From Kushneria marisflavi (GTDB lineage: Bacteria; Pseudomonadota; Gammaproteobacteria; Pseudomonadales; Halomonadaceae): a DNA stretch of 64,000 nucleotides. Location of the stretch: the NCBI RefSeq assembly GCF_002157205.1, contig NZ_CP021358.1, positions 3,596,001 to 3,660,000 of the forward strand. The letters run 5' to 3'. Below, piece after piece: positions 1-64,000 of this stretch; the first letter of the stretch is position 1; the number at the start of each line of letters is the position of its first letter. Under the pieces are notes generated by a model that was given only the letters and a program-made list of their open reading frames with translations, searched no databases and was not told where the DNA came from. A program made the translations under genes and the position numbers.

Positions 1-10
1 ACGCAATTTA

Positions 11-50
11 AAAGGCCAACAGGCGCCCTTGCAGGTCGCCTGTTGGCTTT
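11..50 (-). terminator. Rho-independent terminator of flaG
   Basis: An 11-bp perfect stem (15-25 paired with 37-47) is followed on the minus strand by a TTTT tract. It lies about 30 bp past the flaG stop and is placed to end flaG transcription. Confidence 0.75.
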
Positions 51-80
51 CTGACCCGCTTGTTTTCGGTCGGGATGACC

Positions 81-419
81 TCAGGCGGTGGTCTTGAGAA
101 GCTGCCCCTGCTGATATGCCGCCATACGTGCCATATGAAGCACCTCTTCCGTTGGAATCTGACGAATCACGTCGCCACTTTCACGGTCGATCACGCGCGT
201 TACAATCCGACCGCTGTCATCATGAATATCAATGTCGATACCGACTCGTTCCAGACCCTGCTTTAACTGCGTTATGGCTTCTTCCAGCGCTTCGAGATTA
301 TCCGTTTTGCAAGATGGCCCGAGCCTTGAAGGTACCGGCAAGACAGGAGAGGAGGCTGGAAATGAGTTACTGGAGAGCAGGCTGCTGGACATGCCGGAGA
401 TGACTGACGTGATGCTCAT
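81..419 (-). CDS. flaG: FlaG family flagellar protein
   Basis: A 112-residue protein of the FlaG family, a small flagellar protein often encoded beside flagellin and fliD that influences filament length. The first ~40 residues are Ser/Pro-rich and look disordered. The C-terminal ~65 residues carry the family core: a predicted helix (LEEAITQLKQGLERVGI) and the hallmark VIDRESGDVIRQIPTEEVL around residues 76-94. Length fits the family (about 110-140). The ATG at 419 has a GGGA Shine-Dalgarno about 8 nt upstream. It is on the same strand as the flagellins further right, but is separated from them by surface-protein genes, and fliD is not between them. Family assignment is confident; its exact role here is inferred. 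Confidence 0.9.
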   Translation of the reverse strand: MSITSVISGMSSSLLSSNSFPASSPVLPVPSRLGPSCKTDNLEALEEAITQLKQGLERVGIDIDIHDDSGRIVTRVIDRESGDVIRQIPTEEVLHMARMAAYQQGQLLKTTA

Positions 420-870
420 GGTGATGATCCCTTTCCGGGGTTTGCGTTGAAATCTTTTGGAGGTGTCGGCAAAACTGTGCCGAAACGCTTTTATATGAAA
501 AATCCTTGATACAATAAATCACAAAAAAAGACGAATCTTGAGCCCTGAAATATCGAATCAGCTGAGGCCAAAAATCGGCATGTTGTTGATTCAAAAAGCG
601 CTATGAAGATGCTGAATTGCCGATATAAAAACTTTTTTAACTAAAATATCATGGGCTTATACATATTTTTGACGCCAGTCTGAAGGTGGCCCGCGCTTAC
701 CGCCTGGCTCATGACATCCTGTCAGCCATGAGTTCCTTTAAATTGTGATGACATCAGCTATAGCCAAGGACAATGCGCGCTGCGGCACAATTTCTTTTCG
801 TTACTCGTTTTACCTTTTGTGTAGTCAAAGTTACTTATTGAAATATCAATTGACCTCGCAGGGGATGGCA
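420..870. other. Intergenic region between flaG and the TupA-like gene
   Basis: No convincing gene. A dyad TCGGCA/TGCCGA (466-471 and 478-483) lies 47-64 bp upstream of flaG; on the minus strand its TGCCGACAC half resembles a sigma-28 -10 element, but a well-spaced TAAA box is missing, so a flagellar promoter here is only suggestive. The stretch from about 600 to 850 is AT-rich and probably holds the promoter of the rightward gene. The open frame from 745 to 870 upstream of the chosen start has no Shine-Dalgarno and no recognisable domain. Confidence 0.4.
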
Positions 871-1881
871 ATGGCGGAATTACACGTGTTCTCAAACGCA
901 AGTCAGGACGCCAAGGCAGTAATGCAGGGCTTTGATGCTGATACAGCAAAGCTCCTCCCTCGAAGGGGGCAGAGCCTGCTGCGCTCGGTGAAAAGGAGTA
1001 TTTCTCGCTGGATACCGGATCGCCTTTATATTGCTCACCGCTACCAGAAGCATTTTGGATTCAGGCCCAACCTGGTCAATCCTGAAACCTTTAATGAAAA
1101 AATATGCTATCGCCGCCTGCATCCCGAGCCCATTTTTTCGCCGCTGAGTGACAAGCTGCTGGTACGTGATTACGTACGTCAGAAGATTGGCAATGAAACC
1201 CTGTTGCCGTTGTATCCAATTTCTCAGCCCTTTACACGGCACGACTATGACAGGCTGCCGAACAGTTTCGTCCTCAAGGCCAATCATGGCTCGGGGTATA
1301 ATCTGGTCGTACGCAACAAGGCCGATTACAGCTATGAGCTGATGCGTCGGCTCAGCGATCACTGGCTGGCCAGCAACTTTTATCGTGACAGCCGAGAGCT
1401 GCATTACCAAAGTATTACGCCTCGGCTAATGTGTGAAAAAATGCTGCTCGATGAGAATGGCAAGATTCCCAAGGACTACAAGTTCTACTGTTTCCGTGCC
1501 GAAGGTCAGGCGCCGAAAGTCTTTATTGAAGTGACACATGACCGCTTCACCGATTTTCACGTCGATTATTATGACCAGGACTGGAATCTTGTGGATGTTG
1601 TCAACGAGCGGTTCAATACTGGCTGTCCTATCGAGAAACCGGCTCAGCTGGATCGGGCCATGAAACTGGCGCTCAAGCTGTCTGAAGGGTTTGGGTTTGC
1701 CCGCGTTGACTTCTATCTAATGCGTGATGCGATCTATTTCGGTGAGATTACCTTTACGCCTACCGGTGGCATGAAAAACTTCCGGTCAGCGGCACATGAT
1801 CGTGCCTGGGGTGAGCTCTTTGACCATCGTCCGATGACAAGGGACTTTGGCTATGAAGACATGGAAGGTAATCGATACTGA
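871..1881 (+). CDS. TupA-like ATP-grasp protein (glycan/teichuronopeptide type)
   Basis: A protein of about 336 residues matching the TupA-like ATP-grasp family, found in polysaccharide and glycopeptide loci and thought to ligate amino acids or similar groups onto glycans. Visible family features: the N-terminal FGFRPNLVNPETFNEKICYR segment, SDKLLVRDYV, the nucleotide-binding LPNSFVLKANHGSGYN segment, the IPKDYKFYCF strand, and the C-terminal GEITFTPTGGM motif that carries the metal-binding Glu. The start at 871 is preferred because AGGGG at 860-864 sits 6 nt upstream; an in-frame ATG at 865 abuts that site and the longer frame from 745 has none. It converges on the diguanylate cyclase gene. 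Substrate is unknown; proximity to flagellin and glycosyltransferase genes makes a surface or flagellar glycan role plausible. Confidence 0.8.
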   Translation: MAELHVFSNASQDAKAVMQGFDADTAKLLPRRGQSLLRSVKRSISRWIPDRLYIAHRYQKHFGFRPNLVNPETFNEKICYRRLHPEPIFSPLSDKLLVRDYVRQKIGNETLLPLYPISQPFTRHDYDRLPNSFVLKANHGSGYNLVVRNKADYSYELMRRLSDHWLASNFYRDSRELHYQSITPRLMCEKMLLDENGKIPKDYKFYCFRAEGQAPKVFIEVTHDRFTDFHVDYYDQDWNLVDVVNERFNTGCPIEKPAQLDRAMKLALKLSEGFGFARVDFYLMRDAIYFGEITFTPTGGMKNFRSAAHDRAWGELFDHRPMTRDFGYEDMEGNRY

Positions 1882-1938
1882 GAGTAGGGTCTCGAATGAA
1901 CCTGCATTGCAATGAGCCTTGTTTTGCAGGTTTGTTTG

Positions 1939-3078
1939 CTAGCGGCAGACGCGATTACGTCCGTTATGCTTGGCTTGATAGAGGGCGTCGTCAGCGCGTC
2001 CGATAGCCTTGTCAAAAGTCTCCTGAGGCCTTTCAATTTCAGCCACGCCGATACTGATGGTCACGTTGATGGCTTGTGAAGCAATCACAAAAGGCTCGGA
2101 TTCAATATGCCTTCTCAGGCGTTCTGCGAAAGCTCCTGCTTCATCAATGGTGGTATGAGTCAGTACGATCAGAAACTCTTCGCCCCCCCAGCGTACAGCG
2201 ATATCATCGCGACGCATCAGGTTTTTCAAGCGCTTGGCAAAGATTTTTAACACGGCATCTCCGCCTTCATGGCCAAGTGTGTCATTAATTTTTTTGAAGT
2301 GGTCGAGATCGCCCAGAAGCACGCATACCGTGCTCTCTGGATGCTTTAAATCAAGCTTCGCCAATGCATGCTGAATGCCACGCCGGTTAAAAAGTCCGGT
2401 TAGCGCATCAGTATCAGCCTGATGTCTGAGCTGTAGATTGGCACGCTCCCCACTCATCGCCACATATCCGACATACACCAGAACGCTATTGACCTGATCA
2501 AAAATGATCGTTACACGAGCGGTTTCTGTCGATATCTGCAGATCTGTCAATATCAGCATGCCGGCAGAGAAGGCAAAGCCCATGGCATAGATGCTGAAGG
2601 CAACGGCGACCACGATCTGTGACCAGAGATCTTCCCGCCGTGCAATCAGGATCTCGGCCACCACCATGATGGAAGCGGCGGTTGCGCAAAGGAAGTAAAT
2701 GCTCGATATGGCGGTCTTCGAAACGTTAAACCAGGGCCCCAGCAGGCACGCCAGTGCAGGCGTTACGATCAGGATGATCGTCGCCACAATGGCATATGTA
2801 TGAAAATGGAGGCCGTAGAAGCGCCGTAGTCCGCTCCACGATAGTACAAGACTGATCATGTAGAGGGTAAAGATCAGCATGCTTTCCAGCATTGGCAGCG
2901 TCAGGTTGGTAGGCTCTCTGGTCAGCATGATGGCGCCCAGAAGAGAGGCCAGAATTGCCCCGAGCCAATGCCAGAGATAGGACTTTTCCCGCTGACGCAG
3001 CGCCAGTACCAGAAAAACCGCGCAATAGGCCGCCCGGCTGACCACACTGGAAAAGCTTAATGTTGTGAGATCAAGCAT
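1939..3078 (-). CDS. Membrane-bound diguanylate cyclase (GGDEF)
   Basis: A 379-residue protein that should make cyclic di-GMP from two GTP. Residues ~1-190 contain six or seven hydrophobic segments, an integral-membrane sensor region without a family I can name. Residues ~205-379 form a GGDEF domain: DALTGLFNRRG near its start, an intact GGEEF active-site loop, and an RRDD inhibitory I-site exactly five residues before it, so product inhibition is expected. There is no EAL domain. It is read away from the flagellins, downstream of the OmpW-like gene; once the frameshift there is taken into account the two are ~106 bp apart. Cyclic di-GMP usually opposes motility, so the location in a flagellar region is sensible, but the link is inferred. 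Confidence 0.9.
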   Translation of the reverse strand: MLDLTTLSFSSVVSRAAYCAVFLVLALRQREKSYLWHWLGAILASLLGAIMLTREPTNLTLPMLESMLIFTLYMISLVLSWSGLRRFYGLHFHTYAIVATIILIVTPALACLLGPWFNVSKTAISSIYFLCATAASIMVVAEILIARREDLWSQIVVAVAFSIYAMGFAFSAGMLILTDLQISTETARVTIIFDQVNSVLVYVGYVAMSGERANLQLRHQADTDALTGLFNRRGIQHALAKLDLKHPESTVCVLLGDLDHFKKINDTLGHEGGDAVLKIFAKRLKNLMRRDDIAVRWGGEEFLIVLTHTTIDEAGAFAERLRRHIESEPFVIASQAINVTISIGVAEIERPQETFDKAIGRADDALYQAKHNGRNRVCR

Positions 3079-3184
3079 GGAATTGGCGTATTCCCATAAA
3101 AAACCGGCATTTTTAATCGTGCCGATGACGTTGTGGGGTGTCTGTCGTACCTTGTGGCGCTTATCTGACCCTGTCTTTTAATGC

Positions 3185-3848
3185 TTAAAAACGCAGACCT
3201 ATGCCTGCACCCAGTACCAGCACATCGGTTAAAACCATCGCCGCTGAAATGCTGAACAGGCGTTATCACATAGCGAACGTTGGCGCTTGCATACCAGTGT
3301 TCGGAAAGCCGGTAATCCAGGCCTGCATCAAGAAGCGGGCTGGTGATGGCCTCCGAAGTTATCTCTGGCACGCCTGGGGCGGACTCGACGCTAATGGGCC
3401 AGGTATGGTTAACACCTGCCCCGAGATACGGATTTAGCGCGGCGTCGGGGAGAAAGTGATACTGAGCGACCAATGAAGCAGTACCGCTTCTGGTATGGCT
3501 GACCTTGAAATCGCCCAGCAGGCTGTCTTCCAGGCGGTAATCCGCTGAGATGACGCCAGCCACCGCTTCAATTGACCAGTGATCGGTCAGGAAATAACTG
3601 ATATCCAGCGTTGGTAAAATCTGGGAGGGAGTTTTTAGCCGTCCGCCCAACGGGGTTGTTTCGCTGCTTTCATTGACCGGAATAACGCCGGTGGCCTTTA
3701 AACGTATCAGCCAGTCACCCTGTTTCAAGCCACTCTGGGAGGGCGTTGTACCATATGCCGCTGCATACGCGGCATGGGGTAGCGCACAGGACACAACGAC
3801 TGCAAAAAGGATAAACAGCGTTTTTAAATGTCCTGAAACCGGGTACAT
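3185..3848 (-). pseudogene. ompW: OmpW-family outer membrane porin, frameshifted near the C-terminus
   Basis: An OmpW-type eight-stranded barrel with a cleavable signal peptide (hydrophobic LFILFAVVVSCALPHAAYA, cleavage near residue 29) and OmpW-like segments GDWLIRLKATGVIPVN, PTLDISYFLTDHWSIE and LNPYLGAGVNHTW. The open frame runs off family at about residue 209 and continues to 3057, overlapping the next gene. Removing one base of the AAAA run at 3231-3234 restores the ending GLTDVLVLGAGIGLRF and stop at 3185, including the terminal Phe required for barrel insertion, and gives ~220 residues (E. coli OmpW is 212). So a single-base insertion in a homopolymer either inactivates the gene, mediates phase variation, or is a sequencing error. 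Confidence 0.75.
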
Positions 3849-4144
3849 GGTGAAAAATCCTAAATATGTTGGTCAGCCTGTCAGCTGGAATACCGGATAG
3901 CTGCAACCAAATAGATGCCTCAGTTTCATGAGGAGTTGTGGTAGTAACGGCGCTTCACTGGTCGGCCTTTAACACGATGTAACGATTGTGGGGATATGCA
4001 AATACTATCAATGAGAGGCCGGCTCATTGGGATAGGGACTGGAGGGGCATGCTTGATATTTAAGACGGCGCCGGCCCGAAGGATGAAAAAGCAATAATGG
4101 ATGAGAATTAAGAGCGATCTGTTGGCTGGCTTGAACAATGGTGC

Positions 4145-6265
4145 TTAACGCAGTAGTGCAAGCACGCTATCAAGTTGCTGGTTGGCTTGTGTCAGTACGG
4201 CCATGCCCGCCTGCTGGGTGATCTGAGCTCGGCTCATGTTGGAGACTTCCACTGCGTAATCAGCGTCCATGATGCGTGAGCGAGCATCCCTCAAGGCGCT
4301 GACGGTATTTCCCTGCTGATCGATAATCGCATTCATGCGGTTTTGTGTGGCACCCAACGTACTGCGCTTGTCGTCAACGCGGGCAATGGCACGGTCCAGT
4401 GCAGCAAGCGGGTCATCCGGAGTCCTGAGGCGAATTTCGGGATTGATTTCGGTCAGTTCGACCGTACTGTGTGTATTGGGTACATCCGTGCTGGCTTGAA
4501 TGTTCATTCGGTAATAGATGATCAGATCACCACTGCCGGTACGTGTCTTGAGCAGCGTGCCCATCTCCTGAGTATTCACCAGTGTTGCTGATCGATAGCC
4601 GGTCGTTCCATCATCGCCATTGGAAGCGCGTAGAAAATATTGTCCGTTATCATCGATGCGCAAGGCATCTTCAACGCGCTGCCCATCCCGGTCGGTATAG
4701 TTTGCTGTTACATTGAGAGGATCGAGCGTAATGGTAGAGGTACCATCTACGGTGGTGCGCTCGGTTGTGATGGCTTTTTCCGGGGAAACGATGGGTGTAT
4801 CCGTGGTGGCATTGGCAATGACCCGAGGCCGGCTGGCAGTGACACTCGCGGGCTCAACCACATAATAGCGTCCCGACTGCTCAAGGTAGTACTGACCATT
4901 GCTGGACTGTGTAAGCGTGGCATTCTTGAAGGATGTCGTATTGCCATCGGCATCAAGATAGCGATGCTGTGCATTATCGATCGGCTGGCTATCAATCTCG
5001 ATGACTGGCTGGGTTGGTGGCGCTGAAGCGGGTTGATCCGAGCTGGCCCTGACGATATAGCCATCAAACGTGCTCTCGACAGTCGCTGAGTAGAACTTGC
5101 CAGTAGTGCTTGTTAGATAATAGTCATCGCCTACCCGGCTCAGGGTCGCACCGTTGACGGGTTGCCCTGAACTGTCGAAATAATCGACATCGTCATTGTT
5201 GAACGCCACACCATTGATGGTTGTGGTCGGTGAGGGCGGCCATATGGCGTCATTGCTTTTTAGCTGTGCATCAATGGCGGCCGGTCGGGTGGTTACGCTG
5301 GCCGGATAATAGCCAGCCTCGGGGCCACTGCCATTTTTAATGAAATAGTTACTGCCCGTAGCGACCAGTTGGCTTTCACCCCCAAATGTATTGCCTTGAC
5401 GATCACGAAGAACGCTGTCCACGTCTTCGATCTGATAGTCCTGATAGCGTGTCACTGGCGCATAGAGCTGTTGACCGACATCAATACGGACCTGGCTGGT
5501 GTCGGTCGCAGTATCGTGTGACGCCGTAACACTGGAAGCGAAATAAACGGTATTGCCGTCACTATCTTCTGCACGTGTATACCAGTTGGCGGGGTAACCG
5601 GTTGATGCGGGAGCGGCCTGCATCAGTGTTGGATTGCTATAACCGGCCGGCAAAATAAAATCACCACTACTGACGGCGATATCCTGTGCGCGACCCGTGA
5701 CGATATTGATATCGGTCACCACGCCGCTGATGCCGGCGACGGTGAAATCAGTTAAACCAAGTTCATCAACGCTGAAGCCGGGGCGGTTGAGATCCACCCC
5801 CAGGGTTTCTCCGTCATTGGCGCCTACCTGTACGCTGACCATACCGGCCGAGCCGTCGAGTAGATTGATGCCGTTAAACTGTGCCTGGGTGTTGAGCCGA
5901 TCAATCTCTTTTAAATTAAGGTTGATTTCCTGCTGGATGGTGTCCTGATCGACCAGCGTAAGCGCACCATTAAGTCCCTGTACGGTGAGTTCGCGAATAC
6001 GCTGCAAGCGATCGTTAACCTGAGAGAGCGCACCTTCAGCCGTCAGAGCCATGGAGGCGCCATCATTGGTGTTGCGCTGCGCCTGCTCTGTACCGCGGAC
6101 CTGAGCTTCCATCCGATTGCCAATCGCAAGCCCTGCGGCATCATCACGTACGGAATTGACACGCTGGCCGCTGGATAACCGTTCGATGGCCTGATTGAGA
6201 GAGCGCTGGCTTTTGTTCAGCTTTTGATTGATGGAAAGCGATGTCGAAGATGATATAGAGAACAT
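4145..6265 (-). CDS. Large flagellin with repeat-rich variable domain
   Basis: A flagellin of 706 residues from the ATG at 6265 (712 from a TTG at 6283). The N-terminal D0/D1 region (to ~residue 160) has [28 protein letters not shown] and [11 protein letters not shown]; the C-terminal ~90 residues contain the conserved helix ending SNMSRAQITQQAG...QLDSVLALLR. Between them lie about 430 variable residues with four or five degenerate ~60-residue units built on a D-x-x-G-N ... YYL ... YY-x-A-x-V pattern. The extreme N-terminus (MFSISSSTSLSINQ) departs from the usual M-x-x-INTN. The ATG at 6265 fits a candidate sigma-28 promoter whose start point would fall near 6291. It differs strongly from the three 300-residue flagellins at 13-17 kb, so it may be a minor or alternative filament protein. 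Confidence 0.9.
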   Translation of the reverse strand: MFSISSSTSLSINQKLNKSQRSLNQAIERLSSGQRVNSVRDDAAGLAIGNRMEAQVRGTEQAQRNTNDGASMALTAEGALSQVNDRLQRIRELTVQGLNGALTLVDQDTIQQEINLNLKEIDRLNTQAQFNGINLLDGSAGMVSVQVGANDGETLGVDLNRPGFSVDELGLTDFTVAGISGVVTDINIVTGRAQDIAVSSGDFILPAGYSNPTLMQAAPASTGYPANWYTRAEDSDGNTVYFASSVTASHDTATDTSQVRIDVGQQLYAPVTRYQDYQIEDVDSVLRDRQGNTFGGESQLVATGSNYFIKNGSGPEAGYYPASVTTRPAAIDAQLKSNDAIWPPSPTTTINGVAFNNDDVDYFDSSGQPVNGATLSRVGDDYYLTSTTGKFYSATVESTFDGYIVRASSDQPASAPPTQPVIEIDSQPIDNAQHRYLDADGNTTSFKNATLTQSSNGQYYLEQSGRYYVVEPASVTASRPRVIANATTDTPIVSPEKAITTERTTVDGTSTITLDPLNVTANYTDRDGQRVEDALRIDDNGQYFLRASNGDDGTTGYRSATLVNTQEMGTLLKTRTGSGDLIIYYRMNIQASTDVPNTHSTVELTEINPEIRLRTPDDPLAALDRAIARVDDKRSTLGATQNRMNAIIDQQGNTVSALRDARSRIMDADYAVEVSNMSRAQITQQAGMAVLTQANQQLDSVLALLR

Positions 6266-6296
6266 GGACGCTATCAAATACAAAAATTGAGATTGT

Positions 6297-6323
6297 ATAT
6301 CGGCCGATCGGGGAATATATTAA
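6297..6323 (-). promoter_or_regulatory. Candidate sigma-28 promoter of the large flagellin
   Basis: On the minus strand a GCCGATAT -10 element (6297-6304) lies 15 nt downstream of TTAA (6320-6323), close to the TAAA-N15-GCCGATAA FliA consensus. The -10 matches 7 of 8. The position predicts a ~26-nt leader before the ATG at 6265. Confidence 0.6.
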
Positions 6324-6539
6324 ATAATTAGGCGCGGACTGAAAGTCTGACTTTAAATTTTTTTAAAAGCTATTTTGGTTGGCTATTTAATTCAGGTTGG
6401 TATTGTAATTTTATTTTAATAAAACAAACAGCTCGCTACGATAATTATCACACCCTTGGTAAGACGCTGATGGCAATTCGATTGCACAGTAAAGCTCTTC
6501 AGTTCACGCTACCATTGTCTAGAGCAGAAAATGACCCTA

Positions 6540-7432
6540 GGTTCTGTTTGAAAAGTCATGACTGCTGCGCTGCTTCTGTTCACCGAGCAGGAGTCTGTCA
6601 TGGCAGGTTGTTACGAGCTTTCTGGCCAGCGCTGGCACATGATCGAGGATATCGTTTCTACCCCGCGCCGGAATGACCGGCAGATGCTCAACGGCGTTCT
6701 GTGGAGTCTCTGCTAGGAGCGCAGTGGGGTAATCTCCACGAGCGTTCCGGACCATGGAAGACGGTTTATCAGCGCTTTCGACAATAGCAGTGATAACTGC
6801 GCCTTCGACCAGATTCTGGTGCGGCTACATCTTCGTCTACGAGAAGACGTTTATATGGATCTCGGCATCTGGATGGTGGATTCAACCTCCATCAGAGCGA
6901 CCCGGTCGGCCTGAGGTGCCGGTAAAAAGGGAGATCGATATAACCGCTGGATCATGCCTTCGGCCGCAGCCGGGGCGGGCTGACAACGAAAATACACCTG
7001 CTGTGCGATAGCCATGGGCTTCCAATCACCTCCTCTTTATCAGCAGATCAGCGCGCTGACTCGACGCAATTGACTGGGCTACTGGAGCAGGTCCGGTTGC
7101 CGGGTCGTTCCGGCCGTCCTCGCAAGCGCAGCCGCTATCTCGTGGCGGACAAGGGCTACGATAGTGAGGCATTGCGACGCTACTGCACGCGTTACGGCAT
7201 GCGCCCGATCATTCCCCGCCGCCGTATGCATCGCCGGCCGCGCCCGGGGTTACCGCATCAGTTCGACCGGCCAAAATATCGTCAGCGCAATGTGTTAGAG
7301 CGGCTGTTTGGTTGGCTCAAGGAAAAGCGCCGGCTGAATACCCGTTACGACAAGCTGGCAAGCAGCTTCAGGGCCATGGTGACACAGGCCTGTATCGAGC
7401 GCTGCATGAGAGCCGACTTTTCAGACAGAACC
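6540..7432 (+). mobile_element. Degenerate IS5-family insertion sequence (IS427-like)
   Basis: An 893-bp element bounded by near-perfect terminal inverted repeats: GGTTCTGTTTGAAAAGTC at 6540-6557 and its complement with one mismatch at 7415-7432. A TA dinucleotide directly flanks both ends (6538-6539 and 7433-7434), matching the 2-bp target duplication of the IS427 group. It carries one transposase gene broken by several stops and frameshifts. The intact ends with a ruined gene suggest an old insertion, possibly still mobilisable in trans. It sits between the large flagellin and the nucleotidyltransferase gene, whose stop codon is only 8 bp from the right end. Confidence 0.85.
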
Positions 7433-7435
7433 TAA
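6600..7435 (+). pseudogene. IS5-family (DDE) transposase, multiply disrupted
   Basis: Fragments in different frames together spell an IS5/IS427 transposase of about 270 residues. The first runs from ATG 6600 (MAGCYELSGQRWHMIEDIV) to an in-frame TAG at 6714; a middle piece near 6740-6920 reads GPWKTVYQRF and RLHLRLREDVYMDLGIWMVD; another near 6950-7060 reads KIHLLCDSHGLP. The C-terminal third is open from 7070 to 7435 and contains the ADKGYDSEALRRYCTR region and the Glu-bearing NVLERLFGWLKEKRRL motif. Premature stops and at least two frame changes mean no active enzyme is made. Confidence 0.85.
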
Positions 7436-7439
7436 TCTA

Positions 7440-8486
7440 TCAATTTGTATTAAGGTTTAAAAAGTTATCTTTTAGCTTACTTCCCATGATGCCAGGAAAA
7501 GGATGAAGGCCGCTAAGGGGATTTCCAAATGCTTGTTTGTTCCAGTTAAGTAATCTGTAGTGAAATTTTCTTCTTAAGTTAAGTTCTTTATTTAGTTTGC
7601 TTTCCATTAATATACTGCCATTCCCTCGAAAGTAAAAGTCTTCGAGCATCATTCCAATCCACCCTAGTCCTGATATTTCAACCCCATCTATTGACTTATT
7701 AATAGAGATGTTGTTTTTGTTTTGTGACAAACAGTTTTCAATGGTTAATCCATAGTCATAGCTGTAAGAGTTTTTTTGGGGGTTGTAATGGCTGACTTCT
7801 TTTGTTATTTCGCTGCAAATTTTTCTGTAAAGAGTGTAGAAGTCTTTTATTACCCCTTCATGTAAATTCGAAATTTCAGCCTGTTTAACAGGAAAGGGTT
7901 TTTGTTTTTCCCTGATGTCTTCGACTTCTTTAAATGCTGGGTATTCTTCCGAATTGGTTTTTACCCCTCCATTAACGGCTAGTTTCAATGAGTGAGAAAA
8001 GGAGTGTCCTCGCAATAGAACTCCCTGCAAAGAAATATTTTTTGATAATATTTGCCCGATTAGCTGTATGATTCTGAATTGCATAAATTCTGCTGATATC
8101 AATAGGGATTGATGTCTGTTAGGGTATCCTTTATGCATCTGTTTCTTCTTTTCTTTTTGTCTTATGAATAAGAAATCTTTTTCAGGATTTAGAGTAAAAT
8201 ATCCGATTTCTTGAAGTAAGCTTTCATTGAGCAGCATAGGGTCATGAACGAATAGCGTTTTTCCATGCTGATGGTTGCTTGTAAATTTACTGTATCGAGA
8301 CAGAAATTCATCTCCAAGACAAAACTCATTGTCGAAAACAAAAATTATATCAAGATCAGATATCCCTGGCGTTTTTATGTTACCGTTTCGTATTATCTCT
8401 TTTGGTTGAAGAGTGTCAGGAATTTCTCTTTCGATAAAAAGATTAATCTCTTTTAATGCTTCATCGTACTCTTCGATGCCGATCAT
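7440..8486 (-). CDS. Nucleotidyltransferase-fold protein of unknown substrate
   Basis: A 348-residue protein with no family I recognise outside its N-terminus. Residues 34-51 (NGNIKTPGISDLDIIFVF) resemble the signature of polymerase-beta-like nucleotidyltransferases: a Gly turn followed by D44-x-D46, the usual metal-binding pair. The turn is Gly-Asn rather than the common Gly-Ser. The rest is mostly helical and polar; no signal peptide or membrane segment is seen. Its ATG overlaps the stop of the giant glycosyltransferase gene by one base (TAATG), with GGAG about 10 nt upstream, so the two are very likely translationally coupled. The gene is strikingly AT-rich for this genome, pointing to horizontal acquisition. 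A role in modifying the glycan built by the upstream enzyme is an inference. Confidence 0.6.
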   Translation of the reverse strand: MIGIEEYDEALKEINLFIEREIPDTLQPKEIIRNGNIKTPGISDLDIIFVFDNEFCLGDEFLSRYSKFTSNHQHGKTLFVHDPMLLNESLLQEIGYFTLNPEKDFLFIRQKEKKKQMHKGYPNRHQSLLISAEFMQFRIIQLIGQILSKNISLQGVLLRGHSFSHSLKLAVNGGVKTNSEEYPAFKEVEDIREKQKPFPVKQAEISNLHEGVIKDFYTLYRKICSEITKEVSHYNPQKNSYSYDYGLTIENCLSQNKNNISINKSIDGVEISGLGWIGMMLEDFYFRGNGSILMESKLNKELNLRRKFHYRLLNWNKQAFGNPLSGLHPFPGIMGSKLKDNFLNLNTN

Positions 8487-11400
8487 TATTTAAATGCTCC
8501 GTTGATTAGGAAATCAGCTTCTATTTTGTGAGTAATTTCTCTTCTGACAACGTCCTCAAGTATTTCAGAACCTACCTTGGAGAACGTCGTTAAAATGTCT
8601 TGCGAAATAAAAACAGGGTGTTTCGGCTGCCTATATTTCCAAATTTCTCTTATTTCAGATGCTTTAGTAAGAGCTTTTTTCTGATTTTTTGTTAATATCT
8701 TGTTTATTTTTTTAGTTAGGATGGATCGCTTATCTGAAAAATCATTTGTAATTACTTCATAGTGAAGTAGATTGATCATAAAGAATCTGCTTATTATATT
8801 TTTTAGTTCATAAGCGCTTCTTATTTCATTGTTTGTGTCTAAGTTTTTAAAAAATAAGCATAGTTCTGACAGCGTTAAAAAAGCTTCGTCAAGTGAGTTT
8901 CTTGGGGTAGATGAAACCTCTATCTCTTTTTTTGAGAAATTAACGCCTTTCGCCAGAACTTTCAAAGGCATATTGGCTTCTGGATAATAGTTTTTAAGAT
9001 CGAACTCATGGTTAATGAAGCATCCATGATGCCCTAACGGGTCGATATCAAGTATTATTTTGTTGATGTTGGATATTTTTTTGCGCACCCGAGATATACT
9101 TTCTTCAGTGGCCAAGGCCTCGTTTTTTATAAATAAAGAAATATCTACATCACTAAATTCCGTATACCTACGATCTGCCATACTTCCATGAAGTATGGCG
9201 TCAAAAAGAGTTTCATCCACCTCTTCTTGAATAAGATCAAATTTTTCTTTGTAAGCTTTGTTCCAACTGTAACTATTTATGGACGGTATTTTAAAATTTA
9301 CCGTTGCCATATCGCTTTGGAGCTTAAGGTCAAATAGTTCTTTAATGTGTTTAAAATTTTCTTTAGAAATATTGTTAATTTTTTTAATTTCTTCAGAGCA
9401 TGTGTTTTCTGAGGTGACTTTTTTTATTAGAGCTTGCCGTCTAATTTTTTGTATAATGCTTATTTTTCTTTCTTTGTTTGTTTTTGAGGCGTCAAAAAGT
9501 TTATCTCTAGTCTCAATTATTTTGTTTTCTATGCTTTTGTGGGTTGAAGCATTTTTATTATGAATATTTCCATATATTGAAAATAGTCTTTTTATTTTTA
9601 TGTCGTTTTCGCCTTCGGAAATATTTTTATGCCATAGCGTTTCAGCCTGAGTGCTTGGCCAAGTTACAAAACCTATGCGTCCGGTATGTTTGAAGCTATA
9701 GCCGTTTAGGCGCGCCATCACGTAAAGCCATATGTCGTCTGCGTCTGAACAGGCTTCTTTGAAGATTGATTCGTTTGATACATCTTTATGGAAGCAGTTT
9801 GGCGGATAAAGTACCCCTGCACCACTTGTTGGGAAATTAAGTGCATCTGCATCGAATGCACGAGTTGAATTCCACTCCCACTCCTTATAAGGAAGAATCT
9901 CTAATTCCTTGTTCATCTGAATCTTGTGAATCCGGTGTGCGGCAATTTCTTTTTTGCCCGGCTGGGTGGCTTCTACGAGTTCTTCAAGCCAGGTTGGCGG
10001 ATAATAGATATCATCGTCAGCCGTAGCGATGTAGGCTTCGGGCCATTCTTTAAGTGTTGGCACAATTTTTTTGTAGGATCGAATATCTTCACAGTAGTGA
10101 ACTTCAAGACCGCTACTAGCCACTAATGACAAAACATTTTCAGGCAACTTTTCCCTATCGTCCTGTGCAATCCATAAAACAACCCGGTCAGGCGCTACCG
10201 TTTGGGTCAGTAAACTTTGTAGTGTTGCCCATAGTGTTGAAAAGCGCCCTGGATAAGAAGTGAGGGATACTATTAAATCGCCTGGCAAACCATGAAAGCG
10301 TGGTTTGACGGGACGATTAGCCAGCATCATGGCTTGTACCATTGGCTGCCACTGAGTGTCTGCCGACATCAGAGCGCTACCTGCCTCTTTTTCTACGGTA
10401 TCCAGATATTGCTGCTGTTCAGCAGGGCCAGCCAGCAAAGAACAGGCCGCGTCTTGAAGACCGTAAACAGTGTGGAGGAGGAAGGACAGCTTGGTTGCCT
10501 GCCGGTGGTCAAGTGCTGCCATTCTTCCGTGGTCGGGCAGCAGTAGCGCCTGTGCGGAAAGCAATTCAGAAGATGGCTGCCCACTATTGTTCAAGCTCGC
10601 CGGCATAAGGCTGCGATGCTTGAGATCATGCAACCGATAGAATCGAAATCCATTATGGCTGGCCCAACGTTGAACTTCGTCCAGATTGGGCTGACGTTCA
10701 TGTGTGGGTTGAAAGGCCACATTGATTTGAATAAGCAGGCTGGATTTTAATGATTGTTGGCCATGCTCAAGTATGGTCGCGCTGTCGCTCAACTCATCTA
10801 TTACCAGCCAATCCAGACTTGGCAAGCCATCAATATTATCCAGCGCTACCGTATTGAAGGGGAGTCGCGCCAGCACACGCCGACCATCTGTTTCCGTACT
10901 TACGGCCAATGGTTCAAGCAGACTGCTCATGGCAGGATCCAGTGTAGCCTTCAACGTCGTTGACTGACCATCGCCAAGACTATTGTTGGCGTAGTAGTGA
11001 ATACCTTCCCTGCTCGAAGCTGGATTTTTTGTTTCACGACTGGCTGGATCAAAGACCACCAGTTCAAGAGTTTCCTTGCTCAAAAGCTCTTCGATAACAG
11101 GATTGCCCAGCAGGCGAGCGCCGTTATCGATTGCAACAATCTTTCCTTGTAACGGCCAGCTGAAATCAGCTTTTATGTTGTTTTGAAATGAGGGCTGATC
11201 GACTTCAACCGCTGTTATGCTGTCTTCAAAATAGGCTTTGCCCTGCTGATCCAGTGTCAGCGCTGCGGCACTGTTGCCTTCACAATAACGTTGCCAGATA
11301 GCGCGCATGGCCGTTGAAAAGTGTTTTCCGAATCGCTCAGCATCGCATGTTGGGGATTGAATCAAAAATTGACGCAGACAGGCACGAATGACACTCAGGT

Positions 11401-13183
11401 TGGGGATATCCGAGGCCAGTTCGACAACACGCTGACGATATTCATCCCAGCTTTGGACCACAAGTTCCGGCATGCCTGCGTTGATTAGGTGAGTCGCCGA
11501 GTGCCGGCCTGCAAAGGTGGGCCCGGGCAGTGTGACGACAGGCACGCCCATCATGAAAGCTTCACAGGTCGTGAGCCCGCCCGAATAGGGCCAGGTATCG
11601 AGCGCAATATCAACCCGGTTATAGGCATCGAGCAGATCCTTGTGATTTGAAGGACCTTCAAGAATAAGTCGTTCTGCCTCGATGCCATGATTGCCCATAA
11701 CGCGGTATATACGCTCGCAATATTCTGCGCTTTCGTATTGTCCGCTTTTCAAAAATAGTCGGCTATTGGGTAGCTCATTCATCAGCTTTGCCCATTCGCC
11801 TAGCAGTTCAGCATTGATCTTGGCAGGGTTGTTGAAACAACCCAGTGTGATATAGCCATTGCTCATGGCAGGAAGCGCTTTAATAGTAGGGGCGTTTTGG
11901 GCTGGAAAATAGCAGATATAATCATTCGGCAGTCGAATAAGCTTTTCGGTGTACCAATCATCGCTACCTTCAGGAGTTTCATGCTGGTCTGATATCAAGT
12001 AATCAAAACAGGGTAGGCCCATGGTATTGATTAGACCGCCAACCCATTTGACGATGAGTGGGGCAGGTTTAAGCGACATGGTCCGAAGCCGGCTCCCTTC
12101 CCCAAAGCCTGAAAGGTCGATCAGGATATCGATGCCGTCCTGATAAATACGCTCAGCCAGTGCGGTTTGATCAAGATGGCGTACCAAGTTCCATCGTGTA
12201 GCAACCTGCTTAAGTCGCTGAGTTAAAACATCATCTGCGTTATTGGTGCTGTAAAAATGAAGCTCAAAATCCGGCTGAAGATTTTCAAAGCCTGTCAGCA
12301 CCATCTGACCAACCGGATGCATGCGAAACCCTGGTGATACCAGTCCGATACGAATGGTTTTGGTAGCGTCCGATAGGGCAGGCTGATGCGTAAACGCTGT
12401 TACCTCCTGATTGAAATGACTTTCCCATTCGCGAATAGTTCTGAAGATTTTTTCTGCGCTAACTTCAGGGTTGTAATGCATGCAAACCAGTAGGTTAGAA
12501 AAAGCAGTGTCGAAGTCCGGTTCCAGCGATAGCGCCTTGCGGAAAGCAGTCTCTGCTTCGTCAAACTGGCCAAGGTCTTTATAAAGATTGCCTATTTCGT
12601 TTTGGACAAAAGCGTTATCAGGTTCGCTTTTTAGCAATTCTGAAACAGTGTCGAAGGCTTTTTGATAATGGCGGCGCTTGGTATAAATATGACCTCGAAT
12701 AAATAGGCAGGAATTAATACTATACCCTAGTGATTCAGCTTTTAATGCATGTTCAAGAGCATCGTCGTCTTGATCACTCTCAGTTAAAATTTCTGCAAAG
12801 GTGAAATGCCCTTGAGAAAAATTGGGCTCAAGTTTGATTGCTTTCTCTGCAAACTCTAGGGCCGCTAATGGTTCGCCAAGGTCATACCAGACTCGCGCCA
12901 TAATGTGTTGAGTTTGGGCATCCTCAGCGTTGAGTTTGAGTGATTGCTCCAGTGCTTCCTTTGCGGATTCGATATCCCCATTTTTATGTAAACAACTACC
13001 CAATACTTTCCATCCGAAAGCGTCCTTTGGGTAACGCTGGGTCAGGGTCTCTGCGTAACGCTGAGCTTGGGCAAAATCATTGACGTTATAAAACGTCAGA
13101 AACTGTTTCTGCTCTTCCGGCGTGGCTGCTCTGAAAATGGGCTTTTTGCTTTTTTGGATCTGCCGCAGTTTACGCTTGCTCAT
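8486..13183 (-). CDS. Giant TPR / GT41 (SPINDLY-OGT) / FkbM-like / GT-A / nucleotidyltransferase fusion, probable flagellin glycosyltransferase
   Basis: A 1565-residue cytoplasmic protein. Residues ~30-260 are TPR repeats. Residues ~276-640 are a SPINDLY/OGT-type GT41 transferase: RIGLVSPGFRMHPVGQ with the conserved His, the LFLKSGQYES segment, and the diagnostic DTWPYSGGLTTCEA plus LPGPTFAGRHSATHL. Residues ~675-870 weakly resemble an FkbM-type methyltransferase (LIQINVAFQPTHERQPNLDE) but lack a clear SAM-binding glycine motif. Residues ~965-1185 form a GT-A glycosyltransferase with a DDD metal motif at 1056-1058. After a Lys-rich linker, residues ~1325-1565 form a nucleotidyltransferase domain with G1333-S1334 and D1345-x-D1347. 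GT41 enzymes attach GlcNAc-type sugars to Ser/Thr. The gene lies just downstream of three flagellin genes and couples to another nucleotidyltransferase gene. The last ~1.2 kb is much richer in A+T than the rest. Flagellin as substrate is inferred. Confidence 0.85.
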   Translation of the reverse strand: MSKRKLRQIQKSKKPIFRAATPEEQKQFLTFYNVNDFAQAQRYAETLTQRYPKDAFGWKVLGSCLHKNGDIESAKEALEQSLKLNAEDAQTQHIMARVWYDLGEPLAALEFAEKAIKLEPNFSQGHFTFAEILTESDQDDDALEHALKAESLGYSINSCLFIRGHIYTKRRHYQKAFDTVSELLKSEPDNAFVQNEIGNLYKDLGQFDEAETAFRKALSLEPDFDTAFSNLLVCMHYNPEVSAEKIFRTIREWESHFNQEVTAFTHQPALSDATKTIRIGLVSPGFRMHPVGQMVLTGFENLQPDFELHFYSTNNADDVLTQRLKQVATRWNLVRHLDQTALAERIYQDGIDILIDLSGFGEGSRLRTMSLKPAPLIVKWVGGLINTMGLPCFDYLISDQHETPEGSDDWYTEKLIRLPNDYICYFPAQNAPTIKALPAMSNGYITLGCFNNPAKINAELLGEWAKLMNELPNSRLFLKSGQYESAEYCERIYRVMGNHGIEAERLILEGPSNHKDLLDAYNRVDIALDTWPYSGGLTTCEAFMMGVPVVTLPGPTFAGRHSATHLINAGMPELVVQSWDEYRQRVVELASDIPNLSVIRACLRQFLIQSPTCDAERFGKHFSTAMRAIWQRYCEGNSAAALTLDQQGKAYFEDSITAVEVDQPSFQNNIKADFSWPLQGKIVAIDNGARLLGNPVIEELLSKETLELVVFDPASRETKNPASSREGIHYYANNSLGDGQSTTLKATLDPAMSSLLEPLAVSTETDGRRVLARLPFNTVALDNIDGLPSLDWLVIDELSDSATILEHGQQSLKSSLLIQINVAFQPTHERQPNLDEVQRWASHNGFRFYRLHDLKHRSLMPASLNNSGQPSSELLSAQALLLPDHGRMAALDHRQATKLSFLLHTVYGLQDAACSLLAGPAEQQQYLDTVEKEAGSALMSADTQWQPMVQAMMLANRPVKPRFHGLPGDLIVSLTSYPGRFSTLWATLQSLLTQTVAPDRVVLWIAQDDREKLPENVLSLVASSGLEVHYCEDIRSYKKIVPTLKEWPEAYIATADDDIYYPPTWLEELVEATQPGKKEIAAHRIHKIQMNKELEILPYKEWEWNSTRAFDADALNFPTSGAGVLYPPNCFHKDVSNESIFKEACSDADDIWLYVMARLNGYSFKHTGRIGFVTWPSTQAETLWHKNISEGENDIKIKRLFSIYGNIHNKNASTHKSIENKIIETRDKLFDASKTNKERKISIIQKIRRQALIKKVTSENTCSEEIKKINNISKENFKHIKELFDLKLQSDMATVNFKIPSINSYSWNKAYKEKFDLIQEEVDETLFDAILHGSMADRRYTEFSDVDISLFIKNEALATEESISRVRKKISNINKIILDIDPLGHHGCFINHEFDLKNYYPEANMPLKVLAKGVNFSKKEIEVSSTPRNSLDEAFLTLSELCLFFKNLDTNNEIRSAYELKNIISRFFMINLLHYEVITNDFSDKRSILTKKINKILTKNQKKALTKASEIREIWKYRQPKHPVFISQDILTTFSKVGSEILEDVVRREITHKIEADFLINGAFK

Positions 13184-13305
13184 GGAATGACTGACCTAGC
13201 TGAGAAAGTAGATATCTGCTGATTCTAGAGACTCTCTATATTGGTCAAAGCATGAATAGCGCATCCAGAAGGGGGCTAATCGTGACAGCAGATAGACCGG
13301 AACAG

Positions 13306-13332
13306 AAAAGGGCCGGCATAAGCCGGCCCTTT
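13306..13332 (-). terminator. Rho-independent terminator of flagellin copy 1
   Basis: On the minus strand, an AAGGGCCGGC stem closes on itself across a short TTAT-like loop and runs into TTTT, about 20 bp past the flagellin stop. It separates the flagellin from the giant glycosyltransferase gene. Confidence 0.85.
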
Positions 13333-13351
13333 CCATTTGTTTCTGAAACCG

Positions 13352-14254
13352 TTAACGCAGCAGGGAGAGCACGCCCTGCGTGGTCTGGTTGGCCTGCGCC
13401 AGTACCGAGGTACCGGCCTGTTGCAAAATCTGCGCCTTGGACATGTTCGATACTTCGGTCGCGTAGTCGGCGTCCTCAATGCGAGAACGGGCAGCGCTCA
13501 GGTTAGTCGAGGTAGTGTTGATGTTTTCAATGGCCGACTCGAAACGGTTCTGAACGGCACCCAGATCGCTGCGATTGTTGTCGACTGACTTCAGCTTGTC
13601 ATCCAGAGTTTGCAGAGCCCCGGAGCTCAAGACATCAAAGCCCTGGGTTTCAACTTTCCGATCAGCTGCAGTGATGTTGGCATTGCCAGCTCCGCTGGAT
13701 GCGGTAGTCGTGTACATGTTCCAGCCTGATCCTCCAGTGCTGCCTACGGCACCTTCGGACTGACCGATTTTGATGCTGATGGTTTCGCCATCGTTAGCGC
13801 CGACCTGAATGCTGAAGGAAGTACCAGTACTGCCCGCACTAAAGACATCCGTACCATTGAAAGAAGTATCGGTAGTCACGCGGTTGATCTCTTCCAGACG
13901 CTGGTTGACTTCCTTCTGGATGGAGTCGATGTCGCTGGCAGAGTTGGTACCGTTCTGGGCCTGAACGGTCAGTTCACGAATACGCTGCAGGTTGTCGTTG
14001 ACCTGATCGAGTGCACCTTCGGCCGTCTGGGCCAGTGAGATGCCGTCGTTGGCATTGCGGCTGGCCTGATTCAGACCGGTGACCTGTGAGGTCATGCGGT
14101 TGGCGATCGCCTGACCGGCGGCATCATCCTTGGCACTGTTGATGCGTGAACCGGAGGACAGACGCTCGATGGCGCTGTTCAGGGAGTTCTGTGACTTGTT
14201 CAGGTTTTGCTGAGCGGTCAGCGACAGGGTGTTGGTATTGACGACCATTGCCAT
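13352..14254 (-). CDS. fliC: Flagellin, copy 1 of 3 (identical proteins)
   Basis: The filament subunit, exported by the flagellar type III system and polymerised at the tip. The 300-residue protein starts [20 protein letters not shown], contains [23 protein letters not shown] and [14 protein letters not shown], and ends in the conserved helix [22 protein letters not shown]...GVLSLLR. It is short: little beyond D0/D1, with a Ser/Thr/Gly-rich insert at ~165-205 ([20 protein letters not shown]) that is a good candidate glycosylation region. An AGGA lies 10 nt before the ATG. It has its own sigma-28 promoter and terminator. The protein equals copies 2 and 3, and the flanks match copy 3. Confidence 0.97.
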
Positions 14255-14333
14255 GTTTGCGATTTCCTATACGTGTTCTAAAAGGAAGCGGCTCTGTGAG
14301 CCTGTCTTTCGCGGCACCTGCCGCCTGATGCAG

Positions 14334-14361
14334 TTATCGGTGCTGCGTGATCATTTCTTTA
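14334..14361 (-). promoter_or_regulatory. Sigma-28 (FliA) promoter of flagellin copy 1
   Basis: TAAAGAAA, 12 nt, ACCGATAA on the minus strand, close to TAAAGTTT-N11-GCCGATAA. It predicts a leader of ~74 nt. Two stem-loops conserved in all copies lie in that leader (14311-14324 and 14290-14302). Confidence 0.8.
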
Positions 14362-14558
14362 GGCGCTTCCGGAAAGTTTTGTACCTTCCCGGTTAAGGTG
14401 ATTTCTATTCGGGATCACCCATCCCTGCACACTGCCTGAGCAGTTCATCGTGCTTGCAAACCTATTAACGACAAGAGAGAGAAAACGCTTGAGTACAAAC
14501 GCTAAAAATTTTGGCTTTTCAATTTTTAAGGGAAACGAAAGAGAGGGTGATCGGGAAC

Positions 14559-14587
14559 AAAAAAAGCCGGCATAAGCCGGCTTTTTC
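14559..14587 (-). terminator. Rho-independent terminator of flagellin copy 2
   Basis: Minus-strand hairpin AAAGCCGGC/GCCGGCTTT followed by a T run, about 22 bp past the stop. Its stem is shorter than those of copies 1 and 3. Confidence 0.85.
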
Positions 14588-14608
14588 ACTGATCTACTTA
14601 AGGCGCCA

Positions 14609-15511
14609 TTAACGCAGCAGGGAGAGAACGCCCTGCGTGGTCTGGTTGGCCTGCGCCAGTACCGAGGTACCGGCCTGTTGCAAAATCTGCGCCTTGGACA
14701 TGTTCGATACTTCGGTCGCGTAGTCGGCGTCCTCAATGCGAGAACGGGCAGCGCTCAGGTTAGTCGAGGTAGTGTTGATGTTTTCAATGGCCGACTCGAA
14801 ACGGTTCTGAACGGCACCCAGATCGCTGCGATTGTTGTCGACTGACTTCAGCTTGTCATCCAGAGTTTGCAGAGCCCCGGAGCTCAAGACATCAAAGCCC
14901 TGGGTTTCAACTTTCCGATCAGCTGCAGTGATGTTGGCATTGCCAGCTCCGCTGGATGCGGTAGTCGTGTACATGTTCCAGCCTGATCCTCCAGTGCTGC
15001 CTACGGCACCTTCGGACTGACCGATTTTGATGCTGATGGTTTCGCCATCGTTAGCGCCGACCTGAATGCTGAAGGAAGTACCAGTACTGCCCGCACTAAA
15101 GACATCCGTACCATTGAAAGAAGTATCGGTAGTCACGCGGTTGATTTCTTCCAGACGCTGGTTGACTTCCTTCTGGATGGAGTCGATGTCGCTGGCAGAG
15201 TTGGTACCGTTCTGGGCCTGAACGGTCAGTTCACGAATACGCTGCAGGTTGTCGTTGACCTGATCGAGTGCACCTTCGGCCGTCTGGGCCAGTGAGATGC
15301 CGTCGTTGGCATTGCGGCTGGCCTGATTCAGACCGGTGACCTGTGAGGTCATGCGGTTGGCGATCGCCTGACCGGCGGCATCATCCTTGGCACTGTTGAT
15401 GCGTGAACCGGAGGACAGACGCTCGATGGCGCTGTTCAGGGAGTTCTGTGACTTGTTCAGGTTTTGCTGAGCGGTCAGCGACAGGGTGTTGGTATTGACG
15501 ACCATTGCCAT
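14609..15511 (-). CDS. fliC: Flagellin, copy 2 of 3 (identical proteins)
   Basis: Encodes the same 300-residue flagellin as its two neighbours; a silent change (GAC versus GAA-type codon context near 15145) distinguishes its DNA from copy 1. Unlike the coding part, its distal upstream sequence (beyond about 15620) and its downstream sequence differ from copies 1 and 3. This pattern indicates that the coding part is being kept uniform by gene conversion or strong selection while the flanks drift. It has its own sigma-28 promoter, leader hairpins and terminator, and AGGA 10 nt before ATG. Confidence 0.97.
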
Positions 15512-15590
15512 GTTTGCGATTTCCTATACGTGTTCTAAAAGGAAGCGGCTCTGTGAGCCTGTCTTTCGCGGCACTTGCCGCCTGATGCAG

Positions 15591-15618
15591 TTATCGGTAC
15601 TGCGTGATCTTTTCTTTA
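15591..15618 (-). promoter_or_regulatory. Sigma-28 (FliA) promoter of flagellin copy 2
   Basis: Minus strand: TAAAGAAA, 12-nt spacer, ACCGATAA; the same elements as copies 1 and 3 although sequence further upstream has diverged, so the promoter is under selection. A leader hairpin GCGGCA/TGCCGC is at 15568-15581. Confidence 0.8.
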
Positions 15619-15904
15619 GCTGTTTCAGGAATTTTTGCTCTTCCTGATGAAGTGGTTACAGCTTGGGTCCACTTGTTCCTGCACGCTGCGTAACAGGGTC
15701 ACCGTGCTTGTAACTTCATTAACGGCTCAAAGCAGGAATTGCTTTAGTTCCAAGGATTGATTTTTGCTGACGGTTTTCGACAAGTGGTTTAGCTGTGCTG
15801 AGGCAATGGGCAAGTCATAAAAGGCCGGAGCGCACAAAAGAAGGAGGAGATAAAGGGGGCACCGGCAAATAAAAAGCCCTGAAGTGCTACCATCAGACAA
15901 AAAG

Positions 15905-15931
15905 AAAAGGGCCGGCATGAGCCGGCCCTTT
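15905..15931 (-). terminator. Rho-independent terminator of flagellin copy 3
   Basis: Minus-strand hairpin AAGGGCCGGC/GCCGGCCCTT with TTTT, identical to the copy 1 terminator except for one loop base. Confidence 0.85.
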
Positions 15932-15950
15932 CCATTTGTTTCTGAAACCG

Positions 15951-16853
15951 TTAACGCAGCAGGGAGAGCACGCCCTGCGTGGTCTGGTTGGCCTGCGCCA
16001 GTACCGAGGTACCGGCCTGTTGCAAAATCTGCGCCTTGGACATGTTCGATACTTCGGTCGCGTAGTCGGCGTCCTCAATGCGAGAACGGGCAGCGCTCAG
16101 GTTAGTCGAGGTAGTGTTGATGTTTTCAATGGCCGACTCGAAACGGTTCTGAACGGCACCCAGATCGCTGCGATTGTTGTCGACTGACTTCAGCTTGTCA
16201 TCCAGAGTTTGCAGAGCCCCGGAGCTCAAGACATCAAAGCCCTGGGTTTCAACTTTCCGATCAGCTGCAGTGATGTTGGCATTGCCAGCTCCGCTGGATG
16301 CGGTAGTCGTGTACATGTTCCAGCCTGATCCTCCAGTGCTGCCTACGGCACCTTCGGACTGACCGATTTTGATGCTGATGGTTTCGCCATCGTTAGCGCC
16401 GACCTGAATGCTGAAGGAAGTACCAGTACTGCCCGCACTAAAGACATCCGTACCATTGAAAGAAGTATCGGTAGTCACGCGGTTGATCTCTTCCAGACGC
16501 TGGTTGACTTCCTTCTGGATGGAGTCGATGTCGCTGGCAGAGTTGGTGCCGTTCTGGGCCTGAACGGTCAGTTCACGAATGCGCTGCAGGTTGTCGTTGA
16601 CCTGATCGAGTGCACCTTCGGCCGTCTGGGCCAGTGAGATGCCGTCGTTGGCATTGCGGCTGGCCTGATTCAGACCGGTGACCTGTGAGGTCATGCGGTT
16701 GGCGATCGCCTGACCGGCGGCATCATCCTTGGCACTGTTGATGCGTGAACCGGAGGACAGACGCTCGATGGCGCTGTTCAGGGAGTTCTGTGACTTGTTC
16801 AGGTTTTGCTGAGCGGTCAGCGACAGGGTGTTGGTATTGACGACCATTGCCAT
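15951..16853 (-). CDS. fliC: Flagellin, copy 3 of 3 (identical proteins)
   Basis: Third copy of the 300-residue flagellin, first in line next to fliA and transcribed away from it. A few silent differences from copy 1 are visible (for example near 16548 and 16580). Its 204-bp upstream block (16854-17057) and its downstream flank match those of copy 1, so copies 1 and 3 derive from a more recent duplication or conversion than copy 2. It has its own sigma-28 promoter, leader hairpins and terminator. Redundant identical genes raise flagellin dosage. Confidence 0.97.
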
Positions 16854-16932
16854 GTTTGCGATTTCCTATACGTGTTCTAAAAGGAAGCGGCTCTGTGAGC
16901 CTGTCTTTCGCGGCACCTGCCGCCTGATGCAG

Positions 16933-16960
16933 TTATCGGTGCTGCGTGATCATTTCTTTA
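16933..16960 (-). promoter_or_regulatory. Sigma-28 (FliA) promoter of flagellin copy 3
   Basis: TAAAGAAA, 12-nt spacer, ACCGATAA on the minus strand, identical to copy 1. A leader hairpin is at 16910-16923. Confidence 0.8.
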
Positions 16961-17553
16961 GGCGCTTCCGGAAAGTTTTGTACCTTCCCGGTTAAGGTGA
17001 TTTCTATTCGGGATCACCCATCCCTGCACACTGCCTGAGCAGTTCATCGTGCTTGCAGGATCATTAACGACGCTTTCGAGAAAACGCTTTAGCCCTAAAA
17101 CAAATGTCTTTCATTAATGCCATTGTCTATCAATTTATTTTGTTTTTAACGCATTGATAGAAGTGTGTTTTTAATTTAAGAGCGCAAATGCCGTTTTTTG
17201 CGGTGCGATGGGAGACAGCAGTAATTTCTTGAACTCGCGGCTTTCATGAAAAGCTGATAGACAATTTCTGTTTGCACTCAAGGCCACCTGCCAGAGGTGT
17301 GTTAAAGGCAGGTGATGGCTCCGAGCTGGTCACTTCATGGGCAAGAAAAAGGTGTGAAACAGGTGTGTGCGAGATGGTGGGGATAAACGGTAACCCGGGT
17401 GTTGCTAGAGCCATAACGCCAATCCCTAAAGAAAGCCGTACTTTTTATGGCTCTTTTTCCGATCGTTTTTGCCTTGTCCTGTCAATAATGTGTTCACAAG
17501 ACAGGCTGGGCGCATCGTGTGCCCCCTCATCAAACGGATTTCAGGATATGGGC
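16961..17553. other. Intergenic region between flagellin copy 3 and fliA
   Basis: The left ~100 bp belong to the duplicated flagellin upstream block. The rest is partly AT-rich and must hold the fliA promoter, but I could not assign -35/-10 or sigma-54 boxes with confidence. The frame of fliA is open back to 17272 without a Shine-Dalgarno or FliA homology, so no protein is called there. Confidence 0.4.
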
Positions 17554-18270
17554 ATGTATACGGCTCAAGGCAGGATCGATCAGAGGCAGCTGCTGGACGA
17601 CTATATGCCACTGGTTCGACGTCAGGCACTTTCGATGCAGGTTCGTCTGCCGGCCAGTGTGGAGCTGGATGATCTGATACAGGCAGGTATGCTGGGGCTT
17701 CTGGACGCCTTCAAGCGCTTTGATGCCGATCAGGGGGCAGCGTTCTCGACCTATGCATCGCAGCGGGTTCGTGGTGCCATGATTGATGAGCTTCGCTCTC
17801 GCGACTGGTTGCCGCGCAGTGTGAGACGCAGCGCGCGTGATATTGACCGCGCGATCTGGAAGCTTGAGCAGCGAGATGGGCGGGCGCCCACCGAGCGTGA
17901 GGTGGCCTCTGAGCTGGGTATCGAACTGCGTGAGTATCAGCAGGTGCTGAGTGATACCAATAACGGCTTTTTAATGACTTATGAGGATGCCAGCTCTGAT
18001 GAGGCGGAAGCATCGCGTCTGTCCGAAGATGTCGAATCCTCGCTTGATCCTCATGATGTCTGGATTGCAGGTGCCGAACGCCATGAACTGATGGCAGCCA
18101 TTGAAGCGCTGCCCGAGCGGGAAAAGCTGATGATGGCGCTTTATTATCAGGAAGAGCTGAATCTCAAGGAGATCGGAGCGGTCATGGGGGTGAGCGAATC
18201 TCGTGTCTGCCAGCTTCATGGTCAGGCGGTGGCCAGGCTTCGATCAGCACTGGTGAACAGTAATGATTGA
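17554..18270 (+). CDS. fliA: RNA polymerase sigma factor FliA (sigma-28)
   Basis: About 238 residues of the flagellar sigma factor that transcribes class III genes (flagellin, chemoreceptors). It matches E. coli FliA throughout: YTAQGRIDQRQLLDDYMPLVR, region 2 with LPASVELDDLIQAGMLGLLDA and RVRGAMIDELRSRDWLPRSV, region 3 (REVASELGIELREYQQ), and region 4 with LPEREKLMMALYYQEELNLKEIG and MGVSESRVCQLHGQA. The start at 17554 has AGGA 7 nt upstream and aligns with the E. coli N-terminus; ATG 17548 is an alternative. It is divergent from the flagellins, whose promoters it recognises. flhF/fleN and cheY genes, which usually flank fliA, are absent here. Confidence 0.96.
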   Translation: MYTAQGRIDQRQLLDDYMPLVRRQALSMQVRLPASVELDDLIQAGMLGLLDAFKRFDADQGAAFSTYASQRVRGAMIDELRSRDWLPRSVRRSARDIDRAIWKLEQRDGRAPTEREVASELGIELREYQQVLSDTNNGFLMTYEDASSDEAEASRLSEDVESSLDPHDVWIAGAERHELMAAIEALPEREKLMMALYYQEELNLKEIGAVMGVSESRVCQLHGQAVARLRSALVNSND

Positions 18271-18307
18271 TGGTTTTTGATTCTGTCAAGTCACCCATAT
18301 TTGTTCA

Positions 18308-18333
18308 GGCGCCTAAATCGGCGCCTTTTTTTG
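18308..18333 (+). terminator. Rho-independent terminator of fliA
   Basis: AGGCGCC/GGCGCCT stem-loop followed by seven T, about 38 bp after the stop. Confidence 0.9.
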
Positions 18334-19068
18334 CTTTTGAATCTGGTCATGATCCATCAGGGACAGGTGCTGATGATATAAAAATCGCTCGTGCAATTTG
18401 CTATCTCACCATAAAAAAAATTGATGTTTTATGGATGGCATTGCCAGAACGAATCGGCATACGCAAACCTGCATTAGTTGTTACCTAATGAAACATTTCA
18501 TTGCAATCAATGGCTTGCAGCTTTCGAAAGTTCGTATGACCAAAGAATGGGTATGTCATTGATGCTTCTTTCATTGTTCACACTATTGTCATCCATATGG
18601 CTGTTAAAGCCTGATCTCGTCGAATGATTGATGCTGAAAAAAGCTGGTCAAACATGGCTTATCTGAGCGCTCGCATTAGAAAACTAATACTATTTAAAAT
18701 ATTTGGTATTATTAAATTAATATCAAAGCTTCTTTTTTATTGTTTTTCGTAGTTCTGGAGAGTTTAGCTTTTAACTGCCTGGTTAATGTATCAAAGCGCG
18801 ATTTTAATAATCTTTGCCAGTTTCATACTTTACTTGATCAGCCCTTCCCTTATTCTGCGTACAACTTTCAGCGAGTCAGCACTGAAATATTGTCGTCATG
18901 CAAACAGCAGGTTATGCAGCACCGACCCACGACAATATCCGTGACTCCCTGAAAAAAGATTACTGAACTGAAGACATCGATGCTGCAAACGCCGCGCTCT
19001 CCAGTTTGATGATTCTGACGCACAGATGCGTCGTGCCATATATAAGCGTTATTGCCGAGGGAATGGAT
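18334..19068. other. Long intergenic region before the AraC-family gene
   Basis: About 735 bp, mostly AT-rich, with only short frames lacking ribosome sites or recognisable motifs. It presumably carries the promoter and a long leader of the AraC-family gene. I see no tRNA, insertion sequence or clear hairpin. Confidence 0.4.
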
Positions 19069-19899
19069 ATGATGATGGATAGCAGAGAATTTGACGTTGC
19101 CGCGACTGAAGTCATTCTTCACGAGCACACCAATATCTTGATGCCCATGACGCTGGTTGCCCAGCAGGTTGGTCTGTCCTGCTCGCATCTAAGGCGTAAA
19201 TTCAAGCAATCCTTCGGCGTAACGCCTACTGATTATCACGCAGCCATTCGTCTCGACCGTGCAGCCATGCTGCTGATCTATACCCGCAAGTCGATCATGG
19301 AGGTCGCGCTGGAGTGTGGCTATCAGGATCATGCCGCCTTTAGCCGTGTTTTCCGCCGCCACTTCGGTAGTTCTCCCCGTGGCTACCGCGAAAGCATGCG
19401 TATGGAAATTGCCACCAACGGCCTGGTGCGTGATGACGCTACACCGGTCAACGTGGTCGAGCACGACGAAGAGCATTTCCTGGTCATGCGCTCCTTTGGC
19501 GAAGACAAGAACAGTGAAGAGAGCCTGCGTCAGATGCTGCTGGCCATGTCCCCTCAGCATGCCAAGGAATCCATCGTTGAATCGGTCTGCTTCTATTACG
19601 ATGATCCCAACATCACGCCGGCGCATCGCATGCGCAAGGATGTAGGCTATCGCATGACAAAGCGCGCGACTTGGAATCCGCCGCTGCCGCTACGCTGGGT
19701 TACCGTGCCCGCCGGTCGTTCAATGAGCGCGACACTTGGCAGTGAAAAGGATCGTGAGCAATGCTTCAAGCATATGGCGATTCGCTGGGCGCAGGAACAC
19801 AACGAGCAGATTCGTGTCGATCATTCTCGCGTTATCTATCATGAAGGCATGCGCGATGCCGGCATGAAGAGTCTTGAACTGCGCGTGCCGCTCGACTGA
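19069..19899 (+). CDS. Rob-like AraC-family regulator with GyrI-like ligand domain
   Basis: About 276 residues. The N-terminal ~105 form a double helix-turn-helix AraC DNA-binding domain (VAQQVGLSCSHLRRKFKQSF and ALECGYQDHAAFSRVFRRHF then SPRGYR). Residues ~115-276 resemble the GyrI-like effector-binding domain (HFLVMRSFG, GYRMTKRATWNPPLPLRWVTV). HTH first and GyrI-like second is the layout of E. coli Rob, which activates acrAB. The start at 19069 has GAGGG 7 nt upstream; further ATGs follow at 19072 and 19075. The next gene on the same strand encodes an AcrA-like adaptor, so control of that pump is a reasonable inference, though a terminator and ~300 bp lie between. Confidence 0.85.
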   Translation: MMMDSREFDVAATEVILHEHTNILMPMTLVAQQVGLSCSHLRRKFKQSFGVTPTDYHAAIRLDRAAMLLIYTRKSIMEVALECGYQDHAAFSRVFRRHFGSSPRGYRESMRMEIATNGLVRDDATPVNVVEHDEEHFLVMRSFGEDKNSEESLRQMLLAMSPQHAKESIVESVCFYYDDPNITPAHRMRKDVGYRMTKRATWNPPLPLRWVTVPAGRSMSATLGSEKDREQCFKHMAIRWAQEHNEQIRVDHSRVIYHEGMRDAGMKSLELRVPLD

Positions 19900-19920
19900 A
19901 ATTGTTGATCAGCATGAGCT

Positions 19921-19952
19921 AAAAAACCCCGCCCAAGCGGGGTTTTTTTATT
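19921..19952 (+). terminator. Rho-independent terminator after the AraC-family gene
   Basis: AAAAACCCCGC/GCGGGGTTTTT stem-loop with a T tail, 22 bp past the stop. It may work in both directions. Confidence 0.9.
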
Positions 19953-20200
19953 GCACTGTTTCCGGGCCTGACATCGGGCAAAGCGGGATAACGCGGCTAC
20001 TTTCTATAGGCGCGGCCGTTTAGTATGGCCAGAAAGCGCGCCATCCAGCGATCGCTTCTGATAAAAGCAGAGGAGACCTTCATGCTGGTTGGGAAGCATC
20101 GAGACATAATGTTGTCCAACGTGAATTTACATACATACAGGAATGCATCTAAACTGGCTTCCATTCTTCTTGATCCAACGGCGCCTGTATTGACCATACC

Positions 20201-20230
20201 TTGTCAAAGGTGTGCGCTGACCACTATATA
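20201..20230 (+). promoter_or_regulatory. Candidate sigma-70 promoter and operator of the RND pump
   Basis: TTGTCA (20201-20206), 18 nt, TATATA (20225-20230), 17 bp before the adaptor gene. A perfect dyad ACCTT-GTCA-AAGGT at 20198-20211 covers the -35 box and could be a repressor or activator site. Confidence 0.5.
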
Positions 20231-20247
20231 AAGACGGAAATTAATAA

Positions 20248-21531
20248 ATGAATCAGAATCTTGCCAGAAGGATTCAGGGATGGGGGCTGGTGGGTGTCAT
20301 TTCCCTGCTGCTCACGGCATGCGGGGGGAGTGAAGAAAGCCAGAGCAGTGGCCAGCAGCAGGAAAAACCACCCAGAGAGGCGCAGGTACAGACTCTTGAT
20401 CCCTTCGACCTGGAAATGAACAAGACCTATCCTGCCATGGTGCGCAGCGACCAGTCGGTCAATATTGTGGCACGCGTGGATGGCTACCTGGAGTCACAGC
20501 ACTACAAGCCGGGTGATGTCGTGGAGAAGGGGGATCTTTTATTTACCATTGAAAAGGCACCCTATAAGGCAGCTGTTGAGCAATCCCGCGCCGACCTGCA
20601 AAGCGCCCGAGCCAATTACAATGAAGCTCAGCGTGACTACGAGCGCTACCAGCGACTCTACCAGAATGGCTCGATCAGTCAGCAGCAGCGCGATCAGGCC
20701 CTTAACAAGCGTGAAACCACCAAGGCAGCTGTCGCTCAGGCCAATGCTGCGCTTGATAGTGCCCAGATCAATTTGAACTATACCGATGTGACGGCCCCGG
20801 TCAGTGGTCAGGTCAGTCTCAATGAGGTCAATGTCGGCAACTATGTACCGATGCAGACCGAGCTTGCCGAAGTCACGCCCGTAGACCCGCTTGAAGTGCG
20901 CTTTTCACTGCCGCAGGAAGATGCCTTTGCCCTGCGTCGTCAGCGCCAGATGGAAAATGCTCCGGGTGTCAATGTGGCACTTGATTTCCCTTATGCCGGT
21001 GACAGTGGTACCACCGATACCACCCTCAAGGGAGATCTGGATTTTCTGGGCTCTCGCGTCGATGAATCCACCAGTACCGTTCAGGCCAGAGCCATCTTTG
21101 CCAACCCGCAGGGCCTGTTCCTGCCGGGTCAGTTTGTAAGAGTCCAGCTTGAAAACCTGATGCGCTTTCATGTGCTGGCCGTACCCGAAGTGGCCGTTAC
21201 CGAAGGTCTCAAGGGCCCACAGGTCTACGTGCTTGACGATGACAACAAGGTTCAGAGTCGCTTTATCACCATGGGTGAACAGTCACGTGGCTGGGTGATC
21301 GTTTCTGAAGGACTCAAGCCTGGCGAGCGAGTCGTGGTCAGTGCCATTGGCAGCCTCTCTGCGGGTGATCGAGTCGATCCGCAGCCCTTTGATGGCAATA
21401 CTGACGAAACCCCGGGAGACCCTTCCGGCAAGGATGCCAACGGTGCCAGCAAGACTCCGGGACAGGGCACCAGCGTCAGCGGCGAATCTCAACAGACCAC
21501 TGCTGACGAGCGCAGCAACAACCAGGGGTAA
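20248..21531 (+). CDS. acrA: RND efflux periplasmic adaptor, AcrA/MexA family lipoprotein
   Basis: A 427-residue membrane fusion protein linking an RND pump to an outer membrane channel. It has a lipoprotein signal with lipobox LTAC and lipidation Cys25. A lipoyl-like half (VDGYLESQHYKPGDVVEKGD) precedes a coiled-coil hairpin at ~105-170 (QSRADLQSARANYNEAQRDY), then the second lipoyl half (YTDVTAPVSGQVSLNEVNVG) and the beta-barrel/proximal domain. A polar, Ser/Thr/Gly-rich tail of ~45 residues follows and is longer than usual. The inner membrane pump gene begins 9 bp after its stop, so they form an operon. No TolC-type gene is nearby, so a chromosomal TolC elsewhere is probably used. Confidence 0.92.
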   Translation: MNQNLARRIQGWGLVGVISLLLTACGGSEESQSSGQQQEKPPREAQVQTLDPFDLEMNKTYPAMVRSDQSVNIVARVDGYLESQHYKPGDVVEKGDLLFTIEKAPYKAAVEQSRADLQSARANYNEAQRDYERYQRLYQNGSISQQQRDQALNKRETTKAAVAQANAALDSAQINLNYTDVTAPVSGQVSLNEVNVGNYVPMQTELAEVTPVDPLEVRFSLPQEDAFALRRQRQMENAPGVNVALDFPYAGDSGTTDTTLKGDLDFLGSRVDESTSTVQARAIFANPQGLFLPGQFVRVQLENLMRFHVLAVPEVAVTEGLKGPQVYVLDDDNKVQSRFITMGEQSRGWVIVSEGLKPGERVVVSAIGSLSAGDRVDPQPFDGNTDETPGDPSGKDANGASKTPGQGTSVSGESQQTTADERSNNQG

Positions 21532-21540
21532 GCCGAGTCG

Positions 21541-24500
21541 ATGAATATATCGAGCTTTTTCATCAATCGGCCGATCTTTGCGACCGTCATCTCGATCATC
21601 ATCACGTTGATCGGGTTCATGTCGGTCAGAGGATTGGCAATCGAGCAGTATCCGCAGGTTGTACCGCCCAGCGTTTCGGTGAGCGCAAGCTTTCCCGGTG
21701 CTGATGCACAGACGTTGTCGGACACGGTGGCGTCCACGCTTACCGAGGAAATCAACGGCGTCCAGAACATGATCTACATCACGTCCACCAGCGCCGACAG
21801 TGGACAGATGAGCATGCAGGTCTATTTCCGGATCGGAACCGACCCGGACCAGGCCACCATCGACGTCAATAACCGGGTACAGCGCGCCCTGTCACAGCTG
21901 CCCAGCGAAGTGCAGAGTCAGGGTGTCACCGTTGAGCAGCAGTCCAGCAGCATCCTGTTGTTCCTGGCGCTGTACTCGCCCAATAATGAATACGATCGCC
22001 TGTTCCTGAATAACTACGCCAACATCAACATCCTTGATGAAATCAGGCGTCTGCCGGGCGTGGGTAATGCCGAAGTACTGGGCAATCAGGACTTCGCAAT
22101 GCGCATCTGGATCAATCCGGACAAGCTGGCCCAGTATGATCTGACGCCTGCCGAAGTCTCCTCCGCCATCCGGGCGCAAAATACGGTGGTGTCTGCCGGT
22201 AAGCTCAATGGGGCACCTCAGCGTCATCCGGGCGCCTATACTTACACAGTGACCACACAGGGTCGTCTGGAGTCTGCCGAGCAGTTTCGCAATATTATCC
22301 TGCGTACCAATGAAGACGGCTCATCGCTGAAGCTCAGTGACGTTGCCCGCGTTGAGCTGGGGTCTTCAAGTTATGGTGTCATCGGGCGTGTCAATGGTGC
22401 ACCCATTGCGCCCATCGCGATCTATCAGCAGCCGGGTGCCAACGCACTGGATGTTGCTGAAGAGGTTAAAACCACGCTTGCTGACATGAAAAAGCGCTTT
22501 CCGGCGGGACTTGATTACGTCATTCCCTACGACACAACGCTCTTCATTGATGCCTCCATCGAGTCGGTTACGCATACCTTTATCGAAGCACTGATACTGG
22601 TAGCCATTATTGTCTTTGTGTTCCTGCAGAACTGGCGCTCGACACTGGTGGCGATGTCCGTGGTACCCATTTCGGTGGTCGGAACCTTTGGCGGGATGTA
22701 TCTGTTGGACTTCTCGATCAACCTGCTATCGCTGTTCGGGATGATACTGGCCATCGGGATCGTGGTGGACGATGCCATCGTGGTGATCGAGAACATCGAA
22801 CGCATACTCGAGGAAGAGCCTGATATCACACCCTTGAATGCGGCCTTCAAGGCGATGAAGGAAGTTACCGGACCGGTTCTGGCGACCTCGTTTATCATGG
22901 CAGCAGTGTTTATTCCGGTAGCGTTTATCTCCGGCATGACCGGTCAGATGTATCGACAGTTTGCGATTACCATTGCGATTTCCGTCGGGATTTCAGCCTT
23001 GGTCGCGCTGTCGTTTACTCCAGCCATCAGTGCGATCTTCATCAAGCGTCACAAGGATGGCAACGAACCCGGCTGGCTGCGCGCGATCAAAAAGCCCTTT
23101 GTCTGGTTCAACAAGGGGTTCGACAAGGTCACCAATGTCTTTCTGGCCTGTGTCGGATTTTTGATCCGCCATGTCATCATCACTCTGGCGCTGTTTATCG
23201 GCTGTGGTGTGCTCTCCTGGTGGCTCTATTCCCAGCTGCCCCAGGGACTAATTCCGACCACCGATCAGGGCATCGTAATTTCAGCCGTGTCGTTGCCGGA
23301 TGGATCTTCCGTCGAGCGTACCGATGAGTACATGCAGAAGCTCTCAAAGCAGCTTGAAAGCATTGATGCCGTCGAGTATGTCACTTCGATACCCGGATAC
23401 GACCTGGTATCTGGGGCGGCCAATACCGCCAAGGGCACCATGTTCATCTCCATGAAGCCATGGTCGCAGCGTGACATCACAGCTGATCAGTTGATCGGTA
23501 CGGTCATGCAAAAGGGAGCAGGTATCTCCGGTGGCCAGACAATGGCTTTCAATCTGCCGCCCATTATCGGGCTGTCGCCTACCGGCGGACTAACCGGCTA
23601 TCTGCAGACACTGGGTGGCGCGGGTCCTGGAGAGCTCTATCAGGCGACGCTCAAGATCATGCAGGCGGCCAACAAGGATCCGGCCATTGCACAGGCCTTC
23701 AGCACGCTTAATACCACGGTGCCGACCTATCATATCGAGGTGGATCGACAGAAGGCGCAAAGTCTTGGTGTCAATCTGAGTGATCTCAACACCACGCTCT
23801 CCAGTACCTTTGGTACCTCCTTTGTGAACTATTTCACACGCCAGAGCCGTAATTTTCAGGTCTATCTGCAGTCAGAGGATGAGTTCCGCAAGTCACCGGA
23901 AGATCTGAACAAGGTCTATGTTCGTGGTGGTGAGGGGCAGCGTATTCCGCTCTCGACATTGGTGACGATGACCCGTCAGCAGGCACCCACCACGCTGGAT
24001 CGCTATAACGTCTACCCGGCCGCCAAGTTCCAGATTGCTGCTGCGCCCGGTTACAGTAACGGTCAGGCGATGGATGCCGTACAACGGATCGTGCAGGAGG
24101 AACTGGGCAGCGAATACTCCATGGGCTGGACGGGTGAGGCCTATCAGCAGGAGAACGCGGGCAACGCGGCCACGATTGCCATTGTCTTCGGGATCATCAT
24201 GGTCTTTTTGATTCTGGCGGCTCAGTACGAAAGCTGGACATTGCCGCTGGCGGTCATCGCTGCCGTGCCCTTTGCTTTCCTGGGATCGGTGTTTGCTGTC
24301 TGGTTGCGCCATTTTGATACCAGCGTTTATCTCCAGGTCGGCCTGCTGGTCGTAGTGGGACTTGCTGCAAAAAATGCCATTTTGATCGTGGAATTTGCGC
24401 AGCAACAGCGCGCCCGTGAAGGGCTATCGATCGTGGAGGCCGCCAAGCATGCAGCGCTGCAGCGTTTCCGTCCGATCGTCATGACATCGCTTGCCTTCAT

Positions 24501-24768
24501 TGGCGGTACGCTGCCACTGGCGTTGGCAAGTGGTGCCAGCGAAGCAAGCCGACATCACATCGGTACACCTGTAGTGGGTGGCATGATCACCATTACGATC
24601 CTTGCAAGCCTGTTTGTGCCGGCGACCTACGTGTTCATCATGCAGGGATCACAATGGGCCAGTCGCAAGCTGGGCATTGGTCAAAAGCAGGAAGAAGAGC
24701 AGGGTAATACGGCGCAAGCCTCTACCGGACGCTCAACATCTGCATCCGATGACGATCGTCGAAGCTAG
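21541..24768 (+). CDS. acrB: RND efflux pump inner membrane transporter, AcrB/MexB family (HAE1)
   Basis: A 1075-residue proton-driven multidrug exporter (AcrB is 1049). It begins with the typical SSFFINRPIFATVISIIITL first membrane helix. The proton-relay residues are present: the Asp pair in GIVVDDAIVVIENIERIL and the Lys in GLAAKNAILIVEFA. Two large periplasmic loops and twelve membrane segments follow the family plan. The last ~35 residues are a polar tail. It is co-transcribed with the AcrA-like adaptor and followed by a strong terminator. Substrates cannot be read from sequence; hydrophobic drugs, bile-like compounds or solvents are usual for this class. Confidence 0.95.
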   Translation: MNISSFFINRPIFATVISIIITLIGFMSVRGLAIEQYPQVVPPSVSVSASFPGADAQTLSDTVASTLTEEINGVQNMIYITSTSADSGQMSMQVYFRIGTDPDQATIDVNNRVQRALSQLPSEVQSQGVTVEQQSSSILLFLALYSPNNEYDRLFLNNYANINILDEIRRLPGVGNAEVLGNQDFAMRIWINPDKLAQYDLTPAEVSSAIRAQNTVVSAGKLNGAPQRHPGAYTYTVTTQGRLESAEQFRNIILRTNEDGSSLKLSDVARVELGSSSYGVIGRVNGAPIAPIAIYQQPGANALDVAEEVKTTLADMKKRFPAGLDYVIPYDTTLFIDASIESVTHTFIEALILVAIIVFVFLQNWRSTLVAMSVVPISVVGTFGGMYLLDFSINLLSLFGMILAIGIVVDDAIVVIENIERILEEEPDITPLNAAFKAMKEVTGPVLATSFIMAAVFIPVAFISGMTGQMYRQFAITIAISVGISALVALSFTPAISAIFIKRHKDGNEPGWLRAIKKPFVWFNKGFDKVTNVFLACVGFLIRHVIITLALFIGCGVLSWWLYSQLPQGLIPTTDQGIVISAVSLPDGSSVERTDEYMQKLSKQLESIDAVEYVTSIPGYDLVSGAANTAKGTMFISMKPWSQRDITADQLIGTVMQKGAGISGGQTMAFNLPPIIGLSPTGGLTGYLQTLGGAGPGELYQATLKIMQAANKDPAIAQAFSTLNTTVPTYHIEVDRQKAQSLGVNLSDLNTTLSSTFGTSFVNYFTRQSRNFQVYLQSEDEFRKSPEDLNKVYVRGGEGQRIPLSTLVTMTRQQAPTTLDRYNVYPAAKFQIAAAPGYSNGQAMDAVQRIVQEELGSEYSMGWTGEAYQQENAGNAATIAIVFGIIMVFLILAAQYESWTLPLAVIAAVPFAFLGSVFAVWLRHFDTSVYLQVGLLVVVGLAAKNAILIVEFAQQQRAREGLSIVEAAKHAALQRFRPIVMTSLAFIGGTLPLALASGASEASRHHIGTPVVGGMITITILASLFVPATYVFIMQGSQWASRKLGIGQKQEEEQGNTAQASTGRSTSASDDDRRS

Positions 24769-24787
24769 GCGACACTGTTGTTCATCG

Positions 24788-24820
24788 AAGGCCGCACCTA
24801 TGGGTGCGGCCTTTTTTTTG
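24788..24820 (+). terminator. Rho-independent terminator of the RND operon
   Basis: AGGCCGCACC/GGTGCGGCCT stem with eight T, 20 bp after the pump gene. Confidence 0.92.
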
Positions 24821-24991
24821 CCACTGCAGGCACCCATGATGGCCTGGACGAAAGTGATTACCCGCAGGTCTCCGGTCTCGCAGTATTATCAAACTGCTGA
24901 AAACGCCTGCGACCGAGATAATGCGTTATCGTTTTTTGAACGGCCTCAAGGCGCTCTATGGGAGAGGGAGACAGGTTTTCAGGAGACAGAC

Positions 24992-25357
24992 ATGGCTACG
25001 CTGACGACGCGGGTACTTGACCAATACCATGGTATTGCCGTGGAGGGGATGGTGGTGTCGCTTGAAGCACATGGCGATGACGAGCCCATTATGACGCTTC
25101 ATACCAATGCCCGGGGGGAGCTTGAAGAGACACTGCTTCAGGATGGCAGCGGGGGGCACTATCGTCTCATCTATCACGTGCGTGACTATTTTCTGAGCCG
25201 GGGCGTGGAGTGCCCGCTGCTTGATCGAATACCGGTCGAATTCACGCTGTCACGTGGCGCCAGTGAAACCATCGTTCTGCTGGTCAGCCCCTGGGGATAC
25301 AGCGTTCATCGTGACAGCCGGAGCTGTCACGATAACCGGGTATCCGGAAGGCGCTGA
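24992..25357 (+). CDS. Transthyretin-like / 5-hydroxyisourate hydrolase-like protein lacking usual catalytic residues
   Basis: A 121-residue protein with the transthyretin/HIUase fold: TRVLDQYHGIAVEGMVVSLE at the N-terminus, GGHYRLIYHVRDYF in the middle and VLLVSPWGYSVHRDS near the end. HIUase hydrolyses 5-hydroxyisourate in urate breakdown. However, the catalytic His of the T-H-V-L-D motif is Arg (residue 7), the His of the HYHxPLLLSP strand is missing, and the C-terminal YRGS is HRDS followed by 12 extra residues. AGGAG lies 7 nt before ATG 24992. It converges on a purine permease and guanine deaminase, which supports a purine link, but hydrolase activity is doubtful. Confidence 0.7.
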   Translation: MATLTTRVLDQYHGIAVEGMVVSLEAHGDDEPIMTLHTNARGELEETLLQDGSGGHYRLIYHVRDYFLSRGVECPLLDRIPVEFTLSRGASETIVLLVSPWGYSVHRDSRSCHDNRVSGRR

Positions 25358-25375
25358 AGGTGACTGGGGAATGGT

Positions 25376-26755
25376 TTACGGGGTGTCTGCACCCTGTTGA
25401 GCCGCGTCAGATACCGCGTCCTCTTCCGTCACCTGATGCTCGGGCAGAATCAGGTGCATCAAAATGGCCAGCAGTCCCCCTGTGGTAATCGAGGAAGAAA
25501 GCACACTTTGTATCAGCTCCGGAAGTCCTGAAAGTACCTGCGGCACCAGCTCGACGCCCAGGCCGGCACCGAGAGACAGCGCGATGATCATGACCCGTTT
25601 GCGGGTCATGCGCTGTTCGGCAAGCATTCGGATACCGGAAACCGCGATCAAGCCGAACATCAATGTCGTTGCCGCACCCAGAACGGGCTGTGGGATGGAT
25701 TGAAGCACGGCACCCATGGCGGGTATCAAACCCAGAACGATCAAAATACCGCCGACGAACAGACCGATATGACGACTGGCTACCCCGGTCAGGTGGATGA
25801 TTCCGGTGTTCTGGCTGAAGGTGGTATTGGGGAATGTGTTGAGAATGCCGGCGAGCAGGGAGTTGAAACTGTCGCCCAGAACGCCACCGCGGATACGCTT
25901 TTGATATTCCGGCCCGCTGGTGGGCAAATGCGATGCGCGTGATGAGCCGGTCAGGTCACCCACGGTCTCGATGGCCGTGATGGCAAAGATGAACGCAACC
26001 GGAATAAAGGCCGCCACATCGAAGCCTAGTCCGTAACGCAACGGCTGCGGAAACTGGAACAGTGGCGCCTGTGCCACGCCACTCAGATCCAGCCGGCCCA
26101 AAAGCGCCGCGGCAATGCAGCCGGCCAGAAGGCCAACAAAAACGGATCCTACCCGCAGCATGGGATGACGACTGAGCTGACAGATCAGCACGACGCCTAT
26201 CACGATCACAGCGAGCAATAGATTCATGGGGTCGCCCGGATTCTCGGCACCATGGCCACCGGCGATATCCGTCACGCCAACGCTGATCAGGCTCAGCCCG
26301 ATCAGGGTGACCACCACGCCGGTAACTGTCGGGGTAATAATGCGTTTGAGATGATGCAGCACGCTGCCCAATGCCATCTCGATCAGACTGCCGGCCATGC
26401 AGATACCAAACAGCACACCCAGTACTTCGTGGTCGGAGGCGCCGCGCTCCCGGGCAATCAGGCCGGCCGAGATGAGCGCGGCAACAAACGAAAAGCTGGT
26501 GCCCTGTACACACAGCAGTCCCGATCCCAGAGGCCCGAGACGCTGAGTCTGGATCAGCGTACTGATGCCGGAAACCAACAGTGCCAGACTGATCAGGTAG
26601 GGCGCTTCATTTTGTAATCCCAGCGCACCGGTGACAATAATGGTAGGCGCAATAATGGCGACAAAGCAGGCCAATACATGCTGAAAGGCGACCAGAAAAG
26701 CCGTATGAAACGGCGGTCGATCGCTGTGTCGAAAGATCAACTCATTGTCATGCAT
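25376..26755 (-). CDS. NCS2-family xanthine/uric acid permease
   Basis: A 459-residue nucleobase:cation symporter of the NCS2 (NAT) family, inner membrane, importing purines with protons or sodium. Visible signatures: an early QHVLACFVAIIAPTIIV helix, the conserved ETVGDLTGSS segment with the substrate-binding Glu, and the NAT signature QNTGIIHLTG. The sequence after it, VASRHIGLFVGGILI, matches the XanQ/UacT group. About 12-14 membrane segments are expected. It lies 79 bp downstream of the guanine deaminase gene on the same strand, probably one transcription unit, so xanthine, urate or guanine are likely substrates. Confidence 0.88.
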   Translation of the reverse strand: MHDNELIFRHSDRPPFHTAFLVAFQHVLACFVAIIAPTIIVTGALGLQNEAPYLISLALLVSGISTLIQTQRLGPLGSGLLCVQGTSFSFVAALISAGLIARERGASDHEVLGVLFGICMAGSLIEMALGSVLHHLKRIITPTVTGVVVTLIGLSLISVGVTDIAGGHGAENPGDPMNLLLAVIVIGVVLICQLSRHPMLRVGSVFVGLLAGCIAAALLGRLDLSGVAQAPLFQFPQPLRYGLGFDVAAFIPVAFIFAITAIETVGDLTGSSRASHLPTSGPEYQKRIRGGVLGDSFNSLLAGILNTFPNTTFSQNTGIIHLTGVASRHIGLFVGGILIVLGLIPAMGAVLQSIPQPVLGAATTLMFGLIAVSGIRMLAEQRMTRKRVMIIALSLGAGLGVELVPQVLSGLPELIQSVLSSSITTGGLLAILMHLILPEHQVTEEDAVSDAAQQGADTP

Positions 26756-26834
26756 TCAATGTGTTCCGCGGGGGCATTCGTGGCGCTCGGACGCCGGTAG
26801 TGGAAAGGAGGGCGGTCATTGTAACCGCTGAAGA

Positions 26835-28151
26835 TCAACAGGAGGCGGCATCATAAAGCTTCTTGCCCATGACGTAGGTGGCACTGATGCAGCGCTCATC
26901 ACCCAGAATCATCAGGTTGAAAAGCTTCTCCATCAGGGTGGGGTCGTATCGATCCTTGCGTGCCAGCATGGGTGTCGCGCGCGGGTTGATGATGGTGATG
27001 TCTGCTTCCATTCCGGGCGTCAGACGGCCAATGTGTTGATCAATGTCAAGCACACGGGCGTTACCCAGTGTATGGGCATAAAAAGCCTGCCATGGTGTCA
27101 GGGGTTGACCTGAGAGCTGACCGACCTTGTAGGCATCCTGAAGGGTCTGAAAAGGGCTAAAGCTGGTGCCGGCGCCAATATCACTGGCAATCCCGACGCG
27201 CACTTCCTGCTCGCGTGCCCGGTGCCAATCAAACAGGCCACTGCCCAGAAACAGATTCGAGCTCGGGCAAAAGGCGATGGCGCCGCCGTCATCGGCAAGC
27301 CGCTGGCGGACATCATCATCGATGTAAATGCCATGAGCGAAAATTGCCCGCGGACGTACCAGTTGATAGCGCGAATAGACATCCAGATAGTCACGGGCTT
27401 CTGGGAAAAGTGATTTAACCCACTCCACTTCCTGTCGGTTTTCGGACAGATGAGTCTGCATCACCATGCCAGGATAGTCGCTCAACAGCTCACCGGTGGC
27501 GGCCAGCTGTTGCGGCGTCGAGGTGGGTGCAAAGCGGGGGGTGATCGCGTACTCGAGACGACCACGGTCATGCCACTGCTCGATTAATCGGCGGCTATCA
27601 CGGATACCGCTCTCGGGTGTATCACACAGCGCCGCTGGAGCATTGCGGTCCATCATGACCTTGCCGCCCAGCATACGCATGTTCCGCTCGAAAGCGGCAC
27701 TGAAAAGGGCGTCGACAGAGTTGGGGTGGCTGGTGCAAAAGGCAAGTGCCGTGGTGACACCATTGGCCAGCAGCTGCTCCATGAAGGCCTGGGCGATCTC
27801 GTCAGCATAGGCGCGATCAACGAAACGACACTCTTCCGGAAACGTGTAGGTGTTGAGCCAGTCGAGCAGCTGACGACCGTAGGAGGCCATGATATCGAGC
27901 TGGCTGTAATGAAGGTGGGGATCGATAAAGCCCGGCATGATCAGTTGATCCGGCCAGTGCTCGATGGGGGTACCTTCCGGCAGGTGCTCCAGCAGCACCT
28001 GCGCTGGGCCACTCTCCAGTATGCGTCCTTCCTGAATCAGGACCAAACCATCCTGATGAAATTCCACACTGCCTTCCAAAGGCTCATCGCTTGTTCCTGG
28101 ATCATCATTAAAGTGCAGGGTCATGCCCCTTAGTGCGTGAAGGCTGCTCAT
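26835..28151 (-). CDS. guaD: Guanine deaminase
   Basis: A 438-residue amidohydrolase converting guanine to xanthine and ammonia. The metal-binding motifs are in order: PGFIDPHLHYSQLDIMASYG with the HxH pair, MQTHLSENRQEV, IFAHGIYIDDDV and the Asp of GIASDIGAGTSFS. The LLDWLNTYTFPEE segment is typical of guanine deaminases as opposed to other members of the superfamily. Length matches E. coli GuaD (439). It is upstream of a purine permease on the same strand, which fits salvage or use of purines as nitrogen source. Confidence 0.93.
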   Translation of the reverse strand: MSSLHALRGMTLHFNDDPGTSDEPLEGSVEFHQDGLVLIQEGRILESGPAQVLLEHLPEGTPIEHWPDQLIMPGFIDPHLHYSQLDIMASYGRQLLDWLNTYTFPEECRFVDRAYADEIAQAFMEQLLANGVTTALAFCTSHPNSVDALFSAAFERNMRMLGGKVMMDRNAPAALCDTPESGIRDSRRLIEQWHDRGRLEYAITPRFAPTSTPQQLAATGELLSDYPGMVMQTHLSENRQEVEWVKSLFPEARDYLDVYSRYQLVRPRAIFAHGIYIDDDVRQRLADDGGAIAFCPSSNLFLGSGLFDWHRAREQEVRVGIASDIGAGTSFSPFQTLQDAYKVGQLSGQPLTPWQAFYAHTLGNARVLDIDQHIGRLTPGMEADITIINPRATPMLARKDRYDPTLMEKLFNLMILGDERCISATYVMGKKLYDAASC

Positions 28152-28332
28152 TTTATGGTGTCCATCTTTTTGACGTGGATGAAGAAGGCATGATGGTACT
28201 GGTGTTCAGGCATGCAGGCCCGAGAGCATCGCATCATCTGTTTGAGTTATTGACAGCGTCGATCCATTACTTTGATAAGGCGAAAACTATCAGAGCTATA
28301 ATTTGAATTAATTTTAATATTAAGGAAGCTTA

Positions 28333-28360
28333 TCAAGAGAGCGCTGCATAAGGTCGATAG
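28333..28360 (+). promoter_or_regulatory. Candidate sigma-28 promoter of the first chemoreceptor gene
   Basis: TCAAGAGA (28333), 12 nt, GTCGATAG (28353-28360). Six of eight -10 bases match the FliA consensus, 48 bp upstream of the ATG. Chemoreceptors are usual FliA targets. Confidence 0.45.
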
Positions 28361-28408
28361 GAACGAAAGAACCTGAGGCACCTTTTCACTTCTCTGGAGA
28401 ATCCTATC

Positions 28409-30139
28409 ATGCTGGGCCTGAATCGTAGCGTCAGATACAAATTGATCGGCAATGTTGTTGTGACAGCATTCATCATGCTGGTCATTGGCCTTGCCGGTAT
28501 CCTTGGAATGCAGTCATCGGATCGTAATCTTGAGTCAGTCTATGGCACAAATGTCGTACCCATGCAGGTACTGGCCGATGTGAGAGGAGCGCTTTACGAC
28601 TCGCGCGTCGATTTCATGCGGGTGCAGATTGATGAAAATCCCGGGACGGCCCAGCAGTTGCTATCAAGCTATGGCAATGAACATCGCGACAAGGTCGACC
28701 AGCTTTGGCAAAGCTATACGAGCAGATTTCTGGACTCTCCGGAAGAGCAGGCGCTTGAAGCCAATACAACGCCAGCATTGGCAGCCTACTGGCAAAATTA
28801 TGATCAATTCCTGCGCAATATGGCGAGCGGTACTTTCCCCTCTGCAGAGGATATGACTCAATTTCGCAAGATGTTCCAGACGGCTGCCAACGGTGTAAGT
28901 AGTGCTCTGAGCATCAATGTAAAAGAAGCGGCAGGTGCCTACGCCACCAGTAGTAAAAGTTCCGAGGTTTCTCTGTATGCCATTCTTGCGGTCATGGGTT
29001 GTGCGTTTCTTGCCATGGCGGGAATTGCCTGGCTTTTGATTCGCGGCATCATGGTGCCGCTCAAACGGGCGGGTGAAGTGTCCGAGTCCATCGCTCAGGG
29101 CGACCTGAATAACCACATCGAAGTGAAGGGCCGCGACGAGTTCGCCAGCCTGTTGAATAGCCTTGCCGCCATGCAGAAGCAGCTGGCTCATGTGGTCAAC
29201 GATGTCCGGGTCAATGCCGAGTCGGTCGGTTCTGCTTCCAGTCAGATTGCCTCGGGCAATGATGACCTGTCCCGTCGGACTCAGGAGCAGGCTGCCAGCC
29301 TCGAGGAAACGGCCGCGTCGATGGAAGAGATGACCTCCACCGTCAAGCAGAATGCCGATAATGCCGCTCAGGCCAATCAGCTGGCACTCAATGTACGTCA
29401 GCAGGCTCGTGAAGGCAGTGACGTGGTCAATCAGACCACACTGGCGATGAATGAAATCAGCACCTCGAGCCAGAAAATTGCCGAAATCGTGGGCCTGATC
29501 GATTCGATCGCCTTCCAGACCAATCTTCTGGCGCTCAACGCAGCGGTTGAAGCGGCTCGTGCCGGTGAACAGGGACGTGGGTTTGCCGTTGTTGCCAGTG
29601 AAGTACGCACCCTGTCCAGCCGTAGTGCTGAAGCCGCCCGCGAAATCAAGACGCTGGTTGATGACAGCGTTGCCAAGGTCGCCAATGGTTCCGAGCTGGT
29701 AGGGCGTTCAGGGCAGACGCTGGGCGGGATTGTCGAAAGCATCAACAAGATGACCGATATTGTGGCCGAGATCGCAGCGGCCAGCCGTGAGCAGTCCACA
29801 GGTATCGAGCAGGTCAACCAAGCCATCTCGCAGATGGATAGCGTGACCCAGCAAAACGCCGCGCTGGTAGAAGAAGCCGCGGCGGCCAGCCGCTCCATGG
29901 AGCAGAGCGCCCGGGTACTGCGCGAGCAGGTGGCCTTTTTCAGAGTGGCGGATGGCGGGGGAAGGCAATATGCGTCGGCACCGGTGGCCAGTCACCTGAT
30001 GGAACAGCCGAAGCGTCATGAGTCAGCCCGGTCGACAGGGTCAGTGCATTCGAAAGCGAAGCCGGCAACACCAGTAAAAAGCCAGAGTTACAAGACGCCA
30101 GCGGCGACCAGTGAGACCGATGAATGGGAAACGTTTTAG
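28409..30139 (+). CDS. Methyl-accepting chemotaxis protein with CheR-tether C-terminus
   Basis: A 576-residue chemoreceptor. A first membrane helix (residues ~10-32) and a second (~190-212) flank a ~155-residue periplasmic four-helix-bundle sensor of the Tar/Tsr type. A HAMP domain follows ([23 protein letters not shown]). The signalling hairpin is conserved: [40 protein letters not shown]. The C-terminus EWETF is the pentapeptide that binds CheR/CheB. GGAG lies ~8 nt before ATG. From the HAMP on, protein and DNA are nearly identical to the next gene; sensors differ. Ligand unknown. Confidence 0.95.
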
Positions 30140-30167
30140 AGTACTGGTGAAAATCAAATCATCACAT

Positions 30168-30197
30168 AAAAGCCGCCCCTCATCGGGGCGGCTTTTG
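30168..30197 (+). terminator. Rho-independent terminator between the two chemoreceptor genes
   Basis: AAAAGCCGCCCC/GGGGCGGCTTTT stem-loop 29 bp after the first receptor; implies the second has its own promoter. Confidence 0.9.
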
Positions 30198-30221
30198 CTT
30201 TCAGAGGCAGCAGTTTATGGC

Positions 30222-30248
30222 TTCAGAATCCATGTGATCAGCCGATAT
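30222..30248 (+). promoter_or_regulatory. Candidate sigma-28 promoter of the second chemoreceptor gene
   Basis: TTCAGAAT, exactly 11 nt, GCCGATAT (30241-30248). The -10 matches 7 of 8 of the FliA consensus; the -35 is weak. It lies between the terminator and the gene. Confidence 0.5.
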
Positions 30249-30304
30249 GAGTCACACGCGGCCCGGTGGCCGTCCTTGAGACTTTTATTTAGGGAGTGGT
30301 CAGC

Positions 30305-32050
30305 ATGTTCGGCCTTAATCGCAGTGTGAAATACAAGCTTGTGGCGACCATGGTGGTCATGAGCATCATCATGCTGGTCATTGGTGTCGCCGGCATCCTC
30401 GGCATGAAGGGCAGTAATCAGAATCTGGAAGCCGTTTACAAGACCAACGTGCTGCCGATGCAGAATCTTTCAAGCATCAGAAAAAATATAAGCTGGTCAA
30501 GAATCGACTCTTTCAAGGCGCGTGCCGACAGAAGCCCACAGACGGCATCCGATATTTTAAACAGCTACGAGCAGCAGTATAAAAACGAGACGGATCGTCT
30601 CTGGCAAACCTACAGCACAACGCAGGTCACCTCGCCGGAAGAGAAAGCCATTGCTGACAAGATGTCGGCATCGCTGGCAACTTACTGGTCACTGTATCAG
30701 CAGGTGGCCCGTGACATGAGCCAGGGCAATTTTGAGTTCACGCCTACGATCCAGCAGACACGTGATAATTTTGAAACCCTTTCCGCAGAGCTTGAAAGCC
30801 TTCTCGACATTAATGCCCAGCAGTCAGAGCGTTCCTACAACAATGGTGTGGCAGGCGCGACAAAATCCATCTGGACCATTGTGGCGACAATTGTGCTGGC
30901 TCTGGTAGTGATGAGTGCCATCGCATGGTTTCTTATCAGAGGCATCATGGTGCCGCTCAAACGGGCAGGTGAAGTGTCCGAGTCCATCGCTCAGGGCGAT
31001 CTGAATAACCATATCGAAGTGAAGGGCCGCGACGAGTTCGCCAACCTGCTAAACAGCCTGGCGGACATGCAGAAGCAGCTGGCCCATGTGGTCAACGATG
31101 TCCGGGTCAATGCCGAGTCGGTCGGTTCTGCTTCCAGTCAGATTGCCTCGGGCAATGATGACCTGTCTCGTCGTACTCAGGAGCAGGCTGCCAGCCTCGA
31201 GGAAACGGCCGCGTCGATGGAAGAGATGACCTCCACCGTCAAGCAGAATGCCGATAATGCCGCTCAGGCCAATCAGTTGGCGCTCAATGTACGTCAGCAG
31301 GCTCGTGAAGGCAGTGACGTGGTCAATCAGACCACGCTGGCGATGAACGAAATCAGCACCTCGAGCCAAAAAATTGCCGAAATCGTGGGCCTGATCGATT
31401 CGATTGCCTTCCAGACCAACCTGCTGGCGCTCAACGCAGCGGTTGAAGCGGCTCGTGCCGGTGAACAGGGACGTGGGTTTGCCGTTGTTGCCAGTGAAGT
31501 ACGCACACTGTCCAGCCGTAGTGCTGAAGCCGCCCGCGAAATCAAGACGCTGGTTGATGACAGCGTTGCCAAGGTCGCCAATGGTTCCGAGCTGGTAGGG
31601 CGTTCAGGTCAGACGCTGGGCGGAATTGTCGAAAGCATCAACAAGATGACCGATATTGTGGCCGAGATCGCGGCGGCCAGCCGTGAGCAGTCCACGGGTA
31701 TCGAGCAGGTCAACCAGGCCATCTCGCAGATGGATAGCGTGACTCAGCAAAACGCCGCGCTGGTAGAAGAAGCTGCGGCGGCGAGCCGCTCCATGGAGCA
31801 GAGCGCCCGGGTATTGCGCGAGCAGGTGGCCTTTTTCAGAGTGGCGAATGGCGGGGGAAGGCAATATGCGTCGGCACCGGTGGCCAGTCACCTGATGGAA
31901 AATCCGAAGCGTCATGAGTCAGCCAGATCGACGGGAGTGGTGCATTCAAAAGCGCCCGTGGCATCAGGCAAGACGACAACGTCAGCCAAAAGCCAGAGTT
32001 ATAAAGCCCCTGCGGCGACCAGCGATACCGATGAGTGGGAAACGTTTTAA
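30305..32050 (+). CDS. Methyl-accepting chemotaxis protein with CheR-tether C-terminus (paralogue)
   Basis: A receptor of 581 residues from the ATG at 30305, which has AGGGAG 8 nt upstream; a GTG three codons earlier lacks spacing. Same architecture as the preceding gene: membrane helix, four-helix-bundle sensor (~residues 35-185), second membrane helix, HAMP, conserved signalling hairpin and EWETF tether. The sensor is clearly different while the cytoplasmic half is almost the same apart from a few substitutions (for example [10 protein letters not shown]) and a slightly longer linker before the tether. A tandem duplication with sensor divergence, or conversion of the signalling half, explains this. 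Confidence 0.95.
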
Positions 32051-32075
32051 GTCGGTTAACAACGGATAGACTCTG

Positions 32076-32111
32076 AAAAAGGATCGCCGCTGATGCGGCG
32101 ATCCTTTTTTG
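32076..32111 (+). terminator. Rho-independent terminator after the second chemoreceptor
   Basis: AAAAAGGATCGCCGC/GCGGCGATCC stem followed by TTTTTT, 26 bp after the stop. Confidence 0.92.
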
Positions 32112-32325
32112 TATGGACAAGGCAAGTGGCCCGATGAAGAGTAAAGGTTTATGGGGTTTTTTCTGAAAACCTGATCGTACAAAAGGCCAGTCTCATACGG
32201 GCGAAAGCATAGAGCAATAGCAGAGCAAACTGATGAAATTGGGGTCGGGCAAGCGGAATGGCTTATACTCTCGCGTGCCTTTCAGGCGTTACAGTGTATG
32301 ACATCAATGACTTACAGGAACCATT

Positions 32326-33513
32326 ATGACGCCTGGTCCCATAACGACGCTCTTTATTGCCATCGTAGTGCTGGTGCTCGGTCAGCAATGTGTCAAACAC
32401 GTCCGCTTTCTGCGTGAATTTAATATACCAGTGCCAGTGGTCGGAGGGCTTCTTGCCACTTTATGCATTACAGTACTGCGTGCCTTCGGGGTCGAAATCA
32501 CCTTCTTCGGTGGTCTTCAGGAACCCTTCATGCTGGTTTTTTTCGCCTCGGTCGGTCTTTCCGCCAACTTTGGCCTGATTCGCGCGGGCGGCTCAAAATT
32601 GCTGATCTTTTTTGCGCTCGTAGTGGGCTTGCTGGTATTGCAAAACATTGTTGGTGTAGGGATTGCCACCCTGTTCGGGTTGTCGCCCGTGATGGGGCTT
32701 CTAGGCGGTTCAATCACCATGTCAGGTGGGCATGGAACCGGTGCTGCATGGGCTGAAGTCTTCACCAATAACTATGGTGTGGACAGTGCCATGGCGCTGG
32801 CAATGGCTGCGGCAACGTTTGGACTGGTCTTTGGTTCCCTGATTGGTGGGCCGACCGCATCGTTTCTAATTCGACGTGCCCAAAAGAAGGGTATGAGCAT
32901 CGAAAGCGATGATCAGGCAGATGTTGCTGATCTTGCCGGGCAGGATCAGCGAACGGATGTTGGCAGCATGATCCGTGTATTGTGCTGTCTTTTTGCAGGG
33001 CTTGTCGCAGGGACGTTTCTTCATGGTCTACTTGAGGATACGCCATTGAGTCTGCCGACATTCGTCTGGGTACTTTTTTCATGCGTGATCATCGGTAACG
33101 TTTTGCGCATCAGTCGTCTTTATCATGTCAATGACGATGCCAATAATACGGTAGGCAACGTCGCTCTTTCCGTGTTTCTGGCGCTTGCGTTGATGAACCT
33201 CAAGTTGTGGGATCTCGCCAACCTGGCACTTCCAATGCTGGTCATTTTGATGGTGCAGGTCGCTCTGGTCTTTTTCTACACCACACAGGTCACCTTTAGA
33301 GTCATGGGCGGCGGTTACGATGCCGCTGTACTGGTGGCAGGTAACTGTGGTTTTGCCATGGGAGCGACCCCCACAGCCATCGCCAACATGCAGGCGGTCA
33401 CCGAACGGTTCGGGCCCTCACGACTGGCATTCATTATCGTGCCGGTGGTTGGCGGGTTTTTGATCGATATCGCTAACGCGATGATTATAAAAGGCTTCCT
33501 TTTCTTTACTTGA
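32326..33513 (+). CDS. gltS: Sodium/glutamate symporter GltS
   Basis: A 395-residue inner membrane symporter of the ESS (GltS) family (E. coli GltS is 401), importing glutamate with sodium. The two inverted halves are visible; the first carries the reentrant-loop motif GGSITMSGGHGTGAAWAEVF, the second GGGYDAAVLVAGNCGFAMGATPTAIANM. The start region PGPITTLFIAIVVLVLGQ matches the family. It is a single gene after a terminator and ends with an 8-bp convergent overlap with the PIG-L gene. Confidence 0.93.
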   Translation: MTPGPITTLFIAIVVLVLGQQCVKHVRFLREFNIPVPVVGGLLATLCITVLRAFGVEITFFGGLQEPFMLVFFASVGLSANFGLIRAGGSKLLIFFALVVGLLVLQNIVGVGIATLFGLSPVMGLLGGSITMSGGHGTGAAWAEVFTNNYGVDSAMALAMAAATFGLVFGSLIGGPTASFLIRRAQKKGMSIESDDQADVADLAGQDQRTDVGSMIRVLCCLFAGLVAGTFLHGLLEDTPLSLPTFVWVLFSCVIIGNVLRISRLYHVNDDANNTVGNVALSVFLALALMNLKLWDLANLALPMLVILMVQVALVFFYTTQVTFRVMGGGYDAAVLVAGNCGFAMGATPTAIANMQAVTERFGPSRLAFIIVPVVGGFLIDIANAMIIKGFLFFT

Positions 33514-34771
33514 GATATCTGCCGGGCGATTGGTCCGGCAGTAATTCTTTGGTGCCTTCGATAAACTCCTCTACGTCCACCATTTGAAAATATTCGCTAC
33601 TACGGATAGCCCACTGAAAGTAGCGATCCCTGTCGGGTGCAAACGTTGGATGAAAGCCTTCCCTGCGGTTTTTCTTTCTGATCTGTCGAGGCCGATCCCG
33701 ACGGGAAAGGTCGTCCATGGCATTCAACAGAAGCGCCTTGTGGCGCTGTGCCTTTTCATCAAGAGAAAAAAGATAAGGGGCCGGTGCACGAAAAAGCGGC
33801 TTTCTTAGTGCTGGAGAAGGTGTCCAGGCCGGCTGAAAGGCAGGGCCCGGCGAATGTGCGTCCTGATAATGGTTGGCATAGAGCAGAACGCGCTCTGGCC
33901 TGGAATGGCTTCGCTTAAGCGCTTCTGCAAGCGCCAGGGACGCTGCAAGATGGTCCGGGTGGGGATCATATTCGGGATCAGTCACCAGTATCGTGGCAGG
34001 CTGCCAGTATTCAATCAGATGCTGTAGATCATTAATGATGTGTTCGCGCTCAAGAATCTCTGCATTGTCATTGGGCAGTGAGAGAGCATTGAGTCGCCTG
34101 GCTTGTTGAATGGGCAAAACAGGATCAATGACGGCATCGTCATGAATAATTTGCCAGCCATACCCATCAGGAACGCCCAGCATCTGGCAATGTTCAATGG
34201 CAACGCCTGAAAGAAGGGGGGTGACGGCACTGTTCCAGCTTCTGATGTCGCCCTTGCGCTGACTGGCAGCCGTCAGGTCATCATCCAGCCTTGTAATATA
34301 TTGCCTGTCCAGTTTTCGGAGTAGTTCACCTGCTGAAAGAGTCACGATCCGTGCCTGCGCCGCATGAGCGCTGTAGAGGCCTCCTGCGGCGATTTCGGCA
34401 TCGTCTGGATGAGGGGCCACAATCATGATGGGGCCATCGTCAAGTTTCGGTTGGGAAACCACTGTAGCGTCAGCGTACGCATCCAGAGGAACATTGCCTT
34501 TAAAGGAAAAGCGCAGCGGAAGCTCAAACTCTTCAGGTTTGAGAGGAAAAGTCAGAGCGACCTGTTCATGCTGGCGATGCAGCGAAAACGACAGAACTTT
34601 CTGGCCAATGTGCACATTGATGCAGGGGAGAGATCGACGCCATCTGGAATATTTGACACGAAATATCAGCTGTATCGTGAGCTGATCGGAAGACGCGACC
34701 GGGGGTGAAGGCAGTACCCTTCCAGAGGGAACGCTATCCTTCAATGCAATTCTGGCGCTTGTGACTTTCAT
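33506..34771 (-). CDS. PIG-L family (LmbE-like) deacetylase with N-terminal extension
   Basis: A 421-residue protein with a PIG-L/LmbE zinc de-N-acetylase domain from ~residue 115: IVAPHPDDAEIAAGG with the AHPDD-type metal motif, and DPEYDPHPDHLAA with the second His cluster. The family removes acetyl groups from GlcNAc-type sugars. About 110 N-terminal residues form an extra, mostly beta region I cannot assign (SRWRRSLPCINVHIG...). The C-terminal part is Arg-rich. No signal peptide, so it acts in the cytoplasm. Its ATG overlaps the stop of the upstream glycosyltransferase by 4 bp, so the pair likely works on the same surface glycan or lipid-linked precursor. Confidence 0.85.
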   Translation of the reverse strand: MKVTSARIALKDSVPSGRVLPSPPVASSDQLTIQLIFRVKYSRWRRSLPCINVHIGQKVLSFSLHRQHEQVALTFPLKPEEFELPLRFSFKGNVPLDAYADATVVSQPKLDDGPIMIVAPHPDDAEIAAGGLYSAHAAQARIVTLSAGELLRKLDRQYITRLDDDLTAASQRKGDIRSWNSAVTPLLSGVAIEHCQMLGVPDGYGWQIIHDDAVIDPVLPIQQARRLNALSLPNDNAEILEREHIINDLQHLIEYWQPATILVTDPEYDPHPDHLAASLALAEALKRSHSRPERVLLYANHYQDAHSPGPAFQPAWTPSPALRKPLFRAPAPYLFSLDEKAQRHKALLLNAMDDLSRRDRPRQIRKKNRREGFHPTFAPDRDRYFQWAIRSSEYFQMVDVEEFIEGTKELLPDQSPGRYLK

Positions 34772-36009
34772 GATGTCATGGCTGTGTTGTGCCCACTGTA
34801 CCGCCTGTCGGTCGCTGACATGATGTGGCGAACCTGTCCGAGCAAGTGATTTCCGTACTGCTGAAAGTCATTGAATTGACCTGCATGGCTAATGGCATGC
34901 TGGCGCATGTCATTTAAACGCTGCGTGCTGGCTGCCAAATTGCCAATTGTATCCGCCAGTCTTTGGGGGGCGATGACAGCAGGTGGCCTTAATTGATCCA
35001 TTTCCGGATCGTAAACCAGTTCCGGCAACTGCGACATGATATTGCTGCCATAGTAGGTTCTTGGGTCATGTTCGCAGGGCAGAGTGATGCCACTGATATT
35101 TTCCCTGATGGTTTCAGGCAAGCCGTCTACACGACTGGCAATGACCGGGCATCCTGCTGCGCTGGCTTCAAGGCTGGCCATGCCGAATGATTCACGAATG
35201 GAAGGGCAGAGGGCAATGTCCATGTTGCCGAAAAAGTATCGCGTATCGTTCACGAAACCGTGGAAATGACACGCTTTAGCGATCCCCAGACTCTCGGAAA
35301 GATTCTTCAGGACGCTCTCCTGTGATCCTTTGCCGGCGATATGCAGTTCTGCATTAATACCCTGTTGGCGTAGAAGTGCCAAAGTGTGAAGCGCAACAGT
35401 AACGCCTTTAATGGCTGTGAGTCTGCCAGCGAAAGCCAGTTTAAGAGGGCGTCCCTCAAGCGGTAAACGCTGTTCCAGTATCGGGTTCGGGGTATTGCGA
35501 AGCGGGTTGGGTACGATGGCAACCGCCTGATTATCGACTCCCCATTTGAGCTGCAATACGCGTTTGGCGGCATGTGAAACACAAATGAAACCGGATGCAG
35601 CATTCAAGAAGCGTCTCCCTTCCTCATCCACCTTATGAATCCAGCTAACGCCATGCTCGTAGTGAATGTAGGGGACTTGCTGTTTGGTGCCCCCGGCCAA
35701 AATAGGATTGTGACGCAGGTTGGACCAGCTCAGAGCAATATCCGGCCGAGGGAGCGGCCGCATGGCGCGATGAACATGCATCCGTCTTATGAGAGCAGGC
35801 CTTGTGGGCAGCTTGAATCCTTTCCAGCGTTTGTAATCGATGGCAAGCAAGGATGCGGGGAGTCTCTTGCTGACTTCATCATGGATAGGGGCACTGCGAA
35901 GCAGAACACTTTGGATCAGATCATGCTGAGCCCAGGCGCTGCTCAAGCCTGCAAATAGAAGTTCGGCGCCACCAAGGTTTTTTAAACCAATGTAATGTGC
36001 AACATGCAT
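34768..36009 (-). CDS. GT4-family (GT-B) glycosyltransferase
   Basis: A 413-residue cytoplasmic glycosyltransferase. The N-terminal half starts VAHYIGLKNLGGAELLFAGL, with the Gly-Gly-Ala/Glu sugar-donor loop typical of GT4. The C-terminal half has PLKLAFAGRLTAIKG (phosphate-binding strand-loop) and the E-x7-E motif ESFGMASLEASAAGCPVI. It should transfer a nucleotide-activated sugar to a glycan acceptor, probably LPS or a capsule-like polymer. It is translationally coupled to the PIG-L deacetylase that follows. Donor and acceptor unknown. Confidence 0.88.
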   Translation of the reverse strand: MHVAHYIGLKNLGGAELLFAGLSSAWAQHDLIQSVLLRSAPIHDEVSKRLPASLLAIDYKRWKGFKLPTRPALIRRMHVHRAMRPLPRPDIALSWSNLRHNPILAGGTKQQVPYIHYEHGVSWIHKVDEEGRRFLNAASGFICVSHAAKRVLQLKWGVDNQAVAIVPNPLRNTPNPILEQRLPLEGRPLKLAFAGRLTAIKGVTVALHTLALLRQQGINAELHIAGKGSQESVLKNLSESLGIAKACHFHGFVNDTRYFFGNMDIALCPSIRESFGMASLEASAAGCPVIASRVDGLPETIRENISGITLPCEHDPRTYYGSNIMSQLPELVYDPEMDQLRPPAVIAPQRLADTIGNLAASTQRLNDMRQHAISHAGQFNDFQQYGNHLLGQVRHIMSATDRRYSGHNTAMTS

Positions 36010-36164
36010 GATTTAAATACACATAAGCTGATGTTTTAAGAAGCTTTTCAGGTCGAACGGAAACTCAATGATTTAATTTTATCTTAATATTTTATTTTTT
36101 ATTAATCAATTTTTAAGCTTTCCAAAGTTGATTCTCAAGTGTTCAGTGCCAACAACGCTGGCAT

Positions 36165-36196
36165 AAAAAAACCGCCTGCTATTAACAGACGGCTGC
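36165..36196 (-). terminator. Rho-independent terminator of the DASS transporter gene
   Basis: Minus strand CCGTCTG/CAGGCGG stem (one G-T pair) followed by seven T, ~20 bp past the stop. Confidence 0.8.
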
Positions 36197-36216
36197 TTGA
36201 CGGGAAACCTTAATGC

Positions 36217-37671
36217 TTACCAGAGCAGGGAAACCAGCAGGTAGACGAGCAGGGTGATGACGACAGTGCCGGCAAGGTTGAGAAACAGTCCGGCACGAAT
36301 CATGGATTGAATCTTCATCTGACCGGTCGCAAATACGATAGCATTGGGGGGCGTGGCGACAGGCATCATGAAGGCGCAGCTTGCAGCAATGGCTGCGGGC
36401 ACGGTGATAAGTAGTGGCGAAAGCCCCAGTGAAACGGCAAGCGCCCCCAGTAGAGGCAAGAAGGCAGCAGCAGTGGCGGTGTTGGATGTCACCTCGGTCA
36501 GAAAAATAATGACCAGTACGACAATCGCGATTAGTCCAATCAGAGGGAAAATGGAGAACAGCGAAAGCTGTTCGGCGATCCATGCAGCCAGCCCTGAGCT
36601 CTGAATGATGCCTGCCAGCGCCAGCCCACCCCCAAACAGCAGCAAAACACCCCAAGGCAGCGAGGCCGAACTTTCCCAGTCCATGAGTTTTTCCTTGTCG
36701 CTGTTGCCGGAAGGCATCAGGAAAAGCCCAACGCCGACTGCCATGGCAATGGTGGTATCGCTGAGCCAGTCGAGGCCGAGGTTGTTCAGTACCGGGCGTA
36801 AAATCCAAGCGGCCGCGGCGATTAGAAACGCAATGCCGACGCGCTTCTCGGCGCTGCTCATGTTGCCAAGTTTGCCAAGTTCTTCTTTCAAGAGGTCATT
36901 GCCAGCCTCCCCCTGTCCAAGATCGAAACCCTGTCGGGTCAGCCACCACCAGGCAATGGCCATCATGGCGATCGATACCGGCAGACCGACGACCATCCAC
37001 TGTGCAAAGCCGATATCAATGTCCTGATTATTGGATAGATATCCTGCGAGCAGTGCGTTGGGAGGCGTTCCTATCAATGTGGCGACACCCCCAATACTGG
37101 CTGAATAGGCAATGGCCAACAGCAGCGTCGTGGCGTAGCGGCGGACTTCGTTTTCGTTGCTGGTGGAAAGCAGGGCGATGACGGAGGTGCCAATAGGCAG
37201 CATCATGATGGCCGTTGCCGTATTGGAGACCCACATGCTGATAAAGCCCGTTGCCAGCATGAAGCCACCAATCTGCTTTTTAGGGTCGGAACCCATGATA
37301 ATCAGAATGCGCAACGCAATGCGGCGATGAAGGTTCCAGCGCTGCATGGCCAGGCCCAGCAAAAATCCCCCAAGAAACAGAAAGATAATCGGGTCAGCAT
37401 AAGCAGAAGTGACTTCCTTTAGGCTGCCGATCCCCATGGCTGGTGCGAGAATAATGGGTAGCAGTGACGTTGCCGGGATCGGGATGGCCTCGGTGGACCA
37501 CCATGTCGCCATCAATAGGGCCAGCCCGATGCAGTGCCAGGCACTCTCGGACATTCCCTGTGGCGCGGGAACCAACAGCACCATCAAAACCCACAGCAAA
37601 CCCAGCCACAGGCCGATAAGAGGGGCCTTGCCTGAAGATGATTGCTCATTGTCCGTAATCTTGTCCGGCAT
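36217..37671 (-). CDS. DASS-family (SLC13) sodium/dicarboxylate-type symporter
   Basis: A 484-residue inner membrane transporter of the divalent anion:sodium symporter family. Both Ser-Asn-Thr sodium-site motifs are present: MWVSNTATAIMMLPIGTS in the first half and LTEVTSNTATAAAFLPLLGA in the second. The WWSTEAIPIPATSLLPIIL segment is typical of the family. Likely substrates are C4-dicarboxylates or related organic anions; sulfate or tartrate cannot be excluded. Single gene with its own terminator, divergent from galE. Confidence 0.88.
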   Translation of the reverse strand: MPDKITDNEQSSSGKAPLIGLWLGLLWVLMVLLVPAPQGMSESAWHCIGLALLMATWWSTEAIPIPATSLLPIILAPAMGIGSLKEVTSAYADPIIFLFLGGFLLGLAMQRWNLHRRIALRILIIMGSDPKKQIGGFMLATGFISMWVSNTATAIMMLPIGTSVIALLSTSNENEVRRYATTLLLAIAYSASIGGVATLIGTPPNALLAGYLSNNQDIDIGFAQWMVVGLPVSIAMMAIAWWWLTRQGFDLGQGEAGNDLLKEELGKLGNMSSAEKRVGIAFLIAAAAWILRPVLNNLGLDWLSDTTIAMAVGVGLFLMPSGNSDKEKLMDWESSASLPWGVLLLFGGGLALAGIIQSSGLAAWIAEQLSLFSIFPLIGLIAIVVLVIIFLTEVTSNTATAAAFLPLLGALAVSLGLSPLLITVPAAIAASCAFMMPVATPPNAIVFATGQMKIQSMIRAGLFLNLAGTVVITLLVYLLVSLLW

Positions 37672-37869
37672 TGTTCGTTTCCGATGTCAGCAGTTGTTTT
37701 GAAGCAAGATAACCGATGGATCAGCATAAACCTTCGACTTTATTCATGTTTATAATGAAATAAGTATAAGACGATTGTATTTGCGCCTTTCGTCGATCAA
37801 GGAAACGCCTACGTCATATGGCGCTGCACTTTAAGCCATATTGCTCGTTCAGAATTCAGGGAGAGGTAA

Positions 37870-38892
37870 ATGATTCTAGTCACCGGAGGTGCCGGATATA
37901 TCGGTTCGCATACGGTTCTGACACTGCTGGAGGCGGGTCGAGAAGTATTGGTGCTGGATAATTTTTGCAATGCCAACAAGAAGTCTCTGGACAGGGTCAG
38001 CGCGCTGGCGGGCAGGGAAATTCAATGGGTTGAAGGCGATGTTCGTGACGCTTCACTGCTTGATGATATTTTCAGGCAGCATGATATTGAATCGGTGATT
38101 CATTTTGCCGGGCTCAAGGCTGTGGGTGAAAGCGTACAAAAGCCGCTTGCCTACTTTGATAACAACGTCAATGGAACGCTGGTATTGTGCAGTGCCATGT
38201 CGCGCGCCGGCGTGAAGAAAATTGTTTTCAGTTCTTCGGCAACTGTTTACGGAGACCCGGAATCTGTCCCCATCCGTGAAAACTTTCCTACTTCAGCGAC
38301 CAATCCCTACGGCCGCTCAAAGTTGATGGTAGAAGAGATCCTGCAGGATCTTGCGTTGTCCGACTCGCAATGGCGCATTTCCGTATTGCGTTATTTTAAT
38401 CCGGTTGGCGCCCACGACAGCGGCATGATCGGTGAAGATCCCAATGGGATCCCCAATAACCTGGTCCCCTTTGTCAGCCAGGTGGCGATCGGACGTCGCG
38501 AGGTGCTGTCTGTATTTGGTAATGACTATGATACCGACGATGGCACGGGCGTACGCGATTACATCCATGTGACTGACCTGGCGAAAGGTCATCTGAAGGC
38601 ACTTGACTACCTGGTGCATCACGATGGGGTACATACCTTCAATCTGGGTACCGGCAAGGGTTATAGCGTGCTCGAAGTGGTGCAGGCCTTCGAAAAGGCA
38701 AGCGGTCGCAAGGTGGCCCATGAATTCAAGCCACGTCGGGCCGGGGATATCGCGCGTTGCTATGCCGATCCTGAGTATGCCAAAGAGGTGTTGGGATGGA
38801 CTGCCGAGTTTGGTATCGAAAAAATGATGGCAGATACCTGGCGCTGGCAGCACAACAATCCCAATGGTTATGGTGACTCGACTTCTTCATGA
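37870..38892 (+). CDS. galE: UDP-glucose 4-epimerase
   Basis: A 340-residue extended short-chain dehydrogenase interconverting UDP-glucose and UDP-galactose (many also act on the N-acetyl sugars). NAD-binding TGGAGYIGSHT starts at residue 5; the catalytic Ser segment VFSSSATVYG and Tyr/Lys motif NPYGRSKLMVEEI are intact, as is LRYFNPVGAHDSG. Length matches E. coli GalE (338). GGGAGAGG lies just upstream of the ATG. It is followed on the same strand by a GT4 glycosyltransferase, so it likely feeds surface polysaccharide synthesis rather than galactose catabolism (no galT/galK here). Confidence 0.95.
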   Translation: MILVTGGAGYIGSHTVLTLLEAGREVLVLDNFCNANKKSLDRVSALAGREIQWVEGDVRDASLLDDIFRQHDIESVIHFAGLKAVGESVQKPLAYFDNNVNGTLVLCSAMSRAGVKKIVFSSSATVYGDPESVPIRENFPTSATNPYGRSKLMVEEILQDLALSDSQWRISVLRYFNPVGAHDSGMIGEDPNGIPNNLVPFVSQVAIGRREVLSVFGNDYDTDDGTGVRDYIHVTDLAKGHLKALDYLVHHDGVHTFNLGTGKGYSVLEVVQAFEKASGRKVAHEFKPRRAGDIARCYADPEYAKEVLGWTAEFGIEKMMADTWRWQHNNPNGYGDSTSS

Positions 38893-39105
38893 AGTTCTCG
38901 TAGGCAGTATGATCAACCCTGTTTAACCACGACCGGGTTGGTCTGGAACAAGCCTGATGATGATATGATGCCTTATCGGTTCCTGATGTTTATATAAGGA
39001 GTCCGAGAGTCTGGCATCAACGCACTGGTTCAGCATTCAGCGCGACAGCGGTATGTTGCTGCCAGCAATACCATATTCGCTGATATTGCTGTTTGAGTGT
39101 TTTCA

Positions 39106-40248
39106 ATGACAGGACATGCAAGACCTCTGGCTGCCATTGCCATCCGTCAGGTAGAAAAGAGTACAGGCGCCAGTCGCAATGCACTTGAGCAAACGGCAGC
39201 GCTGGTCGCCCTGGGTTACCAGGTCGTCATCATTGCCGAGCGGGGAAATTCTGCTTTGGTTGAGCGCGCTGGTGCTCGATTGGTCAAGACCTGGCGCTGG
39301 CCTTTCAAGGGCGCACGTCGACGCTTCTGGTTCAATCAACGTGTTCAGGCCTGGTCAAGGCGTCATGCGCCAGCTCTGCTGGTGAGCCATGGTGATGTAG
39401 AAACACCTGATGTGGTATATCTCCATAACTGCGTGCATCTGGCCAGTCACGCCATCAATGGATGCGCTTTGCCCGACAATCATGAAGTGGCTGCCATTCA
39501 TGACCATGTTTTGAGGCGTCAGCGCTTTCGTCGTGTTGCTGTTAACTCCAGAATGATGGGCAATGATTTAACAGCCCGTTATGGCATTGCTTCTGACAGA
39601 ATCGATATTAGTTATCCCGGTTACGACCCTAGGCAGTTCAATCCGGAAAGCGCTCGTGCCGGGCGAGACGAGATTCGTCAATCGCTTGGGGCAGCATCCG
39701 AGGACTTTCTGATAGGGGTGGTAACCTCAGGCAATTTTAAAAAGCGTAATGTGAAAGGCTTTGTAAAACTGGCCGCTGAGCTGGATAAAACAATGCCGGG
39801 TCGCTGCCGCTTTCTGGTTGTCGGCAAGGATGATGCTTCTCCTTTTCAGCAGTTGGCTCAAAACCTCGGAATTGCCGATCAATTTGTCTGGCGCTCCACC
39901 ATCAATGAGGTGGAGCGGCTTTATGGCGCGCTGGATCTTTTCATGTTGCCTGCTCACATTGAAGAGTTTGGGCGTGTTGCACTTGAAGCCATGGCGTGCG
40001 CGACACCCGTCATGCTGTCAGCCGGTGTAGGGTGTGCCGAGCTGCTCGAAGATCGTTATCCTGAGCTTGTACTGGACGCCATGGATACCCAGGGGTGGGC
40101 GCGCTGTGCTCACCAGTTGCTTGAAGATCACCACAGACGCGCCATGCTGGGTAGCGAGCTTTCAACGCTTGCAAGGCACTATTCCCATAGCCAGCAACAG
40201 CAGAAGCTGATGGCCGAGTTCAAGGCATTACGCAGTGCCGATGCCTGA
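39106..40248 (+). CDS. GT4-family (GT-B) glycosyltransferase
   Basis: About 380 residues. The N-terminal half is built around SRNALEQTAALVALGYQVVII and LLVSHGDVETPDVVYLHNCVH; the C-terminal half has FLIGVVTSGNFKKRNVKGFV and the E-x7-E motif EEFGRVALEAMACATPVM. These mark a retaining GT4 enzyme, probably of LPS core or surface glycan assembly. Start at ATG 39106, with a GAG element 8 nt upstream; a GTG at 39097 is in frame but poorly placed. It is ~210 bp after galE and ~100 bp before a small membrane-protein gene. Donor and acceptor unknown. Confidence 0.85.
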   Translation: MTGHARPLAAIAIRQVEKSTGASRNALEQTAALVALGYQVVIIAERGNSALVERAGARLVKTWRWPFKGARRRFWFNQRVQAWSRRHAPALLVSHGDVETPDVVYLHNCVHLASHAINGCALPDNHEVAAIHDHVLRRQRFRRVAVNSRMMGNDLTARYGIASDRIDISYPGYDPRQFNPESARAGRDEIRQSLGAASEDFLIGVVTSGNFKKRNVKGFVKLAAELDKTMPGRCRFLVVGKDDASPFQQLAQNLGIADQFVWRSTINEVERLYGALDLFMLPAHIEEFGRVALEAMACATPVMLSAGVGCAELLEDRYPELVLDAMDTQGWARCAHQLLEDHHRRAMLGSELSTLARHYSHSQQQQKLMAEFKALRSADA

Positions 40249-40347
40249 GCAGGCTGACGTGCAACTGATGTTGCTCTTCCCGCGGCCAATATGTTCCTGA
40301 GCCTGATAGTGCCCATAGGATTTTTGTAAAAATCCCCGGCGATATAG

Positions 40348-40830
40348 ATGAAAGGAGTAATGTTTATCGTGTCTCAAACATGGGCAATGACATTGTTGTG
40401 CCTGGCGCTTTTGATCGTCGGCGTTTTGCTGGCAGTCATTTGGCGCATGTCTCTTGAGCTGCGTCGGCGTCGAGCACGCCAGGCCCGGGAGAAAGCGCAG
40501 GCCGAGTATCAATGTCTTTCCAATCTTAATGTCATAGGGCGCGCCATGCATGAAGGTCAGATGGATCTGGTAGAGGGATGCCTGCGTGCTCGAGTCATCA
40601 TTGATATTCTTGATGCAGGTTGGTGGGAAGACGACAAGCTGGCAGTAATAGCCCAGGTTAGTGATAGTACGGCGCATCTGAATACCCATCAGGCACGCTC
40701 TGCTCTAACTGCACGCGAAAGAATGCAGGAAGACCGGCAAAGGCTACAGGTTGTCAATGAGCATGAGGCCGCCATTCTTCAAGCGGCAAATCATCTGGTA
40801 AGTCGAACCGATAACGTTGTTGCGCGTTGA
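40348..40830 (+). CDS. DUF2489-like small membrane protein
   Basis: A 160-residue protein with one N-terminal membrane helix (WAMTLLCLALLIVGVLLAVIW), an Arg-rich cytoplasmic linker, then a helical domain (NLNVIGRAMHEGQMDLVEGCLRAR...) resembling DUF2489 proteins of gammaproteobacteria. Function unknown. The start is uncertain: ATG 40348 has no Shine-Dalgarno, while AGGAG at 40353-40357 is close to ATG 40360 and also to GTG 40369. Stand-alone gene after the GT4 gene. Confidence 0.65.
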   Translation: MKGVMFIVSQTWAMTLLCLALLIVGVLLAVIWRMSLELRRRRARQAREKAQAEYQCLSNLNVIGRAMHEGQMDLVEGCLRARVIIDILDAGWWEDDKLAVIAQVSDSTAHLNTHQARSALTARERMQEDRQRLQVVNEHEAAILQAANHLVSRTDNVVAR

Positions 40831-41169
40831 TAAGGGATATTTCGAGCGAGATTCTTTTTTTTGGAGTTCGAAGCAATTAACCTGAAATTTAATCAATGCA
40901 ATAAACAGCGTTTGACTTTCATCGCTTTCAGTGCGAAAACAGTGTTCGAATACGTCACAATGGATTGCCAGTGACGCGTTTTCATCATGGCATCGACTAG
41001 TGGCTCCGGTTGACCAAAGCAGGGTGGTCATGGACTGGTTTTAATACCTCCGGCATGCTTTTCTTGATGGTAGAAGAAAAACTTTCTAGAGCTATTGCCA
41101 TTGCCTATACTCGGAACCGCTTAGTAACAACATCGTTGCCCTAGCGTTGCAAAAAAGAAGGAGTCTTGC
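40831..41169. other. Intergenic region upstream of the OmpA-like lipoprotein
   Basis: 339 bp without a gene. The right end holds the lipoprotein promoter (separate entry) and an AAGAAGGAG ribosome site 8-10 nt before the ATG at 41170. No hairpin terminator for the preceding gene is evident. Confidence 0.5.
41083..41111 (+). promoter_or_regulatory. Candidate sigma-70 promoter of the OmpA-like lipoprotein
   Basis: TATACT at 41106-41111 with TTTCTA 17 bp upstream (41083-41088). The -10 is good and the -35 weak; ~58-nt leader. Confidence 0.45.
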
Positions 41170-42105
41170 ATGAATAAATCAACAACTGGCTTGCTGCTGG
41201 GATCTGCTCTTGTCATGGGTCTCGCTGGCTGCGCCAGCTCAGGTACTCAATCCTCTGGTGCTTCTTCCAGTGGCGATTCCTGGTACTCTTCTCCTTTCGT
41301 CTGCGGTCTGGCTGGCGGCCTGATCGGTGGTGGCATCGGTTATGGTGTCAGCGGTAACGACGATGAAGAAACCGGTGCTGCCGTTGGTGCCACTGCCGGT
41401 GCAACAGCAGGTGCTCTGCTGTGCTCGGGCGGTGACAATCGTGAAATGGACTCGGACAACGATGGCGTTCCGGATTCTCGCGATGAGTGCCCGGGTACTC
41501 CGGCGGGTGTTGCCGTTGATGCCAAGGGTTGCCCGATCGATACTGACGGTGATGGCGTTCCGGACTACCTCGACCAGTGCCCGGGTACTCCGGCTGGCGT
41601 AGAGGTTGACTCTCGTGGTTGCCCGCTGGACTCCGACGGTGACGGCGTGCCGGACTACCAAGACCAGTGCCCGGACACTCCGGCCGGTACTCAGGTCAAC
41701 GCTCTTGGCTGCCCGGCAGCCCTGGTTCTGCGTGACGTCAACTTTGAATTCGACTCTGCCAAGCTGACTTCCAATGCCGAGCAGACTCTGAATGATGTTG
41801 CCGAGAAGCTGAACAGCAACGAGCAGGTTCGTGTTCGTCTGGAAGGCTATACCGATTCCATCGGTAGCGCTGCCTACAACAAGGATCTGTCTCAGCGTCG
41901 TGCAGAGTCAGTACGTCAGTACCTGATTTCTCAGGGCGTATCTGCTGAGCGTATGGAAGCTCTTGGTTTCGGCGAGCAGCATCCGGTAGCTTCTAACGAT
42001 ACTGCTGAAGGTCGTGCAGAAAACCGTCGTACTGAAGTTCATCCGCTGGGCGATGATGGCCAGGTTCGCGATCGTACCAGTCAGAACGGTAGCAGCAATC
42101 AGTAA
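41170..42105 (+). CDS. OmpA-family peptidoglycan-binding lipoprotein with TSP3 repeats
   Basis: A 311-residue outer membrane lipoprotein. Signal peptide with lipobox LAGC, lipidation at Cys21. Residues ~45-95 are a Gly-rich zipper-like stretch. Three calcium-binding thrombospondin type 3 repeats follow (DNDGVPDSRDECPGTPAG and two like it, ~95-180), each ending in a Val-Asp/Asn-x-x-GCP unit. The C-terminal ~115 residues are an OmpA-like domain (VNFEFDSAKLTSNAEQTLND, GYTDSIGSAAYNKDLSQRRA, ENRRTEV) that binds peptidoglycan through its Asp and Arg. It has good ribosome and terminator signals and is probably abundant. It tethers the outer membrane to the wall; the exact partner is unknown. Confidence 0.92.
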   Translation: MNKSTTGLLLGSALVMGLAGCASSGTQSSGASSSGDSWYSSPFVCGLAGGLIGGGIGYGVSGNDDEETGAAVGATAGATAGALLCSGGDNREMDSDNDGVPDSRDECPGTPAGVAVDAKGCPIDTDGDGVPDYLDQCPGTPAGVEVDSRGCPLDSDGDGVPDYQDQCPDTPAGTQVNALGCPAALVLRDVNFEFDSAKLTSNAEQTLNDVAEKLNSNEQVRVRLEGYTDSIGSAAYNKDLSQRRAESVRQYLISQGVSAERMEALGFGEQHPVASNDTAEGRAENRRTEVHPLGDDGQVRDRTSQNGSSNQ

Positions 42106-42127
42106 ATTTTACTGATCTGCACCAGAT

Positions 42128-42157
42128 AAAAGAGGGCGCTTCGGCGCCCTCTTTTTT
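42128..42157 (+). terminator. Rho-independent terminator of the OmpA-like lipoprotein
   Basis: AGAGGGCGC-TTCG-GCGCCCTCT tetraloop hairpin followed by six T. Confidence 0.95.
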
Positions 42158-42365
42158 GTATGAATATATGGTAGCGCTCACTGATGGTTCCTGTGATTTC
42201 CAGGGATTAACTGGACGTCATTCCTTACAATTTGCTAGTTTGCACTCCGGCTTATCATTTGCCCACGCCTGCCAGTTCCATGGCGCATTCCCTGCGTCCG
42301 CTGACAATGTAATACCTCAAGTGACTCCTGGTAGCGGTCACCACTGAAACAAGGAAGGAACTCCT

Positions 42366-44264
42366 ATGCCCGTCGTCACGCTTCCTGACGGTAGCCAGCG
42401 TCAATTCGAATCTCCTGTCTCCATCATGGCCATTGCCGAGTCCATTGGTGCCGGTCTGGCAAAGGCCGCCGTTGCCGGAAAAATCGATGGAACCCTGGTC
42501 GATACCGCCGATATTGTTGACCATGACGCGTCAGTTGCCATCGTGACTGCAAAGGATCAGGAAGGGCTCGAGATCATTCGGCACTCCTGTGCTCATCTTA
42601 TCGGCCATGCCGTCAAGCAGCTGTATCCAGAGGCCAAAATGGCCATTGGTCCTGTCATTGATGATGGCTTTTATTACGACATCGATTTTGGCCAGTCCAT
42701 TTCGAGCGATGATCTTGAAAAGATCGAAAAGCGCATGCGCGAATTGATCGATGAAGGATACGACGTCTCAAGAGAGTACGTTGACCGCGATCAGGCCATG
42801 AAAGCCTTCATCTCAAGAGAAGAACCATATAAGCAGGATATTGTTTCCCGTATTCCCGAAGGTGAGACCATCCGTCTTTATCACCACAAGGAATACACGG
42901 ACATGTGCCGGGGGCCACATGTGCCCAATACTCGGCATCTCAAGTCCTTCAAGCTTTTAAAGCTTGCCGGTGCCTATTGGCGCGGGGATGCTTCCAATAC
43001 GATGCTGACGCGTATCTATGGCACTGCATGGGCGGACAAGAAGCAGTTGAATGCGTACCTGAAGCGGCTTGAAGAAGCGGAAAAACGCGATCACCGCAAA
43101 CTCGCTCGCCAGCTCAATCTCTTTCATCAGCAGGAAGAGTCTCCGGGCATGGTCTTTTGGCACCCAAGAGGCTGGGCCATCTGGCAGGCGGTCGAGCAGT
43201 ACATGCGCCGCGTGTATCGCGACGGCGGCTATCAGGAAATTCGCTGCCCGCAGGTCATGGACGTCAGTCTCTGGAAGAAATCCGGCCACTGGGACAATTA
43301 CTCGGAAAACATGTTCTTTACCGAGTCGGAAAAGCGAGAGTACGCGCTCAAGCCGATGAACTGTCCGGGGCATGTCCAGGTGTTCAATTCAGGGCTTCAC
43401 AGCTATCGTGAAATGCCCATTCGCTACGGCGAGTTCGGCGGCTGCCATCGTAATGAGCCGTCGGGCGCCCTGCATGGCATCATGCGAGTGCGTGCCTTTA
43501 CTCAGGATGATGGCCACGTCTTTTGTACGGAGCGCCAGATCGAGCCGGAAGTCACCGATTTTCACCGTCAGGCGCTCAAGGTTTACGAAGACTTTGGTTT
43601 TGACGACATTGACGTCAAGATCGCGCTGCGCCCCGACAAGCGTATCGGTAGCGATGAAGATTGGGACAAGGCCGAAGGGGCTCTGCGTGCAGCGCTTGAG
43701 GCGTGCAATGTTCAGTGGCAGGAGTTGCCGGGCGAGGGCGCCTTTTATGGCCCCAAGATCGAGTATCATATGCGTGACTGTCTGGGCCGCGAATGGCAGG
43801 TCGGCACCATGCAGGTTGATTTCATGATGCCAGGCCGTCTTGGCGCGCAATATGTGGGCGAAGATGGCAACCGCCATACCCCTGTCATGCTTCATCGTGC
43901 CATTATCGGCTCCTTTGAGCGCTTTATCGGCATTCTGCTTGAGCATCATGCCGGTGCCCTGCCTCTATGGCTCGCCCCGGAGCAGGCGGTTGTCCTTAAT
44001 ATCACCGATGCTCAGGCTTCTTATGCCACGGCATTGACTGATCAATTGCAACAAGCCGGCCTTCGTGTCAAGTCAGACTTGAGGAATGAGAAGATCGGTT
44101 TTAAAATTCGTGAGCATACACTCCAGAAAGTACCTTATCTGCTGGTGGTTGGAGATAAGGAAGTGGAGTCAGGCAGGGTTGCTGTCAGAACGCGCACAGG
44201 TGAGGATCTTGGAACAATGACAGTGTCCGAGTTTCTTGCCAGGCTGGATGTTGAGCGTAGATAG
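42366..44264 (+). CDS. thrS: Threonyl-tRNA synthetase
   Basis: A 632-residue class II aminoacyl-tRNA synthetase charging tRNA-Thr. Order: TGS domain (~1-62), editing domain with [16 protein letters not shown] (~70-220), catalytic core (~240-530) with [10 protein letters not shown] and [28 protein letters not shown], which include the zinc-binding Cys and His, then the anticodon-binding domain ending [12 protein letters not shown]. coli ThrS is 642. AAGGAAGGA precedes the ATG. First gene of the conserved thrS-infC-rpmI-rplT block. A ~200-bp leader lies between the previous terminator and the ATG; E. coli ThrS represses its own translation there, but I could not confirm a tRNA-like fold by eye. 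Confidence 0.98.
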
Positions 44265-44296
44265 CAGCATTTCTTTTAAGCAATGGAGACTTGACG

Positions 44297-44836
44297 ATCA
44301 AGCGAAATAACCAACGTGGGCGCCCTCAGGAAAAGCGCGCACCCATAAATGACCGCATTCGTGCGGATGAAGTTCGGCTTATCGATAGCGAGGGCGAGCA
44401 GCTGGGTGTTGTGCCCATGAATGAGGCGCTTGCCAAGGCTGAAGAAGCTGGGCTTGATCTCGTACAGATATCCAACGCCGATCCGATTGTTTGCAAGATC
44501 ATGGATTACGGCAAACATCAGTTCGAACTGAAAAAGCAGAAGTCTGCTCAAAAGAAAAAGCAAAAGCAGATCCAGATCAAGGAAGTTAAATTCCGTCCTG
44601 CAACCGATGAGGGCGACTATCAGGTCAAGCTTAAAAACCTGACCCGATTCCTTGAGGAAGGCGATAAAGGCAAGGTCACATTGAGATTTCGTGGTCGCGA
44701 AATGGCGCACCAGGAGATCGGACGCAAGCTCATGGAGCGTGTAGAACATGACTTGGAAGACCTTGCTGTTGTAGAATCGCGTCCGAAGATGGAAGGCCGG
44801 CAAATGATCATGATGCTGGCCCCCAGGAAAAAGTGA
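44297..44836 (+). CDS. infC: Translation initiation factor IF-3, probable ATC start
   Basis: About 179 residues. IF-3 binds the 30S subunit, prevents subunit joining and checks the start codon. Conserved segments: [78 protein letters not shown] and [20 protein letters not shown]. There is no ATG at the 5' end. TTG at 44291 is only 2 nt from the GGAG (44285-44288), whereas ATC at 44297 is 8 nt away, the ideal spacing. In E. coli infC starts at AUU and IF-3 represses its own gene through that codon; an AUC start would serve likewise. It follows thrS by ~30 bp. Confidence 0.95.
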
Positions 44837-44941
44837 TCCGCGGGCAGTTTAACGAGCGTGCCGAAGCCGTGGCAGATGATCTGCCATGGCGCCGTGCGCT
44901 GGCCTCGGGTTTTCTAAAAAATATCGTGCGGAGTTATTCTC

Positions 44942-45136
44942 ATGCCGAAAATCAAAAGCAACAGCGGTGCGGCCAAGCGCTTCAAGCGCACTGCCAAGGG
45001 CTTTAAGCACAAGCAGTCCTTTCGCAGCCATATCCTGACCAAGAAATCGACCAAGCGTAAGCGTCAGCTGCGCGGTATGAAGCAGATCCATGATGCCGAT
45101 CGTCGTTTGATCGAGCGCATGCTCCCTTATATCTAA
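44942..45136 (+). CDS. rpmI: 50S ribosomal protein L35
   Basis: A 64-residue basic protein of the large subunit ([20 protein letters not shown] ... AHSHILTKK-like [17 protein letters not shown]). Length matches the family (65). GGAG lies 8 nt before the ATG. Located between infC and rplT as in most proteobacteria; in E. coli L20 represses this gene by binding a fold in the infC-rpmI mRNA. Confidence 0.98.
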
Positions 45137-45169
45137 GTCGATTCAAATAACTGAAGTCAGGAGGTTTTC

Positions 45170-45520
45170 ATGGCTCGTGTAAAGCGTGGTGTCGTCGCTC
45201 GTCGCCGTCACAAGAAGATTCTGAAGCAAGCGAAAGGGTACTACGGTGCTCGTTCACGTACTTTCCGTGTTGCCAAGCAGGCGGTTATCAAGGCAGGCCA
45301 GTACGCCTACCGTGACCGTCGTCAGCGCAAGCGTCAATTCCGCGCACTGTGGATTGCACGTATCAACGCTGCAGCTCGTACTCACGGCATGTCCTACAGC
45401 CGCTTCATCAACGGTCTGAAAAAGGCCGGTATCGAGATCGACCGCAAGATCCTTGCTGATCTGGCCGTTCACGAAAAGCAGGCTTTCGGTTCCATCGTTG
45501 AGCAAGCCAAGGCTGCCTGA
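45170..45520 (+). CDS. rplT: 50S ribosomal protein L20
   Basis: A 116-residue protein needed early in 50S assembly. [20 protein letters not shown] at the N-terminus, [20 protein letters not shown], and the globular C-terminal domain [20 protein letters not shown] strong AGGAGG precedes the ATG by 6 nt. 33 bp after rpmI. Known autoregulator of the rpmI-rplT pair in E. coli. Confidence 0.98.
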
Positions 45521-45556
45521 CGGTTTGGGTGATTTGAGATCACCTGCCGAAGTGCT

Positions 45557-45592
45557 ACAAGGGAAGAGCCGTCGCTCTTCCCTTGTTTTTTT
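45557..45592 (+). terminator. Rho-independent terminator / possible attenuator between rplT and pheS
   Basis: A 13-bp stem ACAAGGGAAGAGC/GCTCTTCCCTTGT with loop CGTC and seven T. In E. coli a similar spot holds the pheM attenuator, but no Phe-rich leader peptide is seen here. Confidence 0.88.
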
Positions 45593-45626
45593 GTGTGGCA
45601 ACAATTTATCGTCAGATCCCTGATAA

Positions 45627-46709
<1,083 letters not shown>

Positions 46710-46733
46710 TTCGTTTCGGTATAGCGAGGCAAG

Positions 46734-49118
46734 ATGAAAGTTTCCGAACAGTGGCTGCGTCAATGGGTTGATGTAGCGCAGGATGTGCAGGCAATTGCTG
46801 ATCAGATCACCATGGCAGGGCTGGAGGTCGATGCGATCGAGCCGGTATCTCCCCCCTTTAAGGGTGTCGTTGTAGCGCAGGTCAAAGAGGCGGCCCAGCA
46901 CCCTGATGCCGATCGCTTGCGCGTCTGCCAGCTTGATGATGGCAGTGGCCAGCTTCAGCAGGTGGTCTGTGGTGCACCCAACGTGGCTGCCGGCCAGAAA
47001 GTGGCGCTGGCTCGGCCGGGTGCCGTACTGCCCGGCGATTTTGCCATCAAGGAGGCTACGCTCAGGGGCGTGGCTTCTCATGGCATGATCTGCGCCGAAT
47101 CCGAACTCGGTCTGGTTGAAGAAAAGTCGCCGGGCATCTGGGTACTACCGGAAAACGCCCCGGTGGGTGAGGATCTGAGACAGTGGCTCGGGCTGGATGA
47201 CCACAGTATTGATGTGGATCTGACCCCCAATCGCGGCGACTGTTTGAGCGTCATGGGGCTTGCGCGCGAGATCGGTGTGCTCAATCGAGTCGAGGTTAAA
47301 ACGCCCGAGATCGTGCCTGTAGCAGCCCAAATTGATGAGCGCTTTGACATTCATCTGGATAATGCTGATGCCTGTCCACGCTACAGTGCGCGTGTTGTTC
47401 GCGATATTGATGTCAGCACCCCTTCACCCTTGTGGCTGACGGAATATCTGCGTCGTTGCGGCCTTCGCTCTATCGATATCGTGGTGGACATCACCAACTA
47501 CGTGATGCTCGAGTTTGGCCAGCCGATGCATGCCTTTGATCTTGAGCGCCTGCAGGGGCACATCGAAGTGCGCAATGCTCGTGCCGGCGAGACGCTGACA
47601 CTGCTCGATGGGCAGAACGTACAGCTTGAAGAGAACACTCTGTTGATTGCCGATTCCGATGGCCCATTGGCCATCGCGGGTGTCATGGGCGGCGAGCGTT
47701 CAGGTGTTAATCGTGATACGCGTCATGTCCTGCTGGAGTCTGCCTTCTTTGCACCGCTGGCCGTGGCCGGCCGGGCTCGACAATACGGATTGCATACGGA
47801 TGCCTCGCATCGTTTCGAGCGCGGAGTGGATCCGACCCTTCAGGTGCGCGCGCTTGAGCGAGCCACGGGGCTTCTTGTCGAGCTGGCCGGTGGTCATCCG
47901 GGACCCGTCATCGAAAACACAGATCAGCAGGCATTGCCTGATGCCTGTCAGATCAGTCTGAGTGCCGAGCGGGTCAGTCGGATACTGGGCATGACGCTTG
48001 AAGACGACGAAATCCGCGATATTTTGACGCGTCTTGGCATGACCCTGAAGGCTTGTGAATCAGGTGGTTGGGAGGTCAATGTTCCCGCGTGGCGCTTTGA
48101 TGTGCGTCTCGAGGAAGACCTCGTCGAGGAGTTGGCGCGCATTCATGGTTATAACCGCTTGCCCGTTCGCTATCCTCAGGCCAACCTGGCGCCTCGACGT
48201 GAGGATGGCACCAGGGTCTCTCTGGATGTGATTCGCCAGCATCTGGTGGCCAGGGGGTATCAGGAGGCCATTACCTATAGCTTTGTATCTGACGAGCTTC
48301 AGCAGGCCATCAATCCTGAAACCGTGACGCCGACGCTTGCCAACCCCATCTCCAGTGATATGTCGGTCATGCGCTCGAGCCTTTGGTCCGGCCTCAGCCG
48401 AGCACTTTTACACAACCTCAATCGTCAGCAGCAGCGTGTTCGTCTGTTCGAGACGGGGCTGGTGTTCAACGGCGAGATCGATGCGCTGACGCAAACGCCC
48501 ATGCTGGGCGGCATGATCTGTGGCTCTCGGGATCCGGAAGGGTGGACGGGTCGCAAGGAAGGCGTCGATTTCTTTGATATCAAGGGTGACGTTGAACGTC
48601 TGTTGTCACTTGGTGGTGTCGAAGAAGAGTGGCGTTTCGAGCCTGGCGAGCATGAAGCGCTTCATCCCGGGCAGTGTGCCCGCATCCTGCGAGGCGAGCG
48701 CCATGCCGGCTGGGTCGGAGCGCTTCATCCTGCCGTCAGGGAGAGGCTTGGTATCAAGCCCGAGGTCTACGTGTTCGAGCTTGAGCTGGCGACCCTGCAG
48801 CAGGGTAAACTGGCAGCGTTCAGTCCGCTGTCTCGTCATCCTGAGGTCAGACGCGACCTGGCGATGCTGGTCGATGAAAACCTGCCGGTACAGTCGCTGC
48901 TGGACGTGATTCGTGAGCAGGCAGGGGATGCCTTGACGGATCTACGCCTTTTTGACGTCTATCAGGGCGCTGGCGTGGAAGAAGGGCGCAAGAGCCTGGC
49001 GCTGGGCTTGACCTGGCAGCATCCTTCGCGCACGCTGACAGATATTGAAATTAATCAGACAATTGACAATATTGTAGCGGTTTCCTCGGAACGTTTTGGC
49101 GCGTTGCTGCGCAACTGA
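46734..49118 (+). CDS. pheT: Phenylalanyl-tRNA synthetase beta subunit
   Basis: A 794-residue beta subunit (E. coli 795) that completes the tRNA-Phe enzyme. Recognised parts: an EMAP-like tRNA-binding domain (VVVAQVKEAAQHPDADRLRVCQLDDG, ~40-150), B3/B4 editing domains, B5 and the anticodon-recognition FDX domain at the C-terminus (LSRHPEVRRDLAMLVDENLPVQ...). It starts 24 bp after pheS and is followed by ihfA, the usual gammaproteobacterial order. Confidence 0.98.
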   Translation: MKVSEQWLRQWVDVAQDVQAIADQITMAGLEVDAIEPVSPPFKGVVVAQVKEAAQHPDADRLRVCQLDDGSGQLQQVVCGAPNVAAGQKVALARPGAVLPGDFAIKEATLRGVASHGMICAESELGLVEEKSPGIWVLPENAPVGEDLRQWLGLDDHSIDVDLTPNRGDCLSVMGLAREIGVLNRVEVKTPEIVPVAAQIDERFDIHLDNADACPRYSARVVRDIDVSTPSPLWLTEYLRRCGLRSIDIVVDITNYVMLEFGQPMHAFDLERLQGHIEVRNARAGETLTLLDGQNVQLEENTLLIADSDGPLAIAGVMGGERSGVNRDTRHVLLESAFFAPLAVAGRARQYGLHTDASHRFERGVDPTLQVRALERATGLLVELAGGHPGPVIENTDQQALPDACQISLSAERVSRILGMTLEDDEIRDILTRLGMTLKACESGGWEVNVPAWRFDVRLEEDLVEELARIHGYNRLPVRYPQANLAPRREDGTRVSLDVIRQHLVARGYQEAITYSFVSDELQQAINPETVTPTLANPISSDMSVMRSSLWSGLSRALLHNLNRQQQRVRLFETGLVFNGEIDALTQTPMLGGMICGSRDPEGWTGRKEGVDFFDIKGDVERLLSLGGVEEEWRFEPGEHEALHPGQCARILRGERHAGWVGALHPAVRERLGIKPEVYVFELELATLQQGKLAAFSPLSRHPEVRRDLAMLVDENLPVQSLLDVIREQAGDALTDLRLFDVYQGAGVEEGRKSLALGLTWQHPSRTLTDIEINQTIDNIVAVSSERFGALLRN

Positions 49119-49172
49119 ATGCGGCGGCGGGATACTGTCTCCTAAAGATTGTCTCCTACAGGATGTCGGATA

Positions 49173-49469
49173 ATGAGTGCGTTGACCAAGGCTGAACTGG
49201 CAGAGCATCTGCACACGTCACTTGGCTTTTCAAAGCGTGAAGCCAAGATGCTTGTCGAGCAATTTTTTGACGAAATCCGTGGTTGTCTCAGGGAAAACGA
49301 ACAGGTCAAGCTGTCAGGATTTGGCAACTTCGATTTGCGCGACAAGCGTGAACGGCCCGGCCGTAATCCCAAGACGGGAGAAGAGATCCCCATCTCGGCG
49401 CGTCGGGTAGTCACCTTCCGCCCGGGCCAAAAGCTCAAGGCTCTGGTGGAAGAACGCGACAAGGCCTGA
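49173..49469 (+). CDS. ihfA: Integration host factor subunit alpha
   Basis: A 98-99 residue DNA-bending protein that pairs with IHF-beta. [42 protein letters not shown] and the beta-arm [20 protein letters not shown] (with the DNA-intercalating Pro) are intact. The ATG at 49173 is chosen because it matches the family N-terminus and has AGGA upstream; the longer frame from 49149 adds unrelated residues. It follows pheT by ~55 bp, as in E. coli. Confidence 0.97.
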
Positions 49470-49512
49470 TGTTGCCGCATTCAGTGCCATGACACATTAT
49501 CTGTCATGACAA

Positions 49513-49541
49513 CAAAAGCCCCGCTTATGGCGGGGCTTTTT
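49513..49541 (+). terminator. Rho-independent terminator of ihfA
   Basis: AAAAGCCCCGC/GCGGGGCTTTTT stem-loop 44 bp past the stop; ends the thrS-ihfA region. Confidence 0.93.
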
Positions 49542-49617
49542 CGTATGTCGAGTGCCGGGGAAGCGTCAGGAGCACTATGTTACCATTGCCCAAATTCAAT
49601 TCTGGTGATCGAAAATC

Positions 49618-50070
49618 ATGCCTGATATCGGGATTTATGTGGCGACGGTCTATGGTGGTGCACTGGATGTCGCCGAGCAGATAGCCCCTTTGTTTGAATC
49701 GGCAGGTTACGGTGTCGAGATTCATGAAACGCCCACCCTGGAAAAATTGACCGATCCGCAGCCGGATCTGGCCCTTTTTTGTGTCTCGACCACAGGGCGA
49801 GGAGATTACCCTGGTAATTTTACTGGATTAAGTAGTGCTCTAGAGCAGCAGCGCCCGTCACTTGATGGACTCCGATATGCCCTGATTGCCATGGGGGACA
49901 GCAGTTATGAGGAGAGCTATTGTGGCGCTGGCCGCAGGCTGGATGAGCTTTTGACCACGCTGGGGGCCTCTCGCGTAGGGGAGCGACTCGAAGTGGATGC
50001 CTCCGAAACGCCCATGGCCGATGATGCGGCACTGCCCTGGGCAGAGCAGTGGCTGGCGGCGCATTCATGA
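49618..50070 (+). CDS. MioC-like flavodoxin
   Basis: A 150-residue flavodoxin-like FMN protein, probably an electron carrier. The phosphate loop is VATVYGGALDVAEQ (the usual T-x-T-G-N-T is diverged), followed by the flavin-contacting FCVSTTGRGDYPGNF and ALIAMGDSSYEESYCGAGRR, which match MioC/YqcA-type short flavodoxins. The downstream membrane-protein gene overlaps it by 4 bp (ATGA). Redox partner unknown. Confidence 0.88.
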   Translation: MPDIGIYVATVYGGALDVAEQIAPLFESAGYGVEIHETPTLEKLTDPQPDLALFCVSTTGRGDYPGNFTGLSSALEQQRPSLDGLRYALIAMGDSSYEESYCGAGRRLDELLTTLGASRVGERLEVDASETPMADDAALPWAEQWLAAHS

Positions 50071-50444
50071 AGCGTCAGGGATTATTGGCCAGCAGTGAGC
50101 GCATTTCCATCCTGCTGGGACTTGCCATGACCATGCTGATGGCGGCACCCGGCTACTATATCGTTCGGGATAATGAGCGTCTGGTACTGGTGGCCGGTGG
50201 TGTTGCAGCACTTGTAGTGGTGTCAGCCCTGTTATGGCAGCGCGCTACGAACAGCGTCAGAAGGGGGGCGTTGACAGCGTTAAAGCGGCTGTCGCTGTGG
50301 CTGGTCGCGGGCGTGGCCGCCACGGCCATCTGGCAGATGGTCACAGGAGAGTCGGCATACTGGTATCAGTGGTTGCCCAAAGCCATGACCATTGGGCTTT
50401 TGCTCCATACGCTCTATGGCTGGTGGCGCCCTGCCGAGCAGTAG
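50067..50444 (+). CDS. Small integral membrane protein, translationally coupled to the flavodoxin
   Basis: About 125 residues with three or four hydrophobic helices (SILLGLAMTMLMAAPGYYIV, LVLVAGGVAALVVVSALLW, LWLVAGVAATAIWQMV, and a C-terminal MTIGLLLHTLYGWW). No family recognised. The ATG at 50067 overlaps the flavodoxin stop in an ATGA, so the two are made together; the membrane protein might be a redox or docking partner, which is inference. Confidence 0.75.
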   Translation: MKRQGLLASSERISILLGLAMTMLMAAPGYYIVRDNERLVLVAGGVAALVVVSALLWQRATNSVRRGALTALKRLSLWLVAGVAATAIWQMVTGESAYWYQWLPKAMTIGLLLHTLYGWWRPAEQ

Positions 50445-50461
50445 CGCCACCCGATGGTGCT

Positions 50462-51835
50462 CTAGGTATTTAGCGTATAGCAGGGGACGTATTCGCTGCC
50501 CGGGAGCTTCATGCGTCCCTGAGCCACAAACGAGGTCAGCAGTTCATCAAGGGGCTGCATGAGCTCGCTTTCAGCATTCAGGCGGAAAGGGCCATGTCGC
50601 TCAATGGCCCGTACACCCTGCTCCTTGACGTTGCCTGCCACGATGCCAGAGAAAGCGCGGCGAAGGTTGGCTGCCAGATCATGGACATTCTGTCGACGAT
50701 GCAGTGCCAGTCCGGCCATGGAGTCATGGTTAGGAGTGAAGGGCTGCTGAAAGTCCCGCGGAATATCCAGGCGCCAGTTGAAGTAGAAGGCATCCTGATG
50801 TTGACGTCGAAAGGCGGTGACTTCCGCGATGCCTTCTCTCATGGCGCGAGCCACGCCGATGGGATCATCAATCATGATGCGGTAATATTTTTGGGCCTCG
50901 GTGCCAAGTGTAAAGGCGATGAACTCATCGATACGCCGAAAATAGTCGGCACTGCCGGCCGGCCCGGTGAAGATGATCGGAAAGGGGATGTCTGCATTGT
51001 TCGGGTGTAGCAAAACGCCCAGCAGATACAGGATTTCCTCGGCCGTTCCGACACCGCCGGGAAAGATGACGATGCCGTGCCCGACTCGAATAAAGGCTTC
51101 AAGGCGCTTTTCGATGTCCGGCATGATGACCAGTTCATTGACGATCGGGTTGGGCGATTCGGCAGCGATGATACCAGGCTCTGAAATACCCAGATAGCGA
51201 CTGTTACGACGACGCTGTTTGGCATGCGCCACATTGGCACCCTTCATGGGTCCTTTCATGGCGCCCGGCCCGCAGCCGGTGCAGATGTCCATGTCGCGCA
51301 GGCCAAGGTGATAACCTACCGACTTGCTGTAGTCGTACTCTTCGCGCGTAATGGAATGTCCGCCCCAGCAAACCACAAGATTGGGGTCGCGCGAGGGTTT
51401 CATGACACCGGCATTGCGCAGAATATGGAATACGGCGTTGGTAATGCCTTCTGCGGACTCGAGATCGAAGCGACCATGCTTTTCGATTTCGTTGGAGACG
51501 TAGACCACGTCACGCAGTACGGAAGAGAGCAGTTCACGGATACCGCGAATCATGCTGCCATCCACGAAGGCATGGGCTGGTGCATTGGTGAGCTTCAGGC
51601 GTATGCCACGATCCTGCTGAATGACTTCGATATCAAAATCATGATAGGTCTCGAGCACGCTGCAGCTGTCATCGACCATGGTGCCGTAGTTCAAAATGGC
51701 CAGCGCGCAGCGGCGAAGCACATCATGCATGCCGTTGGAGGAAGTGTCCCGCAGACGATTGACTTCCTGCTGCGAGAGTACTTCCAGACTGCCTTCCGGA
51801 GAAATGGTGGTTGAAATCCGAGTAGCTTCCGTCAT
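50462..51835 (-). CDS. ppnN: Pyrimidine/purine nucleotide 5'-monophosphate nucleosidase (YgdH)
   Basis: About 457 residues (E. coli PpnN 454). It splits nucleoside monophosphates into base and ribose-5-phosphate; in E. coli it is activated by (p)ppGpp. N-terminal domain: SPEGSLEVLSQQEVNRLRDT and AHAFVDGSMIRGIRELLSSVLRDV. The LOG-type catalytic domain has CTGCGPGAMKGPMKGANV and GHGIVIFPGGVGTAEEILY (PGGxGTxxE motif). ATG 51835 aligns with the family start; the frame is open to 51880 without support. Convergent with the membrane-protein gene; yfcL lies upstream. Confidence 0.93.
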   Translation of the reverse strand: MTEATRISTTISPEGSLEVLSQQEVNRLRDTSSNGMHDVLRRCALAILNYGTMVDDSCSVLETYHDFDIEVIQQDRGIRLKLTNAPAHAFVDGSMIRGIRELLSSVLRDVVYVSNEIEKHGRFDLESAEGITNAVFHILRNAGVMKPSRDPNLVVCWGGHSITREEYDYSKSVGYHLGLRDMDICTGCGPGAMKGPMKGANVAHAKQRRRNSRYLGISEPGIIAAESPNPIVNELVIMPDIEKRLEAFIRVGHGIVIFPGGVGTAEEILYLLGVLLHPNNADIPFPIIFTGPAGSADYFRRIDEFIAFTLGTEAQKYYRIMIDDPIGVARAMREGIAEVTAFRRQHQDAFYFNWRLDIPRDFQQPFTPNHDSMAGLALHRRQNVHDLAANLRRAFSGIVAGNVKEQGVRAIERHGPFRLNAESELMQPLDELLTSFVAQGRMKLPGSEYVPCYTLNT

Positions 51836-51896
51836 CCTCTTCGATATCCTTTTCCTGCAGTCAACAAATGCCAGAGGCACATCCTGGCAGTACGTA

Positions 51897-52181
51897 TCAG
51901 CTTGTCCGGCTTATGGCGCTTTGCCAGAGCTCGTCGATGCGCTGGCGGTCATCGCTTTCCATGCCATCTTCCATGAAGGTGGTTTCAAGCCACTGACGAT
52001 AGGTAACGTCAAAATCCTCGGCGGTCACTTCCAAAGGCTCGTATTGCGCCATCTCCTGCACCAGCTCTATCTGCGGAATCATGTAACCCAGAGCGAAAAG
52101 ATCTTCATCGGGCGCTTCGGACTCCATGGCAAGCAATGTTTTCTTGATGGCTTCGGCGCGTTTCAAAAAGGGGTCGGGCAT
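51897..52181 (-). CDS. yfcL: YfcL family protein
   Basis: A 94-residue acidic, helical protein resembling E. coli YfcL (92 residues), of unknown function. Segments FLKRAEAIKKTLLAMESEAPDEDLFALGYMIPQIELV and DRQRIDELW are typical. ATG 52181 has GGAA ~9 nt upstream; the frame extends to 52235 but those 18 residues do not fit the family. It is 61 bp upstream of ppnN on the same strand. Confidence 0.8.
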   Translation of the reverse strand: MPDPFLKRAEAIKKTLLAMESEAPDEDLFALGYMIPQIELVQEMAQYEPLEVTAEDFDVTYRQWLETTFMEDGMESDDRQRIDELWQSAISRTS

Positions 52182-52376
52182 GGTGGATGTTCCAGTAACA
52201 AGCAGTGTCAAATATCCTGTTCGGGATGCTAACACGAGAGCAGGAGGAGCTCATGCGGGCAACAAACTTTTCTGATAAAGTAATCCGTCACGCCGTATCT
52301 ACCTGATCAGAAATGAAGATTTTTTGTTTGCCCGGTCGCATCGCGACCAGGGCCGTCAGTGAGCTGGTAACGCCCC

Positions 52377-53309
52377 ATGTTTAATGCCCAGTATTTCAAA
52401 ACCTTTATCACGCTGGTGGAAACAGGCAGCTTCACGCACACGGCTCACAAGCTGGAAATGACCCAGCCCGGCGTCAGCCAGCATATTCGAAAGCTTGAAG
52501 ACTATCTCGACAAGACCCTGCTGCGTCGCCATGGCCGTCGCTTTACGCTTACGGAGGCGGGCAGGCGCGCCTATGACTATGCCATTCGCCTTTTTGCAGA
52601 GCATGAACAGTTTTGTCATGGTCTCGATGATGAGTCCCTGAGCAGTGGCGATTGCCGCATCGCCAGTCCTTCAAGTATTGGTTTGATGTTTTACCCTTTT
52701 GCGCTGGGGTATCAGCAGATCAATACCGGGCTAACCATCAATTATAATTTTGCCTTCAATGCCGAAATCGTCCAGGACGTGCTGGCCGGTCGCTATGACC
52801 TTGGCATCGTGACGGATATCACTCGTCATCCCGACCTCGAATATGAGCTCTGGCACCATGAGCCGCTATGTCTCGTCGTTCCTGCCGATTTCAGAGGTAA
52901 CAGTATCAATGAGCTGTTATCGCTGGGTTTTTTGAACTATTTCGATGGCGTCAATAACGCAAGTCAGGTGCTGCGAGAAAACCATCCTGACGAGTTTCGC
53001 TCGATCAGCTATTTCCCGCAGAAAGGCTATACCAACGATGTGGCTGTGGTGCTGGATGCGGTGGCTCGCGGGCTGGGCTTTACTGTCGTATCACGTCCTG
53101 TGCTTGAAACCTCGCCCTGGCAGCGTCAGGTGCAGGAAGTACCGCTTTCAGTGCCGGTCTATGAGTCGTTGTATATTCTGACCCGTCGGGGAGCTGAGCT
53201 GCCACGCCGTTACCGTCAGCTGCTCGATGAGTTTCGCGAGCAGCGCCGCAATGCGCTTTATGGCTATGAAGCACCGGCCGAGATGGTCACCGAGAGCAGT
53301 AACGCTTGA
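52377..53309 (+). CDS. LysR-family transcriptional regulator
   Basis: A 310-residue LTTR. Winged HTH at ~1-60 (FKTFITLVETGSFTHTAHKL, MTQPGVSQHIRKLED), then a type 2 periplasmic-binding-protein effector domain (~90-300: DCRIASPSSIGLMFYPFALGYQ, GRYDLGIVTDI, GLGFTVVSRPVLE). It is not GcvA-like. Neighbours are yfcL (divergent) and gcvP (convergent), so the usual divergent-target rule does not identify its regulon. Confidence 0.9.
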   Translation: MFNAQYFKTFITLVETGSFTHTAHKLEMTQPGVSQHIRKLEDYLDKTLLRRHGRRFTLTEAGRRAYDYAIRLFAEHEQFCHGLDDESLSSGDCRIASPSSIGLMFYPFALGYQQINTGLTINYNFAFNAEIVQDVLAGRYDLGIVTDITRHPDLEYELWHHEPLCLVVPADFRGNSINELLSLGFLNYFDGVNNASQVLRENHPDEFRSISYFPQKGYTNDVAVVLDAVARGLGFTVVSRPVLETSPWQRQVQEVPLSVPVYESLYILTRRGAELPRRYRQLLDEFREQRRNALYGYEAPAEMVTESSNA

Positions 53310-53337
53310 GTACGCTCTTCAAAGCTGCACACCAATA

Positions 53338-53376
53338 AAGAGGCCGACACAATGCCACCCATTGTGTCGGCCTTTT
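53338..53376. terminator. Bidirectional terminator between the LysR gene and gcvP
   Basis: AGGCCGACACAATG/CATTGTGTCGGCCT, a 14-bp stem flanked by A-rich and T-rich tails, lies between two convergent stops and can serve both genes. Confidence 0.9.
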
Positions 53377-53389
53377 GCATCAGTGATGT

Positions 53390-56281
53390 TTAATCGCGAT
53401 AGTCATCAATGCTCGGGCAGCTGCAGATCAGATTGCGATCGCCGTAGACGTTGTCGACCCGGTTGACGCTGGGCCAGAACTTGGCGGCTTTGGTGGCCTG
53501 AGTGGGGAAGGCGGCCTGCTCGCGAGAATAGGGATAAGGCCAGTCATCGCGATACAGGTCATGTTGCGTATGCGGAGCGTTGACCAGCACATTGTTATCG
53601 CGGGCGACATCTCCCTGCTCGACGGCACGAATCTCCTCACGTATGGCAATCATGGCATCACAAAAACGATCCAGTTCCTGACGTGACTCGGACTCGGTTG
53701 GCTCGATCATGAGCGTACCGGCAACCGGGAAGGACATGGTCGGGGCATGGAATCCGTAATCCATCAGGCGTTTGGCGATGTCCTCTTCATCGATCCCGCT
53801 GGTCGCCTTGAGCGGGCGAATATCGATAATGCATTCATGAGCCACATACCCCTTGTTGCCACGATAAAGCACGCTGTAATGATCGCTCAGGCAACGTGCC
53901 ATGTAGTTGGCGTTCAGGATGGCGGTTTCACTGGCTTCACGCAGACCGCGAGCACCCATCATGACAATGTAGGCCCATGAAATAGGCAGGATCAGAGCGC
54001 TGCCAAAAGCTGCCGACGATACGGCCGTGCCGGGCTCGAGATCCATGTGGCCGCTGCGATGGACATGGCCCGGTAGATATTCTGCCAGGTGTGCCTTGAC
54101 ACCGATCGGGCCCATTCCCGGGCCACCACCACCATGAGGAATGCAGAAGGTCTTGTGCAGGTTGAGGTGAGAGACATCTCCGCCATAGTCACCCGGTCGG
54201 CACAGGCCAACCTGCGCATTCATGTTGGCACCATCGATATACACCTGACCGCCATGCTGATGCACGATGTCGCAGGCCTTGCGAATACCTTCCTCGAACA
54301 CGCCATGCGTAGAGGGATAGGTCAGCATGATGGCTGACAGATCATTACTGTGTTTCTCGGCCTTGGCCTGTAAATCTGCCAGGTCGATATTGCCATTGGC
54401 ATCACATTCAACCACCACGACCTTCATGCTGGTCATTGCCGCCGAGGCCGGGTTGGTGCCGTGTGCCGAGGCCGGAATCAGACAGATATGCCGATGTCCC
54501 TGATCGATGGATTGCTGATAGCGGCGAATGGCCAGAAGGCCGGCATACTCACCCTGCGCTCCTGAGTTGGGCTGCATCGAAATGGCGTCATAGCCGGTGA
54601 CTTCGACGAGATAGTCACCCAGCTCTTCGATCATTTTCAGATAGCCCGGAACCTGCGATTCGGGAGCGAAGGGGTGGATATCGGCGCATTCGGTCCATGA
54701 CAGCGGCACCATCTCTGTGGTGGCGTTGAGCTTCATGGTGCACGAGCCCAGCGGAATCATGGCATGCGTCAGCGACAGGTCACGATTTTCAAGCCGTTTC
54801 AGGTAGCGCAGCATCTCGGTTTCGCTGTGGTAGCGCGAAAAGGTGGGATGCGTCAGAAATTCCGACTGGCGCCGATAGGCCGCCGGCAGTTGGGCAGGGG
54901 TACCCTGCAGTGCGGCGTCAAGGGCAGTCACATCGCGGCCGTGCTGTTCGCCCAGTAGCAGGGTGAACAGCGTGTCGAGATCCTGTGGTGTGGTGGTCTC
55001 ATCCAGGCTGATGCCAACGCGGCCATCTTCGCGATAGCGCAGGTTGTGGCCGGCGGTTTCTGCACGCTGTCGCAGGGCATTGACGTCGTCAACCCGCAGG
55101 GTCAGCGTGTCAAAGAAATGCTCGCTTTCAATGACTGCTGCGCTGTCTTTCAGTCCGCTGGCCAGAATGCGGGTCATGCGGTGCACACGGTGGGCGATGG
55201 TGCGAATCCCGTCGGAACCATGATAGACCGCATAAAATCCGGCGATATTGGCCAGCAGTGCCTGAGCGGTACAAATGTTGGAGGTTGCCTTTTCGCGGCG
55301 GATGTGCTGCTCGCGCGTTTGCATGGCCATTCGCAGGGCAGGCTTGCCGTGTCGGTCGCGGGAAACGCCGATGACGCGTCCGGGCATGGCACGCTTTAGA
55401 TCATCATTGACGGCGAAAAAGGCGGCATGCGGACCACCAAAGCCCATGGGGACACCAAATCGCTGGGCGGAGCCAAGCGCGATATCGGCGCCCATTTCTC
55501 CCGGTGGCTTTAATAGCGCCAGCGCCAGCAGATCCGTGGCCACGGCCACCATGACATTGCGCTCATGCGCGTGTTCGATGAGCGTGTCGAGCTCAACTAG
55601 GCTGCCATCCTCGGCCGGATATTGCAGCAGGGCACCGAAAACATCGTACTGATCAAGTCGCTCGGCACGATCCACGATCACCTTAAGCCCGAGCCATCGG
55701 GCACGGGTACGTACCACATCCAGAGTTTGGGGGAAAACATGGTCGGCGACAAAAAAGGCCGAGCTTTTGTTCTTTCGATTGGCCCGCTTGCAAAGCGCCA
55801 TGGCCTCGGCTGCGGCGGTGGCCTCATCCAGCAGGGAAGCATTGGCGAGTGCCATGCCGGTCATGTCCATGACTACCTGCTGAAAGTTGAGAAGCCCTTC
55901 AAGGCGCCCTTGGGCGATTTCGGGCTGGTAGGGCGTGTAGGCCGTGTACCAGCCCGGGTTTTCCAGCACATTGCGGGCAATGACAGCCGGCATGATGGTG
56001 CCGTAGTAACCGGCACCGATGTGATTTCTCATGACCCGGTTGGTACCCATGACGCGGCGAAGACGCGTAAGCGCCTCGAGCTCCGACACCGGTTCTGCCA
56101 GATTCAGCTCACCTTCCAGGCGAATGTCTCCGGGAATGGTGTGCGCGAGCAGATCAGCCATCGAGTCGGCACCAAGCGTCTCCAGCATATGGCGACGTGC
56201 TGTGGCATCGACGCCAATATGACGGTCAATAAACGCATCATGCACAAAGAGTTCATCCAGCGAGCGAGAGTCAGCGGCCAT
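53390..56281 (-). CDS. gcvP: Glycine dehydrogenase (decarboxylating), glycine cleavage P protein
   Basis: About 963 residues (E. coli 957). The PLP enzyme that decarboxylates glycine and passes the aminomethyl group to lipoyl-GcvH. Seen: [20 protein letters not shown] at the N-terminus, the two homologous halves, [42 protein letters not shown] and the PLP-Lys segment [21 protein letters not shown] 56281 has GGAT 6 nt upstream and aligns with the family; residues before it are spurious. gcvH lies upstream on the same strand; gcvT is 2.3 kb away on the opposite strand. Confidence 0.97.
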
Positions 56282-56409
56282 GGGATATCCGTAAGATGAA
56301 GTGTCAGAAGATGGCACTGCGAGGTGCAACGAGCGCAGGGCCCGCGATGAGCAGGCCATTTTCCGACAGCAGCGAGGAGGTCAGCCTCGGGTGTTGGTAG
56401 TAAACGCGA

Positions 56410-56808
56410 TCAGTCGTTTGATTCGTTGGCGACAAGCTCGGTATAGCTGTCAGCATCCATCAGGGATTCGAGTTCATCGGGCTCTGCCAGGCGAATCTTG
56501 ATCAGCCAGGCATCGTCGTAGGGGCTTTCGTTGAGACTTTCAGGGGCATCTTCGAGCAGCGTGTTGACGCCAAGGACTTCGCCGCCCAGAGGGGCATAAA
56601 GATCGGAGGCGGCCTTGACCGACTCGACCACACCGAACTCTTCACCGGTAGTGAGGGTGCTGCCTACTTCTGGAAGCTCTACAAAAACGACGTCGCCCAG
56701 TGCCTGCTGGGCATGGTCGGTAATACCGATGGTAACCGTACCGTCGCCATTGTCCTGGACCCATTCATGACTGTCCGAGTAGCGAAGATTAGTGGGGATC
56801 TGGCTCAT
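56410..56808 (-). CDS. gcvH: Glycine cleavage system H protein
   Basis: A 132-residue lipoyl carrier that shuttles the aminomethyl group between P, T and L proteins. LRYSDSHEWVQ at the start, GDVVFVELPEVG, and the lipoylation site ESVKAASDLYAP with Lys65. ATG 56808 has AGGA 8 nt upstream. First gene of the gcvH-gcvP minus-strand pair. Confidence 0.97.
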   Translation of the reverse strand: MSQIPTNLRYSDSHEWVQDNGDGTVTIGITDHAQQALGDVVFVELPEVGSTLTTGEEFGVVESVKAASDLYAPLGGEVLGVNTLLEDAPESLNESPYDDAWLIKIRLAEPDELESLMDADSYTELVANESND

Positions 56809-57141
56809 TTTGTATGTCCTGTTCAATGCCAAGATGACGGATGGCGAAACATCCCGAGGATAACGAGGCTGACCTGCCTATAGGGTGGCTTCAGGCGGCT
56901 GGCTCGTCCACTGCTGATTGCGGATCGGCGATTTTGTTATGCCGGCGTGTTTCCGATAGGAAACTTTTTGCTTATCGTAACGTTGCAAATCGAGGACTAA
57001 AAGGGGCAGGCATGAAAAACGTTGGTCTCAAACACGCTTGTCATGACATTGGCTGGGGTAGCCTGTAGATTTTCATGTGGCACTGTCATTCTTATCGTTT
57101 GGTCACCAGTGACTTCAATAACAACTCAGGGAAAATCGGTC
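56809..57141. other. Divergent intergenic region between gcvH and the AGCS symporter
   Basis: 333 bp. It must contain divergent promoters for gcvHP and for the symporter-gcvT side. I looked for tandem glycine riboswitch landmarks on both strands and did not find them. The symporter frame is open back to 57022 but without a ribosome site. Confidence 0.4.
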
Positions 57142-58503
57142 ATGGAAACATTACAGGGACTGGTAACAGGCATTAATGGGGTGGTCTGGGGACCACTGAT
57201 GCTGGTGTTGTTGCTCGGTGTGGGGCTTTATCTGCAGATAGGTCTCAAGGGCATGCCGATACGCAATATTGGTCGTGCCTTTGGCCTGCTCTGGCAGGGA
57301 CGGACGCCGGGTGAAAAGGATAGTGGCGAAATTTCGTCCTTCAATGCCCTCATGACCTCACTGTCTGCCACCATCGGCACTGGCAATATTGCCGGGGTGG
57401 CGACCGCCATTGCGCTGGGTGGCCCGGGCGCCGTGTTCTGGATGTGGATGACGGCCCTGGTGGGCATGGCCACCAAATATGCCGAAGCGGTCTGTGCCGT
57501 GCGCTATCGCGAGCGCGATGAGCAGGGCAATTTTGTAGGTGGGCCGATGTATTACATCAAAAATGGCCTCGGCAAGCGTTACGCCTGGCTGGGTGTACTG
57601 TTTGCCCTGTTTGGTACGCTGGCCTCCTTCGGTATCGGTAACACGGTACAGGCCAATTCAGTGGCAGATGCCTTGTCTACCTCCTTCAATATCCCTTCAT
57701 GGGTAACCGGCCTTGTGATCATGGTGCTGGCGGGGGCTGTCATTCTGGGAGGCATTCAGCGCATTTCAAGTGTTGCCGGGCGTTTGGTACCGTTCATGGC
57801 GGTTGCTTATCTACTGGCCGGACTGGTCGTGCTGGCGATCAATTATGCTGCCATTCCCGAGGCGCTCTGGCTGATCGTTCGCCACGCCTTTACGCCCATT
57901 TCGGCGGCGGGTGGGTTTGCCGGTGCCGCAGTAGCCGCAGCCATTCGTTTTGGTGTGGCGCGAGGGGTCTTTTCCAATGAGGCAGGCCTTGGCAGTGCCC
58001 CCATTGCCCATGCTGCGGCCCAGACCAATAGCCCGGTCAGGCAGGGCATGGTGGCCATGCTGGGCACCTTCATCGATACCATTGTGGTCTGCTCGATCAC
58101 GGCGCTGGCCATCGTGACTTCCGGTCAGTGGCTCGAAGGTGATTCCGGGGCTTCCCTGACCTCCATGGCATTTCGTATGGCATTGCCGGGACCTGGTGAT
58201 TATATCGTTGCCATCGCACTGGCCATTTTTGCCTTTACCACCATCCTGGGCTGGTCCTATTACGGAGAGCGATGCTTCCAGTATCTCTTTGGCAGCCGTG
58301 CTGCGCGTTTCTATCGAATCGCCTTTGTGCTGGCGATACCGGTAGGCGCCATGGCGCATCTTGATTTTATCTGGTTGCTGGCGGATACCTTCAATGCCTT
58401 GATGGCGATCCCCAACCTCATCGCTCTGGCACTGCTGTCGCCGGTGGTTTTCAAGCTGACTCGTGAGCATTTTGCCGGACAGACGGCGGATCAAAAGCGG
58501 TAA
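57142..58503 (+). CDS. Alanine/glycine:cation symporter (AGCS family)
   Basis: A 453-residue sodium-coupled importer for alanine or glycine. About ten or eleven membrane helices. Family hallmarks: SSFNALMTSLSATIGTGNIAGVATAIALGGPGAVFWMWM, AVRYRERDEQGNFVGGPMYYI (conserved after the first helices), FSNEAGLGSAPIAHAAA and GWSYYGERC near the C-terminus. ATG 57142 follows AGGGA and removes an unsupported 40-residue extension. It lies between the two halves of the glycine cleavage system, so glycine uptake for GCV is a good inference. Confidence 0.93.
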   Translation: METLQGLVTGINGVVWGPLMLVLLLGVGLYLQIGLKGMPIRNIGRAFGLLWQGRTPGEKDSGEISSFNALMTSLSATIGTGNIAGVATAIALGGPGAVFWMWMTALVGMATKYAEAVCAVRYRERDEQGNFVGGPMYYIKNGLGKRYAWLGVLFALFGTLASFGIGNTVQANSVADALSTSFNIPSWVTGLVIMVLAGAVILGGIQRISSVAGRLVPFMAVAYLLAGLVVLAINYAAIPEALWLIVRHAFTPISAAGGFAGAAVAAAIRFGVARGVFSNEAGLGSAPIAHAAAQTNSPVRQGMVAMLGTFIDTIVVCSITALAIVTSGQWLEGDSGASLTSMAFRMALPGPGDYIVAIALAIFAFTTILGWSYYGERCFQYLFGSRAARFYRIAFVLAIPVGAMAHLDFIWLLADTFNALMAIPNLIALALLSPVVFKLTREHFAGQTADQKR

Positions 58504-58588
58504 TCGATCGTCAGAATGTGCATGGCCCTGGCCTGCAAGGGGCTGTGCACATTTCAATATTCATTCATGACCCGGATTCGGAGGATTT

Positions 58589-59704
58589 ATGTCAACCCTG
58601 CATCGAACGCCGCTCTATACGCTCTGGCAACAGCGCGGGGGCAGATTTGTTCCCTTCGCCGGCTATGAAATGCCTGTTCAGTTCGAGATGGGAATCAAGC
58701 GTGAGCATGAGCACACGCGTCAAAAGTGCGGGTTGTTTGATGTCTCCCATATGGGACAGATGCTGATTCATGGTAGCCAGCCGGCAACGGCGCTTGAGCG
58801 AGTATCGCCGATCGATGCGGCGGGTATTGCCCACGGTCGGCAGCGTTATGGTCTCTTTACCAGCAGTGTTGGCGGGATTCATGATGACTTCATGGCGGTC
58901 AATGCCGGAGAGCATCTCTATCTGGTCGTCAATGCTGCCTGTCGTGCGGCGGATGCGGCCTTGCTAAGAAGCGGGCTGGGTGAAGGTGGGGACCTCGAGG
59001 TCGTCGAGGATCGTGCGCTACTGGCGCTTCAGGGGCCCATGGCGCGTGACGTCATGAGTGATCTGTGTCCGTCGGCGACAGAGCTCACCTTCATGCAACA
59101 CGCCCGGTTCGAGATCATGGGACATGAGGTCTGGATCAGTTGCTCGGGATATACCGGGGAAGATGGTTTTGAACTTTCCATTCCTGCCGAGGGTGCCCGG
59201 ACAATTGCCGAGTGGTTGCTGGATCAGGACGGCGTTGAGCCCATCGGGCTGGGTGCGCGCGATTCATTGCGCCTCGAAGCCGGGCTTTGTCTCTATGGTC
59301 ACGACATGGACAAGGAAACCACGCCCATCGAGGCGTCGCTTGGCTGGGCGATCGGCAAGGCGCGACGTCAGGGCGGGGAGCGAGAAGGCGGATTTCCTGG
59401 CGCGGATGTGATTCTGACCCAGCAGGCCAATCAGGACGCCGAACGCCTGCGAGTCGGGTTGAAGGCTGATGGAAAAGCGCCGGTGCGTGAGGGGGCCAAA
59501 CTTTTCAATATGGAAGGTGACCCCATCGGCGAGGTGACCTCGGGCACTTTTGGCCCATCGGTCGGAGCACCCGTTGCCATGGGTTATATCAAACGAGAGC
59601 GTTGTGAGCCGGGGCAAAAGCTACAGGCAGAGGTGCGCGGACGTCGGTTGGATATGACGGTCACACCGATGCCCTTTGTCACCACCCATTACTATCGTGG
59701 CTAG
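58589..59704 (+). CDS. gcvT: Aminomethyltransferase, glycine cleavage T protein
   Basis: A 371-residue folate enzyme that moves the methylene to tetrahydrofolate and releases ammonia (E. coli 364). FVPFAGYEMPVQFEMGIKREHEHTR, CGLFDVSHMGQ, CSGYTGEDGFELSIP, GLGARDSLRLEAGLCLYGHD and the C-terminal GEVTSGTFGPSVGAPVAMGYI are all present. GGAGG lies before the ATG. It follows the AGCS symporter by ~85 bp on the plus strand and is away from gcvHP. Confidence 0.97.
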   Translation: MSTLHRTPLYTLWQQRGGRFVPFAGYEMPVQFEMGIKREHEHTRQKCGLFDVSHMGQMLIHGSQPATALERVSPIDAAGIAHGRQRYGLFTSSVGGIHDDFMAVNAGEHLYLVVNAACRAADAALLRSGLGEGGDLEVVEDRALLALQGPMARDVMSDLCPSATELTFMQHARFEIMGHEVWISCSGYTGEDGFELSIPAEGARTIAEWLLDQDGVEPIGLGARDSLRLEAGLCLYGHDMDKETTPIEASLGWAIGKARRQGGEREGGFPGADVILTQQANQDAERLRVGLKADGKAPVREGAKLFNMEGDPIGEVTSGTFGPSVGAPVAMGYIKRERCEPGQKLQAEVRGRRLDMTVTPMPFVTTHYYRG

Positions 59705-59715
59705 TCAGGAACGAG

Positions 59716-59743
59716 AAAGGCCCTGTTTAACAGGGCCTTTTCG
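59716..59743. terminator. Bidirectional terminator between gcvT and the TRAP operon
   Basis: AAAGGCCCTGTT/AACAGGGCCTTTT stem-loop between convergent stops. Confidence 0.9.
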
Positions 59744-59767
59744 GACGAGCGGCGAGATGTCAGGGTG

Positions 59768-61069
59768 TTAAACCAGCCACATGGCAAGGTTGGGCCAGAA
59801 CAGCAGGGCAAACAGCACCAGCAGCTGCAGGGCAATAAAGGGCAGCAGTGATACAAAAATGTCCTTGAGGCTGATTTCCGGTGGGGCAACCCCCTTGAGA
59901 TAGAACGCGGCGGGGCCGAATGGTGGAGAAAGAAATGACACCTGCATGTTGACGGCAAACAGGATGCCGAACCATATCGGGCTATAACCCAGCTGAACAA
60001 TAATGGGCACAAAGATTGGCAGGGTCAGCATCGCGACCCCAATCCAGTCGAGGAACATGCCCAGCACCAGCAAAATGCCCATCATCACCAGGATAATGAC
60101 GATCGGGGAAACGTCGAGTCCCATGATCATGCCGGATATGAAGCGGTTACCGCCCATCAGATTATAAACCCCGACCAGCGCTGCGGCGCCGATACCGATC
60201 CAGATGATCATGCCGCAGGTCATGAGTGTCTGACCAAGGCTTTCGTGCATGGTCTTGAACGAGAACTCACCGCGCAGCACGATCGCCAGCAACACGCCGA
60301 AGACACCCATGGCTGCTGCTTCAGTGACCGAGGCAACACCGCCATAGATCGAGCCCAGCACAAGCACTGCAATCAGTGCCGGTACGATGATGGCCTGTAG
60401 TGCCTTGCCCTTGGTAGCGAAGGTCTCGCGGCGGTCTTCTTCGGTTAACGGTGGGCCAAGGCTCGGGTTTTTCAGACAGCGCACCAGAACATAACCGATA
60501 TAGGAGAGCATCAGGATCACCGCTGGTGTAATGGCGGCGGTAAATAGATCGGCGATGGAAACGCTGGCAATCAGTCCATAGATGATCAGTACGATCGAAG
60601 GCGGCATCATGGTGCCCAGTGACCCGCCGGCACAGACAACGCCGATGGACAGATGCTTGTCATAACCCAGTCGGAGCATCTGTGGCAGGGCAAGAATGCC
60701 CAACAGCACGATTTCTCCCCCGATAATCCCTGAAAGCGCTGCCAGGAAAAACGCCACAACCACGGTCTGCACTGCCACACCGCCGGGCAGGCGTCCCGCA
60801 AAGACGCGCATGGCATTGAACAAATCCTTTGCGATACCGGAGCGGTCCAGCAGCGAGGCCATGAGCACGAACATCGGTACTGCGACCAGGGAATATTCGG
60901 TCACAAACCCATAGATGCGGCTGGTCACCAATGGCATGGCCATCGGCCCGAACCAGCCAAAGGTAAAGGCCAGCGCGACCAAACCGGTAATGAAGGCTAG
61001 CGGCAGTCCGGTAATCAAAAGGGCGAAGATTGCCCCGACCATTAAAATCGTACCGTCGGCAATGGTCAT
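59768..61069 (-). CDS. TRAP transporter large permease, DctM type
   Basis: A 433-residue inner membrane subunit with about twelve hydrophobic segments, the sodium-coupled channel of a tripartite ATP-independent periplasmic transporter. Family features: LLITGLPLAFITGLVALAF, GAFL-type loop GGEIVLLGILALPQML, CAGGSLGTMMPPSIVLIIYG and the C-terminal LSPPFGPAAFYLKGVAPPEI. Its ATG overlaps the dctQ stop (ATGA), so they are coupled. Closest in feel to the mannitol/chloroaromatic branch; substrate unknown. Confidence 0.92.
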   Translation of the reverse strand: MTIADGTILMVGAIFALLITGLPLAFITGLVALAFTFGWFGPMAMPLVTSRIYGFVTEYSLVAVPMFVLMASLLDRSGIAKDLFNAMRVFAGRLPGGVAVQTVVVAFFLAALSGIIGGEIVLLGILALPQMLRLGYDKHLSIGVVCAGGSLGTMMPPSIVLIIYGLIASVSIADLFTAAITPAVILMLSYIGYVLVRCLKNPSLGPPLTEEDRRETFATKGKALQAIIVPALIAVLVLGSIYGGVASVTEAAAMGVFGVLLAIVLRGEFSFKTMHESLGQTLMTCGMIIWIGIGAAALVGVYNLMGGNRFISGMIMGLDVSPIVIILVMMGILLVLGMFLDWIGVAMLTLPIFVPIIVQLGYSPIWFGILFAVNMQVSFLSPPFGPAAFYLKGVAPPEISLKDIFVSLLPFIALQLLVLFALLFWPNLAMWLV

Positions 61070-61698
61070 GACGCGTCCTCCCCATCATTGTGTCGCACCT
61101 CGGCAGACCTGCCTCGCAGAGACTGAATGAAATGGACCAGCGACTGCACGCACATGACCATCAGCGCGACCATGATGATCCCTTTCACCAGGGCCGGAAA
61201 TGGCGGGTTCCATGAGGTGCCGGAGCGCTCCAGCTGCCAGTCCCCCAGAGGGTTATGCGAGGCATCCCAGAACATGGTGAAGGCGGCGTAACTCATGGCG
61301 AGACAGAAACCGAAGGTAACCAGGTCGTTAAAACGATCCAGCCACAGGCGCAGACGCGGCCCGGCACTGTCATAGAGCACGCGTACCCGGATATGGCGAT
61401 TGCTGGCCAGGGCTGCCGGGCCGCCAAGAGCAAAGCTGACGGCCACCAGCATCACCACGCTTTCATGCACCCAGGAGGTCGGGGAGTTAAAGCCGTAGCG
61501 CATGAGCACTTCATATACACTGATGGCCATGGCCGCAAAAACCAGCCAGGCCGCACCACGGGCACACCATACGACGCCGCGATCGAGAAGGCTGCGCACC
61601 GGGTCCGGAGCATGATCAATATGGTCAGGGTTCGAACGGGCGAGTTCTTCCTCGCCAGCCTCGACCACGCCATGCTGTCGTTGAGGGTCAGTAGACAT
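61066..61698 (-). CDS. TRAP transporter small permease, DctQ type
   Basis: A 210-residue protein with four membrane helices (WLVFAAMAISVYEVLMRYGF, VVMLVAVSFALGGPAAL, a third at ~130-150, a fourth at ~175-195). The N-terminal ~40 residues are polar. DctQ assembles with DctM. Moderate length for the family (160-230). Lies downstream of two dctP genes and a strong intergenic hairpin. Confidence 0.88.
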   Translation of the reverse strand: MSTDPQRQHGVVEAGEEELARSNPDHIDHAPDPVRSLLDRGVVWCARGAAWLVFAAMAISVYEVLMRYGFNSPTSWVHESVVMLVAVSFALGGPAALASNRHIRVRVLYDSAGPRLRLWLDRFNDLVTFGFCLAMSYAAFTMFWDASHNPLGDWQLERSGTSWNPPFPALVKGIIMVALMVMCVQSLVHFIQSLRGRSAEVRHNDGEDAS

Positions 61699-61736
61699 GA
61701 GACAGCCTCTGCATCAGAGAAAATCGATCGTGTAAT

Positions 61737-61767
61737 GGCACGGCCAGAGCATGCGTCTGGCCGTGCC
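61737..61767 (-). promoter_or_regulatory. Intercistronic stem-loop between dctP and dctQ
   Basis: A perfect 12-bp stem GGCACGGCCAGA/TCTGGCCGTGCC with a 7-nt loop, not followed by a T run. In binding-protein operons such structures stabilise the upstream mRNA or partly attenuate, giving more DctP than permease. Role here is inferred. Confidence 0.65.
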
Positions 61768-61785
61768 TGCGCAAGGACTGTTCAA

Positions 61786-62844
61786 TCAGGATGAAGTGTC
61801 TGTTGCTTCATTGCCGTCTTTGGCGGGCAGCAGGTTGTGCGCCTGAAGATAGGCCACCACCGAGTCATAGTACTCACGGGTGATGTCGTTGCGTTCAGCC
61901 CACTCGGCCCACTCCTTTCGGGCGATATCGCGGAATTTCGCCCGCTCTTCCTGAGACAGATCGATGATCTCGATGTCCGGGTTCTGCCGGGCCTGACGCA
62001 CGGCTTCCAGATCACGTGTTTTAAGCTCGGCGACCATTTCATAGGCGAGAGCATCCACGGACGTGGTCAGCATGGCCTGCAAATCAGCAGGCAGGCTCTG
62101 CCAAAGTTCATTGTTGATCGAGACCGCGACCATGGGCAGGGAGTGGAAGCCGGGGTAGAGCGGATAAGGCGCAAAGTCATGCAGGCCCTGAGCCTGATTG
62201 GTGGCAAAGACGGTGTAATCGGCGGCATCGATGACGCCCTTTTCAAGCCCCGTATAGACCTCCGAGCCCGGCAGGTTGACAGGCGTAGCGCCTGCCTTTT
62301 CAAAGATGTTGTAGACCATGCCCTCCGGTGCCCTCAGCTTGAGCCCCTTCATGTCCGCAATGGAATGTATCGGCTTGCTGGAGGGTAGAGACTCAAGACC
62401 GGTCGCCGCGGCGCCGATCAGGTGAAGGCCGTAGGGTTCGACCAGCTTGTTGTAAAGTGTCTCGCCACCGGCATTATTCATGTAATCGAGAAAATCGTAG
62501 GGATCGCTCCAGGCGCCCACCAGATTGCCCATCATTCCGAAGGCAGGGTTCTGACCGGTGAAGTAGCTGGGGTCGGTCATATGCCCCTGCAGGATACCGG
62601 AACGCACTGCCTGCAGTGTTTGATTGGCCTGTACCACGGCGCCAACCGGCAATATCTCGATGGCAATGCGGCCATCCGACATTTTCGATACGTTGTCTGC
62701 CCATGCCTTTTTCATTTCGAACTGAGGCTCACCAGACGTCTCCGAGGTCTGGAAGGTCCATTCATATTCGGCGGCCTGGGCGTTAAACGCGGCACTGCCC
62801 AGTGCCATGAGGATGCAGGCTTTCAGTGGAAAACGGATAGACAT
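61786..62844 (-). CDS. TRAP transporter solute-binding protein, DctP type (copy A)
   Basis: A 352-residue periplasmic binding protein. Signal peptide to about residue 24 (CILMALGSAAFNAQA). Mature part: YEWTFQTSETSGEPQFEMKK, ILQGHMTDPSYFTGQNPAF, and the conserved ligand-contacting Arg in GLKLRAPEGMVYNIF, plus LPGSEVYTGLEKGVIDAADY. The wording resembles the mannitol/chloroaromatic (FcbT1/TakP-like) DctP branch. It is clearly paralogous to the upstream copy but has a longer acidic tail. Second in the operon. Confidence 0.92.
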   Translation of the reverse strand: MSIRFPLKACILMALGSAAFNAQAAEYEWTFQTSETSGEPQFEMKKAWADNVSKMSDGRIAIEILPVGAVVQANQTLQAVRSGILQGHMTDPSYFTGQNPAFGMMGNLVGAWSDPYDFLDYMNNAGGETLYNKLVEPYGLHLIGAAATGLESLPSSKPIHSIADMKGLKLRAPEGMVYNIFEKAGATPVNLPGSEVYTGLEKGVIDAADYTVFATNQAQGLHDFAPYPLYPGFHSLPMVAVSINNELWQSLPADLQAMLTTSVDALAYEMVAELKTRDLEAVRQARQNPDIEIIDLSQEERAKFRDIARKEWAEWAERNDITREYYDSVVAYLQAHNLLPAKDGNEATDTSS

Positions 62845-62899
62845 GATGGGTTCCCTTTACCGTTGTTATTGATGTATTCCCGGTGGCGCCAGGCCGCAA

Positions 62900-63919
62900 T
62901 CAGAGCAGGTCGCGTGAGCGCAGAAATCCGGTGGCCGAATCATAGATTTTCTGCGTCATCTCATTGCGGCCGGCCCATTCCTGCCACTCCTTCTCGGCTG
63001 CCTGGCGAAACTTCTTGCGCTCTTCCGGCGGCAGGTCATAAGGGTGCACGTCAGGGTCCTTTTCGAGTTTGGCCAGCGTTTCGAGATCCAGCGCCTTGAG
63101 ACGTGCGATCAGGTCGTAGGCCATACGGTCAAAGGAAGTCTTTAGCGTGACCTGTAGATCCTGGGGCAGGCTGTCCCATATTTGCTTGTTGATCGATACA
63201 GCGATCATGGGCATGGAGTGAAAACCGGGGTAGAGCGGGTATGGCGCAAACTGATGAAGGCCCTGAGCATCGTTATTGGAAAGTACCGTAGAGTCCGCCG
63301 CGTCGATCACGCCCTTTTCCAGACCGGTATAGACTTCGGAGCCCGGCAGATTGACCGGTGTCGCCCCGATCCGCTCAAAAATGTTATAGACCATCCCCTG
63401 AGGGGCACGAATCTTGAGGCCCTTGAAATCCTCGATGGTTTTGATCTCTACCGTGGAAGGAACGGATTCCAGCGGGAAGGTGGCCGCCGAGATCAGATGC
63501 ACGCCGTAGGGCTCGACCAGCTCGTTATAGAGTGATTCGCCGCCGGCATATTTCATGTATTCAAGAAAGTCATAAGGGTTTTGCCATGCACCGACCAGAT
63601 TGCCCAGCATGCCAAAGGCCGGGTTCTGGCCCGAGAAGTAACTGGGATCTGTCATGTGCCCCTGCAGGATCCCGGCGCTTACGGCCTGAAGGGTCTCGGT
63701 TGGTCCTACCACGGCGTTGATCGGCATGACCTCGATGGCCACACGACCATCTGTCATGGTTTCGATCTTGTCCGCCCACTCCTGCTTGATCTTGAAGCTG
63801 GGCTCACCAGAGGTCTCAGAGGCCTGAAATTTCCATTCATACTCGGCGCTATAAGCGTTAAGCGACAAGGCGCCGAGCACAAGAAAGGCCCCTGCCTTCA
63901 GTGAAAACTGAATATCCAT
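62900..63919 (-). CDS. TRAP transporter solute-binding protein, DctP type (copy B)
   Basis: About 339 residues from ATG 63919 (GGAG 7 nt upstream; a GTG at 63925 is too close to it). Signal peptide MDIQFSLKAGAFLVLGALSL, cleavage near Ser-Ala. Mature segments parallel copy A: EYEWKFQASETSGEPSFKI, GQNPAFGMLGNLVGAWQN, GLKIRAPQGMVYNIF. First gene of the operon; two different binding proteins may feed one permease, widening the substrate range. The likely promoter is in the last 80 bases of the window, where no clear boxes were seen. Confidence 0.92.
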   Translation of the reverse strand: MDIQFSLKAGAFLVLGALSLNAYSAEYEWKFQASETSGEPSFKIKQEWADKIETMTDGRVAIEVMPINAVVGPTETLQAVSAGILQGHMTDPSYFSGQNPAFGMLGNLVGAWQNPYDFLEYMKYAGGESLYNELVEPYGVHLISAATFPLESVPSTVEIKTIEDFKGLKIRAPQGMVYNIFERIGATPVNLPGSEVYTGLEKGVIDAADSTVLSNNDAQGLHQFAPYPLYPGFHSMPMIAVSINKQIWDSLPQDLQVTLKTSFDRMAYDLIARLKALDLETLAKLEKDPDVHPYDLPPEERKKFRQAAEKEWQEWAGRNEMTQKIYDSATGFLRSRDLL

Positions 63920-64000
63920 TGTCACGCTCCGTTGAATTGATCAGGCTGGGATACAAACAGGCGCTTCTACTCGGGCCCTGCATTTCTCATGCTCACCGTT

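What the first reader, a model, noticed from the sequence alone, without database searches (positions are those of the whole stretch)
8486..13183. Giant four-enzyme fusion beside flagellins: TPR-GT41-(FkbM-like)-GT-A-nucleotidyltransferase
One 1565-residue protein appears to hold a SPINDLY/OGT transferase (DTWPYSGGLTTCEA at ~530), a degenerate FkbM-like region (~675-870), a GT-A transferase with DDD at 1056-1058, and a nucleotidyltransferase with G1333-S1334...D1345-x-D1347. GT41 enzymes start O-glycans on Ser/Thr; the following domains could extend and cap the sugar. The gene sits 69 bp from the flagellin terminator. I know no described flagellin-modifying enzyme with this full set. The domain calls are from motif reading; the link to flagellin is inference.
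Basis: partly seen in the sequence, partly recalled or inferred. Interest (0 to 1): 0.87.

Follow-up and report, generated by a model that had tools for sequence, protein, structure and literature searches.

The report
Flagellin sugar-transferase with swapped nucleotidyltransferase cap
Beside its flagellin genes this bacterium has one very large protein that joins several sugar-building enzymes in a row; its tail, together with the next gene, is a pair of nucleotide-transferring enzymes that elsewhere sits in surface-sugar gene clusters of many bacteria and some archaea, so the flagellum may carry an unusual, perhaps nucleotide-tagged, sugar.

Summary
Confirmed: one intact 1565-aa gene (minus strand, 8486-13183) directly downstream of three identical flagellins: TPR-GT41, an FkbM-derived degraded domain, a GT-A transferase (DDD1056-1058) and a Pol-beta-type nucleotidyltransferase (NTase; G1333-S1334, D1345, D1347, D1381). 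The flagellin link holds: all 16 close GT41 homologues fetched lie within 3.5 kb of a flagellin; of four remote ones (28-31% identity) only one does. Correction: it belongs to a modular family whose C-terminal "cap" is swapped. The NTase cap is rare (3 of 60 capped proteins; 1 of 250 family genomes) and lies in low-GC DNA (32%) that starts at the GT-A/cap boundary, runs through the next gene and ends 4 bases from a transposase remnant. New: the cap ("A") and the next gene ("B", no significant Pfam match) are a conserved pair: B lies within 2 kb of A in 35 of 38 A loci of bacteria and archaea by a strict profile, mostly in polysaccharide clusters, and once beside flagellin and a separate TPR-GT41 gene. 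Most likely the protein starts and extends a flagellin glycan and A, with B, nucleotidylates or phospho-decorates it. The chemistry is inferred; no structure could be predicted.

The parts
8486..13183 (-). 1565-aa modular protein (P0001): TPR-GT41, X (FkbM-derived), GT-A, NTase-A cap
12479..13096 (-). TPR repeats, residues about 30-235; likely flagellin-binding by analogy with FlmG (inference)
11273..12400 (-). GT41 catalytic region, residues about 262-637; H289 and K455 align with the OGT His and Lys that I recall as catalytic
10409..11206 (-). X domain, residues 660-925: FkbM methyltransferase homologue with a degraded motif (IDNGAR at 685-690)
9569..10303 (-). GT-A glycosyltransferase, residues 961-1205; DDD1056-1058; weak match to KfiA and heparosan synthase B
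8489..9568 (-). NTase-A cap, residues 1206-1565, GC 0.318; H1332-G-S1334 ... S1344-D1345-x-D1347 ... D1381-P-x-x-H-H-G1387, K1461, W1515
9023..9193 (-). core motifs of NTase-A (residues 1331-1387)
7440..8486 (-). NTase-B (P0002), 348 aa, start overlaps the stop of P0001 (TAATG); G35 ... P40-G-I-S43-D44-x-D46 ... H81; GC 0.347
7440..9571 (-). low-GC cassette (cap A + gene B) whose upstream edge coincides with the GT-A/cap boundary
7070..7435 (+). transposase remnant (DDE domain), ending 4 bases from gene B; a further piece at 6558-6716 matches a transposase family only weakly (E 0.019); related copies elsewhere in the genome at 78-80% identity
13307..13332 (-). terminator-like stem between flagellin and P0001
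13352..14254 (-). flagellin (300 aa), product identical to the next two
14609..15511 (-). flagellin, identical product
15951..16853 (-). flagellin, identical product
4145..6283 (-). fourth flagellin (712 aa, long central insertion), beyond the cassette and the transposase remnant

Best explanation
P0001 is a cytoplasmic flagellin-modifying assembly protein. The TPRs bind flagellin, GT41 puts the first sugar on Ser/Thr, the GT-A domain adds a second sugar, and the C-terminal Pol-beta-type NTase (A), working with the paralogue B encoded by the overlapping next gene, transfers a nucleoside monophosphate (or a phospho-group via a nucleotide) to the end of the glycan. X is a degraded FkbM-methyltransferase relic used as a spacer or binding domain. 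The A+B cassette was acquired laterally from a surface-glycan system and replaced another cap at the GT-A boundary. SHOWN by sequence: domain order, flagellin adjacency, variety of caps, low-GC cassette, the conserved A-B pair and its glycan-cluster context. INFERRED: lateral acquisition, flagellin as substrate, order of reactions, NMP transfer to sugar, A catalytic and B accessory (B keeps DxD but has no invariant third acid).
For: GT41 match to SPINDLY/OGT structures (best stretch 82-637). Flagellin within 3.5 kb of the GT41 gene in 16 of 16 regions with a close homologue, same strand, directly upstream within 1.05 kb in 15. Similarity to P0001 ends at residues 1200-1225 in 51 of 62 homologues whose match passes 1000; different caps in the family, a sulfotransferase cap after the GT-A in the same genus. 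GC: GT-A 0.438, cap 0.318, gene B 0.347, window 0.532; transposase remnant next to gene B. NTase motifs conserved in 34 A sequences with three invariant acidic positions. A-B pairing: 35 of 38 loci at E <= 0.02 (31 at E <= 1e-3; one of them, L045, was in the profile), no hit elsewhere among the 1845 ORFs searched, 911 of them in those loci. A and B are remote paralogues (hhalign 91%, E 1e-6). Glycan context: flippase or GT4 homologue in 33 of 38 A loci against 3 of 20 flagellar background regions; 6 of the 33 supplied the profiles, so 27 of 32 independently. Independent flagellar case L045: A, B, TPR-GT41 and flagellin near each other as separate genes.
Against: Donor sugars and the nucleotide are unknown. 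Remote GT41 homologues (28-31%) have a flagellin nearby in only 1 of 4 regions. A terminator-like stem separates the gene from the flagellin. NTase A+B next to flagellin was found only in the window and L045; no flagellin in the other 37 A loci and B in 1 of 142 genomes of L045's order, itself. Pfam score of the NTase is below cut-off in the window protein. The Pol-beta fold also serves toxins, RNA-tailing and signalling enzymes (recalled); weak matches to defence NTases exist. In ten of the 38 loci 742-1612 bp lie between A and B. The genes next to P0004 and P0044 could not be read.
Confidence: 0.5

Rival explanations
1. A (with B) makes a nucleotide-activated small molecule (such as a CDP-linked alcohol or amino acid) that another enzyme then transfers; the fusion only channels it, and the final glycan carries no nucleotide.
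For: Known phospho-flagellin glycans are proposed to use an NTase to make CDP-threonine and a separate phosphotransferase (PMC10714395, PMC11833859, passages read). P0026 has a CDP-glycerol glycerophosphotransferase as cap on a related scaffold.
Against: CD0242 was modelled on GDP-mannose pyrophosphorylase, a different fold from Pol-beta NTases (recalled). By reading, no phosphotransferase is among the ORFs of 200 aa or more next to the window pair (they were not all scanned), and no such Pfam family was hit among the neighbours scanned in seven A loci.
Confidence: 0.25
2. The cap is ornamental: a recent insertion of A+B into a working flagellin transferase, with the C-terminal part inactive or used for something unrelated.
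For: Very low GC and a transposase remnant alongside; cap absent in 249 of 250 family genomes, nine of the same genus among them; 7 of 10 same-genus genomes lack a GT41 match altogether.
Against: The motif residues of A and the DxD of B are intact, as are the frame and the TAATG overlap; the same GT-A + NTase fusion exists in P0004 and P0044.
Confidence: 0.13
3. A-B is a toxin-antitoxin or defence NTase pair that landed beside the flagellin by chance.
For: Weak matches of A to MntA (0.011), to PADLOC candidates (7.3e-5 and weaker for the window protein) and to CdnD (0.87).
Against: No HEPN match for the B proteins scanned; flippase or GT4 genes in 33 of 38 A loci; fused in frame to a glycosyltransferase in three proteins with different N-terminal parts.
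Confidence: 0.04
4. P0001 modifies something other than flagellin (another surface protein or a polysaccharide).
For: GT41 enzymes have varied targets (recalled); A-B pairs elsewhere lie in polysaccharide clusters; 3 of 4 remote GT41 homologues are not near a flagellin.
Against: Flagellin adjacency in 16 of 16 regions with a close homologue, in 10 genera; FlmG precedent of TPR binding to flagellin.
Confidence: 0.08

Closest known systems
FlmG, Caulobacter flagellin O-glycosyltransferase (PMC7591256; passages read)
   Same: Soluble TPR domain plus GT-B transferase; TPR binds flagellin; flagellin is the substrate.
   Different: 596 residues with one transferase domain, requires pseudaminic acid; no GT-A, X or NTase described in the passages.
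GT41 enzymes with fused methyltransferase domains in enterobacterial flagellin glycosylation islands (PMC4875605; passages read)
   Same: SPINDLY/OGT-type GT41 in flagellin loci, fused to methyltransferase domains; low conservation between islands.
   Different: The passages read mention no GT-A plus NTase and no partner NTase gene; the terms fusion, nucleotidyl and modular did not occur in that text.
PA1091 (FgtA) of P. aeruginosa PAO1 b-type flagellin (PMC11833859; abstract and passages read)
   Same: One polypeptide is assigned both a flagellin glycosyltransferase and a phosphotransferase activity; a neighbouring gene (PA1090) is a homologue of the NTase CD0242.
   Different: GT2 plus CD0244-type phosphotransferase, not GT41 + GT-A + Pol-beta NTase; CD0242 was modelled on GDP-mannose pyrophosphorylase (PMC10714395, passages).
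Pol-beta-type NTases that put NMP on small molecules or proteins (aminoglycoside NTases, GlnD/GlnE, the DrrA adenylyltransferase; recalled, with weak matches)
   Same: G-S ... D-x-D motif and a third acid.
   Different: A has an additional invariant D-P-x-x-H-H-G motif and a B partner.

Membership tests
GT41 (SPINDLY/OGT) | TPRs followed by GT41 catalytic region | tested here: met
   Pfam 2.4e-38; phmmer to SPINDLY 3.7e-97, best stretch 82-637
GT41 (SPINDLY/OGT) | catalytic His and Lys (identity recalled) aligned | tested here: met
   H289 (FRMHPVG) and K455 (NPAKIN) align with His and Lys of the human OGT and SPINDLY segments
GT41 (SPINDLY/OGT) | UDP-GlcNAc or GDP-Fuc donor | not testable with these tools
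   needs enzymology
FlmG-type flagellin transferase | linked to flagellin genes | tested here: met
   window gene itself; 16 of 16 close homologues within 3.5 kb, 1 of 4 remote ones
FlmG-type flagellin transferase | binds and modifies flagellin | not testable with these tools
   needs two-hybrid test and mass spectrometry
FkbM methyltransferase (X domain) | match to PF05050 | tested here: not met
   window X: 0 families; 4 of 18 X members match
FkbM methyltransferase (X domain) | homology to a PF05050 domain | tested here: met
   aligned at 26-28% with L030 and L033 copies that match PF05050 at 5.4e-24 and 2e-21; match of P0001 to the G042 copy E 9e-23; but hhalign with the single P0005 FkbM segment had a probability of only 4.6%
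GT-A glycosyltransferase | DxD motif and GT2-type profile | tested here: met
   DDD1056-1058 invariant in the 4 sequences of A6; Glycos_transf_2 23.5 bits at cut-off 23.3
GT-A glycosyltransferase | GT-A fold | not tested
   structure prediction busy, then switched off
Pol-beta NTase superfamily (A) | hG[GS] ... DxD plus third acid | tested here: met
   G1333, S1334, D1345, D1381 in 34 of 34; 1347 is D in 31 and E in 3; fold not tested
Pol-beta NTase superfamily (B) | G ... DxD plus third acid | tested here: inconclusive
   G35, D44, D46 in 32 of 32, but no invariant third acid; best is position 133, acidic in 88%
PA1091-type GT + phosphotransferase | CD0244-type phosphotransferase cap | tested here: not met
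   cap matches only NTase families; a PF04464 cap occurs in P0026, not in P0001
MntA-HEPN toxin-antitoxin | HEPN partner gene | tested here: not met
   B and eight relatives match no Pfam family significantly

The most novel reading that the evidence does not exclude
A-B is an undescribed two-component enzyme that nucleotidylates glycans: a catalytic Pol-beta NTase (A) with a paralogous partner (B) adds NMP to surface polysaccharides in bacteria and archaea, and in this organism it has been grafted onto a GT41 assembly line so that the flagellar filament carries nucleotide-capped O-glycans.
Probability: 0.3. Interest if true: 0.85.

Novelty: new variant of a known kind. Interest (0 to 1): 0.62.

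Why it matters
If true, bacteria build flagellin glycans with single-polypeptide assembly lines whose last module is exchanged like a cassette, a route to fast change of surface chemistry. The NTase pair would add a new type of glycan decoration (nucleotidyl), and gives a testable function to a gene family (B) that has no significant Pfam match in nine members scanned and no convincing NCBIfam match in 32, yet sits close to A in bacteria and archaea.

Tried and rejected
Rejected or weakened: (a) artefact or frameshift fusion: the ORF is intact in a one-contig genome and GT-A + NTase recurs in P0004 and P0044. (b) B as an orphan: the word-based protein search found no relative and the family search none outside the window genome among 250, but a profile found it near A in most loci. 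(c) Later rounds of the iterated B profile took in an A protein (L071), so counts are quoted from the un-iterated two-sequence profile. It contains the L045 protein, so 34 of 37 loci are independent; four of the 35 hits are weak (E 0.003-0.014: L065, L056, L077, L058); L073, L080 and L081 fail it, and the iterated profile sees B there only inside the A protein. (d) A/B distance correlation r = 0.887, 0 of 2000 permutations, is not used as proof of interaction because shared descent alone can give it. (e) hhalign of X with a single FkbM sequence was insignificant. (f) Search for more flagellin-linked pairs in the order of L045: 1 of 142 genomes, itself; no flagellin in the other 37 A loci with two flagellin queries. 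(g) Plasmid search with B and phage search with A: no match. (h) Rfam on the window: nothing at gathering score. (i) PDB profile search with B: nothing useful; with X: nothing.

Limits: the 69 proteins (P0001 included) were chosen by similarity to residues 640-1565, and only 7991 candidates were scored. The cap grouping is single-linkage; its largest group (39) mixes methyltransferase and sulfotransferase caps, and at least one cap (L023) holds both. The 38 A loci were found through one motif pattern, so A proteins without it are missed. The flagellar background regions (n = 20) are not a random genomic background. NTase cap and B were sought in 250 family genomes, the core in 275. In L036 the flagellin is seen only as two fragments.
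Full report
OBSERVATION. The region holds one open frame of 1565 codons on the minus strand (8486-13183), in a single-contig genome. The start codon lies 168 bp after the stop of a flagellin that has two upstream copies with identical products; a terminator-like stem lies between, about 120 bp from the start codon, not 69.

DOMAINS. Residues 30-235 are TPRs and about 262-637 a GT41 domain, closest among solved structures to SPINDLY (3.7e-97), then a bacterial TPR protein (5djs) and OGT. H289 and K455 align with the OGT residues I recall as catalytic. Residues 961-1205 are a GT-A transferase: DDD1056-1058 is invariant in the four-sequence alignment A6, the GT2 profile just passes its cut-off, and the best solved relative is KfiA at 3e-4. 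Residues 1206-1565 carry a Pol-beta-type nucleotidyltransferase (NTase-A). Single-profile support is weak (24.1 bits, cut-off 26.9), but an alignment of 34 sequences shows invariant G1333, S1334, S1344, D1345, D1381, P1382, H1385, H1386, G1387, P1406 and K1461, with D or E at 1347.

FLAGELLIN LINK. Among 97 genomes searched as relatives, the 16 other genomes with a close GT41 match (39-73% identity in that call) were taken with about 20 kb (15 kb in one) around it. All 16 regions, from 10 genera, hold a flagellin within 3.5 kb of the GT41 gene; in 15 it is the same-strand upstream neighbour, its N-terminal match within 1.05 kb. Of four further regions taken for X or GT-A alone, three also hold a flagellin and one (L042, GT-A only) does not. 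The four genomes with remote GT41 matches (28-31%) were fetched later: one region holds a flagellin, three do not. So the link belongs to this close family, not to GT41 proteins in general.

A MODULAR FAMILY. Similarity to P0001 stops between residues 1200 and 1225 in 51 of 62 homologues whose match passes residue 1000. Of 71 proteins compared, P0001 included, 65 have the GT-A, 38 have GT41 + X + GT-A, and 60 have a cap of at least 80 residues; the caps fall into nine single-linkage groups, the largest mixed, and the NTase group has three members: P0001, P0004 (GT4-type N-terminus instead of GT41) and P0044 (no X). Other caps in the family match sulfotransferases, FkbM and other methyltransferases, GT2 and CDP-glycerol glycerophosphotransferase. 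In the same genus, G002 has a sulfotransferase cap and G007 only TPR-GT41; the other seven have no GT41 match. P0003 of Larsenimonas is 70-97% identical to P0001 per 40-residue block over residues 521-1160 (one block, 641-680, at 50%) but 20-47% before 360 and without clear similarity after ~1240, which suggests recombination of modules. X or GT-A at E <= 1e-40 occurs in 110 of 275 family genomes; the NTase cap in 1 of 250 and gene B in 1 of 250, the window genome itself in both cases.

THE CASSETTE. GC falls from 0.438 in the GT-A to 0.318 in the cap and 0.347 in the next gene, against 0.532 for the window; the drop coincides with the module boundary. The next gene (B, 7440-8486) overlaps the stop of P0001 (TAATG). 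Four bases beyond B ends a transposase remnant (DDE_Tnp_1_2, 2.8e-14), with partial relatives elsewhere in the genome. Acquisition by a mobile element is inference.

THE A-B PAIR. An alignment of NTase-A found 38 loci in genome contigs (record titles name Bacteroidota, Planctomycetota, Proteobacteria, Spirochaetes, archaea and others). A profile made only from P0002 and its L045 relative finds a B protein within 2 kb of A, or in the same protein, in 35 of 38 loci and nowhere else in the 1845 ORFs searched. One of the 35 (L045) was in the profile, and four have E above 1e-3. In ten loci 742-1612 bp lie between A and B. L080-L082 encode A in 609-610-aa proteins that also match B (L080 and L081 only with the iterated profile). 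B has invariant G35, P40, S43, D44, D46 and H81 in 32 sequences, with no invariant third acid. A and B profiles align over the NTase core (91%, E 1e-6), so they are probably remote paralogues. Nine B proteins were scanned against Pfam (P0002, L055 in 42, L059, L069 and L066 in 43, L057, L072 and L045 in 44, L083 in 102): no significant match. NCBIfam gave nothing convincing among 32 (best 0.039). Flippase or GT4 homologues lie within the held DNA of 33 of 38 A loci (27 of 32 without the six that supplied the profiles), against 3 of 20 flagellar regions; Pfam scans of neighbours in seven such loci show flippases, GT4, O-antigen ligase, a sulfotransferase and methyltransferases. In L045, an alphaproteobacterial MAG, A and B stand together near a separate TPR-GT41 gene (34% to P0001) and a flagellin, in what I read as a flagellar gene cluster. 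Of the 30 other loci with both genes aligned, L045 is nearest to the window for A and for B (37% and 32%; next best 23% and 21%); P0004 is as near for A (38%). So the window shows as one fusion what L045 has as separate genes.

MECHANISM. The simplest reading is a flagellin assembly line: bind, prime, extend, cap. That A transfers NMP to the glycan follows from what Pol-beta-type enzymes are known to do (recalled), not from a test. The main rival is that A-B makes an activated donor, as proposed for CDP-threonine in C. difficile and P. aeruginosa; that NTase was modelled on GDP-mannose pyrophosphorylase. Both predict a phospho-containing glycan and can be separated by mass.

PRIOR ART. FlmG, GT41-methyltransferase fusions in enterobacterial flagellin islands and PA1091 show that the kind is known. 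Paper searches with flagellin, GT41, SPINDLY, tetratricopeptide, nucleotidyltransferase, AMPylation, FkbM, sulfotransferase, fusion and Halomonas among the terms listed no paper, by title and abstract start, on a flagellin enzyme with an NTase cap or on a paired glycan NTase. Only open PMC papers were searched, some lists were capped (12 of 142 papers shown, 15 of 307, 10 of 56, 12 of 16), and only four papers were opened, in passages.

Noticed in passing
window 745-1881 (+): TupA-like ATP-grasp gene (PF14305, 1.4e-44); P0066, a homologue of P0001's GT-A domain, lists the same Pfam domain.
   Followed up: partly
window 4145-6283 (-): A fourth, much longer flagellin (712 aa) with a large central insertion and a TTG start, on the far side of the cassette.
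   Followed up: no
window 13352-16853 (-): Three flagellin genes with identical 300-aa products in tandem; each has the same small inverted repeat upstream.
   Followed up: no
L083:4980-6883: An A-B NTase pair on an 84-kb contig of the viral collection; could be a virus, a prophage or a mis-sorted contig.
   Followed up: partly
L030:10743-11492 and L033:10447-11199: Proteins with both a degraded X and an intact FkbM domain in tandem, which suggests that X arose by duplication and decay.
   Followed up: partly
L039, L040, L041: X also occurs in proteins beside flagellin that have no GT41 match; in L039 the N-terminal part has TPRs.
   Followed up: partly
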